Assembly: GCA_025093985.1 (NCBI GenBank)
Contig: JACAAK010000014.1
Location: 1,364,001 to 1,428,000, forward strand
DNA: 64,000 nt
Direction: 5' to 3'
DNA from: Calvatia gigantea
Taxonomy: Eukaryota; Basidiomycota; Agaricomycetes; Agaricales; Lycoperdaceae
Shown piece by piece: positions 1-64,000 of the stretch. A program made the position numbers and the translations under genes. The first letter of the stretch is position 1; every line of letters starts with the position of its first letter. The notes under the pieces were generated by a model, which saw only the letters and a list, made by a program, of their open reading frames with translations, was not told the origin of the DNA and searched no databases.

Positions 1-606
1 ATGTCATTGATCGGCTTGCACCATATAGATGACGGCCAATGGGATGCTGACATCTTTAATGGCCATGCCATTGGATGTAACGCCGTCTCCTGGGCTCCAG
101 CTGTTCTCCCGGGCTCTCTTATCACCCCTCAGCAATCACCCTCTGCTCCAGGCCAACCTGCGCAAGCTCCATCCGTTAAACGCTTTGCTAGCGCTGGCTG
201 CGACAACCTTGTCAAGATCTGGGGATATAGGGAAGATTCGCAGTCATGGGTTGAAGAAGAGACGCTCGAGGGACATGTAGATTGGGTCCGCGATGTGGCT
301 TGGGCTCCGAACATCGGTCTCCCTCGTTCCTATATCGCCACCGCCTCCCAGGACAAGACAGTCCTCATTTGGACTAAGGACTCCCCAACTTCGCCATGGG
401 TAAAGACTGCCCTCGATCCTTCCTCCAGCCTTGCTTCTGCCGGTGGAGCTCCTCCACCTGCGGGCAAGTTCCCCGATGTTGTTTGGCGCGTCTCTTGGAG
501 CTTGGCAGGCAATATCCTTGCTGTTAGCTGTGGTGATGGCAAGGTAACGCTATGGAAGGAGAATCTTAAGGGTAATTGGGAGTGTGTTTCTGATGTGAAC
601 AGCTAA
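1..606 (+). CDS. SEC13: SEC13, COPII coat / nuclear pore WD40 protein (C-terminal part)
   Basis: This is the C-terminal 201 residues of Sec13, a six-bladed WD40 propeller that forms the outer COPII cage with Sec31 and also sits in the Nup84 nuclear pore subcomplex and the SEA complex. Visible repeats include the segment ending DNLVKIWGY (about residues 60-76), a blade with [13 protein letters not shown] and [12 protein letters not shown] (about 91-126), and the last blade with [19 protein letters not shown] and VTLWKENL (about 162-191). The frame is open from base 1 and the codon at 1 is an internal methionine, because Sec13 proteins carry further WD repeats before this point; the gene start lies outside the window. 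No intron is seen in this part and the stop is TAA at 604-606. The protein ends shortly after the last blade, as usual for the family. Confidence 0.95.
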
Positions 607-950
607 ACGTGTTCATATTCTCCTTCTATTTCACTCCGATATACCTTTCATTTCAATAGAAGCCAAACCCGACGAACAAGGTCAAGTGTAAGCTTGAACC
701 AATCTGTCAACTTAAGCAACTCATCACGAAGTCGTGTAATGATCGGACGTGGATGTGAACAATTTCGGGAGAAAGCTGTCTTGGAAGACTCGGTAACGTT
801 AGTTCAACTACAAGGGTGAATCACTTTGAGAATCGTGATATGCACTCCCGCCCAGTTGGACACCACTGCATTCATTCCTTGAAAAGTTGAAATAACCTGA
901 CGTCACAAGCTAATATACACCTTCACTTCCGCACCACGCTCGTGTTTCAA
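607..950. other. Convergent intergenic region between SEC13 and SHP1
   Basis: A stretch of 344 bp between two genes that end towards each other. It must hold both 3' untranslated regions and poly(A) signals. I see no coding, RNA or repeat feature in it. Confidence 0.6.
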
Positions 951-2227
951 TTAGACCCATCTTTGAACTATAACACTATTGGCAAGACCCGCGCTCTGTA
1001 TCGTTGCTGAATCATCCTCCAGGGTACGGTTTGGGAAAGTAGTGCCAATGGTATACGCCCGTGCCATGTTCTCGGGCCGGGATCTATAAAATCCATTGAG
1101 TGTTGGTGAATGTTAGTTTCACCGAAGAAGGCCACATACGCATTAATGAAGCTCCTAATGTCACCGACCGTGTGTGTTAAATTCATACGGCACACAATTC
1201 TTGAACAACAAGATTTAGGACTCGCATCCAATTGGACGAAAGTGAACATACCGAGTCCCATCAGCCAATCTTACTTGCACGCTCGTCGTAGGCTCGGTCT
1301 GATCCACTTCAAATCGAGTTGTCACACTTTCTCTCTCCGGTCTTTGGGATGATGATGATGCGGAAGTAGAAGAAGGGACCGGGAATGAACCAGGTATTGG
1401 CAAACTCGCTTGGGCTAATTCAGGTACTGGTGCCCCCAGTCTCTGGCCAGACCCGCGGAATGCCCTTACACCAGGAGGCGGACGGTATAATTCGTTCATC
1501 CTGTGAGCAATACGGAGATCAACGGGCTGCCCTGTCTTGATATTAAGAAGTGACTCCGGGACACGACTGGGAGTAATGAAGAATCAGGGATTGTGACACT
1601 GTAAAAGTTGGGGCGTAAACGCACCCGGCATGAAAGTCGGCCAGGACGGGGGAGTCGTAACCCAGGAGTTCGCCATCTTCTATCTGGAAACCATCTTGCC
1701 AGAACGTGACCATGCGGACTACGACTTCTGTGCGGCAGGTGTTCAAGAGAGTGAGGGGGTGGACAGATAATTTCATTTACCTTCTTCCTCAGCTGGAGCA
1801 TTTGGGTCTGCTACGAAGGTGGATGGAAGCTCGTCGCTACCAAGAGTATGTCCTCCGCCAGAGAAAACGCGGAATCCACCGGTGCTTGTTGGTTCTGGAG
1901 GAGCCCGCCCACCTCTAACCGTAAGTAAGTTGTCAGACAAACGGTATCATGTAAAGTCCTGCCACGTACTCTGCGGCACGTCGAAGAATATCTCTTACAA
2001 GATCTCCACCAGGTGTATCTCGCGAAGCATTTGGGTTCTGCACGGATATTCCACTGTTTGTGGTGTGTGATGCTCAGAATCGAGACTGGCTGAGTGTGAT
2101 CTTACCTTCGCTCCCCACCAGCAAACCAGCTTTCTCCTTCCTTCTCATCGCCTGCGTCATCGGGCTGTTCATCGTGCTCGTCTGCGTCATTTGACCAATC
2201 CCCAATGCGGGCTACCCTCGGTGGCAT
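951..2227 (-). CDS. SHP1: p47/Shp1-type UBX adaptor of Cdc48 (SEP + UBX domains)
   Basis: Rebuilt as complement(join(951..1083,1140..1199,1252..1566,1625..1727,1781..1914,1970..2053,2106..2227)), 951 nt, 316 residues, all introns GT-AG of 52-58 nt. The family recruits the AAA ATPase Cdc48/p97 to substrates in membrane fusion, ER-associated degradation and PP1 regulation. Order of domains: an acidic N-terminus; [16 protein letters not shown] followed by [15 protein letters not shown], the p47 signature; [15 protein letters not shown]; a SEP domain with [19 protein letters not shown] and [19 protein letters not shown]; the linker [20 protein letters not shown]; and a UBX fold with [20 protein letters not shown] and a C-terminus ending SVIVQRWV. 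The usual N-terminal UBA domain is not visible before the chosen ATG at 2225-2227; an upstream exon is possible but I could not find one. It converges with SEC13 and diverges from TYS1. Confidence 0.92.
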
Positions 2228-2791
2228 GATAACTCGAGTCGATACAAGGTGGCTGATAAGTCGCAAAATGTCGAACTGGCGACGCAAGTAATCTGGAGAT
2301 GTCATGTGACGTGAAATGGGGTACCCCATTTAGTCACAGGAAATTTAGAAATCGGAACCTCAGTTACATCGAGGCCTTAACATCGGGACCGAGCCCCAAG
2401 CACTGAAATTTTGAAACCTGGTGAGGCGTATGAGGGCTTCGAAGCTGAGTAATAAATACGTGTTTCGAATAATTTCCCCGTTCGGTCGCCGCTTCTCGTA
2501 GCGGACTTTTTTCTGTCCTCTCGGGGTGTTCGAAGTTCAACGTTCAGTTCGGGTTAACGTCAGAACACCATATGGAACCATGTTAAGGACAACAACATAC
2601 TCTTTCTACTTCTCATCGCAATTTCACTGGTTACCACCCAGCTTACCATAGATAAGTAGAGTCTCGATAATGCGAGTCGAATCTAATTCAAATGATCTTC
2701 GAGTCATTTGTGTCACATGACATATCTAGAGATCTTAAGCAGATGCGGACTGCAACTGATACCGACCTCAACGTTCAACCTCCCTTCCCCC
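2228..2791. promoter_or_regulatory. Divergent upstream region of SHP1 and TYS1
   Basis: The 564 bp between the SHP1 start and the TYS1 start. It must carry both promoters, and may hide a missing 5' exon of SHP1. The stretch just before TYS1 is pyrimidine-rich (2770-2791), as common before fungal start codons. No recognisable regulatory motif is claimed. Confidence 0.5.
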
Positions 2792-4435
2792 ATGGCCACT
2801 ACTGGCGAAAAGTACGATCTAATCACACGTGGACTTCAAGAAGTCCTTGGCGGCGACATTATCAAGGCCATCCTCACTGAAGGTCGGGCACCAAAGGTTT
2901 ATTGGGGTGCGCCTGGCCATCTGAATATGACTCCGTCGACCTTTTGAGCTGAGCACTTAATTTCAGGAACTGCACCTACTGGAAGACGTGCGCCCTGCAT
3001 GTCATCCATATACGTCGTCAGACTAACCACATAGTCGTGTAGCTCATATCGGTTACTTCGTACCTCTAACGAAGATTACCGATTTCCTAAGAGCTGGTGT
3101 CGAGGTGCGGTTTTCTCGCATATCAGTGCATCGGCTTTATGGACCTATTGCCAGGTTAAAATTCTGCTTGCAGGTAAATTGCTTGTCACGGTTTAACGGG
3201 AACCTCACTCGATTTTAAAAAACAATGGAACAGACGTCCATGCTTTCCTAGACAATTTGAAAGCCCCTTTAGAACTTGTTTCCCACCGCACGAAATACTA
3301 TGAGCTCTTGCTCACGACAGTGTTTACCTCCCTTGGAATTCCGATCTCAAAACTGCGTTTTGTCGAAGGATCGTCCTACCAATTGACAAAGGAATATAAC
3401 TTGGACAACTACAAACTCTGCGCAACAGTCACAGAACACGACGCGAAAAAGGCCGGTGCGGAGGTTGTGAAACAGGTAGAGAGTCCTCTGTTGAGCGGTC
3501 TGTTATACCCTGGCCTTCAAGCCCTCGATGAACAGTACCTGGATGTAGATTTCCAATTTGGTGGCGCCGATCAGGTGGGGTTACTTGCCCGATAATGACC
3601 ACGAATGAGCTGATTGCTATTTGAAGCGCAAAATCTTTACTTTCGCTGAGCTTTACCTGCCGAGGCTCGGATATAAAAAGCGCGCTCACCTCATGAACTT
3701 CATGGTGCCTGGTCTCGCAGGCGGAAAGATGTCTTCTTCCGATCCTAACTCGAAGATCGACTTCCTTGACACTCCTGAACTTGTTCGCAAAAAGGTGAAA
3801 GCGGCTTTTTGTGAAGAGGGCAACACCGAGGAGAATGGTGTCCTTGCTTTCGTTGGAGCCGTACTGATTCCCATCAGTCAACTTCGCATTGATCGACTGA
3901 AGGGTGACCCCGTATTGGAGGCTGGCACTGGTGATCAAAAACCTTTCATCTCAGATGACGCACCCGCGGGAACCGTGTTTACTGTCGAACGCAATGAGAA
4001 ATTTGGTGGAAATACACACTATAAATCATTCGGGGACGTAGAAAGGGATTTCAAGGAGAAAACGCTGCATCCAAAGGACTTGAAGATGACCGTGGCAAAT
4101 GCCATAATCCGACTGCTGGAGCCCGTGAGGAAGGCATTCGAGGCGAATGAGGAGTGGCAGCGGATTGAGAAGCTTGCTTACCCAGACCCAAACGCGAAGC
4201 CAGAGAAGAAAAAGAAAAAGGTACATGAGTCACTTTTAATCTTCTAGCTTTCGGGCGTTTACATTGTTTTCGTTCATAGGAAAAGGTCTATCACCCACCG
4301 CCTCCAGGAAAGGGCAAGAATGTCCAAAAAACATCAGTAGGTGACGGTGCTGTTGCCACAGCCCATGAGGCCAACGAGACCGGCAACAAACAACCCGAAT
4401 CAGTGCCTGCGCGGGCAGCTGCACCAGCTTCGTAG
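2792..4435 (+). CDS. TYS1: Tyrosyl-tRNA synthetase, cytosolic
   Basis: Class I aminoacyl-tRNA synthetase that charges tRNA-Tyr in the cytosol. Rebuilt as join(2792..2906,2967..2987,3043..3104,3155..3173,3234..3574,3627..4220,4280..4435), 1308 nt, 435 residues, every intron GT-AG. The HIGH-type signature reads [16 protein letters not shown] and is assembled across two introns; the adenylate loop [10 protein letters not shown] is in exon 6. Other family landmarks are [18 protein letters not shown] and [10 protein letters not shown]. The tail after about residue 380 is lysine-rich ([20 protein letters not shown]), as in fungal cytosolic enzymes, and lacks the EMAPII domain of animal TyrRS. Exons 2 and 4 are only 21 and 19 nt. 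The start is the first ATG of the conserved frame, preceded by a pyrimidine-rich leader. A mitochondrial enzyme is unlikely because there is no transit peptide and the sequence is of the eukaryotic cytosolic type. Confidence 0.95.
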
Positions 4436-5185
4436 TCATCGTGCGGTACGCTTTGGAGAGGTACATACCCAAATTGTATTGTGCTCTTATCTAATGAAAA
4501 GGAGACGTTCGCGGGCAAAGTAGTTTAGTCTACACTTCTTAGTCCCCGGGCCGTGGGAGGTCGCGCAAAAAACATCTGGACGTTCTAGAGCTCGTTAGCT
4601 ATCCTGGCAGAGCTCCCGCGAGGCTCGAAAATGTTACCGTCAAAAATTTTCGGTTGTTTGTGGATAATCACGGCAGCTCACTTACGACTAGTGGCCTCGT
4701 CAAAAGCACTTGCAATTCTTTCGCATGCTCGCGTTTGCTGCGCATTAGTGGTGTATGCCCAAAGAACCATATTCCAATCAGGTTAAGCGAGCGTCCCCGG
4801 AGTGGAAGATCAAGCGGATAGATGGTTCTTGGGGGAAACGTGCACTGAAAACGGCTCAGAGGGGCATTACATATCGCCTACTAACTTCGGGTTTGATAAG
4901 GACCATCCACGTCTTCCTTTTGTGTGTTCTTGAGCCCGCACAATTCAGTGGTTAATTATCGCCAGGAAAAATGCTAAGTCTCTTTATGGCGGACTTCGTT
5001 AAGTCGTTAGCAGGTCAAGGTATCGTTCTGAGGTATGGCTAAGTATTATGTGACAGGACGGTAGAGTATGTACAAGTAGGGTGAGTACACTAATTAGAAA
5101 ACTAGATAGGGAGGGATTCTATGGCACTAAGTATGCGATACACTATATACGAGGCAAATACTATGAGGTTGCGCCAACGATAATT
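4436..5185. other. Convergent intergenic region, no gene seen
   Basis: 750 bp between the TYS1 stop and the stop of the minus-strand gene that follows. Short open frames here have no recognisable content. It should hold two 3' untranslated regions. Confidence 0.55.
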
Positions 5186-6115
5186 TCATTCTTTCTCTCC
5201 CCCTTCCCTCTTTCCAGCCTTCCGTAAAAGACCGCCCCAACCCCTCTTCTCCTTTCCAGGACTCACATCGTCCGCCACTGGAGGGTTACTCGACAACGCG
5301 GTGGTAAACTGGCTGACTGGTAATCCTGTTGTCGGTCCCTCTAGAGTCGATGTGGCCCGCGAACGTGTATACACTCGGGTGCAACCAGTGGCAATGGACG
5401 CGTATACGCATGTGGTTGTGACCTTTAATTGGGGTGGCGCACACGGCCTACGACCTGGTCCTGCTCGTTTTTTCGTTTTGTTAAGTCCATGATCATAACT
5501 ATCGCGGCTCGGACCGGAAGGCTTCGATGAGTGTTTAAAGTGAGATAGCGGACTCCCATGGTTAAGGGGGTGAGTTTCCAGAAAGTAACGCATAAACGGT
5601 GTGGTTGATGTTGGGGTGCTGGGTGTGCTTCCATCACTTTCACCTTCGTCCTCTTCGAATGAGTTACCAAAGCTATTCTCGGATTCTTCCTCGTCGGCTG
5701 ATTCCCAGTACGGCTTACGAACAGCGAATGGGCTCGGCGCCGTCTGCTTCGCGTGACTAATGAGAGGGAAGGGACGATAGTCTGGGTCGTGGAGGGTGCC
5801 TTGGGAATCTATGTAGGGTATGGCGTGGGTATATGTTCCTCCGGAGTTCCCGGTGTTTTCGGCGCTTGAGATTAAATATCCGTTGGGCCCACTATGGGAG
5901 GTTAACGGGACTGAAGAAAGGTAGGACGGGTCGAGGAGCCGCGCATCCTCGCTATTGATAGGGTTTCGGATTGGGACTGCTGGGATGGACGCCATGCTTG
6001 AGCTTGCATTTGCAGCAACGCTGGTGTTCGCATGGGCGCTCGGATATAGGTGAAGGCGCGAGTGTACATGAGAAGAGGCAGCGTTGAGGGCCGGGTCCCG
6101 GGAGGGACGAGTCAT
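5186..6115 (-). CDS. Serine/proline-rich protein of unknown function
   Basis: A single uninterrupted frame of 309 codons starting ATG at 6113-6115 and ending TGA at 5186-5188. I do not recognise the family. The N-terminal third is rich in Ser/Pro/Ala; the middle has an acidic patch (ESADEEESENSFGNSFEEDE, about residues 137-156) followed by a Ser/Thr/Pro run and PFMRYFLETHPLNHG; the C-terminus is basic (KEKRGWGGLLRKAGKREGG). There is no signal peptide or membrane segment, so a cytosolic or nuclear low-complexity protein is likely. The stretch at about residues 210-265 reads less like protein and could hide an unspliced intron. The long open frame, its position between clear genes and the acidic/basic layout argue for a real gene, but without a homologue this stays moderate. 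Confidence 0.6.
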   Translation of the reverse strand: MTRPSRDPALNAASSHVHSRLHLYPSAHANTSVAANASSSMASIPAVPIRNPINSEDARLLDPSYLSSVPLTSHSGPNGYLISSAENTGNSGGTYTHAIPYIDSQGTLHDPDYRPFPLISHAKQTAPSPFAVRKPYWESADEEESENSFGNSFEEDEGESDGSTPSTPTSTTPFMRYFLETHPLNHGSPLSHFKHSSKPSGPSRDSYDHGLNKTKKRAGPGRRPCAPPQLKVTTTCVYASIATGCTRVYTRSRATSTLEGPTTGLPVSQFTTALSSNPPVADDVSPGKEKRGWGGLLRKAGKREGGEKE

Positions 6116-6945
6116 AGACGTGAACTGCGATGGTTGTGAATTGAGGGATTAAAGAATTATTTGCGGGAGTAAAATCGTCTTCTCTTGAGTTGAACTTTTA
6201 ATCCAGTATAATTGTTTGAATTGCAGGGAGTGTATGTGGAATTGTTGGTTTTTTGGTGGACACCTCGGTTGCTTTGGCGTGCCTGGTTTCCAGTGAAGAC
6301 GAAGCTGGTGTCGGTGAGAGAGTGTAAATACAACGGACAAAAGGGAAAGTTGAAAAAAAATTCAGGGGTGGTGGACAATTGTGTCAAAACGTGGCGACCT
6401 CGAGGCCCAGGGGAAACGAAAGTCCGCGCCTATACGTCAGTGTTTTGGGTTGAATCGAAGACCCAGCTACGGAACTGGGTTCGGGTGTGACCATGATATG
6501 ACTCCTGGTACTGAATGGATCGGAACCGGGTAGGAACATCAGGGTCGAAGGCTGCGTATATGTGCGGGTGTATTTTAGGTTCTAAACATTAGCGAAAGTT
6601 TCGATGAATGCGAACATAATCGCGGACCATGATAGGGAACAGTGAGCGTATATTGATAGGACAAGTAGAGGGTGCGTTTGACGTGACCTGGTCCATGCGA
6701 TGACAATTGGGGACTGGGTTGATCGTGGGGACGAATTAACGGGTTGCGTGTTGATGACAATAATGAAGATATCTCAGAAAGGGATAAAATTGGATTTCTT
6801 CATCAAAAAGTGGAGTGAGAGGCGACCTATAAAGTAATACGTGCGTTGAATCATTGAATTAGAGAAACGAATGCCTGCCATGATTAACTGCGCGAGTATA
6901 GGTACAGGAAGCCATAGAAGGCGAACTAAAGGGATGGAAGGAGAA
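6116..6945. promoter_or_regulatory. Upstream region of the 5186-6115 gene and 3' flank of the p24 gene
   Basis: 830 bp between two minus-strand genes. It carries the 3' untranslated region of the p24 gene and the promoter of the serine-rich gene. An open frame at 6212-6490 on the plus strand has no recognisable content. No specific site is claimed. Confidence 0.45.
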
Positions 6946-7842
6946 TTACACCTTGTATCGGCGACCCGTCTTCGTGAAGAACGTCTGCAAGATGTATGTC
7001 TGGAACCTATATATTGTCTAAGTTGAGATCAGGTTGAATGAGGATAGGATATAATACTTACACTGCCATACCCATAACTGCTAGACTCTCAAATGTGGCA
7101 TACCAAAACAGTCGGCTAAGAAAAAAGCTCAACATCACGTCCTATATGAATGGGCCGACAGACGCACTCTTGTGTCGACTTCACGATGGAGAAACCCCGG
7201 TTCTCCGATGTGTGGAAGCTGGGCACGAGATGAGTGTGAAATCCCTAATTCGACGAGCAAACCAACTGACTGTTTTTGCAGGCGCTTGATATTGAGCAGC
7301 ATTCCATTCAGTTTATATATACTCTCCTCGAGAGCACTGGTATGTTCAGAGATTTGACCTGGTTTCGCGGGAGCCTCGCGCCGGGGTTCGCTTTCGACCA
7401 TAATGTCGAAGTCGACAAGTTTCTCTGTGAGAGTCGACATGTCGTTCTCGAAGCAGAAGGCATATTCGCCGACAGTGTTGGCAGTGAGAACGAAGTCGCC
7501 TTGGCGTTCGCGCTGGCCATCGAGAATGACCTTGTCATTAGGATCTTTGACCTCGTAGTCGATGTCAAATGAGCCTCCAGATTGCACCTGAAATAGAGTT
7601 GGTTAGGGGAATTCATATATCGTGGCTTATGAGACACACAGCAAAATAGAACTGGACAAGCGGTCAGTACGTCTATAAATTTGAAGGAGAGATATGGTAC
7701 TTGCGCCAATCTTTTCTCCAGCCTTGTCCACGTCGGCATAAAAGCAGAGCTTTTCATTTGCGGCTATCGGTGTCGTTAGAGCAGAGGCGTTAACTGTCAC
7801 AGCAAGATAAAAGCAGAGAAGGAGAGAAAGAAGTGGAGACAT
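6946..7842 (-). CDS. p24 (emp24/gp25L/TMED) family cargo receptor
   Basis: Type I membrane protein of the early secretory pathway that helps sort cargo into COPII and COPI vesicles. Rebuilt as complement(join(6946..7006,7062..7115,7168..7218,7271..7587,7640..7651,7705..7842)), 633 nt, 210 residues, the normal size for p24 proteins. It has a cleavable signal peptide (MSPLLSLLLCFYLAVTVNA), a GOLD domain running from LCFYADVDKAGEKIG through VQSGGSFDIDYEV to EYAFCFENDMST, a coiled segment with LEESIYKLNGML, and a membrane span around FESLAVMGMAVFQTYILQTFF. The cytosolic tail KTGRRYKV is short and basic. Exon 2 is a 12-nt micro-exon coding FYFA, and the intron before it starts with GC (GCAAGT), the only choice that keeps the conserved EKIG-FYFA-VQSGG reading frame. 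Which subfamily it belongs to is not decided here. Confidence 0.92.
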
Positions 7843-7942
7843 TGGAAATGTATGTTAGCAGTGCTAGTGAGTATGTTCAGGCCCTGACACGAAGGCGTCG
7901 GCTGTTGCCGAGACCAAATGTCCGCAAACACCGAAATCCCTT

Positions 7943-10005
7943 ATGGGCGAAATCCGCCCCTATCCTCTTATCTACACACAAATGTCCATCCACTACAGCG
8001 GCATCTGTTTCTTGAATGTCCTCCAAGAAAACTTGTCTCGCGTCCTTACACCTTGGAACTACATCTCTATCTCGCCAATGCCCATGAGACAGCTACGGTC
8101 ATCATCAAACTCGCCTCAGGCTCTGCCCCCGTCCCACTTGGTCGTCCCTGCTGCTGAGGATCAGTCGCCCACGCCAAGCTCAGATTCCGAGAATAATTTG
8201 AAAACTACTCCGTTCGAGAAACAGTTTGGAACGCTTGTCTCTCCAGGCTGGCTGCCACCGTTTCTGGAGATCTCCCCAGTCGTCCGCGCTTCATCTCAGG
8301 GGGCTTCTTCATCTCAGGTGGCAAGGGTTTCAACACCGGGCGAGGTTTCTATTTCTTCAGTAACGGGTTACTCTCGTAAACTATCTCCTGTTCCGGTACA
8401 CTTGACGTCTCCAGGAGATGCCCCCCAATATGGGAGCGGAAAGTCCGACTGTAGTAATAATGTTGGCCATCTTACGGATGCTGATGCTGATGCTGAAGAC
8501 GAGGAGGATCCTGCCCCTGAAGCCAGCGAAGTCAACCCGTTTTTGTGGAGACTTCAGTCTCTCCTTCCTGATTCCCCTGTTGTTCTGTCACCCCCCCCTG
8601 GTAGCGTTTTACCCCTCCAGTCTCCTTGCAAGATTCTGTCACTTTCTTTGCCAAAGCCTCCTGCGCGGGTTCCGGAACATGTTAATGCTACAGAAAAAAC
8701 CGGCCAAATTTCTTTAGAGTCTCTCAACGCCGCCGACAACACCAGTGGACAAGACGATGCTCGTGGTACTAGGAATGCCGTTCAACAAAAGGATTCGACC
8801 AGGACACCTAACAGAGAGCGATCCACTTCGCCTCTTTCTCCTCTGACGCCTTTGACATCCTCAACGCTGCCGACACCTTCGAAACCTTCTAGGTTTCCTG
8901 GCTCTCTAGACACCTCACTTCGTCATCCCGCTCGCATACTTTCCCGCAAACGCCGGTTGGACGTTGAAGCGTCTGTAACTTCTGTTACGTCCCGCAAAAG
9001 GGTCCGACTCTCGCTTGAAACTACATCTCGTCGAAAAGCTGACTCCCTCCGTACCGCCACCTCTTCGGTGGTAAACGCTCTACCTGTATACTCCACCCGT
9101 TTATTTCCTCCCTCCATTGAGATCTTGCCGAATTTCCCGCTTTTCTATCGGCGGTATCCCGCCAGTTCGTATTTCCAACCCCCAGGGTTCAGGTAGATTT
9201 TTGTTGCTCACGGCTCTTCCATTGTTTACGCCATTTCTGTTTCAGCTCTCCGCTACCGTTGATGGATGTCCGTGATCCAGGTGGCACTTATAATCCCCCT
9301 AGGAGTGTGTTTGACCTGTACACGCCGCGGTTCGTAAAGGGCAAGGGGCCTGGAAAACTTGGCCTGTGCCCAATCTGTATTGAACCTTGTGAACGTGGGG
9401 GTGAAGACAGGAAGAATTGGTTGGCGATGAAATTCAGTGCTTTCAAGTGGTAAGGCGGCCGTTTGGAGGCCGTTTTCTTCACTCACTCGGTCCATCAGAG
9501 TACAACCATCTCATCAAAGTGTTCACACTAAAAAATATCCAGCTATCATTTGCAGTATGCCCACGGTACTTGCGGTCCATTTTGCTTGCCCCTCCATCTT
9601 ATCCTTTTGCAGGCATCTCCGCCGTGACTGGACAACCCTTTGGGCCACCCTCTGCGTTCCGGGCTATCCCTCGCCCAAATGCGACGCGAGTTGAGCGTGC
9701 AGAGGTCCTTCATGGTAAGTGCCAAAAGTGTCGAAAATGGGTTCCAGTAGAGGGGATCAAGAACGTCGATAACAAGGTATTTAAGCGCATTGCGATGGGG
9801 CCCCAGCACTAACAAACTTTGGCAGGTCAAGGAACTTTTTTGGTACGTCTTTTCACGTCACATTGGCTCACAGGGTTCATGATACGGGAGTAGGTGGAAA
9901 CACGCCGCATCTTGTTACCAGGGTGCGCCAGGTGGCGGAAATGAGCAGGACTACTTTGAGCAGGACGAGGTGTTTGTAGTAATGAAGAGGTATGATGTAC
10001 GGTGA
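7943..10005 (+). CDS. Rua1-C/DUF4451 zinc-binding protein, probable transcription regulator
   Basis: Rebuilt as join(7943..9192,9246..9449,9543..9565,9613..9776,9826..9842,9894..10005), 1770 nt, 589 residues, GT-AG throughout. The first 400 residues are low-complexity Ser/Pro/Thr with an acidic run (DADADAEDEEDPAPE) and a basic patch SRKRRLDVE that could act as a nuclear signal. The C-terminal domain is the recognisable part: DPGGTYNPPRSVFDLYTPRF, then CPICIEPC, FSAFKCYHLQYAHGISA, CQKCRKWVP and WWKHAASC, a spaced Cys/His set like the C-terminal domain of the Ustilago regulator Rua1. Family membership is from memory of that pattern; the target genes are unknown. Exons 3 and 5 are only 23 and 17 nt. 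The start is uncertain: the ATG at 7943 lies 100 bp from the divergent p24 start, and later in-frame ATGs exist. Confidence 0.8.
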
Positions 10006-10169
10006 TTAGAACAGTTCAGTGCAAGTGCTACTTCAGGGTGCTTTAAATGCGGGTTGATATACATTGGAGATGGGAATGTGAGCACAAGAGCATGAAACAG
10101 ATAGCCAAGCGGGGGAATATCCAAACATATCATGTTATCAGTAACTTCGAGACCCCATTGACCATCACT

Positions 10170-10963
10170 TCAAAGTATGCTGCATTTCCGCTCCTTCACC
10201 GCCCTTCCCCATCGACCCTTCATACTCTCTTTGAGGGCTAGATTGAAGACATCTTTGACGCCGACACCGGTTTTTGCAGAACATTCGGCGTACTTCGCAC
10301 CAATTTCTTTAGCAACGGCTTGTCCCTGTTCAGCAGTTACAGGTGATTGACCTTGGGCACTGAGCATTCGACGGGTCTGTTCATCAGTTCGAAGGTCTAT
10401 CTTGGTGGCGACGAGAATTAGGGGAACAGATTCACAGAAATGGGAAACTTCAGGGTACCACTAGGGCAAGGAGACAAAGGGAGTGGTTAGGTGTGAGTAC
10501 TGATATTATCCGTCAACGGAAAGGGAAGTGTACGGGCGCACCTTGTCAAGGACGTTGCCTAGGCTGGTTGGAAAGTCCACTGAGAAGATGACGAGGATGA
10601 CGTCGCTTTCCGGATAGCTAAGTGGGCGAAGGCGGTCGTATTCTTCTTGCCCTGCGGTATCCCAGAGTGCAAGTTCTATCTGTTTGCCGTCAAAGGAGAC
10701 CTGGGTCACATAATTTTCGAAGACTGTTGGTATATACGCCTACGGGGTGTGTGTGTTAGTTAGTGACATAGCGGTGGAGACGCGCAGACGGACTTCCGGA
10801 AATCTGTTTTCTGCGTAGACGATGAGCAGGCAGGTCTTTCCGCAACCACCTGTCGCATGTGAATGGGGAGGCTTTTGGAGTCATGCGCTATAAAAGTTTA
10901 CATACCATCACCAACAACAACGAGTTTTTTCTTAAGATCCGGTCTTCTTATTGGCACAGACAT
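10170..10963 (-). CDS. Rho-family small GTPase
   Basis: Molecular switch of the Rho family, acting at the plasma membrane on actin, polarity and wall synthesis. Rebuilt as complement(join(10170..10460,10542..10739,10794..10849,10906..10963)), 603 nt, 200 residues, GT-AG introns. All nucleotide-binding motifs are present: P-loop GDGGCGKT, switch [10 protein letters not shown], switch [18 protein letters not shown], the ATKIDL form of NKxD, and CSAKT. The Rho insert is [13 protein letters not shown]. The protein ends KERKCSIL, a CaaX box with terminal Leu that predicts geranylgeranylation, next to basic residues. The subtype (Rho1, Rho2 or Rho3-like) is not settled; the short tail differs from the long polybasic tail of yeast Rho1. 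The stop of MAK21 lies 112 bp upstream on the same strand. Confidence 0.93.
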
Positions 10964-11075
10964 GAGCTACAGGCGGTAAACAGGATATAAGTAAGTCTTC
11001 AGGTGCATCAAGGCCGCTCAGCGCTCCCGCCCTAGATCACGTGGTCGTTTAGCACAATCTACTGAGTCTACATTC

Positions 11076-14000
11076 CTATACATCGTCCTCCGGTCCCTCT
11101 TCTATCAATTTCGCATATTCCTCATAGCTCGCAAACGTAGGCAGCGAGCGTAGCCTTTTGCGCTCTCCGTTTTTTTCTTCTGGATTACGTTTGCGCTTTC
11201 GTGGTTCCTCCAAGTTAATCCCTTCCCATTCTTCGCCATCTTCCTCTCCTTCGTTATCGGAACCATCATATGCAATGAGCCCATCTGGAATTTCGTCCAG
11301 GGGAATGAGGTCCTCATTGTCAGAGTCCTCGACGAGGGAGAGAGTATCACTCTCATCTTCTTTGATCTGGTCCTCTCCCTCTTCGCCTCCTGAGGCTTCC
11401 GCGCCCTCAGTTTCGTCTTCACTGGCGCTGACAGTGTCAAAGTCTCCGTCGTCGCTGACCATCTTCGCGGAGAAGTCGGGAGAAAGGTCTTCATCTTCGT
11501 CTACCTCACTTTCATCGAGCAGCAGGTCTTCGTCGTCACCGTCTTTGGGCATTGTTGCCTTCATGGCCTGTACAATCGTTGGCATTTAACGAGTTTGCAT
11601 AGGCATAAATTATACATACCTTCCAGATTTCGTCCTCTTCGATTTCGCTATCCTCCTCTTCACCTTCAGTCCCATCCCCACCCCCGACTTCCGGACCTTC
11701 CCCACTATCACTCTCGATTTTCTCCCGTTCTTCATCCTCTCCTTCACTGCCTCCGTATGTCTGTTCTTGCGTCTTCTGAACTTTTCGGGTAACTTCGTCC
11801 TTACGCTTGAAGTAGTTGTAGAAGAATAGTTGGTCAACTGGGATTTCAGCCTCCTTTTTCTTCCAGAATGCGGGTTGATTGACTTGGACGTCAGGTACTT
11901 CCCCTTTCCGCAATTTAACCCCGTCAACGGCACTTCCGGCTGGTTGCATTGCACTTGCACCTGAAGCGTCCTATTAGTTGTTCAGCAATATGAGATGGGA
12001 AGAGAAAAACCCGCCTTTGCCTTCAATACCAGAGGGTTTCTTTTTGGGGTTTTTGTACACGAATCTATCTAGGAAGTGAGAAAGTGTATTTTGTGTGAGG
12101 TCTGCCGTGGTTGTAAGTGGTTGGGCCGCGAGAAGTTGGCGGGTGAGGAGGGAAACCGTTGGATGATAATGATGGAGGAGAGGTATCTGGAAAGAAGATG
12201 TGAGGTCAAGGGCCATGAAAATGAGAATTTTGAATTACCAATTCCCAGAAGGGCGAATTACCAGCGTGTGCGTAGAGGGGATCGCGTTTCCTTGGGTCGT
12301 ATCTTTCGTTGTCTTTGGTTGCTTTCTCTGCATCGAAGATCACGGATCGGAGGCCAGGGACTGTGCTGAAGAGCTGAGAGGAGTTGGTGGTTGGTTATTG
12401 CGAGAAAGACTGACAGAGGGATGAACATACTTCGCCCAAAAGATATAAGCCACCCGAGATGAATTCTGTAGCGCCATTCCCACCACTGGCAAGGACTTGG
12501 ACAAAGCGTTTAATGAGAGCTTTTTTGCGGTCTGCTGACTGTTCTGGGTCGGCTTTGATGGACTTGTACAGTAGATTGAGGTACATCGCTTGCTTGGAGG
12601 ATGTGCCTAGGCGAGAATCATGCAAGGACTCGTAGAGAGTACGGAAGTATCGGTCGATGATCGGTTTTGCGGTATTGGGAGAGGTTTTGAACAGTGTGAG
12701 GGAAATTTGTTGAATGAGGACAAGAGCTTGGATGGAGATATTGAATGTGGATTTGTGGGTGATGAGGAAGAGGGTGTCCAGATGTGCGTTGATCCTGGTA
12801 TCGCAAATGGTTAGGTCACCATCGGGAAAATAATATGGTACCTACCTAGTTTCACCCGCCTCGGCTTTGGCAAACGGTAGGGCACGATTCACACCCGTCA
12901 GGAGGGCAGAGATCAATTTTGAATTGGAGTCCTCAACCTCAATGAACCCGGCAGCGCCGTCAATCTCTTTCCCTATCGCGCCCCTTTTCTTTCTCTTTTT
13001 CACAAATATGCGACCCTTTCTGTCCCGTTGTATTTCTCCATTCTTCTCCGGAGGTTGTTCGCCATGGTCCTCTGCAGAGCCCGTTGTTTCGGGTTCAGAG
13101 CCGAGAACATCGCTAAAAAGCTCGAAGTAGATGTCAATCAACTGCGCGGCAACTTCGCGATCGGTTTGCGAAGGAGTGAGCACAATTTGGTTGAAGGTTA
13201 CAGTTGCATAGTATTGTGCATGTACTCCACGTGATGGTCTCTTGCCTTTTACTTGAGATTGCGATTTGGATTGTGCGGAAGGCTCAACTTGGGAGAAACG
13301 AATATGTTGGTCTGTTGGGGCTGAGGTGCTGGCGGCGGAGCGAATGGATGGTTTGAGAATAAGAGAGGTGATTTCGCGCACCACGACTGATTTCATTGAC
13401 GGGTGAGCCTGAAGGAGTTGGAGTAGGTAGTAAGAGGCTCGCGAGCATATCGATTTGGAGGTATCGCCCTGATATAAGACTGAGCTGTTGAGAGAGGAAA
13501 ATGCGAGATCCAACGTACGAGTTTGTTGACAAGCAATTGTAAAAGATTTTGTTCTTGTTCTGGTTTGGCTCTTAGAAGGGTGAATAGGAGGGACATGGTT
13601 TGTGTTCGGACATATGGTAGGGGGTCAAGGGATAGTGTCTAGCATGGGCATTAAATTTGCGCCGGAATCACGATTGTGTGACTGACCTCCAGGATTTGAA
13701 GGATGGAGAAGAGATACTTTTTCAGCCAATCCTCAAAGTACCAGACGAGGAGATATTCATCAGTAACTTGGGGATGTAGCAGCGGTTGATCACGAAAGTA
13801 CCTAGCGAGCTTTAGAATGGCTGCGCGGGCGATACATTTAGATACCCACTTGAGTTTTCTATTTGGTGCACCACCTCCAACCCACCAATCAACGATGCAC
13901 CGCAAAGCCTTCAGACTTTCATCGCGACCTCCACCACCTTTTCCAGACATGACCCTCAAGGTGTCAAGGGCTTTCGTGTTGTGAATTGGACTGCTTTGTA

Positions 14001-14340
14001 CCAGGAGTGTTAGTGCACTCAGCCGGTCAGAGAGGGTACCGGAATGGGCAACTTTGGTGAAGAAGGAAGCTTCTGAGGACGATGTTGACGCGGAGAGAAA
14101 GGATTGAGTATCTTTATCAATTAGAGATGTGCCCCTTTCCATCAGAGAAGCTATTTGTGTAGCATTGGGTGTTGAAGTGGGTGCCGGAGGTGAGGAGAGT
14201 GGTGGTAGGCTTGTATGCCAGATAGAGGACGGAGGCACAACCAGCTGATCTTTGTGCAAATCGTCCCTTGCATCATTTCTGATAGGCTTTCCAGATTTTT
14301 TTGTTGCAGTCCCGATCTTTTTTGAATCCGCCCGAGCCAT
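11076..14340 (-). CDS. MAK21: MAK21/NOC1 ribosome-assembly factor (CBF/Mak21 family)
   Basis: Nucleolar factor that pairs with Noc2 in early 60S pre-ribosomes. Rebuilt as complement(join(11076..11567,11620..11960,12021..12186,12239..12373,12431..12794,12846..13468,13519..13638,13687..14340)), 2895 nt, 964 residues, close to the family size. Landmarks: SSIWHTSLP and the TLSDRLSALTLLVQSSP helical repeat near the N-terminus; DWWVGGGAPNRKLK; YFEDWLKKYLFSILQILE; SKQAMYLNLLYKSIKADP in the CBF domain; then FWELIPLLHHYHPTVSL and the C-terminal AFWKKKEAEIPVDQLFF. The last 200 residues are strongly acidic with repeated Asp/Glu/Ser blocks, typical of Mak21. The intron 11961-12020 fits the frame only if it starts with GC (GCAAAG) and ends CAG, which is less certain than the others. 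It diverges from PRP43. Confidence 0.92.
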
Positions 14341-14471
14341 TGTAGTTGAAGATAGTTTGAAGGGGGGGAAAATGCGATCTGAATCACGGGATCAACCACA
14401 TCATATCACGTGCATATTTTTTCTAAAATTCTGGAGGGCCAATCCTGCCCGGCTTGTCTTCCAACTTCACT
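14341..14471. promoter_or_regulatory. 131-bp divergent promoter between MAK21 and PRP43
   Basis: Only 131 bp separate the two start codons, so both core promoters and both 5' leaders must share this stretch. Both products act in ribosome assembly. I see no obvious TATA box or named motif. Confidence 0.7.
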
Positions 14472-17274
<2,803 letters not shown>

Positions 17275-18176
17275 TCAGTCATATCAATATTAACCCAGTG
17301 AGAATCCTGTTGGTTCAAAATAAATAAAAACAAATAGTTTGGTGATTGGTGATTCGTGTGTATGTGAGTGTGTGGGTGCAATCAGCAGGAAGGATTCCTG
17401 TTGATTTGGTTTGGTTGTCCTTTGTTCGATGTAAGCCCTCTGTTCCCATTCCCTCAATAAAACATTTTGATGCACCATGCTCTGGTGTCCTGCTGCTGCC
17501 AATTTGAGGTCCTGTAATGGAAACAGTATGAATGAGTGTTTGTTGACCTTCATTCTTCCTTCCATAAATCCTGCCTGGTTATTAAAGCCATTGAGGTGAT
17601 TTTCAATGCTCTTTCCTGCTGGTAGATATACTTATCATATGTTTGTGGATGGAAAAGGAGAAAATCCATGTTTTATGTGAATGTAACTGATGTGAATCCT
17701 AGGTCCAGGTAGGGCAATCAACTCAATACATGCACTTCAGAGAGTATGGGTGGCCATCTCTCCTATGTCAAACATTTGACAAATTCATGAGGGAAAATGC
17801 TGGTCCATTTTTGGGGATTATTCTATTTGGCAATCCTGTTTCACATAAGCCTATTTGGGAACCCAGTTCTCATGACCCTAATACATGATGCCAAGTGCAA
17901 TGCCAAGGCTGATTTGTGAGTGCTGTAAAGTAGAAGTTGCACTTGAGTCCTATTAAATAACCACAGTATAATACATCAAAAAAATAAGATATATTTAGGC
18001 AATTGAAGGGTATAGACATAGGAATCTAGTGATGTACAATTTATTATGGAGTGACAAAGTCTCAGTGGCCCTCTCCACCACCTAGACTAAGCCACCATTA
18101 GTTTGGGTGCTTAACCATATAAGGCAAAAATATTGTCCAAATACAGCTAAATACCTCAGCTAGTGATTTAGTCTCC
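17275..18176. other. AT-rich flank, no gene recognised
   Basis: The 3' untranslated region of PRP43 must lie at the start. Base composition drops and stop codons fill all frames, which is the look of decayed transposon DNA, but I could not assign any part of it to a family. Confidence 0.5.
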
Positions 18177-18455
18177 TGTCACAGCCTATATACATACTTA
18201 CCTGCTCTTATTTAAACTTTTATTTGTCTTATTTCTTAATTACTATGTTTTACTCTCATCCACTCTCCCCTATTTCCCCCACATTCCATTCTTATTTTTA
18301 ATGTCTGATATTAATTTCTGATTATCCTCCTTATATCTAGTCATTATGTCTACCATTTCTACTCCCACTTTCCCTGTAATTCCCTTTCTCAGTTCTTAGT
18401 GGTTCTGTTTACCTTATTTTTTTTAGTTAGTTGCATTCCTGGTGTTGTTAGAATA
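18177..18455 (+). repeat. Decayed 5' part of a family B LTR
   Basis: Starts TGTCACAGCC and follows the order of the family B LTR (25531-26143) through a CTCTCCCCTATTTCCCCC-like stretch, the block around CTGATTATCCTCCTTATA and TAGTTGCATTCCTGGTG. It stops before the TATA region of the intact LTRs, so it is a truncated relic. Confidence 0.65.
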
Positions 18456-18492
18456 ATGTAGACTTACAGTAGATAATGATCTATCATCATGT

Positions 18493-18796
18493 TGTTGTGG
18501 TTTTCACTGTTCTCACTGCACTGCCACACTTGTCTCCATTCTTACCTGCCTATGTACCTGTTTCAGGATATTCTAGTCTCAGTGATCTCTGAGTATTGAC
18601 TCATATACTACCACACCATGCTTATCAGATGTTTCACATAGTAGCTTCATCTATTCAACTGGATGTCCCTTTGTATTTAAGTGTATATACTACACCTGTA
18701 TTCAATATGCTTAACTACCTGATTTTATTCCCTTACTCACCCTCAAGACTTAGCCTAAGCTGCAACCTGAGGTCCTAACAGACTAAGGTTGTAATG
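18493..18796 (+). repeat. 5' LTR of element A1 (family A)
   Basis: Aligns end to end with the 306-bp A3 LTR: starts TGTTGTGG and contains the conserved TTAGCCTAAGCTGCAACCTG block. It ends GTAATG where intact copies end GTAACA, and is followed after 3 nt by TGGTTAAG, the family A primer site. The most diverged family A LTR of the window. Confidence 0.8.
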
Positions 18797-18881
18797 TTTG
18801 GTTAAGTATCTCTACCTCACCTTGCAAAGAGAAAACTGAAACAGGCTTGAACTACAGTGAACCCAGAGCTAGTATATAAGC

Positions 18882-20822
18882 TTGAACCTAGACAAATACA
18901 GAGAACTGAACCTAAAAGTCATAGACAATGAGTCAGAAACATCAAATGAAGAAGAGACAGGGAACTCCAAAGTATCTATATCCAAAGAACCAGTTGAACA
19001 TTTGTACAATGAACCCAGTGACAACCCACAAGAAGTAAACCCAACAGGAGAAGAAAAAGTACTATTAGAACTTCTAAATAAACTCAACCTAGCAGAAGGG
19101 GAGTTAGAACATCAGGAGAACCCAGAACAAGGAGAATCAGACTCAGATAAATCAAGTTCAGACAAAATAGAATCAAACCTAGAAATGCCCAACAACACTG
19201 CACCTACCTCAGGATCCAATAGGAAAGGCCTAGTACCAGACCTGGAATTCTTCAATGGTACCTGCACAAAATTCAATGACTGGTGGAGAGCCATGACACT
19301 CTTCATGAAATTCAACAAGATTATTGCAGCTAATGACAAAGCTATAGCAGTCCTAGCCAGACTGCAAGAAGGAACAGCAGGAGCCTATACAGCTATGAAA
19401 GCACCACAAATTTTAGAAGGTGAAGACTCAGTAGATTGGAAGGTGTTCTCAGAGGAATTTAGAAAGATGTTCTTGGATAATACATCAAACACCAAGGCTG
19501 AATGGTAAATCGAAAAATTCAAGTAGGGAAACTGTAACACTGCTGACTACTCAATCAAGTTTGAAGTTCTGAAGAGCAAGGCAAAAACTGACAACAAACA
19601 TACCACATTCTTACTCAAAAAGAATGCCTGCCAAAATATCATCCATACAATTATGGAGTATCCACCTATCACTAGACCTGATACCTATGTTGAATAGAAA
19701 GAAGCAATACTCTCCATAGGACAAGGTTATGAAGCATTGGAGTACTGAGGAGACAAGAAAACCAGTACAGGCACCACCTATGGAGGAATAGGAGAACCCA
19801 TGGAGATAGGAAGCAGATAACATATCTTTAATGCCAAGGGAGAGCCCAAATGCCACAATTGTGGCATTTTCAGGCATATTGCCAAAGATTGCAAGAAACC
19901 CAAGGGGTTGACCTGCTACAATTGCAGAAAGACTGGTCATATCACCAAAGCTTGCACTGCATCCAAGAAAGTATAAATCCAAGCAGTAGAAGAAGCTAAA
20001 CAAGAGGAGAAGAAGGATTTTTCCAAGGACTCTGAGTAGGCACTGTTTCATGAGTCAAAAAATTTGTATCTAGGATATTAGACAAATTCTACATGATTCC
20101 TCAGAAATGAAAGCACAAATTAAACCTAAAAGGAGAAATACAGATGAAAGAAAAGAAGATCATGGTGAATACCATTGTCAATTCAGGATGTACTACCAGC
20201 AGTATCAGCAAGAAGCTTGTGGATGAAAAAAAATACCTACAAGGAAACTAGGACAACAGATTATGGTATTAAACACAGATGGCACACTGAACCAAGGAGG
20301 CAAAGTAACAGAAATAGCCTCAATTGAGGTTAATATCCAGGGACATAAAGAAAAAATTGAAGCATTGGTCATACAACTACAGGATAGAGCTGAAATATTC
20401 CTAGGACATGACTGGCTAGTCAAGCACAACCCAGAAGTAGACTGGAACTCTGGAGAAATCAAGTTCACCTAATACTTGCCAACCTATCAATTCCCACACC
20501 AGAACATTCATATCACAGACAGAATCTGAAGCATAGCCACAATGAAAGACCTATAGGCAGAGGAGGACAAGCCAGATCTGACCAAACCAGAAGACTTACC
20601 AGATTATATCCAGCCTTTCACATATCTATTCAACAAGACAACATTTGACAAACTTCCAGAGTGAACAGAATGGGACTACAAAATAAACCTAACAGATGAT
20701 GTACCAAAGGAGATAAATACCAGCATGTATAACATGACAGTTAAGGAACAGGACAAACTCTGAGCATTCATCAAGGAGAACCTCAAATCAGGACAAATAA
20801 GGCTATCAAAATCCTTATATGC
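18882..20822 (+). pseudogene. Gag and 5' pol remnant of element A1
   Basis: Dead family A coding region. Gag (capsid part) is open from 18882 to 19506 but lacks an ATG: the codon that is ATG in A2 (36318) is ATA here. Stops then break the frame. Two CCHC knuckles ([14 protein letters not shown] and [14 protein letters not shown]) lie near 19850-19965, and the protease region (VIQLQDRAEIFLGHDWLVKHNPEV) near 20370-20445. The in-frame TGA at 19746-19748 is shared by all four family A gag copies. The element is cut at 20822 by the family C LTR; the rest of pol is not in the window. Confidence 0.85.
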
Positions 20823-21445
20823 TGTTACAAACTTACTACATTTCTGGACTCTTCACATATATTAACCTTATCTTGTATCAGACTATCTCTTTTCTCCAGA
20901 CTTACCTCTTCTATTTTTATTTATTATCATATATACTTCTAGTCTATCTTCTTATGACTCTTCCTGAGTCATGTTTCTGTTTATACCTCATATTTTCTGC
21001 TACTGAACTTCTATCTACTTGTCTCCTTCTTCATATAACTCATATCACTTCTTTTCTATTGATTACCTATCCCTTATGACTCCTTAGATTGCCAATTAAC
21101 CTATAATAGTCTCTTATTGACTCATATTCTCTTACTATGTAATTACTCATCTTCTACATGTAGCTAGTATATAACTCTAAGCAGTACTATTGTATTACCT
21201 TAGGTTATTCTAGTAACAAGCTTCCTATCTTCACTTGTCTACTACAAGGTTAACAACCTTGGGGACTGTAGAGACATTTAACTTGGACTTCTCAGACAAG
21301 TGTGAGCTTCTACTCAAGGGAGCAATCTGAAGTCTGCACAGAAGTCATTGAGACTTGTTATATTCTCCTAAGCTATAGCATTGAACCTTCTCTCTGAGTA
21401 GAGGACAATCTGGGCTTGGTTGTGAAGTAGGTAACATATGTAACA
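20823..21445 (+). repeat. 5' LTR of a family C gypsy element
   Basis: 623-bp LTR starting TGTTACAAACTTAC and ending TATGTAACA. Its TATA box (TATATAA, 21168) is followed 34 nt later by AGGTTATTCT (21202-21211), whose complement AGAATAACCT lies 2 nt beyond the LTR end (21448-21457), a self-priming layout. It is inserted into A1 pol. Reverse-orientation relatives lie at 47823-57006 (split), 57182-57819 and 57884-58256. Confidence 0.75.
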
Positions 21446-21711
21446 TAAGAATAACCTCATCTCCTTTCTCTTGTTTCTATATGACTCTTATGGCCAGCTT
21501 CTGCTGATTATTCCTCTATCTAGTTGACATTGAGAAGCCTTCCCAGTAATAGGGTTAAGAAGAGTAGAACTTCAGGTCTACTAGGATTCTTCCTCAGCAA
21601 GTAGCATTGAGAAGAGTGGAACTCTTACCACTAAGTTTTATTTTCTCCTAATCCTCCATGCATTGATACATTGAGAAGCCTCCACCTAGTAGCATCAAGT
21701 AGAGTTAGCCT
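21446..21711 (+). other. Family C leader with primer binding site
   Basis: Non-coding leader after the C LTR. The putative self-priming site AGAATAACCT is at 21448-21457. The leader then holds three imprecise repeats of an ATTGAGAAG-containing unit near 21528, 21607 and 21670. Confidence 0.5.
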
Positions 21712-24217
21712 GGTAGATGAATCAAGCTCGGACAAAACAGAATCAGAAACTGACTCCAACATGACCGACAACGCAGTAGTGCCCACAACAATGTCCAGTG
21801 GGAAAGGCCTAGTGCCAGACCTGGGATTCTTCAATGGCACCCGCACCAAGTTCGACGACTGGTGGAGAGCAATGACACTCTTCATGAAATTCAACAAGAT
21901 AGTTTTGGCAGACAATAAAGCCATAGCAGTCTTAGCCAGACTGCGAGGAGGAACTGCAGGAGCATATGCAGCTATGAGAGTACCAGCCATCCTAGAATCT
22001 GAGGATTCAGTGGACTGGAAGGTCTTCTCTGAGGAATTTAGAAGAACCTTCTCAGATGATGCCTCAAACAGCAAAGCCGAATGGCAGATCGAAAAATTCA
22101 AACAGGGAAACCGAAACACAGCCAACTACTTAATCGAATTCGAGGTGCTGAAAAGCAAGGCCAAGACTGACAGCAAGCATGCTATGTTCTTACTTAGGAA
22201 GAATGCCCGACAAGACATTATACATATGATCACAGGCTATCCACCCTCAGCCAGGCTGGACACATATACAGAATGGAAAGAAGCCATATTGTCCGTTGGA
22301 CAAGGATATGAGGCATCCGAATACTGAGGAGACAGGAAAACAAACACTGGCACTACCTATGGAGGAATGGGTGAGCCCATGGAGATAGGAAGCAGGCATC
22401 ACGTCTTTAACGACAAAGGAGAACCAAAGTGCTACAACTGTGGCATTTTTGGCCATATCACCAAAGATTGCAAAAAACCCAAGGAGTTAATATGCTACAA
22501 CTGCAGAAAAAAAGGATACATAGCCAAAGCTTGCACTGCACCCAAGAAGATCCAAGTCTGAGGAGTAGAGGAGGCTACCAACGAAGAAGGAAAGGATTTT
22601 TCCGAAGACTCTGAGTAGGCACTACCTCAAGAGTCAGAAAGCTTGTATCTAGGATATCAGACAAATTCTACACGATTCCTCAGAGAAGAAAGCATGAACT
22701 GAATCTAAAAGGAAAAATACAAACGGCAGGAAAGGAGATAACAGTCAACACCATTGTAGACTCAGGGTGCACAACCAGCAGCATCAGCAAAAAACTGGTA
22801 GATGAAGAAGGACTCCCTACCTGGAAATTGGAACGACAAATTTTGGTACTAAACACAGACGGAATGCCTAACCAAGGTGGAAAAGTAACGGAAACCATGA
22901 TGATCAACATCGACATCCAGGGACATAAGGAACAAATTGAGGCCTCAGTCGTACAACTACAGGACAGAGCGGAAATCTTTTTAGGACATGATTGGCTAGT
23001 CAAACATAACCCGGAGGTAGACTGGAACAACAGAGAAATTAAGTTTACCCAGTGTCCACCAGACTGCCAATTTCCCCATCAGAACATCACTATCACTGAA
23101 AAGCTGCGAAGTATAATGGCCACAGAAGACCTATGGGAAGAAGAAGACGAGCCAGACCCGACCAAACCGGAAGACCTACCAGACTACGTACAACCATTCA
23201 CGCACTTATTCAACAAAACGACATTCAACAAACTCCCAGAACGAACTGAATGGGACCATGAGATAGTTTTAACAGAAGATGCCCCAAAAGAAATAAGTGC
23301 GGGGACATACAACATGACGGTTAAAGAACAGGACGAACTCAAGTCATTCATCAAGAAAAACCTAGAATCAGGACGAATATGACCATCGAAGTCCCCATAT
23401 GCAGCACCAACATTCTTCATCTTGAAGAAAGACAGGTCCAAAAGGCTGATCCAGGACTATAGACGGCTAAACAATGTGGTCGTCAAAGACAAAACACCAT
23501 TGCCAAGAATTGGCAAAGTAATTGACAAACTTGGAAAAGCCAAATACTTCAACAAGCTGGACATCATCTGGGGATACAACAATGTCAGGATCAAAGAAGG
23601 AGATGAATGGAAGGCCACCTTCCTCACCAATGAAGGACTCTTCGAGCCAATGGTCATGTACTTTGGCCTAAGCAACTTGCCAGGGATGTTCTCCAGAATG
23701 ATGACAAGCATCTTCCACGACCTCTTACAAAACGGAGATATTGTAAACTATATGGATGACTTTGCCATCCCAGGAGACACTAAGGAGCAACTAAAGGAAT
23801 GGACAGTATGATTTCTGGAACGAGCAGCCCAGTACAATCTATGCTTCAAACAAACCAAGTGCATTTTCGATGCAGAAGAGATCCCCATGCTAGGAGTTAG
23901 GGTAGGACATGGACGAATCAAAATGGAAGAAGACAAAGTAAAATTGGTATGAGAATAGCCTGAACTCAAAAACACCAAGGGGGTAGAGAGGTTCCTGGGC
24001 TTTGCAAATTACTATTGACGCTTTATCAAAAACTTTAGTATGATTGTGGGACTCCTAAACAAACTCAAAGGAGCAGCCACATGGGAATGGACGTAAGAGC
24101 ACCAGGCCTCATTCAATCAACTCAAGAAATGCATCACCAAGGAACCGGTCCTGACACTACCACAAAGACATGGCCAATTCAGAGTAGAAGTCGATGCATC
24201 AGATTATGCATTAGGGA
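21712..24217 (+). pseudogene. LTR-less family A segment (A4): gag to RNase H
   Basis: Starts inside family A gag and ends inside RNase H, with family C sequence on both sides and no LTR at either end. It has the gag capsid (open to the shared TGA at 22325-22327), two knuckles ([28 protein letters not shown]), protease VDSGCTTSS, and reverse transcriptase with an intact catalytic NYMDDFAIPGD, the only family A copy here that keeps YMDD. Stops occur in pol, for example TGA near 23380 and 23808. Confidence 0.85.
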
Positions 24218-25530
24218 CCTTCAGTACTATACCTGGAAAGAACCTATTATACTCCATATATGAGATTCCAGAAACCCAAATTATTACAAGAATTACCTGT
24301 TCCTACAAGGAAGTCTAACAAACCTGAACAACCCAAGCCATCTCAAAGTGGCTAATTCAACTATTTTCAACCCAATTTGCCTTCACAGGAATCACCACCA
24401 CAAACCCCATCTCAAGCCATATCCCCTTCCCAGTTTGGAATTGAAAATCCCCAGACCCTACCATCTATCCTCAAAGACAACTTAAATGACAAAACCTTCT
24501 ATCAACTACCTGAACATCTAGACAAAACATCAGTCATCTCCAATAGAGAAGGAGATTACCTTCTATACCCAACTCAACAACTACCTTCTAGAGCATTAAC
24601 TCCAATATTTGGAATTGGAATATACAGGTTTCCCAGTAGAAGGTCTCCTAGTAGAGGTTGAAGAGGCAGAACACTCTCTCCCTCTCCTCTCTCATCACAA
24701 AGTCCCAGCAATGCTCCATCCACTCTGTCCTCTTTCTCACTTAGAGGAGGAGGTCAACAAAGACATTGAACCCCAGTAATTCAATTCATAGGAAATGATG
24801 GAAATTTAAAAGAAATTAGACAGAAACTTCTAAACTTTGATAGAACAAACCCAAGATTCAAAACTTGGTGGAGGCTAGTCAAGAACTACCTCAAAATGAA
24901 CCCCTAAGCATTTATGGATGACCAACAACAAATCAGATTTATTCTAGGCCTTATAGTTGAAGGAAAAGCCAGATCCTGGTCAGAACAATACTACAAAACC
25001 CAAATCACAGATGTCCATGGAAGGCCTATCCCATGGAAATATTCTACCTTCAAAGAGTTTGAAGTAGAATTTTAAAACACTTTACCCCAGTAGACAAACA
25101 AATCACTGTATGATGACAATGGTACAAACTAAAACAAAATAAATCATCTGCAGCAGATTTCAACCTTGAATTTCAATGCCTTGTATCAATTGAAGGTATT
25201 CAAGACAACAAAGCTTTAATTGAACAATATAAATGTGGACTCAACCCTTCTTTAGCCAGAGAAGTCTGGACAAGAAAAGAAGAACTACCAGAAACCATTG
25301 CAGAATAGTATACAGATGCAGTACAATGAGATTCAGTCAACTGCTAAGCTGATGCAATATGGCCTCAAAACTACCCTTGAAATCCAAATCCCTACCAACC
25401 ACCACAATACCCCCAATCAAATCACCCATCACACTTTCAGCAAAACAACCAACCTAGATGAACTATTAATGAAATACAAACTGAGCCTCAAGAATACAAA
25501 CTACAGTACAAAGATGAAGATCTGTATTAT
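24218..25530 (+). pseudogene. Family C gag remnant
   Basis: A gag of a third gypsy family, recognisable by the retrotransposon gag layout FDRTNPRFKTWWRLVKNYL and a WSEQYYKTQITD segment (about 24835-25020). Several stops break it. It continues at 35711 with its zinc knuckle, so B1 was inserted in it. The link to the LTR at 20823 is inferred from order and orientation. Confidence 0.7.
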
Positions 25531-26143
25531 TGTCACAACCCATACACACGCTCACCCGCTTCACCCGCTCTTACCCGGACTATACTTTATATTTTATTTA
25601 CCATTCGCTCTCACCTGCTCTCCCCCATCTCCCCCACTCTCCATTCTTACTATTATGTCTGACATTAATTTCCGATTATCCTCCTTGTACATTTCTCCGG
25701 TTGTCATACCTACTCCCGTTTCCCTTGTAATCCCTTTTACCATTCATATCGTTCCTGTTTCACCTTATTCCTTTTAGCTAGTTACATTCCCGGTGTTTTT
25801 ATCTAGCAGCCATACCTGGCCCGCACCTGAAGTTGTAGTAGTTTCCTTTTGTAGAACCACACTTCCTCGCGTATATAAACCGTAGCTACTTCGCCTGTAA
25901 TCCTCAGTCTGAAATCTACTTAGCAACATGCTTCTCCTATTCCACCTCTGTCTCTGTCTCTGTCTCTGCCTCTGACTCTGTCCTCGTCCCTTATTCTGAA
26001 GTTAGGACCACTCATCGGCAGGAGGGCGCAACACATACATTGAAGCCATGGTCCTCCCAAGTTCACCTGCTTCATCCACATCCACGCATCATCCCTGGGC
26101 ATCTAGACTCCAGTTGTCTCACCCGTGTGACCTATGCTTAACA
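25531..26143 (+). repeat. 5' LTR of B1
   Basis: Starts TGTCACAACCC and ends GCTTAACA. It has a TATA box (TATATAAA, 25872-25879), the 10-mer AGTCTGAAAT 34 nt later (25906-25915), and a TCTCTG-rich pyrimidine repeat near 25945-25985. The same 10-mer is kept in the 3' LTR and in the solo and B2 LTRs. Confidence 0.93.
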
Positions 26144-26155
26144 GTATTTCAGACT
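26144..26155 (+). promoter_or_regulatory. Putative self-priming primer binding site of B1
   Basis: After the LTR and two bases comes ATTTCAGACT (26146-26155), the exact complement of AGTCTGAAAT in the LTR just where transcription should start. No TGG for a tRNA 3' end is present, which argues for Tf1-type self-priming. Confidence 0.7.
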
Positions 26156-27261
26156 CCCAACTCCTGCTGTTGATTTCTATTCCTTCACTTACTATGGCTA
26201 CATTTGTCAGAACTAAGACTGGCGCAACCATTTGTCGGTCCCTTCACAACAATCCCAAATGAACCCTTTCATCAACCCAATCCACCCCCAGAACTCAGAG
26301 ATCAAAACGGTCTCATCTATCCATTCCAGACAACTTCCCGCAAAACTCCCCTAACCCCTTCGCAGAGCCGATCTGGGAGGAACTTCCCAAACATAGCTCT
26401 GGCCCACCTTGGGGCCCAAGTAGTAGAAACAGTGTAGGCGGCACAGTCCCACCTGGAGATCCTGGCTACCCTGGTGGTGGTGACTATGGTATTAATGATG
26501 AAGACAACTATGGCGATGACCAGAATGATGGTCTAGAATATGCCGATTACCCTTACCCCAATCCTGATGATGGTAGAGGCGATGGGCCTGGAGGCGATGA
26601 CGAACCCGAGGAACCATTAGATGATGATGACGATGGTGATGATGAAACAAGCACTAGTGAGCCATGCGGCCATCGGGGACTTGATCACCCTCTGGCCTGC
26701 ACTATTAGATCCCTCACTAACGCCATAGATGATCATGCCTGCTCTCAGCTGCCCCAGCCTCCTCGACCTCCCCATACTAAGGCCCGCGAACCCAAACCAT
26801 TCAGTGGTGCCAACCCTGATGACCTTCCTTGCTTCCTTTTCCAATATCGACTCTACTTCCATGCCAACCCTACACAATTCACATCTGATACCACCAAGGT
26901 CAACTTCGCCCTCACCTTCCTCACTGATGTCACTCTTCGCTTTCAAGGCATATCCCATACCTGGTCCACCGACTGGGATGAGTTCACCACCGAGCTCAAG
27001 ACCAACTTTGGTGTAGCTGACCTAAAGGGCGAATCGGCCAAACTCCTGGAAAATCTGAGGATGAAGCACAGTGAGAAGATCACCACCTATAATGTTGAAC
27101 TCATGTGGCTCTCATCCCAACTTCGATGGGGTGATGATGTCCTCTGCTACTGCTACTACAAAGGCCTCCCTGATCGTCTCCAAGACACCCTCTCTTCTCA
27201 CCCCAATGGCAAGCCCACCTCATTCAACGAAATGCGTAAAGCAGCCATCATCCTCAATAAT

Positions 27262-27411
27262 CGCTATTGGGAATGTCAATGCAAGAAGACCCATGCGAAG
27301 GAAGCAGCCGAATCGGCGTCCGCTTCTCTCAACAGACGCTATTGGGAATGTCAATGCAAGAAGACCCATGCGAAGGAAGCAGCCGAATCGGCGTCCGCTT
27401 CTCTCAACAGA
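27262..27411 (+). repeat. 75-bp tandem duplication in gag
   Basis: Two back-to-back identical 75-bp units, in frame, each coding a 25-residue block beginning RYWECQCKKTHAKEAAES. The right-hand gag copy (29439 onwards) has one unit only. Confidence 0.95.
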
Positions 27412-27447
27412 AAGTCGGGTAACAATCCAGGACCTCCCTCGAACAAG

Positions 27448-27535
27448 GCCAGCAGCAACAACAACAATAGCAACAACAGCAACAGCAACAATAACAACAG
27501 CAACAGCAACAAGCCCAACCACAGCAGCAGCAAGG
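27448..27535 (+). repeat. AAC/AGC coding microsatellite in B gag
   Basis: Run of AAC and AGC codons giving a Ser/Asn tract in gag. The second gag copy has the same tract at 29551-29638. Its shadow on the other strand produces long poly-Leu frames that are not genes. Confidence 0.85.
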
Positions 27536-27586
27536 GCAACACCTCGAACAAACCCGCCAATACTACCCCATCCTCCTCTACACCCG

Positions 27587-29120
27587 ACAACCCTGTCACC
27601 ACAGCATTCCTGGAACAACTACAGCACGCCTGAGACAATACCTCATCAGCACTACGGACATACCAAGAAAAGATGAAACAGCAACATGACCACAGTAGAA
27701 CCCACACCAGCATTTATCAAACAGGAGATAAAGTATGGTTAGAGAACACCAATATCCATACCAATCAATCATCAAAGAAGCTAGGCCAAAAACAGTATGG
27801 ACCTTTCCTTATTAAGGAGAAGATAGGGGAAGCAGCATATCGGCTGAAACTGCCAGATGGATGGGCCATCCATGATGTATTCAACAAACAGCTCCTGACA
27901 CCAGCACACCAGGTGGAGTTCCCAAGTCAAAAACAACCATCAGCACCAGACCCAGTGATCATCAACAATGAAGAAGAATACGAAGTAGACAAGATCCGTG
28001 GACGACAAAAATGAGGAAGGGGCTATCAATTCCTGGTCCACTGGAAGGGGTACAGCAATGAAGAAGATACGTGGACAGCAGAGGCTAACCTGGAAAATGC
28101 TAAAGACGCCATAAGAGACTACCTAAAAAGGCATCCAGGGGATACCCATAAAAGAGGGGGCAGAAAACACAAAAAAGCAGCAAACAAGCAACCTAGACAA
28201 AGAAACTAAACAGACATGCCTGCCTCCCAATCTAACCACATTGCTATTGACTCCTTTGTCCATCCCACACCCACCAGAATCTCCTCTCTTCCATTCCCCA
28301 AACCAGGCAACAGCCAAGTACCTGCCCCCCAGGGAACCCATTTCAATCTCACTAAGACACCATCCCCTGCACAAGGACTCCTTGAAGCCTTGCTCAAAGA
28401 TGTTGACAAGGCAACCAACAGCAAAATTGAAAACATTACTGCCCAGAACAAATGACTGGTAGTAAACCAGCACATTACCCTCACCACTGTGTGCATCATC
28501 TTTGCTGATATGTATGCTGGATTCACCAATGCCTCCTCCTCCACCAACCAGCATATTCCCGTCATCTTCCGAGCACTATACCAGTCCACCCTCACCCCTA
28601 ACGAAAAAAATCACATCCAAGGACTCCAAAGCCGAATCGATTTGGGCCTTGAGGTCTTTAATCACCTTGACATTGCCAACATATTTCTAGAACTCGCCGA
28701 CATAGCCATGAAGTTACTTGGAAGAGACAAGTCGAATGAAGACCCTGACATCAATATCTTGGTCAATAGAATTCATATCACCCTTTCCGAACTACACAAC
28801 ACTGTCAACCCCACACCACTGACCTGTGCTGATACCCCTATAAACGAGGAAGCCACAGTTTCAATGAAAGAAGAAGTCAACACCCTCCGCCGCTTCATTA
28901 AAACCATCACACTGCCACAACTCATATTGGTTTTTCTTCCGCCTGCGAGATTCTGCACTGTATTGCCAGGACAAGAAAAGGACCAACATTATTGGAACTC
29001 GATAGTCAAGAACTACTAGGACAGCTCCACTACCACCGACTTCCCATACAACGGTGTCCCAGTCCCTATCCGACAAGATGGGCAAAGCTGGTTTGAAACT
29101 GGTATCGACCAGGAAGAGAC
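27587..29120 (+). pseudogene. Family A segment inside B1 gag: integrase end, chromodomain, ORF3
   Basis: Corresponds to the A2 stretch from about 40340 to 46950. It has the integrase C-terminal part (KKLGQKQYGPFLIKEKIG), the chromodomain end and most of ORF3 starting at 28216, with stops such as TGA near 28453 and TAG near 29017. The last 33 bp or so before 29121 match neither family in this window. There are no LTRs and no target duplication; instead identical gag repeats flank it. Confidence 0.85.
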
Positions 29121-29919
29121 TCAAGGCATATCCCATACCTGGTCCACCGACTGGGATGAGTTCACCACCGAGCTCAAGACCAACTTTGGTGTAGCTGACC
29201 TAAAGGGCGAATCGGCCAAACTCCTGGAAAATCTGAGGATGAAGCACAGTGAGAAGATCACCACCTATAATGTTGAACTCATGTGGCTCTCATCCCAACT
29301 TCGATGGGGTGATGATGTCCTCTGCTACTGCTACTACAAAGGCCTCCCTGATCGTCTCCAAGACACCCTCTCTTCTCACCCCAATGGCAAGCCCACCTCA
29401 TTCAACGAAATGCGTAAAGCAGCCATCATCCTCAATAATCGCTATTGGGAATGTCAATGCAAGAAGACCCATGCGAAGGAAGCAGCCGAATCGGCGTCCG
29501 CTTCTCTCAACAGAAAGTCGGGTAACAATCCAGGACCTCCCTCGAACAAGGCCAGCAGCAACAACAACAATAGCAACAACAGCAACAGCAACAATAACAA
29601 CAGCAACAGCAACAAGCCCAACCACAGCAGCAGCAAGGGCAACACCTCGAACAAACCCGCCAATACTACCCCATCCTCCTCTACACCCGCCAAATTGTCC
29701 TCCCCTGCTAAGCCTGACTTATCTGACAAACTCAGCAAGGACAGAAAGCTGACTACCGAAGAATGCAAGTGCCGCCTCAACAACAACCTCTGCCTGTTCT
29801 GTGGCAATGCCGGCCACAAGGTTAGCAAGTGTAGGAAGAAAGCCGCTTCAACTGCAAAGGCTGTTGCCCACAAGGCCGAAGTGGTTGGGGAGAGCTCTGA
29901 AAAGAGCTCAGAAAAATGA
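29121..29919 (+). CDS. B1 gag, second copy with zinc knuckle
   Basis: The repeated gag part (29121-29689) continues into the normal gag C-terminus: a lysine-rich stretch, the CCHC knuckle CLFCGNAGHKVSKC, and a stop at 29917-29919. It lacks its own gag start, because the upstream part belongs to the family A segment. The pol ATG (29916) overlaps this stop as ATGA. Confidence 0.75.
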
Positions 29920-32900
29920 GTGGCGGTCCTCAGGACTCTGCACAGGCTGAGGACCACATTGAACTCACCTGTGCCACAGAGTGTTTTTGACTCAACGCTT
30001 CCGCTCTTTCTAACCCCAATTTCCTGCAGCTCTATCTCGCTTCCCCTTCTGTTTCTTCATCCGCTTCATCTGACCTTGTCCGCTTCAAGGCTCTTGTTGA
30101 TAGTGGGTCTACCCATTGCTTTGTGGACTCTAACTTTGTACATTTGTATGATCTTCTGACCATGCCCATTCCTCCTATTGAACTTCGTCTCTTTGATGGC
30201 TCATCTAATACATACATTACTGAACTAGTGAAGCTTCCTGTTACCTTTGACTGTGGTGAATCTATGACTCTGGACTTTTACGTCACCTGGCTTGACTCTT
30301 CCTGCTCTGTAGTTCTTGGATATAACTGGCTCACCCGCTACAATCTGTCGATTGACTGGGTTTTGGGCCATATCACTTTCCGACCACTTCAGCCTGAACT
30401 TCCTGCCACTTCTGCTCACAGTGCATCCATTCCAGTCGCACCTGCATCCTCTGCAGCATCCGCTTCAGCCACCCCATCTATCACCTCACAGTCTTCACCA
30501 TCTACTTCTTCTGCCATTTCTGTTATGGGCACAGTTGACGTGGCTTGTCTGCATGTCTCACTGGTTAATGCCACCACCTTCCTCCATGCCTCTCACCTCC
30601 CTGGTTCAGTTCAGTATAGCCTCAATCTCAATGACCCATCTATAATAGCTTCCTCCGCCTTTGTTAAGGAGCCTTAGGATGACTGGTCCTATATCCCAGA
30701 AGAGTACCGTGATTTTGCTGACATCTTCAGTAAAATGAAGGCTGACAAGCTTGCCCCGCATCGGCCATACAACCTCCAGATCAATCTTGAAGAAGGTGGC
30801 CAACCACCAGTTGGTACCATCTATTCCCTATCTCAAGTTGAACTAGAGGCTCTATGCGAATTCATTGACGAAAACCTTGCTATCGGATTCATCCGCCCCT
30901 CCAACTCCCCTCACGGAGCCCCTGTCCTCTTTGTCAAGAAAAAGGATGGTTCGCTCCATTTATGCATCGATTTCCGAGGTCTCAACCGCATTACCAAGAA
31001 GGATCGCTACCCCCTTCCTCTCATACTGTATCTGACCTACTCAATTCTCCCCACAAAGCCCGCATCTATACCAAGATTGACCTACGCCACACTTATCACC
31101 TTGTCCACATTGCAGAAGGTGATGAATGGAAAATGGCCTTCCGAACCCGCTACGGATTGTTCGAGTGGCTTGTTATGCCTTTCGGCCTTACCAATGCACC
31201 TGCTGCCTTCCAGCAGTTTATGAACAACATCTTCAAAGATCTCTTAGATGTCTGCATGACGGTCTATCTTGACAACATACTCATCTATTCCGATGACATC
31301 AGCATACACCGCAAGCAAGTCCATGAGGTTCTCAAGTGGCTTAGGCAGAATGGTCTCTATACCCACGCAGATAAGTGCAAATTCAAGTCTGACACAGTTG
31401 AATACCTTGGTTACGTTCTTTCCCCTGATGGTCTCAAGATGTCTGAAGACAAGGTCAAGATTATCCAAGACTGGCCAGAACCAAAGAAGATCAAGGACAT
31501 ACAGTCCTTCTTAGGTTTTGCCAACTTCTATTGTCGCTTCATTTATAACTACTCTGACATTGTAGTTCCTCTCACCCACCTTACCCGCAAGGGTATTCCT
31601 TGGAACTTCAACGATAAATGTCAAGAGGCTTTCCAATCATGGAAGGACGCTTTCACCTCTGCTCCTATCCTGACCCACTGGATCCCTGATGCTCAAATCA
31701 TCGTTGAGACAGATGCATCTGACTATGTGCTAGCCGCCATCCTCTCTATCATCACTGAGGATGGTGAAGTTCACCCCATGGCTTTCCATTCCCACACATT
31801 CACTTCGGCCGAGTCGAACTATGACACACATGACAAGGAACTACTGGCTATCTTTGAAGCCTTTAGGATCTGGCGGCATTATCTTGAAGGTGCTCCCCTT
31901 CCCATTGACGTTGTCACTGATCATAAGAATCTGGAATACTTCTGCACCACTAAAATCCTCACCCGCCGTCAAGCTCGCTATTCCAAATTCTTGTCACAGT
32001 TCAATCTCACCATCTGCTTTCGCCCCGGCCAACTTGGTACGAAGCCCAATGCTTTAACTAGATGATGGGATGTCTACCCCAAAGGGGGGAATAATGGCTA
32101 TGCTATAGTCAATCCTCACAACTTCTGTCCAGTCTTTACTCATGAACAACTTGCAGCCTCCGTCTGTGCTACTTATCTTTATACCCCTTCCCTTTGCGCA
32201 GCCACAATCATTGACCTCGATCAGCTACATTCCGACATCCTTTCATCTCTTCTGTAAGACCTGACTGTGGCTCAACACCTAGCCAAACCCGAAGGATGCT
32301 GGATTGTAGATTCATCCGGTTTTCTCCGCCTTGACGACAGGATCTATGTTCCCAATGTTGACAATCTTCGACTTTGCATTCTACAGTACAAGCATGATCA
32401 CATCCTTTCCGGACACTTCAGTCAGAACAAGACTCTGGAGTTAGTCCAACGTGATTACACTTGGCCCAAAATCCACATGACAGTCAAAGATTTCTGCAAA
32501 TCCTGCGTCACCTGCATGCACTCTAAGCCACAACAACACCGACCTTATGGAAACCTCAAGCAGCTCCCCATTCCTGAATGGCCATGGAACTCTATCTCTA
32601 TGGACTTCATTGAGAAACTTCCCACATCTTCTAGCTACAACACTATCCTTGTTATCGTTGATCGCCTCACCAAGCAATCTTTGTTCATTCCCACTCATGA
32701 CACCATCACCTCAGCCAAACTCGCCTGCCTATTTGTTATTCATGTATTTTCAAAACATGGCATTCCCGAACATGTTACATCTGGTTGCGGTTCCGAATTC
32801 ATTTCGCACTTCTTCCACTCGCTTGGACAAGCACTGGACATAAAGTTACACTTCACCTCCGGGTATCACCCTGAGGGCGATAGACAAACCAAATGGACTA

Positions 32901-33679
32901 ACCAGACTCTCGAGCAATACCTCCATGTCTACTGCAACTACTAGCAGGACAACTGGGCTGAGTTACTGCCACTAGCTGAGTTTGCCTATAACAATGCTCC
33001 TAGTGCCACTACTGGTGTCTCCCCATTCTTCACTAATAAAGGCTATCATCCCAATATCACAGTCTATCCGGAACGCGACTTGGCATCTGCACACGCATGT
33101 CAATTCATTGTCGACCTTGATGAACTCCACACAGTACTCAAATCCAAGATCAAGCAAGCTCAAGAATGGTACCAGTCATCCACTGATACCTGCCGGACAC
33201 CTGCACCTAACTTCATAGTTGGGCAAAAGGTCTTTGTTAAGGCGCAGTTCTTCCACATGACTTGACCATTGAAGAAACTCTCAGAAAAGTATTTGGGTCC
33301 TTATGAGATTATCACTCAACCTGGTTCTGTTTCTTATACTCTATGCTTACCTGACTCAATGCATGCCGTTCACCCAGTATTCCACGTTTCGATGCTTGAA
33401 CCTGCCACACCTAACCCATTTGATGGCTGCTCTGACCCGCCTCCTCTGCCCATTGAAGTCAAAGGCGAGCCGGAGTATGAAATCGCCCACATTGTTGACT
33501 CAAAGATTGACTGTCGACGTGCCTGCAAGTTATTATACAAGGTTATTTGGTTGGGTTATGAGGATACTGAAGAAGAGTCTTCTTGGCTGCCTGCTACTGA
33601 ATTAGAGCATGCAGCTGAACTTGTGGCAGATTTCCATACAGCTTATCCTGCTAAGCCTGGTCCCTTGTGTTCTTTGTAA
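29916..33679 (+). pseudogene. B1 pol: protease, RT, RNase H, integrase, chromodomain
   Basis: Pol lies in the -1 frame relative to gag and starts ATG at 29916. Protease has LVDSGSTHCF. RT has [18 protein letters not shown] and the catalytic box YLDNILIYSDD where YLDD is expected, so a metal ligand is lost. RNase H has VETDASDYVLAAIL. Integrase has SMDFIEKLP, then TSGCGSEF where copy B2 reads SDRSSEF, so the second Asp is lost too. The chromodomain region ends YEDTEEESSWLPATELEH. Breaks: TGA before LNASALSN, TAG at about 30675, a 5-bp insertion near 31032 that shifts the frame, TGA near 32063, TAG near 32942 and TGA near 33263. Group: chromovirus. Confidence 0.9.
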
Positions 33680-33798
33680 CACTTAATGGACTTATTTTCA
33701 CTCTTATTCATGGACAGACTTTTTTTTTATTGGACATTCAACTTTATTAAACATCAAAATCATGAGGAGCAAGGAAAGCCGCATTCACCCACACACCC

Positions 33799-34961
33799 TC
33801 AATCCTCATGCTGGCCCCCTTCCACACCCTCTTCTGTACCATCTTCTTTTTCTCCACTCTCCTCCACACTTTCTTCACTTCCTTCCTCTCCACTACTACC
33901 GTTTCTCTTTTCTTCCTCATCCAAGTCCATCTGCTCACCCCCTTCTCGCACCGGTTGTGACGGCCCCTCACCCCGGTCCTCAATGTCAATGTCACCCACC
34001 TCATCCACATGCTATTGGATATCCGCACCAGGCAGTCATTCTGCAATCTGTCCTGGACATTCAGTCCTTCCTGTGTGTGGAGGATACCGTTGACTCACCA
34101 CCAGGCCAAGGGTGTGGAACTCCTCTCCATTTGCAATGGTCTCCCTCAAGATCATGGCCAAATTGCAGATATCATGTTCTCGGTATCGGGACTCGTGTGC
34201 CATCCACGCATTTTGCTGATGCAATAAAATGATGATTTCGTTGAGGCATAGGGTGTTCTCTTCAAGTGCGGTCGCGAATTGGTCGAGATGTCATGCAAGG
34301 ATGTGGGGATTCGAGACCTTGGCACTTCCACCTGGCAGCTCACACTTTTGCTTGCCCTTGACACAAGTCGTGCATTTGGTGGTAACCCAGCTAAGGACTT
34401 CTCAGCTTAATATTCAACAGGAAGAGGCCGCACTTACTTGGAGTGGATCTGTCTGGGTTGACACCTGATACCCATGTCGATGCAGTGCTTGCAGGGGTTG
34501 TCCCCACCTATGGGAACATGCACCTGCAGCTGAACCTCCTCCTCTTCCTCCTCATCCAACGACCCCAGCACATCATCCTCTTCGTCCGAATCCTCCACCC
34601 TCGGCCATTTCCTCAATTGGCTGGGGCCCGCAACCGGTTCCTCCTGGGTCTTCCCCTTCCTATGTCGTTGTTCCTCCATGTTCTCCTCCTCTTGCTCCTC
34701 CCTTTTCTTATGTGCTGCCTCCTCAAGCCACTTCTTCCGCTCGTCACGTTTCTTCGCCTCCTCTTGTTTCCTCTCCTCATCGCGCCTCTTCTTCTCCTTC
34801 TCTTCGTGCTTCTCCCTATCCGCTCTTTCTTTGGCTTCAGCAGCAGTGAGGTCTGCAATCAACCTGCGCTCATCCTCTTCCTCCTGCTCATGCTGAAGTC
34901 TGGCACGTTCACGTTTCTCCTTGAGTTCGGCTTGTAGTTGGGCAGCAGTCTTGGGAGGCAT
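33799..34961 (-). pseudogene. Antisense accessory gene in B1: coiled-coil, Zn2Cys6-like, acidic protein
   Basis: Rebuilt as complement(join(33799..34047,34099..34390,34438..34961)), 1065 nt, about 354 codons, both introns GT-AG (47 and 51 nt). It lies between pol and the 3' LTR on the opposite strand. Exon 1 codes a highly charged helix (ELKEKRERARLQHEQEEED onwards, about residues 10-105), an acidic run and CKHCIDMGIRC. Splicing joins this to CTTCVKGKQKC, giving two C-x2-C-x6-C halves, the pattern of a fungal Zn2Cys6 cluster. A helical part (NGEEFHTLGLVV) and an acidic tail (QMDLDEEEKRN) follow. The copy has in-frame TGA at 34291-34293, which B2 shares, and further TGA and TAG in exon 3, so it is probably dead. 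Function unknown; DNA binding is only suggested by the Cys pattern. Confidence 0.75.
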
Positions 34962-35097
34962 GGTGGTAGTAGGAGGTCAAGAGGCAATCAAAGGAAATTT
35001 TTCAAAAATGTGGATCTTATGCCCGCATCAAATTTTTCAACTCCGTTTCCCATGACACCTTTATGGCCTTGAGGGCTCGGCCCTAAGGAAGGAATAC
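34962..35097. promoter_or_regulatory. Polypurine tract and antisense-gene leader of B1
   Basis: Holds CTAAGGAAGGAATAC directly before the 3' LTR, the plus-strand primer of the element, and the presumed leader of the antisense gene. The B2 copy reads TTAAGGGGGGAATAC on its own strand. Confidence 0.6.
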
Positions 35098-35710
35098 TGT
35101 CACAACCCATACACGCACTCATCTGCTTCACCCACTCTTACCCGGACTATACTTTATATTTTATTTACCATTCGCTCTCACCTGCTCTCCCCCATCTCCC
35201 CTGCTCTCCATTCTTACTATTATGTCTGATGTTAATTTCTGATTATCCTTCTTGTACATTTCTCCAGTTGTCATACCTACTCCCGTTTCCCTTGTAATCC
35301 CTTTTACCATTCATATTGTTCCTGTGTCACCTTATTCCTTTTAGCTAGTTGCATTCCCAGTGTTTTTATCTAGCGGCCATACCTGGCCCACACCTGAAGT
35401 TGTAGTAGTTTCCTTTTGTAGAACCACACTTCCTCGCGTATATAAACCATAGCTACTTCACCTGTAATCCTCAGTCTGAAATCTACTTAGCAACACACTT
35501 CTCCTATTCCACCTCTGTCTCTGTCTCTGTCTCTGCCTCTGACTCTGTCCTTGTCCCTTATTCTGAAGTTAGGACCACTCATCAGCAGGAGGGTGCAACA
35601 CATACGTTGAAGCCACGGTCCTTCCAAGTTTGCCCGCTTTGTCTGCATCCACATATCATCCCCAGGCATCTAGACTCCAGTCATCTCACCCGCGTGACCC
35701 GTGCTTAACA
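35098..35710 (+). repeat. 3' LTR of B1
   Basis: 613 bp, the same length as the 5' LTR and nearly the same in sequence; most differences are C/T or G/A changes. Followed by the ATTAT target duplication. Confidence 0.93.
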
Positions 35711-35931
35711 ATTATCCTGAACAAGAATCAGATACTACTTATGACACCTATGACCCTAATAATCCTGAATTACAACTAAATGCCATATTCACTGTTGAGC
35801 AAGTTGCTTACTACAAATCAGAGAAATGTATAGGTTGTGGAAAATTTGGACACCTTATCAGCAATTGTCTGAATCCTGACCCAAATTTGTCCAAAAACAA
35901 ACCATCTCCCAGACAACCTAATCCTCTACCA
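35711..35931 (+). pseudogene. Family C gag remnant with zinc knuckle
   Basis: Continues the gag cut by B1. It codes ESDTTYDTYDPNNPE and the knuckle CIGCGKFGHLISNC. It is cut at 35931 by A2. Confidence 0.75.
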
Positions 35932-36238
35932 TGTTACAGTTTTTTACTGATCACATCGTGCTCTGCCTCTATCTGCATTACTTTATTGCTAGTACATCTG
36001 TTTCACCTATTCCTGCCAAGTGATCTCTGGCTATGACTTGTACTAACTACTATGCCTACCTCACTGGACATTTCATTGTAGTTACCCCATCCATTCAACT
36101 GGATGACTCCTTGTATTTAAGTGTACATACACCCATTGTATTCAGTACACTTAACCACCTCTGTTCTCTTCTCCTTACTTACCCTCAAGTCTTAGCCTAA
36201 GTTGCAACCTGAGGTTTACTCAGACTAAGGTCGTAACA
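35932..36238 (+). repeat. 5' LTR of A2
   Basis: Starts TGTTACAG and ends GTAACA. TATTTAAG acts as the TATA box and ACACTTAACCA (36147-36157) lies where transcription should begin; the 3' LTR reads ATGCTTAACCA here. Confidence 0.93.
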
Positions 36239-36240
36239 TT

Positions 36241-36251
36241 TGGTTAAGCGT
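36241..36251 (+). promoter_or_regulatory. Primer binding site of A2
   Basis: TGGTTAAGCGT, two bases after the LTR. It complements ACGCTTAACCA, the form kept in the A3 5' LTR (48398-48408). It begins with TGG like a tRNA site, so both readings are open. Confidence 0.7.
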
Positions 36252-36317
36252 CCCCACCTCACCTTGCAAGGAGTAGGCTGAAATAGGCCTGGACAAAGTC
36301 AACCCAGGAGCTAGTAT

Positions 36318-37439
36318 ATGAGCTTAAACCCCAATGAATACAGAGAACTGAACCTTGAAGTCACCGACGACGAATCTGAAACATCAGATGAAGAAGAAAT
36401 AGGGAATCCTGAAGTACCTGAAGAACCAACTGGAGAAACACATGACAAACCCAGAGTAAACCCAGCAGAAGAAGAAGTATTATTAGAACTTCTAAACAAA
36501 CTCGACCTAGCAGAGGAAGAGTTAGTCCACCAGGAGAAATCCGATAAATCAAGCTCAGACAAAACAGAATCAGAAACTGACTCCAACATGATGGATAATG
36601 CAGTAGTACCTGCAACAGTGCCCAATGGGAAAGGCTTAGTGCCAGACCCGGGTTTCTTCGATGGCACCCACACCAAGTTTGATGACTGGTGGAGAGCAAT
36701 GACGCTCTTCATGAAGTTCAACAAAATAGTCTCAGTGGATGATAAAGCCATAGTAGTCCTGGCTAGACTGAGAGAAGGAACAGCAGGAGCCTATGCAGCA
36801 ATGAAGGCCCTGCAAATCTTAGACGGAGAAGACTCAGTAGACTGGAAAACATTTTCTGAGGACTTTAGGAAAACCTTCTCCAATGATGCCTCAAATAGCA
36901 AAGCAGAATGGCAAATTGAGAAGTTCAAACAAGGAAACAAGAATACTGCCAACTACCTAATTGAATTCCAAGTCCTAAAAAGCAAGGCGAAAACAGATAA
37001 CAAGCATGCAATGTTCCTACTCAAGAAGAATGCCAGGCAAGACATCATCCACACTATTACTGGATACCCACCTAGCACCAGGCCAGACACCTATGCATGG
37101 ACAGAGGCCATCCTCGCCATGGGACAAGGATACAAAGTGTCAGAATACTGAGGAGATAAGAAAACCAACACTGGAACAACCTATGGAGGAATGGGAGAAC
37201 TAATGGAGATAGGAAGCCAACACCACATTTTCAATGCTGAAGAGAAACCTAAATGCTATAATTGTGGCATTTTCAGACATATGGCCAAAGATTGCAAGAA
37301 ACCCAAGGGGTTAACCTACTACAACTGCAGAAAAACAGGCTACATAGCAAAGTCCTGCACTGCACCAAAGAAGGTATAGGTCTGAGGAGTAGAGGAAGTT
37401 GACAAAGAAAAGAAGGATTTTTCCAAAGACTCTGAGTAG
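36318..37439 (+). pseudogene. A2 gag (capsid and two zinc knuckles)
   Basis: Starts ATG at 36318, the only family A gag here that keeps the ATG. The acidic N-terminal part is followed by a gag capsid core with KFDDWWRAMTLFMKFNKIV and DWKTFSEDFRKTF. A TGA at 37149-37151 interrupts it at the capsid/nucleocapsid border; the same frame goes on through CYNCGIFRHMAKDC and YYNCRKTGYIAKSC (first Cys of the second knuckle is Tyr) to TAG at 37437-37439. The TGA and the TAG are found in all four family A copies; other stops (TAG at about 37377, then TGA) are private. Confidence 0.85.
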
Positions 37440-40400
37440 GCACAACCTCAAGAGTCAGAAAGCTTGTATCTAGGATATCAAACAAATTCTACACGATTCT
37501 TCAGAGAAGAAAGTGTGAACTAAACCTAAAAGGAAAAATACAAATGGCAAAAAAAGAAATAACAGTGGACACAATTGTCGACTCAGGATGTACAACCAGC
37601 AGCATCAGCAAAAAGCTGGTAGATGAGGAAAAACTTCCCACCTGAAAACTGGAACAACAAATCCTGGTATTAAATGTGGATGGAACACCAAACCAGGGCA
37701 GAAAAGTAACGGAAACAGCCACAATTGACATAGACATTCAAGAACACAAAGAATGGATCAAAGTGTCAGTCGTACAACTACAAGACCACACAGAGGTCTT
37801 TCTAGGACATGACTGGCTAGTCAAACATAACCCAGAAGTAGATTGGAATAATGGAGAAATCAAATTCACCCGATGCCTACTGAACTGTCAATTCCCCCAC
37901 CGAAACATCCCCATCATGGAGAAGATATGGAGTATGGCCACTACAGAGGATTTATGGGAAGAAGAAGATGAACCTGACCTAACTAAACCAGAAGATCTAC
38001 CAGACTACATACAATTGTTCATACATCTATTCAACAAAACAATGTTCAGCAAGCTCCCAGAGTGAACCAAATGGGACCACGAGATAATCCTAATGGAGAA
38101 TGCTCCAAAAGAAATAAGTGCAGGAACATATAACATGACAGTCAAAGAACAGGATGAACTCAAAGCATTCATCAAAGAAAACCTAGAATCAGGATGAATA
38201 TGACCATCGAAATCCCCATATGTAGCACCAACCTTCTTTATCCCCAAGAAAAATGGATCCAAGAGATTAATTCAGGACTATAGATGATTAAACAACGTGG
38301 TAGTTAAGGACAAAACACTGCTGCCAAGAATTGGTGAAGTAATCAACAAACTTGGGAAGGCCAAGTACTTCAACAAGCTTGATATCATCTGGGGATATAA
38401 CAATATCAGGATCAAGGAAGGAGACAAATGGAAAGTGGCATTCCTCACCAATGAAGGGCTCTTCGAACCAACAGTCATGTATTTTGGACTCAGCAACTCA
38501 CCGGGGACCTTCTCCAGAATAATGTCAAGTATCTTCTGTAATCTATTGCAAAACAGAGATATTGTAAACTATATGGACAACTTCACCATTCCTGGTGACA
38601 CCAAGGAACAACTAAAAGAACGGACAGTACGGTTCCTGAAACATGTGGCACAATACAACCTATGCTTCAAACAAAGCAAATGCATCTTTGACACAGAAGA
38701 AATCCCTATGTTAGGAGTCAAAGTCAGACATGGGTGAATTGAAATGGAAGAAGAAAAAGTCAAATCAGTATGAGACTGGCCAGAGCCGAAAAATACAAAA
38801 GGGGTAGAAAGGTTCCTAGGCTTCACCAACTACTACCAACATTTCATAAAAAACTTCAGCAAGATTGCAGGACCACTGAACAAACTTAAAGGAGCAACCA
38901 CATGGGAATGGAATCAAGAACATCAGACAGCCTTCAATCACCTTAAAAAGTGCATCACCAAAGAACCCATGTTAACCCTGCCACAGAGACAAGAACAGTT
39001 CAGGGTAGAAGTTGACGCATCAGACTATGTGTTAGGAGGTGTGTTATCACAGATACAAGAGAGCAAATGGCACCCAATCACCTTCACATCACGAACGCTA
39101 TCACTGGCAGAGTGCAATTATGAAATATACGACAAGGAGCTACTAGCTATCATCCATACCCTAAAGGAATGGAGACACTATCTGCTGGATGTGGAAGAAA
39201 AATTTGAAATCTGGACTGACCACAAAAATTTGAAATACTATTGAGAACCACAAAAACTGAATGGACGACAAGCTCAATGGTACCTATGCTTACACGACTA
39301 CAACTTCACACTGCGACACATACCTGGAAAAACAAACACAAAGGCCGATCTATTGTCCTGAATCCACTAAATACCAGAGGGACAAGAAGACAAACTAGTC
39401 ACCATGATCCAAGAAAGCTGGCTGCAAATAGGAAACACAGATGACACAGTGCTCTTACGGGCAGAATTATTCCTTGAACCAACATTCCTAGAACAGATCT
39501 GAACCAAGCCCCAGCATGAGATGACAGTTCTTACTGAACTAAGAAAACTGGAGTCCAAGCTCATTGAGGAGCACGGAATCATCTACAGACAAAAAAGTGC
39601 ATACATTCTACCCAACCCAAAGCTATGAGAAGAAATCCTAATACAGTATCATGATATACCAGACGTGGGCCACCCAGGCCAGCACAGAATGATGGAACTA
39701 ATCAGCTGCAACTATTGGTGGCCAATGATGTGAAAAGACGTGAAAAAATATATCCGAGGGTGCCAAGCCTGCCAAAGGAATAAAACAAGAACAACACCAC
39801 TCAAATTACCACTACACCCCCTCCCAGTTCCGAATGGGCCTTGGGAAGAAATCAGCATTGACATGATTGGACCATTACTGGAGTCAAAAGGGAAAGATGC
39901 AATACTGGTTGTCATAAACTGCTTCACAAAAATGATACAGCTTATAGCAACTACCATGGACATTTCATCCAAAGACATTACAAGGATCTATTGAAATGAA
40001 ATATGGAAGCTGCACGGCCTGCCAAGGAAAGTGCTAAGTGACTGAGGACCCCAGTTCACATCAGAATTTACAAAGGAATTATTCAAAGGACTTGGCATAG
40101 AACAAAACCTATCCATGGCATATCATCCACAAACCGATGGACAAACCGAATGCATTAATAGAGAAGTGGAAACATACATTCATCTGTACTGCAATTATGA
40201 CCAAGACGACTGGGTAGAGTGGCTTCCCATTACAGAGTTCCAGTACAATGACAAATGACATGGAGGAACACAAGAGACCCCATTCTTCCTAAACTATGGG
40301 AGGAACCCATGGAAGGGCAAGAATGAACCAGCAATGAACAACCCCATCGCCATGGAGTTCCTACAACACCTTCAGGCCACCTGAGATAATGCTGCATCAG

Positions 40401-40951
40401 TACTATGGACATATCAAGAAAAGATGAAACAACAACATGACCACAGTAAAACCTACATCATGACTTATCAAACAGGCAATGCAGTATGGCTGGAAAACAC
40501 CAACATCCATACCAATCAGACATCAAAGAAGCTAGGCCAAAAACAGTATGGCCCCTTCCTTATTAAGGAAAAGATAGGAGAAGCAGCATACTGGCTAGCC
40601 CTACCAGAAGGATGGGCCATTCATGATATGTTCAATGAACAGCTCCTGATGCTAGCCCACAAGGCCAAGTTCCCAAGTCAAAAACAAGCATCAGCACCCA
40701 ACCCAATCATTATCAACAATAAAGAAGAATACAAAGTGGAAGAAATCCACGGGCGAAGGAAACACAGAAGGGGTTATCAATTCCTAGTCCATTGGAAAGG
40801 GTACAGCAACAAAGAAGATACGTGGACAGTGGAATCAAACCTGACAAATGCTCAAGACACAATAGTGGATTACCAGAAAAGGCATCTGGAGGATACCCAT
40901 AAAAAGGGGAGTAGAAGAACCAAAAAACCACCACCAAACCAAAGAAATTAA
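37440..40951 (+). pseudogene. A2 pol: protease, RT, RNase H, integrase, chromodomain
   Basis: Pol is in the -1 frame relative to gag. Protease has IVDSGCTTSS and FLGHDWLVKHNPEV. RT has KAKYFNKLDIIWGYNNI and NYMDNFTIPGD, with catalytic YMDD changed to YMDN. RNase H has VEVDASDYVLGGVLS and TDHKNLKYY. Integrase has the zinc domain part HPGQHRMMELI, IDMIGPLLESKGKDAILV, the second Asp before a TGA (LSD then GPQFTSEF) and HPQTDGQTECINREVE. The chromodomain reads EEIHGRRKHRRGYQFLVHWK and ends at TAA 40949-40951. Many stops are TGA at former CGA or TGG codons. Confidence 0.9.
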
Positions 40952-40957
40952 CCAGAC

Positions 40958-43900
40958 ATGCCTTCCTCCCAAGCCAACCATGTCACTATTCACTCCCTTG
41001 TCCACCCCAACCCAACCACAATCTCCTCCGTCCCCCTTCCAGAACCAGGCAACAACCAAGCACCTGCCCCTCAGGGCACTTATTATAACCTTGCCACCAT
41101 GCCATCCCCAGCACAGGGGCTCCTTGAATCCCTACTCAAAGATGTCAATAAGGCCACCAACAGTGAAATGGAAGCCATTACTGCTCAAAACAAGTGGCTA
41201 ATCGTCAACAGGCACATTGCCCTTGCCACCGCATGCATCACCTTCGCCGACATGTATGCAGGGTTTGCCAATGCTTCCTCATCCACCAACCAGCACATTC
41301 CCACCATCTTCCAATCCCTGGAACAATCCACACTCACACCCAGCGAACAAGACCATGTCCACAGCCTCCACAACCATGTTGACCTTGGACTAGAGGTATT
41401 CAAACATCTTGATATCACCAACATCTTTCTAAAGCTTGCCAATGTAGCAATGAACTTACTCAGATGTGATAAAACTACTGAAGATCCGGAGATCAATGCC
41501 CTCGTTGATAGAATCCACAGCACTCTCTCTGAACTCCATACCACAATCAACCCCATGCCCCCAACCCAATCTGACACGCCTATGGATGAAGAAACAACCA
41601 TCTCCATAAAAGAAGAAGTCAACTCACTCCGCCGTTTCATCAAAACCATTACTCCACCACAGCTTATATTGGTTTTTCTCCCTCCTGTAAGATTCCACAC
41701 TGTGTTACCAGAACAAGAAAAGGACCAACTAAAGGAAAGATATGACGTGCAGGGCTAGGATAGACCTCAGTCGACATGGAACGAGACTATATTAGATTGT
41801 GTAATTACCTACTGTAAGAAAAAGATAACGGAAGTCTACCTATATTCCAATACACCCCCTTAGACTGAAGGTATGTGGAGACCTAGTTTAGAATGTAAAT
41901 GAATGAAGTCTGGCTCCTTAAGAGCCTTAGTGAGAATATCGGCAGTCATTTCCTTGGTAGATAAATAACAGATAGTAAAGGTCCCATCAGAAACACATTC
42001 ACGAATAAAATGATGTTTGATGTCTATGTGCTTGGTCCTTCCATGAAAACGAGAGTCCTTGGTGAGATCAATACTGCTGGTGCAATCCATATAGACAGTG
42101 ATGGAAAGTGAAACGGGCATCTCCAGTTCAGCTAGAAGTTGAACCAACCATAATCCATACTTGACAGTGTAAGCTCCAGCCATGTATTCCCTCTCAGTTG
42201 ATGAGTCCCCAACTGTAGGCTGTTTCTTACTGACAGTGATAATAGATTTATCACCCATCTGAAAGACACAACCAGTGACAGCTCGACAATCGTCAGGGTC
42301 CTCAGCTCCAGATGCATCAGAATAGCCAGTAAGGGTCAGGTGATGATTATTCTTGGATTTTCCTCCCAAGACTTGGACGATATCACGAGTACCAGCGAGG
42401 TATTGGAGTACATGCTGGGCAGCCTTCCAGTGCTTTGGTCCAGGGTTGGAGTTGAATTGAGCAAGGAAGTGAGCAGTGAATCCGATGTCTGGGCGAGAGA
42501 TGAGCGATATCCAGGTGAGAGCTCCTACAAGTTCACGATAGGGAGTCTTGGCCATTTGCTGTTTCTCTTCCTTGGTCTGAGGTCCATCAGCCTTAGAGAG
42601 TTTACAGCCAGGATCGAGTGGGAGCGATGTAGGATGGCAGTTCTGCATATGAAATCGCTTGAGAGTGGTATCGATGTACTGGCAATGAGAGATGGAAATG
42701 GTTCGAGCTAGACAGTCCTCAATGAGAAGAAATCCCATGAGCCAATTCGGATCCTCCTCCTTCATGTCGAAGAGCTTGTGAAGTTGGGAGTGAATGTGCT
42801 TGAGTTCATCCTGTGAGCATGAAGTACTGAACATGTTGTCGACATGGATGGCGATGATGGTAGTACCAGACTCCAGCTTGCGATAGAATACTGCATTATC
42901 GGTGTGGAGCTGTTTGAAGTGGATAGATGTAAGACGCTCAACCATGTACTTGTACCAGAGACGGGCAGCTTGTTTGAGTCCATACAGACTTTGGATGAGT
43001 AGTAGCACCCTGTTGGTACCATCTTCAAAGCCAGGTGGTTGCTTCATGTAGATGATACAGTCGAGGTTGCTGTATAAGAAAGCACCAGTGACATCATCTT
43101 GAGCACGTTCCCAACCAAGGGTAGCAGATAGGTGAAGGATGAGCTTGATTGACTCCAGATGAGTGGTAGGAGAGAAGGTATCGTCATATTCGAGACCAGG
43201 GATCTGATTGAAACCTTGGGTGACGAGACGAGCCTTGTATTGGAGTACTTCTCCTTCAGGTCCAAGCTTGATCGCATAGGTCCATCGACAACCAACAGCA
43301 GTCCTCTCCTTCAGCATCTTCTCAGCTCTCCAGGTTCCTCGAGTAGAGTGAAGAGATATCTCTTCCCTCATAGCTTTCCACCAGTTGTCGGCATCAGGTC
43401 CAGTGATAGCCTCCTCGAAGCTCTGAGGGACAACTGGGCCATAGGCAGCTAGGTAGGCAATGTGAGCGAGGTCACCTTCAGGAGTGTGCTCGACAGCTTC
43501 GTGCTCAGGAATTGTAGGAGGTAGTTGGTATTTGGAGGTTGGATTGTTGAGACGATTAGCTCGAGCTTCACGTATTTTCTGATGCTGTTTCTTGGCTTCG
43601 AATTCCTTAACTGCTTGTTCCTCATTGGCTTGTTTGATCCATGATGGTCGAGAGATTCAGGTAGTTCGTTGAGGCTCAGATGGATTAGGAATGGAGGAAG
43701 GAATAGGATTGGGATTAGCAGTCGAAGGAGCTGGGTGAGGATCAGGAATGGATGGAGGAGTGGTGAATGGAGGATCGGAAGGTATAGGAGATGAATGAGG
43801 GAGAGGCGAACCAGTCTCCTCAGGTATAGGGATGGAGTTAGGATGACTCCGAGAATGAGTGGGATCGTCGATGTTCACCCCCTCACTCGTGACAGGAGGC

Positions 43901-46900
43901 ATAGATGTATCAATACCTGGGTGGTTCACTGTCTCATAGACGATGACGTCCCGAGATACCTGAAATGACCTCTTTGAAGGGATCCATATCTTCCATGAAG
44001 TGGAGGCAGGATCGAAGCCACAGAATACCCCTTCAATAGAGTGAGCATCAAGCTTTCCTCGTCGAAGTTCATGTGGTGTGCGAACATGGCAGCATGATCC
44101 AAAAATTCGGAAGGCGGAGACACTGGGCTTCTCATTGAAGAATGCCTGGTAAGGAGTGATGTGGTTGAGTGTCTTGGTTGGACTGTGATTACGAGCGTCA
44201 CTAGCATACTGGTGAGCTTCAGGCCAAAAGCCATCAGCCATACCAGCCTCCTTCAACATGGCGAGGGCATGCTCATGAGTAGTACGATTGAATCATTCAG
44301 CTACACCGTTTTGTTGAGGAGTGTGTGGAGCTGACATCTCGTGGGTGATACCCTTGTCCTTGAAGTATGACTTGAGTGCATGTCCTGTAAATTCGCCACC
44401 GCGGTCTGATCGAAAATAGACCACTTTGTTGCCAATTCGGTTCTCGAGAGAGGTGATGAGGTCTCGGAGGTGTTGTCGAGCATCGCTCTTCTGCTTAAGA
44501 AAGATCTTCTAGCCCATCCTCGAAAAGTCATCAACAACAATGAGGACATGGTGGTACCCTTCAATAGAAGTGGAGAAAGGGCCTTGGAGATCGGCATGAA
44601 GGTGCTCAAGGGGTCGTTTCGCTTGTCGCGAAGCTTGCTGAGGGAAGGGAGCTTGTGGATGCTTGCCGAGGGCATACCCTGCACATGCATTGAGTCAATC
44701 CGAGGTCTTGAGATCAAGCCCAGAGACCATCTGATGCTTAGCTAGGTGTCGGAGGTATTCCTCATTGAGGTGCCCAAGTCGGCGATGCCAGAGATCCAGT
44801 GACGATATGTCAGAGGAGATAGCAGTGAAGGCTAGCGAAGATGGAGGTGAAGTCTCGAGGGGATAAGAGCAGGTGAGGTGGTAGAGGCCATTTCATTGGA
44901 GATGTCCTTCTATAACGATTTCGGCCTTCTTGTTAATTTGGACCAATTCTCTCTTCTTTCGAATTTCGAGGCCTTTTCAATCCATTCAGCTCTCAGAAAT
45001 GAGGTTGTCGCGAGCATTGGGACAGTATTTGACATCGAGGAGAGTGACGACGCGAGCAGGGCGGCCTTTCACGGTGACGAGGAGCTCAATGTTCCCCACA
45101 CCTGTGGAATGTAGCTGAGGGCCGTCGGCATTGATACCTCCAATAATATCGTTGCGAGGTGTGAATGTTGTGAATGCCAATCGTTGGTTACATATGTGTG
45201 CCGTCGCACTGCTATCGAGAATCCAAGTGTCCGATTTCGGCTGTGAGCTGGTGGTAGCCATATAGGCTGAGTCCCCAGCAAGAGAGTTCCCCCCACTAGC
45301 CGTAGATCAATTGTCATCCATAGTTTCATCAGCTTGAGCTTGATTAGCTCTGTGACGTGAGTTCCCTCCTTGTTTCCCCTTATTCTTCTTCTTCCTCTGG
45401 CAAGGTCCTTGACCTTCAGCCCCACCCCCTTTCGACCAACAGTCCTTCCAGTCATGACCCGAAATCTTGCAGTTCGTGCAGAAGGGTTGACCAGATTGCT
45501 GAGTCTGATTTCGCCGATTATTGTTGTTGTTGTTCCTGGCCATAGAGCGGTATGTGAGAGCGGCAGTAGCCTGGTGATTCTTTCGAACACCATCCTCTTC
45601 ACAAATACGACGTTCGATTTTAGTGGCTGTGTAGTTTTCAGGTAGGCCAGCGAATACGTAGCTTCAGTTGGGTGGCATAGATAGGCGCAGGATACAGGCG
45701 AAAAAATCGTCTCTGATGTCGCGTTTAATAGCTGCAATGTCTCGACGTAGTGTCTTCATCATAGTGATGTGTGTGATAATATCCTCGCTGTCGACGTATT
45801 TTGTTGTGATAAGGGTGCTCAGGAGCAGAGTCCAATCCATCATAGACTGTCCTGCGAATATAGATTGAGCTTCCCCCCACATATCGGCAGCGATTTCGTG
45901 ATAACCCAATTGTATCTGGATATCCTCCACCATGTTGGCTGAGAGTATGGTGCAGACAATAGCATTTGTGCGAGCCCATCTCTCACCGTGTTCTGCGTTG
46001 TTGGTGTCACCCTGAATAGAACCGGTACAGTAGTCGTAAACGTCAAAGATTCGGAATTGAGTCCGCATCTGCTGGACCCATATCTTATAGTTCGACACAT
46101 TAAGTTTAACGGGGAGGTTCATCATGTATTGATAATGACTAGGCTCGATGTGAGCTACATTAAGAGTCCAATGGACTTTGTTGGGTTTCGACGGTGCCTT
46201 CCCCCTAGGTGGTGTGCTTGGCTCCTTGTGCTTGACCGAAACGCCTGCCGAAGCCGCCAACATAGTCCTGGTATTGGACTGTCTGGTCTGACTCTCGCGA
46301 CCTAAGTCTGTGGATTCAGATTGTCCGAATGGCGACAAAAGTCTACCACCGGCAGATCCTTGGTGACCATCAGAGTCTACCTTGGATGCCTGGCTAGCTT
46401 GGGACATAATGTGGGTCTAAGAGAGGTTGCTCAGCTCGAAGGTGCTAGTATAGCAGGGGTAACGAAAACGGCAGGAAAAGAATAGGATGTTGATAGGATA
46501 ACGTTGGAGGGTATAAACGAATGAGCGGCGGTTTGATAAACAAGTGAACGGGTTCAATAGGTCGCGACACTGGGGCCCATAACCTAAAGGAAAGATATGA
46601 CGTGTAGGGCTAGGATAGACCTCAGTCGACGTGGAACGAGACTATATTAGATTGTGTAATTACCTAGGATAGACTACGGAATGAGTTAGCTAGTGTGTAC
46701 AATGGAGAACGATGGTTTGCTTACCCTCAGTCAATATGGAATGAGACTGAGGGTGTGCAAGGTATGAGGCCAGCGAATGAGTGTGATGTCACGTGATAGC
46801 GAAGTGATTATCTACTGTAAGAAAAAGATAACGGAAGTCTACCTATATTCCAACACCAACACTACTGGAAAATGATAGTCAAGAACTATTGGGACAACTC

Positions 46901-47072
46901 CACTACAACCGACTTCCCATTCAATGGTGTCCCAGTCCCTATCCATCAGGACAGTCAAAGCCACTTGCCTGTCTTTTTTGTGCACTCGAACAATGGAAAG
47001 TACCTTATTGGAGCTACCAAGAAAGCTCTCGCCTCCACCGTAGTCAATGGTGACTTTGATGAAGCTTTCTGA
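40958..47072 (+). CDS. ORF3 of A2, unknown function, split by a copia insertion
   Basis: join(40958..41729,46861..47072), 984 nt, 327 residues, with no stop of its own; the copia element and its target duplication CCAAC separate the parts. ATG follows the pol stop after only 6 nt. I do not recognise the family. The N-terminus is Pro/Ser-rich; the middle looks helical (GLLESLLKDVNKATNSEMEA, EVFKHLDITNIFLKLANVAM); a conserved block FIKTITPPQLILVFLPP follows, then NYWDNSTTTDFPFNGVPVP and KYLIGATKKALA near the end. No signal peptide and no convincing membrane span are seen, so it is not an obvious envelope. Related ORF3 copies are in 28216-29110, 55456-56445 and 58587-59265. Its frame is better kept than gag or pol. 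Confidence 0.75.
41730..41852 (-). repeat. 3' LTR of the copia element, internally deleted
   Basis: 123 bp against 271 bp for the 5' LTR. The two match at both ends with about three differences, but 148 bp in the middle are missing; CTA is present at both deletion borders. On the element strand it is preceded by the purine run AAGGGGGTG. Confidence 0.88.
41860..46407 (-). pseudogene. Copia gag-pol polyprotein
   Basis: ATG at 46405-46407. Gag runs to a TGA at 45664; the knuckle CTNCKISGHDWKDC follows. Protease reads WILDSSATAHIC, with DSS for the usual DSG. Integrase has VVYFRSDRGGEF and HTPQQNGVAE followed by TGA then FNRTTHEHA. RT (43371 to about 42500) has ARLVTQGFNQIPGLEYDDTF, DDVTGAFLYSNLD and AIHVDNMFST where a YVDD-type box is expected. 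RNase H ends with the SRFHGRTKHIDIKHHFIRE block. In-frame stops include TGA near 45306, TAG near 44512 and TGA near 44294. Domains are nearly full length, so it died recently or moves only in trans. Confidence 0.9.
46570..46584 (-). promoter_or_regulatory. Copia primer binding site, half-tRNA-iMet type
   Basis: Directly after the 5' LTR the element strand reads GGTTATGGGCCCCAG. This is the complement expected for the anticodon region of initiator tRNA-Met, the primer used by Drosophila copia. Confidence 0.7.
46585..46855 (-). repeat. 5' LTR of the copia element
   Basis: 271 bp, starting TGTTGGAATA on the element strand and ending CCTTTA. It holds the 148 bp absent from the other LTR. Confidence 0.9.
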
Positions 47073-47097
47073 GACATGAAGCCAAGTCAGGGGGTAT

Positions 47098-47404
47098 TGT
47101 TATGGTTTTTTACCAATCATATTGTGCTCTGCCTCTATCTGCATTACTTTACTGCTAGTACATCTGTTTCACCTATTCCTGCCGAGCAATCTCTGGCTAT
47201 GACTCGTACCAACTACTATGCCTACCTCACCGGACATTTCATTGTAGTTACCCCATCCATTCAACTGGATGACTCCTTGTATTTAAGTGTACATACACCC
47301 ATTGTATTTGGTATGCTTAACCACCTCTGTTCTCTTCCCCTTACTTGCCCTCAAGTCTTAGCCTAAGTTGCAACCTGAGGTTTACTCAGACTAAGGTTGT
47401 AACA
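47098..47404 (+). repeat. 3' LTR of A2
   Basis: 307 bp, starting TGTTATGG, after the purine run AGTCAGGGGGTAT. It ends GTAACA and is followed by the TACCA duplication. Confidence 0.93.
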
Positions 47405-47822
47405 TACCACAAAGATTTGCTCAAACACAGCAATATCCACAGCCACATCATTATCAACCTTCAGAAAATCATCCAAATCCTAATTCCAACCTGAACTGAA
47501 AACTCTCTGTGCTTAACATCCAAGCAATGATTAGAGAACTTCCAATTGATGAACAAATGGAATTTAGAGAAGCATATATCTCTAATCCAACACTCAAACC
47601 CTTTGGGAATTTTTGAATGTGTCACCCAATCTTGAAAAAGAGTTGTTGGGTGACCCACAGATTAATCTAATCAAACTCCCTATCTCAAACAACAAAGCAT
47701 CAATTTTCCTTCCTATTGAACTAAGCTAGAACCCTTTGCAATATATTCCAGTCACTGTATTAATCAACTCAGGAGCCCAAGGAAATTTTATTTCATCAAA
47801 CTTTACTTATGCCCATAAACTC
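47405..47822 (+). pseudogene. Family C gag end and protease remnant
   Basis: Continues the family C element after A2. It ends with a protease active-site region, VLINSGAQGNFISS (near 47755-47795), with NSG in place of DSG. It is cut at 47823 by a reverse C-type LTR. Confidence 0.7.
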
Positions 47823-48183
47823 TGTATTATATGTGTTACCTTACTTTGTAACTGGGCCTGGATTGTCTCTACTCAGGGAGAGGTTCAACACTATAGCCCA
47901 GGAGCATTCAACAAGTCTTAATGACTTCTGTGCAGACTTTGGATTGCTCCTCAAGTAGAAGCTCATACTTGTCTAAGAAGTCTAAGTTAAATATCGCTGC
48001 AGTCCCCAAGGTTGTTAACCTTGTAGCAGACAGACAAAGATAAGGAAGCTTGTTATTAGAATAACCTAAGGTAATACAAAGGTACTACTTAAGGTTTATA
48101 TACTAGCTATGCATAAGAGATGAGTAATTATGTAGTAAGAGGGTATGAGTCAATAGGAGACTACTACAGGTTAATTGGTAATC
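47823..48183 (-). repeat. Reverse family C LTR, left part (continues at 56775-57006)
   Basis: Matches the reverse complement of the C LTR. It is split by A3; the right part is 56775-57006, after the duplicated TAATC. No target duplication for this LTR itself is evident. Confidence 0.75.
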
Positions 48184-48489
48184 TGTTATGAACTTTTGTC
48201 TATTCATATCCATTCTGCACCTGTCTGCATTCTACTATGCCTTGTACCTGTTTCACCTATTCTTGTCCAGTGATCTCCACATCTTGACTCCCAGTAACTA
48301 CTGCACCATTATCATCAAATGTTTCATGTAGTCACCTCCATCCGTTCAACTGGATGTCTACCATATTTAAGCGTACATACACACTCCTGTATTCAGTACG
48401 CTTAACCACTTAGTTCTCCCCTCCCTTACTTGCCCTCAAGTCTTAGCCTAAGTTGCAACCTGAGGTTTACTCAGACTAAGGTCGTAACA
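48184..48489 (+). repeat. 5' LTR of A3
   Basis: TATTTAAG (48364) is followed 34 nt later by ACGCTTAACCA (48398-48408). The primer site TGGTTAAGCAT is at 48492-48502; the single mismatch is a CpG-type change. Confidence 0.93.
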
Positions 48490-48589
48490 TTTGGTTAAGC
48501 ATCCCCACCTCACCTTGCAAGGAGTAGGCTGAAACAGGCCTGAACAGGAGCAACCCAGGAGCCAGTATATAAGCTCGAACCCAGACGAA

Positions 48590-49696
48590 TATAGAGAACC
48601 AAATCTTGAAGTCACTGACAACGAATCAGAAACATCAGATGAAGAGGAAACAAAGAACCCTGAAGTACCTGAAGAACCTACCGAAGGAGCACACAATGAA
48701 CCTGGAGCAAATCCAGCAGAAGAAGAAGTACTATCAGAACTTCTAAATGAACTTGACCTAGTAGAGGAAGAATTGATCCATCAGGAGAAATCAGATGAAT
48801 CAAGCTCAGATGAAACAGAATCAGAAACTGACTCCAACATGACCGATAATGCAGTAGCACCTGCAACAATGCCCAGTGGAAAAGGCTTAGTACCAGATCT
48901 GGGCTTCTTCGACAGCACCTGCACCAAATTCAATGACTGGTGGAGAGCCATGATGCTCTTCATGAAGTTTAACAAAATTGTCTCAGCCGATGACCAAGCT
49001 ATAGCAGTCCTAGCCAGGCTACAAGAAGGAACTGCAGGAGCATACACAGCTATGAGGGCACCAGCCATCCTGGAATCCAAAGATTCAGTAGACTGGAAGG
49101 TTTTTTCCAAAGAATTTAGAAGGACCTTCTCAGATGATGCCTCAAACAGTAAAGCAGAATGGCAGATCAAAAAATTAAAACAAGGAAATCGAAACACTGC
49201 TGACTACCTAATCAAATTCGAAGTTTTGAAAAGTAAAGCCAAGACCGATAGCAAGCACACCATGTTCCTGCTTAGGAAAAACACCTGACAAGACATTATA
49301 CACACAATCACCGGTTATCCACCTTCAGCCAGACCAGACACATATGTGGAATGGAAAGAAGCCATACTCTCTATCGGACAAGAATACAAAGCATCTGAGT
49401 ATTGAGGAGATAGGAAAACAAACACTGGCACCACCTATAGAGGAATGGGTGAATCCATGGAGATAGGAAGCAGATGCTACATCTTCAATGACAAAGGGGA
49501 ACCAAAATATTACAACTGTGGCATTTTCAGACACATCACCAAAGATTGCAAAAAACCCAAGGGATTAATATGCTACAATTACAGCAAAAAGGGACACATA
49601 GCCAAAACTTGCACCACACCCAAGAAGATCCAAGTTCGGGGGATAGAAGAAACTGAGAAAGAAGAGAAACAGGATTTTTCCAAGGACTCCAAGTAG
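48590..49696 (+). pseudogene. A3 gag
   Basis: Same layout as A2 gag, but the expected start codon is ATA. The capsid is open from 48773 to a private TGA near 49286. The shared TGA lies at 49403-49405 and the shared TAG at 49694-49696. Both knuckles are damaged ([14 protein letters not shown] and CYNYSKKGHIAKTC). Confidence 0.85.
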
Positions 49697-52297
49697 GTGC
49701 TACCTCAAGAGTCAAAAAACTTGTATCTAGGATATCAGACAAATTCTACACGATTCTTCAGAAAAGAAAGCATGAATTGAACCTAAAAGGAAAAATACAA
49801 ACACGAAAAAGAAGATCACAGTCAACACCATCATAGACTCGGGATGCATGACCAGCAGCATCAGCAAAAAACTAGTAGACAAAGAAGGACTCCCCACCCG
49901 AACACTAGAGCAACAAATTTTGGTGCTCAATGTGGATGGAACACCAAACCAAGGTGGAAGGGTAACAGAAACGGCCACAATCAGCATAGATATCCAAGGA
50001 CACCAAGAACAAATCAAGGCATCTGTCATACAACTACAGAACAGGGCAGAAATCTTTCTAGGACATGACTGGCTAGTCAAACACAACCCAGAAGTGGATT
50101 GGGAAAATGGACAAATCAAATTTACCCAATGCCCACCAGGATGCCAGTTCCCCCATCAAAACATACCTATCACCGGAAAAATATGAAGCATGGCCACTAC
50201 TGAAGATCTATGGAAAGAAGAAGATGAACCAAACCCAACCAAACCAGAAGACCTGCCAAACTATGTACAACTGTTCACACACTTATTCAACAAAATGATG
50301 TTTGACAAGCTCCCAGAACAAACTGAATGGGACCACGAAATAATCCTAACTGAGGATGCCCCAAAAGAGATAAGTGCAGGGACATACAACATGACAATCA
50401 AGGAACAGAACGAACTAAAAGCATTTATCCAAGAGAACCTAGAATCAGGACAAATATGGCCATCAAAATCCCCATATGCAGCTCCAACATTCTTCATTCC
50501 AAAGAAAGACAGGTCCAAGAGGCTAATTCAAGACTACAGATGATTGAACAACGTGGTAATCAAAGATAAAATGCCACTACCAAGAATCAGCAAAGTAATT
50601 AACAAACTCGGGAAAGCAAAATACTTCAATAAACTTGACATCATCTGGGGATACAATAACATCAGGATCAAAGAGGGAGATGAATGGAAGGCAGCCTTCC
50701 TTACCAATGAAGGGCTTTTCGAACCAACGGTCATGTATTTTGGCCTAAGCAACTCACCAGGAACCTTCTCCAGAATAATGACAAGTATCTTTCGAGATCT
50801 GCTACAGAATGGGGATATCATGAACTATATGGACAACTTCACCATTCCAGGCAACAGCAAAGAACAACTGAAGGAATGAACAGTATGGTTCCTAGAGTGA
50901 GCTGCTCAGTATAATCTATGTTTCAAGCAAACTAAATGCATCTTTGATGCAGAAGAAATCCCAATGCTAGAGGTCAAAGTGGAACATGGGCAAATAGAAA
51001 TGGAAGAAGAAAAAGTGAAATCAGTACAAGAATGGCCCAAGCCAAAAAATACCAAAGGAGTAGAACGATTCCTGGGCTTCGCCAACTACTATTGATGCTT
51101 CATCAAGGACTTCAGCAAAATTGCAGGGCCACTGAACAAACTCAAAGGAACAATGACATGGGAATGGACCAAAGAACATCAGACCACCTTCAACCGACTC
51201 AAGAAATGTATTACTGAGGAACCTGTCCTGATGCTACCGCAAAGACAAGGTCAATTCAGAGTGGAGGTCGATGCGTCAGATTATGCACTAGGAGGTGTAT
51301 TGTCACAACAACAAGAAGACAAATGGCACCCCATCGCCTTCACCTCACGAACATTATCACCGGCTGAACGAAACTACAAAATATATGACAAGGAGCTACT
51401 AGCAATCATCCATGCCTTGAAAGAGTGGAGACATTACCTCCTTGATGCTGAAGAAAAATTTGAAATCTGGACTGATTATGAAAACCTAAAATACTATAGG
51501 GAACCACAGAAACTGAATGGATGACAAGCATAATGGTACCTGTGACTACAAGATTACGACTTTGTGTTACAACATATACCTGGGAAGACGAACACGAAAG
51601 CCGACCTACTATCTCAAATCTATCAAAAGCCAGAAGAACAAGAAGATAAACTAGTCACTATGATCTGAGAAAGCTGGCTACAAACCAACAGCGTGGATAG
51701 CACAATACTTTTATGAGCAGAACTATTCATCCAGCCAGATCTCCTAGAGAAAATTCGAAGCCAAACCCAATGAGAAACAGTGGTCCTGACTGAACTGAAA
51801 AAACTGGATTCTCAACTCATTGAACATGAAAAAGTAATCTATAGACAAAACAGTGCATATGTCCCACCTGACCCAAAACTACAAGAAGAAATCCTAACAC
51901 AGTACCATGATGTCCCAGACACAGGGCACCCAGGCCAACACCAGATGATGGAACTAATCAGCCATGACTACTGGTGGCCAACAATGCAAAAAGATGTGAA
52001 GAGATACATCTGAGGATGCTGTTAAGCACGGGTCACACGGGTGAGATGATTGGAGTCTAGATGCCCGGAATGATGTATGGATGCGGACGAGATGGACAAA
52101 GTGGGCGAACTCGGGAGGACTGTGGCTTCAACGTATGTGTTGCGCCCTCCTGCCGACGAGTAGTCCTAACTTCAGAATAAGGGACGAGGGCAGAGTCAGA
52201 GGCAGAGATAGAGTCAGAGACAGAGGTAGAATAGAAGTAGCATGTCGCTAAGTAGATTTCAGACTGAGGATTACAGGCGAAGTAGCTACAGTTTATA

Positions 52298-52509
52298 CAG
52301 TAAGGGACAAAACCGTTCCAATGTTTTGAACTTCTCAGAAGATCAGCTCATATCTCAAGGACTACTGTGGCTGTGCACTTCCTAATTTAATTGTAGATAG
52401 TCCAGTATCTTATCTAATCATATGCAAAGTATGATTATGTAATCCTTTGTTTTAGGGGAGTTATTAATTAATTAATATTTTAAGTGCATTGGAACAGTTT
52501 TGTCCCTCT
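52298..52509 (+). repeat. Left terminal inverted repeat of the Tc1 element
   Basis: Pairs with 53691-53902. It opens with AGGGACAAAACCGTTCCAAT and closes with the inverted form ATTGGAACAGTTTTGTCCCT, so each arm is itself bounded by inverted copies of one 20-bp motif. Confidence 0.9.
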
Positions 52510-52535
52510 TGAAATTTATATACAAAATGGGTATT

Positions 52536-53609
52536 CTAGTACCTGGTATAAGCTCCCTTGGCCTGTAAAACTGCCTGGACCCTCCTAGGCATACTCTCTA
52601 TCAGATTCTGACACACTTCTGGTTCTATGTCATCCCACTCCTTTTGTATCCTCTCCCATAGGGTATTCATGCTATCAGGAGGAGTATCATACTCTCCCAG
52701 CTTATTCTTGAGGTGAGTCCAGAGATGTTCAATGGGATTAAGGTCTGGAGACTGTGGGGGCCATACCATAACCTCCAATTCAGACTCATCTAGCCAGTTT
52801 GTAGCCTTTTTGCTCTTGTGTTTGGGGTCATTGTCCTGTTGGAAGACCATATCCTCCTCATTCTTCCCATACCACCTGATGCTCCTCTTTAGTTCATCCC
52901 CCAAAATTTGAACATAAAGGTCAGCATCCATCTTCCCTTCAATTTTAGTGGCAAACCCCACTCCATCCCACAGCATACAACCCCAGATCATCACATTTCC
53001 TCCACCAAACTTGACTGTTCCCTCAACCAATCTATCATTCAGCCCCTCTCCTGCCTTTTTCCATACCCAAACCCTTCCATCTGATCCCAACCGATTGATT
53101 TTGGACTCATCTGTCCAAATAACCCTCTTCCAGTCCTCCAGGGTCCAGTTAACATGTGCTTCTGCCCACTCCAACCTTTTCCTCCTATGGACAGCAGTAA
53201 GTTTAGGTCGTTTCCGCTTGACTACAGCCTTCATTCCAGCTCCTCTGAGTGCCCTGCGCACTGTTTTGGTGGATACAGGCTGGGCAATAACATTTTGAAG
53301 TGATTTGGTGACTTGGGAGACATTGTCAGCCTTGCGAGAGGTGATGAGGCGAACAGAATAGTGGATATCAGAGGGAGAAAGTTTAGATGGGCGGCCACCA
53401 ACAGATTTGGAAAGTGTTGATCTATGTTTGGAGCGAATCCTAGAAATAGTACTGACTCCCAGACCAGTAATAGAAGCAATATGATGAGCAGATTTCCCTT
53501 GGTCCAGGTAAGAGAGGACTCTATTGGTCTGAGTAGAGGAAAGAGAGTGCATATAGTTGTAAAGGTATAGTGGGGGAGTTAATTTGCACCTGAGAATAAG
53601 CACATCCAT
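52536..53609 (-). CDS. Tc1-type DDE transposase
   Basis: 357-residue open frame, ATG at 53607-53609 (a second ATG 19 codons later is possible), TGA/TAA-free to its stop. It has an N-terminal helix-turn-helix (VLSYLDQGKSAHHIASITGL), a second DNA-binding part with GGRPSKLSP, and the catalytic triad: D in WTDESKINR, D in FQQDNDPKHKS and E in PDLNPIEHLW. The spacing of the last two is 34 residues, the DD34E mark of Tc1. The protein does cut-and-paste transposition at TA. It is the best preserved transposon gene of the window and codes on the strand opposite to A3. Confidence 0.95.
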   Translation of the reverse strand: MDVLILRCKLTPPLYLYNYMHSLSSTQTNRVLSYLDQGKSAHHIASITGLGVSTISRIRSKHRSTLSKSVGGRPSKLSPSDIHYSVRLITSRKADNVSQVTKSLQNVIAQPVSTKTVRRALRGAGMKAVVKRKRPKLTAVHRRKRLEWAEAHVNWTLEDWKRVIWTDESKINRLGSDGRVWVWKKAGEGLNDRLVEGTVKFGGGNVMIWGCMLWDGVGFATKIEGKMDADLYVQILGDELKRSIRWYGKNEEDMVFQQDNDPKHKSKKATNWLDESELEVMVWPPQSPDLNPIEHLWTHLKNKLGEYDTPPDSMNTLWERIQKEWDDIEPEVCQNLIESMPRRVQAVLQAKGAYTRY

Positions 53610-53690
53610 TTATACATCACCCTACATGGTCACATGATTTTATTTGTATTTATTTGATTGCAATAAACGAAGTCATGTGCTCAGAATTTG

Positions 53691-53902
53691 AGAGGGACAA
53701 AACTGTTCCAATGTACTTAAAATATTAATTAATTAATAACTCCCCCAAAACAAAGGATTACATAATCATACTTTGCATATGATTAGATAAGATACTGGAC
53801 TATTTACAATTAAATTAGGAAGTGCACAGCCACAGTAGTCCTTGAGTTATGAGCTGATCTTCTGAAAAGTTCAAAACATTGGAACAGTTTTGTCCCTTAC
53901 TG
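53691..53902 (-). repeat. Right terminal inverted repeat of the Tc1 element
   Basis: Inverted partner of 52298-52509, with few differences. It ends CCCTTACTG at the TA duplication. Confidence 0.9.
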
Positions 53903-55455
53903 TATATGCGAGGAAGTGTGGTTCTACAAAAGGAAACTACTATGACTTCAGGTGTGGGCCAGGTATGGCTGCTAAATAAAAACACTGGGAATGCAACTAG
54001 CTAAAAGAAATAAGGTGAAACAGGAACGATATGAACAGTAAAAGGGATTGCAAGGGAAACAGGAGTAGGTATGATGACCAGAGAAATGTACAAGGAGGAT
54101 AATCAGAAATTAATGTCAGACATAATAGTAAGAATGGAGAGCAGGGGAGACGGGGGAGAGCAGGTGAGAGCGAATGGTAAATAAAATATAAAGTATAGTC
54201 CGGGTAAGAGCGGGTAAAGCGGGTGAGTGCATGTATGGGTTGTGACAGATGCCAAGCCTGCCAGAGAAATAAGACAAGAACAGCACCACTCAAATCGCTA
54301 CTGCATCCCCTCCCAGTCCCAAATGGACCCTGGGAAGAAATTAGCATTGATATCATCGGCCCACTACTGGAGTCAGAAGGAAAAGACGCAATACTGGTCA
54401 TCATAGATCACCTTACAAAAATGATATGACTCACAGCAACCACCATGGATGTTTCATCCAAAGATATTGCGAAGATATATTGAGACAAAATATGGAAGCT
54501 ACATGGACTACCAAGGAAAGTACTCAGTGACTGAGAACCCCAATTTGTATCAGAATTCACCAAAGAACTATTCAAAGGACTCAGCATAGAACGAAACCTA
54601 TCAACAGCATACCACCGACAAACTGATGGACAAACAGAATGCATCAACAGAGAAGTGGAGACATACATCTGTTTATACTGCAATTACAACCAAGACGACT
54701 GGACAGAATGGCTCCCCATTGCAGAATTCCAGTATAATGACAAATAACATGGAGGAACACAAGTGACACTATTCTTCCTAAACTATGGGAGGAACCCATG
54801 GAAAGAAAAAAATGGATTAACAACAAACAACCTGGTGGCCACGGATTTCCTGAAAGGGCTTTAGGCCACCTGAGATGACGCCTCATCAGCACTATGCATG
54901 TACCAAGAAAAGATGAAACAGCAACATGACTGAAACAAGACCCATGCCAAAACATACCAAATAGGTAATGCAGTGTGGCTGGAAAACACAAACATCCATA
55001 CCAATCAGGCATCAAAGAAGCTAGGCCAAAAATGGTATGGACCTTTCCTCATTAAGGAAAAGATAGGGGAAGTAGCATACTGGTTAATACTACCAGACAG
55101 ATGGGCCATCCACAATGTGTTTAACGAACAGCTCCTGACACCAGCACACCATGCTGAGTTCCCAAGCCAAGAAAAAACACTGGCACCTGCCCCAGTGATC
55201 ATCAACAATGAAGAAGAGTATGAAGTAGAAGAAATCTGTGGACAAAGAAAGCAAGGAAGGGGATATCAGTTCCTAGTACACTGAAAGGGGTACAGCAACG
55301 AAGAAGATACATGGACAGTGGAGTCCAACTTGGGGAATGCGAAAGACGCCATACAGGATTACCTAAAAAGGCATCTGGAGGATACCCATAAAAGAGGGGG
55401 CAGAAAACACAAAAAAACATTGAACAAGCAACCCGAACAAAGAAACTAAACAGAC

Positions 55456-56445
55456 ATGCCTGCCTCCCAACCCAACTGCATCGCTATCGACTCCCTTGTA
55501 CACCCCACCCCTACCAGAATCTCTTCCCTGCCATTTCTAGAACCAGATAGCAGCAGAGCACCGGCTCCCCAAGGAACCCGCTTCAATCTCACTAAAATAC
55601 CATCCCCAGCACAAGGCCTCCTTGAAGCTCTACTTAAAGATGTTGACAAAGCAACCAACAGTGAAATCGAAAACATTACTGCCCAGAACAGATGACTAGT
55701 AGTAAACCAATACATTACCCTCGCCACTGCCTGCATCACCTTTGCTGACATGTATACAGGATTCACCAACGCATTCTCCTTTACCAACCAATATATCCCC
55801 ACTATCTTCTGAGTATTAGACCAATCCACCCTCACCCCTAGCAAACAGGATCGTGTCCAGGGACTCCAAAGTCAGATCGACCTAGGCCTTGAGGTTTTCA
55901 ACCACCTTGACATTGCCAACATATTCCTTGAGCTCGCTAATATAGCCATGAAGCTGCTCAGAAGAGACAAGTCAAATGAGGACCCCGACATCAACACCCT
56001 AGTTGACAGAATTCATATCACCCTCTCCGAACTACATGACACAGTTAACCCCACAGCACCACCTTGCACCAATACCCCTATGGACAAGGAAACTACCATC
56101 TCTATGAAAGAAGAAGTCAATGCCCTCCACTGCTTCATAAAGACCATCACACCACCACAGCTCATATCAGTTTTTCTCCTGCCCGCAAGATTCCACACTG
56201 TGCTACCAGGACAAGAAAAGGACTGACACTACTGGAACTCAATAGTCAAGAATTACTGGGACAGTTCCACCACCACTGATTTCCCATTCAATGGTGTCCC
56301 AGTCCCTATCTGACAAGATGGACAAAGCCACTCTCCCATCTTCTTAGCACAATCCAATGATGGAAAATTCCTTATCGCCACCACCAAGAAAGCACTTGCA
56401 GCCGCTGTAGTAAATGGAGACTTTGATGAGCTTCCTGAGGCATGA
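55456..56445 (+). pseudogene. ORF3 of A3
   Basis: Starts ATG six bases after the pol stop, as in A2, and runs in one frame to TGA at 56443-56445, about 329 codons. At least four in-frame stops, for example near 55693, 55810, 56224 and 56311, break it. The block FIKTITPPQLISVFLLPA and the C-terminal KKALAAAVVNGDFDE are kept. Confidence 0.85.
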
Positions 56446-56463
56446 AGCCTAATTGGGGGGTAT

Positions 56464-56769
56464 TGTTGTGAACTTTTGTCTATTCATATCTGTTCCACAC
56501 CTGTCTGCATTCTACTATGCCTTGTACCTGTTTCACCTATTCTTGTCCAGCAATCTCCGCATCTTGACTCCCAGTAACTACCACGCCATTATCATCAGAT
56601 GTTTCATGTAGTCACCTCCATCTGTTCAACTGGATGTCTACCATATTTAAGCATACATACACACTCCTGTATTCAGTATGCTTAACCACTTAGTTCTCCC
56701 CTCCCTTACTCGCCCTCAAGTCTTAGCCTAAGTTGCAACCTGAGGTTTACTCAGACTAAGGTTGTAACA
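56464..56769 (+). repeat. 3' LTR of A3
   Basis: 306 bp, starting TGTTGTGAAC after the purine run TTGGGGGGTAT. It ends GTAACA before TAATC. Confidence 0.93.
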
Positions 56770-56774
56770 TAATC

Positions 56775-57006
56775 TAAGGAGTCAAAGGAAATAAGTAATG
56801 AATAAAAAAAGAAGCAATATGAGTCACAAGAAGACAGAGATGAGTAAATAGAAGTTTGTTGGTGGGAAGTACAAGATATAAATAGAAACATGACTTGGAA
56901 TGAGTCATAAGAAGGTAAACTAGAAGTATGGAAAATATAGGGGAAGTCTGAAGAGAAGGTTAATATGTAATAGAGAAGGAGTTAGTCTGTGGCTAAGTTT
57001 GTAACA
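56775..57006 (-). repeat. Reverse family C LTR, right part
   Basis: The remainder of the LTR that A3 split; it ends GTTTGTAACA. Confidence 0.75.
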
Positions 57007-57181
57007 CTTAGAATGAATACCATTAATCAACCTATCAAGGTATCCAATGCCAATGGAACTCTTAATGAGAACAGATCAATCTATGAAAGTGTAGAACTAA
57101 ATACACTAGTTGACAGAAAACAATGCCATTTTGAAGTATATGTCTCAGGAATTGGATCCAAAGACTTAATCCTTGGTTATC
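57007..57181 (+). pseudogene. Family C protease remnant
   Basis: Short piece coding PIKVSNANGTLNEN and YVSGIGSKDLILGY, the flap and late strands of a gypsy protease. It continues the NSGA piece that ended at 47822. Confidence 0.65.
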
Positions 57182-57819
57182 TGTTATTACATGTTACCTT
57201 ACTTCACAACTGGGCCTAAATCATCTCCACTCAGGGAGAGGTTCAACACTATAGCCTAGGAGTATTGGCAAGTCTCAATGACTTCTGTGCAGACTTTGGA
57301 TCACTCCCTTGAGTAAAAGCTTGCACTTGTCTGAGAAGTCTGAGTTAAGTGCCACTACAGTTCCCAAGGTTGTTAATCTTATAGTAGATGAGTAAAGATA
57401 AGAAAGTTTGTTATTAGAATAACCTAAGGTAATACAAAGGTACTACTTAAGGTTATATACTAGCTACACATAGGAGATGAGTAATTACATAGTAAAAGGG
57501 TATGAGTCAATGAGAGACTACTACAGGTTAATTGGTAATCTAGGGAGTTATAGGGAATAAGTAATAAATAAGAAAATAAGTGATACAAGTCATACAAAGG
57601 AAGAAACAAGTAGATAGAAGTCTGGTGGTGGGAATATGAGGTATAAACAGAAACATGACTCAGAATAAGTCATAAGAAGGTGAACTAGAACCACACATGT
57701 TAATAAATAAAAAATAGAGACAGGAAAAGATAGGTAAGTCTAAGGAGGGAAGTAATATGCTAAGAAATATGGTTGGTATGTGAATTGGAAAAGTCTGGGA
57801 ATATAGTAAGTTTGTAACA
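57182..57819 (-). repeat. Second reverse family C LTR
   Basis: 638 bp, starting TGTTATTACATG and ending TTTGTAACA, in the family C protease. No target duplication is evident. Confidence 0.75.
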
Positions 57820-57883
57820 CCTGTGGCTACAACAAACAAACCCTGACATAAATTGGACTACCCAAAAATTCAGATGGAGAAAC

Positions 57884-58256
57884 TGTTACATGCATTACCC
57901 TACTTCACAACTAAGCCCAGATTGTTTCCACTCAGGGAGAGGTTCAACACTATAGCCCAGGAGTATTTGGCAAGTCTCAATGACTTCTGTGCAGACTTTG
58001 GATCGCTCCCTTGAGTAGAAGCTCACACTTGTCTGAGAAGTCTGAGTTAAGTGCCACTGCAGTCCCCAAGGTTGTTAACCTTGTAGCAGATGAGTGAAGA
58101 TAGGGAAGCTTGTTACTAGAATAACTAAGGTAATACAAAGGTACTACTTAAGGTTTATATACTAGCTACACATAAAAGATGAGTAATTATGTAGTAAAAG
58201 GGTATAAGTCAATGGGAGACTACCATGGGTTAATTGGTAATCTAAGGAGTCATAAG
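57884..58256 (-). repeat. Third reverse family C LTR, truncated
   Basis: Starts TGTTACATGC and follows the other reverse C LTRs to TAAGGAGTCATAAG, where A5 cuts it. The 64 bp before it (57820-57883) are a further family C pol scrap. Confidence 0.7.
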
Positions 58257-58561
58257 TGTTACGACCTTAGTCTGATAAGACCTCAGGTTGCAGCTCAGGC
58301 TAAGACTTGAGGGTGAGTAAGGGAGAGAGAACAGAGGTGGTTAAGCATACCAAATACAGTAGATGTATGTATGCTTGAATAGAGGAGGTCATCCAGTTGA
58401 ATGGATGGAGTAACTATGTAAAACATCCAATCAGGCTAGCATAGTAGTTAACACAAGTCATAGACAGAGATTGCTCAACAGGAATAACTGAAACAGATAT
58501 ACTAGTGGACAGGAATGCAGATGACGATGGAGTATGACTTGATCAGTGGAAAACCATAACA
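58257..58561 (-). repeat. 3' LTR of element A5 (family A, minus strand)
   Basis: 305 bp, reverse of the other A LTRs; it reads TGTTACGACC at the left and CATAACA at the right, followed by the complement of the purine run. It keeps ATGCTTAACCA on its own strand. Confidence 0.9.
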
Positions 58562-58586
58562 ATACCCCCTGATTTGGCTTCATGTC

Positions 58587-59265
58587 TCAGGAAGCTTTGT
58601 CAAAGTCACCATTGACTATGGCAGAGGCGAGGGCTTTCTTGATGGCTCTGATGAGATATTTTCCATCATTTGATTGTGCAAAGAAGATGGGCAAGTGGCT
58701 TTGCCCATCTTGGTGGATAGGGACTGGAACACTATTGAATGGGAAATCGGTTGTAGTGGAGTTGTCCCAGTAGCTCTTGACTATTATCTTCCAGTAGTGT
58801 TGGTCCTTCTCTTGGCCTGGTAACATAGTGCAGAATCTTGCAGGTGGGAGAAAAACTGATACAAGTTGTGGTGGAGTGATGGTTTTTATGAAGTGATGGA
58901 GGGAGTTGACTTCTTCCTTTATGGAGACAGTGGTTTTTTCGTCCATGGATATGTTGGCTTGGGTCAGTGGTGTGGGGTTGATTGTATTGTGTAATTCAGA
59001 AAGTGTGCTGTGGATTCTGTCAATGAGGGCATTGATTTTTGGGTCCTCAGTGGTCTTGTCATGTCTGAGCAAATTTATGGCTATATTGGTGAGTTCTAGG
59101 AATATGTTGGCAATATCAAGGTGTTTGAATACTTTAAGCCCAAGGTCAATATGATTGTGGAGGCTGTGGACATGGTCTTGTTCACTGGGTGTAAGTGTGG
59201 ATTGGTCTAGGGCTTGGAAGATGGCAGGAATGTGCTGATTGGTGGATGAGGATGCATTGGTGAAT
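58587..59265 (-). CDS. ORF3 of A5, 3' part
   Basis: C-terminal two-thirds of the family A ORF3, open without a stop from the B2 junction at 59265 to its end at 58587. It keeps FIKTITPPQLVSVFLPPA, WDNSTTTDFPFN and KYLIRAIKKALA. The N-terminal third is cut off by B2. An open frame in an otherwise decayed family is notable. No function is known. Confidence 0.8.
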
Positions 59266-59894
59266 TGTTAAGTGCGGATCATGCGGGTGAGACAACTGAA
59301 GTCTAGATGCCCAAGGTTTATGTGTGAATGCGGATGAAGGTGGGTGAAGCAGGGAACTTGGGAGGACTGTGGCTTCAATGTGTGTGTTGTGCCCTCCTGC
59401 CAACAAGTGGTCCTAACTTCAGCACAAGGGACAAGGGCAGAAACAGAGGTGAGGACAGATACAGAGGCAGAGGTGGAACAGAAGTAGCATGTTGCTAAGT
59501 TGATTTCAGACTGAGGATTACAAGCAAAGTAGCTATAGTTTATATACTCGAGGGAGAGTGGTTCTATGAAAGGAAACTACTATGACTTCATGTGCTGGCC
59601 AGGTATGGCTGCTAGATAGAAACACTGGACATGCAACTAACTAGAAGGAATAAGGTGAAACAGGAATGTCATGAATGGGAAAAAGGGAATTGCAATGGAA
59701 ATGGGGGTAGGTATAATGACTGGAGAAATATACAAGGAGGATAATTAGAAATTAACGTCAGATGTCAATAATAAGAATGGAGTGTGGGGGAGGTGGGAGA
59801 GAGCGGGTGAGAGCAAATGGTAACTAAAATATAAATGGAATATAATTTGGGTATGAGCGGGTGAAGCGGGTGAGTGTGCATAGGGGTTGTGACA
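59266..59894 (-). repeat. 3' LTR of B2
   Basis: 629 bp, TGTTAAGTGC at the left and GTTGTGACA at the right, then GTATTCCCCCCTTAAGG, the complement of the polypurine tract. It keeps AGTCTGAAAT on its own strand. Confidence 0.92.
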
Positions 59895-60030
59895 GTATTC
59901 CCCCCTTAAGGCCAAGCCCTTGAGGCCATGAATGTATCGTGGGAAGCAGAGTTGAAATTTTTGATGTGGGTATAAGATCTGCACTTTGAAAAGTTTTTCT
60001 TTACTTGTCTCCTAACCTCATACTATTACC

Positions 60031-61159
60031 ATGCCTCCTAAGACCACTGCTCAACTACAAGCTGAGCTTGAGGAGAAACGTGAATGTGCCAGGCTCCAGT
60101 GTGAACAGGAAGAAGAGGATGAGCACAGGTTGATTGCAGACCTTGCTGCCACTGAAGCCAAGGAGAGAGAGAATAGGGAGAAGCGTGAAGAAGAGGAGAG
60201 AAAACAAGAGGAGGCAAGGAAACGTGATGAGTGGAAGAAGTGGCTTGAGGAGGCGGTATGTAAGAAAAGGGAGGAGCAAGAGGAGGAGAATGTGGAGGAA
60301 CGATGATGTAGGAAGGGGAAGGTCCAGGAGGAACTAGTAGTAGGTCCCAGCCAATTGAGGAAACAGCCAAGGGTGGAGGATTCAGATAAAGAGGACAATG
60401 CACCAGAGTTATTGGATGAGGAGGAAAAGGAGGAGGTTCAGCTGCAGGTGCACGTTCCCATGGGTGGGGACAACCCCTGCAAGCACTGCATCGACATGGG
60501 TATCAGGTGTCAACCTGGACAGACCTGCTCCAAGTAAGTGCGGCCTCTTCCTATTGATTATTAAGCTGAGAAGTCCTTAGCCGGGTTACCACCAAATATG
60601 CGACTTGCATCAAGGGCAAGTGAAAGTGTGAGCCGCTAGGTGGGAGCACCAAGGTCTCGAATCCCCATGTCCTTGTGTGACATCTCGACCAATTCATGAC
60701 TGCACTTGAAGAGAACACCCTATGCCTCAACAAAATCATTGTTTTATTGTATCAGCAGAATGCATGGATGGCACATGAGTCCTGATACTGAGAACATGAT
60801 ACCTGCAATTGGCTATGATCTTGAGGGAGACCATTGCAAATGGAGAGGAGTTCCATGCCCTTGGCCTGGTGGTGAGTCAATGGTATTCTCCGCACACAGG
60901 AAGGACTGAACATCCAGGACAGATTGCAGAACAGCTGCTTAGTGCGGATATCTGATGGCATGTGGATGAGGTAGATGACATCGACATCGAGGACCAGGGT
61001 GAGGGGCCATCGTGACCAGTGCAAGAAGGGGGTGAGCAGATGGACTTGGATGAGGAAGAGAAGGGAAATGGTAGTAGTGGTGAGGAAGGGAGTGAAGAAA
61101 ACGAGGAGGAAAGCAGGGAAAAGGAGGATGATGCAGAAGAGGGAAGGCATAAGGATTGA
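60031..61159 (+). pseudogene. Antisense accessory gene in B2
   Basis: Second copy of the coiled-coil/Zn2Cys6-like gene, join(60031..60533,60581..60871,60923..61159), opposite in strand to B2 pol as in B1. It has the same ATG context, the same two intron positions and the same Cys triplet CKHCIDMGIRC. It is damaged: TGA near 60304, the fourth Cys is Tyr, a stop sits in the second Cys half, a base is lost near 60810, and TGA at 60678-60680 matches the one in B1. Confidence 0.78.
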
Positions 61160-61276
61160 GGACATGCAGATGAACATGGCTGCCCTTGCCCCTCATAATG
61201 TCTTTGTCTAATAATAATTTTGAAGGTCCAATAAAAGTTTATTCGTGATTAAGAGTGAAAATAAGTCCATTGAGTA

Positions 61277-64000
61277 TTATAACGAATGCAAGGGACCAGG
61301 CTTAGCAGGATAAGCTGTATGGAAATTAGCCACAAGTTCAGCCACATGCTCTAACTCAGTAGCAGGCAGCCAAGAAGACTCTTCTTCAGTATCCTCATAA
61401 CCCAACCAAATAACCTTGTATAATAACTTGCAGGCATGTCGACAGTCGATCTTCAAATCAACAATGCAGGCAATTTCGTACTCCGGCTCACCTTCAACTT
61501 CAACAGGCAGAGGAGGCAGGTTAGAGTGGCCATCAAACAGGTTAGGTGTGGCAGGTTCAAGCATCGAAACGTGGAATACTAGGTGAACGGCATGCATTGA
61601 GTTAGGTAAGCGTAGAGTATAAGAGATGGAACCAGGTTGAGTGATAATCTCATAAGGACCCAAATACTTTTCCAAGAGTTTCTTTGATGGTCGAGTCATG
61701 TGGAAGAACTGTGCCTTAATGAAGACCTTTTGCCCAACTGTAAAGTTAGGTGCAGGTGTCCGGTGGGCATCAGCAGATGACTGGTACTGTTCTTGAGCTT
61801 GCTTGATCTCAGATTTGAGTACTGTGTGGAGTTCATCGAGGTCGACAATGAATTGATGTGTATGTGCAGATGCCAAGTCACATTCTGGATAGACTGTGAT
61901 ATTGGGATAATAGCCTTTATTAGTGAAGAATGGGGAGACACCAGTAGTGGCACTAGGAGCATTGTTATAGGCAAACTCAGCTAGTGGCAGTAACTCAGCC
62001 CAGTTGTCCTGCTGGTAGTTGCAGTAGACACAAAGGTATTGCTCAAGAGTCTGGTTAGTCTGTTCAGTTTGTCTGTCACCCTCAGGGTGATATCTGGAGG
62101 TGAAGTGTAACTTCATGTCCAGTACTTGTCCAAGCGAGTGGAAGAAGTGCGAAATGAATTCGGAGCTGCGATCAGACATAACATGTTTGGGAATGCCATG
62201 TTTTGAGAATACATGAATGACAAATAGACAGGCGAGTTCGGCTGAGGTGATGGTGTCGTGAGTGGGAATGAACAAAGATTGCTTGGTGAGGTGATCAATG
62301 ATAACAAGGATAGTGTTGTAGCCAGAAGATGTGGGAAGTTTCTCGATGAAGTCCATAGAGATAGAGTTCCATGGCCATTCAGGAATGGGGAGCTGCTTGA
62401 GGTTTCCATAAGGTCAGTGTTGTTGTGGCTTAGAGTGCATGCAGGTGACACAGGATTTGCAGAAATCTTTAACTGTCATGCGGATTTCGGGCCAAGTGTA
62501 ATCACATCAGACTAACTCCAGAGTCTTGTTCTAACTGAAGTGTCCAGAAAGGATGTGATCGTGTTTGTACTATAGAACACAAAGTTGAAGATTGTCAACA
62601 TTGGAAATGTAGATCCTGTCATCAAGGTGGAGAAAACTGGATGAATCTACAGTCCAGCATCCTTCAGGTTTGGCTAGGTGTGGAGCCACAGTCAGGTCTT
62701 GCAGAAGAGATGAAAGGATGTCGGAATGCAGCTGATCGAGGTCAATGATTGTGGCTGCACGAAGGGAAGGGGTATAAAGATAAGTAGCACAGATGGAGGC
62801 TGCAAGTTGTTCATGAGTAAAGACTGGACAAAAGTTATGAGGATTGACTGTAGCATAGCCATTATTCCCCCCTTTAGGGTAGATGTCCCATCGTCTAGTT
62901 AAAGCATTGGGCTTCATACCAAGTCAGCTGGGGTGAAAGTGGATAATGAGGTTGAACTGTAACAGGAATTCGGACCAGCAGGCTTGATGGCGGGTGAGGA
63001 TTTTAGTGGTGCAGAAGTACTCCAGGTTCTTATGGTTAGTGACAACGTTGATGGGAAGGGGAGCACCTTCAAGGTAATGCCACCAGATCCTAAAAGCTTC
63101 GAAGATAGCCAGTAGTTCCTTGTCATATGTGTCGTAGTTCAACTCAGCTGAGGTAAATGTGCAGGAGAAGGCCATGGGGTGAACTTCACCATCTTCAGTG
63201 ACGATAGAGAGGATGGCAGCTAGCGCATAGTCAGATGCGTCAGTCTCAATGATGATCTGAGCATCAGGGATCCAGTGGATCAGGATAGGAGTGGAGGTGA
63301 AAGCATCCTTTAATGATTGAAAAGCCTCTTGACATTTATCGTTGAAGTTCCAAGGAATACCCTTGTGGGTAAGGTGGGTAAGAGGAACTACAATGTCAGA
63401 GTAGTTATAAATGAAGTGATGATAGAAGTTGGCAAAACCTAAGAAGGACTGTATGTCCTTGATCTTCTTTGGTTCTGGCCAGTCCTGGATAATCTTGACC
63501 TTGTCCTCAGACATCTTGAGACCATCAGGGGAAAGAATGTAACCAAGATATTCAACTGTGTCAGACTCGAATTTGCACTTATCCGCGTGGGTGTAAAGAC
63601 CGTTCTGCCTAAGCCGCTTGAGAACCTCGCAGACTTGCTTGCAGTGTATGCTGATGTTGTCGGAATAGATGAGTATGTCATCAAGATAGACTGTAATGCA
63701 GACATCTAAGAGATCTTTGAAGATGTTGTTCATGAACCGCTGGAAGGTGGTAGGTGCATTGGTAAGGCTGAAAGGCATAACAAGCCACTCGAACAACCCG
63801 TAGCGGGTTCAGAAGGCCATTTTCCATTTGTTACCTTCTGCGATGTGGATGAGGTGATAAGTGTGGCGTAGGTCAATCTTGGTATAGATGCAGGCTTTGT
63901 GGGGTGAATCAAGTAGGTTAGATATGAGAGGAAGGGGGTAGTGATTCTTCTTGGTAATGCGGTTGAGACCTTGGAAGTTAACGCACAAACAGAGTGAGCC
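61277..64000 (-). pseudogene. B2 pol (RT to chromodomain)
   Basis: Minus strand, ending at 61277. The chromodomain/integrase part is open for 359 codons (62356-61277), with SDRSSEF and HPEGDRQTEQTNQTLEQ, so the catalytic Asp lost in B1 is kept. RT and RNase H (63796-62924) have an intact VYLDDILIYSDN and ETDASDYALAAIL. Breaks occur between these blocks, near 62570-62360 and 62920, and by a TGA near 63808. It is better preserved than B1 pol. Confidence 0.9.

Follow-up and report, generated by a model that had tools for sequence, protein, structure and literature searches.

An antisense spliced gene carried by a clade of Ty3/gypsy chromoviruses in Calvatia gigantea, with a predicted zinc-binding nuclear product

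The antisense gene and its carrying element

We analysed a window of 64,000 nt of the Calvatia gigantea genome (GCA_025093985.1, contig JACAAK010000014.1, positions 1,364,001 to 1,428,000, forward strand). A gypsy element in this window has the end of its pol at 33679 and its 3' LTR at 35098-35710; between the two, on the minus strand, lies a gene (34961-33799). The element, the gene and a second, broken copy are laid out in the window as follows.

25531..26143, plus strand: 5' LTR of the carrying element, with the TSD ATTAT at 25526-25530
25551..25578, plus strand: CACCCGCT repeats, reading CGGG on the opposite strand, close to the start of U3; candidate binding sites
29020..29919, plus strand: gag fragment (Retrotrans_gag), Pfam match
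29991..30677, plus strand: protease fragment (RVP_2), Pfam match
30869..32065, plus strand: reverse transcriptase and RNase H, Pfam match
32258..32944, plus strand: integrase (H2C2; rve slightly below its cut-off), Pfam match
33266..33679, plus strand: Tf2-1-like SH3 and chromodomain at the end of pol, Pfam match
33799..34390, minus strand: exon 2, with the second C-x2-C-x6-C half, a middle region and the acidic C-terminus; three in-frame stops in the window copy, open together with exon 1 in 3 of 30 copies
34391..34437, minus strand: intron, 47 nt, GTAAGT...CTTAG, separating the first cysteine half from the second; in open copies it is in phase 2
34438..34961, minus strand: exon 1, with the ATG, a charged N-terminus, basic clusters and the first C-x2-C-x6-C half; stop-free in the window copy
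35098..35710, plus strand: 3' LTR, with the TSD ATTAT at 35711-35715
60031..61143, plus strand: second copy of the gene from the same family (locus L026), its element on the minus strand; broken by a frameshift, with nine stops in the spliced reading

The carrying element has gag, PR, RT, RNase H, integrase, a chromodomain, LTRs and a 5-bp TSD, which places it among the Ty3/gypsy chromoviruses. Its two LTR stretches differ at 48 of 620 aligned sites, and 38 of these differences are of CpG type. Inside the element, between 26943 and 29693, direct duplications (394 bp, 100%; 263 bp, 98%) surround an integrase piece from another element, an arrangement that we read as a nested insertion or a duplication. 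Inside or beside the duplicated piece, a minus-strand triplet repeat with a poly-cysteine reading occurs at 27490-27541 and again at 29593-29644.

Searching the 46-Mb genome (77 contigs) at the DNA level, we obtained 42 matches to the gene, which we call family B; 30 of them were fetched and aligned. Comparison of these copies shows that a model with two exons (34961-34438 and 34390-33799) suits the antisense gene best. The first-pass annotation had already recognized an antisense, spliced, element-carried gene in front of the 3' LTR, and this stands; it had also proposed three exons (exact boundaries not stated) and a product of 354 codons, and neither is supported by the open copies. Three of the 30 copies, the intact genes that it had suggested looking for, have a fully open frame of 371 codons and read without interruption through exon 2 (GLVVSQRDPQHTG...ADIRRHVDE), giving a product of 371 residues. 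A second intron is therefore unsupported. The stops of the window copy lie at 34293-34291, 34038-34036 and 34014-34012; the first is also present in 18 of the 29 other family B copies, and the latter two in none of the 29. Of the 30 copies, 27 have a donor-like GTGAGT at 34098; an AG near 34012 occurs in 8, which do not include the three open copies. Alternative splicing could take place here, but no open copy needs it.

The remaining intron is highly uniform. Its donor is GTAAGT in 29 of the 30 family B copies (GTAAAT in one), its acceptor TTAG in all 30, and its length 47 nt with one exception of 48 nt. As the first-pass annotation had it, removal of the intron unites CKHCIDMGIRC with CTTCVKGKQKC; the N-terminal part in front of them is charged and the tail behind them acidic. 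Lying antisense, the intron would survive copying, since the splicing machinery meets no splice sites at this place in the sense genomic RNA.

Two families, coding signal and linkage to a reverse transcriptase clade

A protein search uncovered diverged genes, and a search started from one of these revealed a second large family, C. Its antisense protein is only 32-34% identical to that of family B. All 27 family C copies examined nevertheless have a 47-nt intron (GTAAGT...TAG) at the same place as in B, in phase 2 in the open copies; in the two families together the intron was retained in 57 of 57 copies and measured 47 nt in 56. The spliced frame is open in 5 of the 27. The common layout comprises the place, phase and length of the intron, the spacing of six cysteines, the basic clusters and the acidic tail. 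The proteins have charged N-terminal 110 residues, a cysteine module and acidic last 60 residues. Basic clusters lie at residues 98-104 and 117-121 in B (two open copies) and at about 134-137 and 166-169 in C (five open copies). Judged from the sequences, the recurrence of the six-cysteine layout, its spacing and the place, phase and length of the intron at 32-34% identity is more than chance. Searches of protein databases and a scan of viral contigs gave no homologue outside this genome, an absence that says little, as the fungal coverage of these databases is ungauged.

The elements that carry family C genes are chromovirus-like as well, with a chromodomain of 20.8 bits (below the cut-off of 25.1) in the copy scanned. 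The LTR pairs of four C elements, compared over about 549 sites each, show 14, 22, 29 and 38 differences, of which 13, 20, 24 and 35 are of CpG type; some C elements are thus young, and recently moved copies carry the antisense gene. One of these (L032, LTRs differing at 14 of 548 sites, 13 of CpG type) has lost about 590 bp of the RT core, and its antisense gene is still open. In another C copy (L058) a 296-nt insertion interrupts the first cysteine half. At loci L001-L030 and L031-L037, the differences within LTR pairs are changes of CG to TG or CA, and so are roughly half of the gene's variable columns, as expected for deamination of methylated CpG; in 27 B copies, CpG-type columns make up 226 of the 468 variable exon columns.

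Selection was examined on changes outside CpG, in 27 of the 30 B copies (without L005, L017 and L028) and 21 of the 27 C copies (without L039, L040, L046, L047, L057 and L058). Among changes shared by at least two copies, replacements are depleted in both families: 58 were seen against 71.1 expected out of 108 changes in B (ratio 0.60, z -2.7), and 50 against 61.3 out of 89 in C (ratio 0.58, z -2.7). The ratios for singletons are 0.81 (145 events) and 1.16 (71 events), respectively. When the comparison was confined to the 21 closest B copies, third positions showed no excess of shared changes (11 of 36), indicating that the signal stems from differences between subfamilies. Replacements are depleted in the sense-strand mirror frame as well (0.64 in B, 0.54 in C), since its third positions coincide with those of the annotated frame, and the depletion test alone therefore cannot choose the strand. 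The strand is given by similarity: in one B-C copy pair with low complexity masked, the annotated frames scored 48.9 bits (E 6e-11), and none of the remaining 35 pairings of frames exceeded 20.4 bits.

Divergence of the gene is far ahead of that of pol. The B-C comparison gave a dN of 0.08-0.09 and a dS of about 1.4-1.5 for pol (178-316 codons), and a dN of 0.75-0.80 with saturated dS for the antisense gene; two open C copies compared with each other gave a dN of 0.09 and a dS of 0.29. The antisense protein evolves rapidly, far faster than pol, around a fixed cysteine layout.

We then asked how the gene is distributed over reverse transcriptases. The best 146 of 1140 RT candidates were scored, so that all RT counts refer to this better-scoring part. 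Of 75 matches of at least 68% identity, 74 were entered, the one left out being the second piece of a split RT already counted. The gene lies within 4.5 kb on the 3' side in 59 of these 74 (at 2.01-2.13 kb in 53 of the 59) and at 4.5-13 kb in nine more; six have none. All 68 RT-associated genes are antisense to the RT and 3' of it. Among more distant RTs (38-43% identity), 67 of 70 are without the gene and 3 of 70 have it, and the single match at 53% identity is without it. From the side of the genes, 15 of 82 places have no assigned RT. In position, in orientation and in presence in most copies (68 of 74 RT matches of the best-scoring part), the gene agrees with the definition of the antisense genes of plant elements known as aORF-3R.

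Taken with the coding evidence, this makes it almost certain that we are dealing with a real coding gene of the element. Having persisted over many cycles of copying, the gene is probably a functional component of the element and no accident.

The six-cysteine module and the LTR motifs

All six cysteines, with the spacing C-x2-C-x6-C-x13-C-x2-C-x6-C, are common to B and C. Of the 30 B copies, 22 have the complete set, as do 23 of the 27 C copies; a lysine occupies the fourth position of the last x6 in every copy (30 of 30 and 27 of 27). The first-pass annotation had expected the cysteines to vary less than neighbouring residues. This is so in both families (0.943 versus 0.858 in B, 0.974 versus 0.873 in C), but against other CpG-free codons the cysteines are better kept only in C (0.974 versus 0.858) and no better in B (0.939). 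Cysteine 181 of B is kept in only 0.79 of copies, and one of the three open B copies lacks one cysteine. The presence of six out of six cysteines in both families at 32-34% identity is stronger evidence for them than these retention rates. From the cysteine blocks of B and C we built a degenerate DNA pattern; it hit 33 places in the genome, all of them B or C genes by their coordinates, and the reversed control hit none.

The first-pass annotation had likened the module to the fungal binuclear zinc cluster. The likeness falls narrowly short of membership. Like Gal4, the module has two C-x2-C-x6-C halves, with a lysine at the fourth place, here in the second x6. The Zn2Cys6 cysteine pattern, as worded in PMC5542705, is CX2CX6CX5-12CX2CX6-8C; everything fits except the spacer of 13, which in both families is one residue too long. 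The Pfam profile PF00172 gave 10.2 bits (E 0.86) for B and 11.1 bits (E 0.46) for C, both under its gathering score of 21. Since the spacer is too long and the scores are below the cut-off, we do not file the module as Zn2Cys6; it may still work like one, although outside the definition. A search of solved structures with a B+C profile gave nothing significant (GAL4, 3coq_A, E 0.28). Fungal Zn2Cys6 proteins typically have a downstream coiled coil for dimerisation, as described in PMC5559640. An amphipathic helix after the cysteines was no better than in shuffles, 155 (B) and 89 (C) of 500 of which reached the best helical moment.

In a further difference from Gal4, the basic half here is the second and not the first. 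Support for a reversed order of the zinc-cluster halves is mixed. With the cysteines of the PF00172 profile at the places where we take them to be, Pfam puts B residues 153-173, which include the first half, on profile positions 15-35, and C residues 166-193 on positions 9-37, which speaks for a swap; the GAL4 alignment pairs second half with second half, which speaks against it.

The LTRs of both families share the region from the TATA to R and CACCCGC repeats near the start of U3. Most of U3 was unalignable in the single B-C pair compared, and pol is about 80% identical. CACCCGC occurs four times in one B LTR and twice in one C LTR, versus two occurrences each in 2.8 kb and 6.0 kb of internal sequence. 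CCCG or CGGG occurs 14 times in the B LTR versus 5.5 in shuffles, and 7 versus 4.2 times in the C LTR; a second C LTR showed no excess (4 versus 4.0). The enrichment is clear in B and weak or absent in C. The CACCCGC repeats hint that the module may bind CGG-type DNA.

A block with short inverted repeats lies at 35060-35097, by the polypurine tract (sense GGCCTCGAGGGCTCGGCCCTAA in other copies). In one B and one C copy, the likeness between families in this block is far above that in the rest of the leader; perhaps it is a cis signal for plus-strand priming or packaging.

Possible function and relation to known systems

We propose that the gene is an antisense accessory gene of a Ty3/gypsy chromovirus clade, the spliced product of which would be a nuclear zinc-binding factor and a candidate LTR regulator (probability about 0.6). 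Transcription of the gene would begin in the 3' LTR or close to it, and the antisense transcript would be spliced by the host and translated. The basic clusters would take the product to the nucleus, the paired C-x2-C-x6-C halves would bind zinc, and the protein would then act on the DNA or RNA of its own element, most likely as a regulator at the LTR. That the product is a nuclear zinc-binding protein is a prediction from sequence that we consider probable; for its acting as a regulator at its own LTR, the other role that the first-pass annotation had offered besides a captured host protein, we would put the chances a little under even. A more specific version, which we consider doubtful, is that the clade encodes a spliced antisense transcription factor with reversed zinc-cluster halves, the basic, DNA-reading half being the second, which binds CGG-type repeats in its own U3 as a feedback switch and coevolves with that U3.

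The protein may instead be a structural or assembly factor, nucleocapsid- or chromatin-like, built of a charged helix, the cysteine module and an acidic tail, and not a regulator of transcription. A chaperone- or capsid-like role would suit the charged N-terminus, the acidic tail and the very rapid divergence as well; however, the element already encodes gag (in a C copy with a zf-CCHC match below the cut-off), and the NLS-like basic clusters favour the nucleus, though not decisively. We consider this reading unlikely.

The antisense RNA, and only secondarily the protein, could be the functional product, as a source of dsRNA or siRNA or by interference with sense transcription. Among the 30 B copies, 29 have an antisense TATAAA (in the window, on the minus strand of the 3' LTR) no more than 260 nt upstream of the gene's ATG; it was found at none of seven C loci, and none is common to B and C. 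An RNA role has also been raised for the plant antisense aORFs by their authors, in the text of PMC7264820 dealing with them. However, such a role requires neither the frame, the place of the intron and the cysteines that are kept at 32-34% identity, nor the depletion of replacements, and we regard it as distinctly unlikely.

Capture and recent transduction of a host zinc-cluster gene would explain the resemblance to PF00172, but no host copy was recognised among the best candidate protein matches of the genome (E≤10), which were B or C genes, similar pieces (at least 51% identity) and cross-family matches. The idea of a captured host regulator, put forward at first pass, is left without support and is very improbable; the acquisition must be old, because both families of the clade carry the gene at the same place. 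Finally, we give next to no credence to there being no gene here, that is, a chance open stretch in a purine-rich spacer or an ORF on the sense strand: the longest sense frames of the eight open copies do reach 164-271 aa, but the intron, the cysteines and their spacing are common to B and C, the cysteine-block pattern hits nothing but their genes, and the sense-strand ORF is ruled out by the B-C similarity, found in the annotated antisense frame only (one copy pair).

The proposed accessory gene has counterparts elsewhere. Antisense accessory genes of LTR elements have been described in plants and in retroviruses, and in the accounts consulted their function in retrotransposons is called unknown; the literature searched showed no antisense spliced gene of a fungal LTR element. 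PMC2864245 marks an 'add. ORF' of unknown function in fungal and one spikemoss LTR elements; it could be related, a likeness drawn from the legend of Figure 3, and section 5 of that paper describes neither its orientation nor its splicing or sequence. Plant examples of aORF-3R, as presented in PMC7264820 and PMC11963269, are gene23 of maize Grande, rice RIRE2 and Silene Retand, and the Grande antisense product is nuclear according to the same two sources. As in these, the gene described here lies antisense between pol and the 3' LTR in most copies. Unlike them, it belongs to a fungal-type chromovirus and has a six-cysteine module split by an intron, whereas theirs are plant elements, with a TRP28 domain in most Retand clusters; TRP28 (PF04195) is absent from the Pfam matches listed at E≤10 for B and C. 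HBZ of HTLV-1 (and APH-2/3/4) is likewise antisense, also spliced and nuclear, and lowers expression from its LTR, as summarized in PMC10186651. It shares with the product predicted here its origin as an antisense spliced product of an LTR element, but HBZ is a bZIP protein, and no bZIP domain is among the Pfam matches listed at E≤10 for B and C. The chromovirus gene is a compact, high-copy case in which the intron is a built-in marker of antisense expression; with two diverged families, recent insertions and a candidate binding site, it makes the role of such genes directly testable. By analogy, the plant antisense aORFs and HBZ of HTLV may serve as its nearest functional models.
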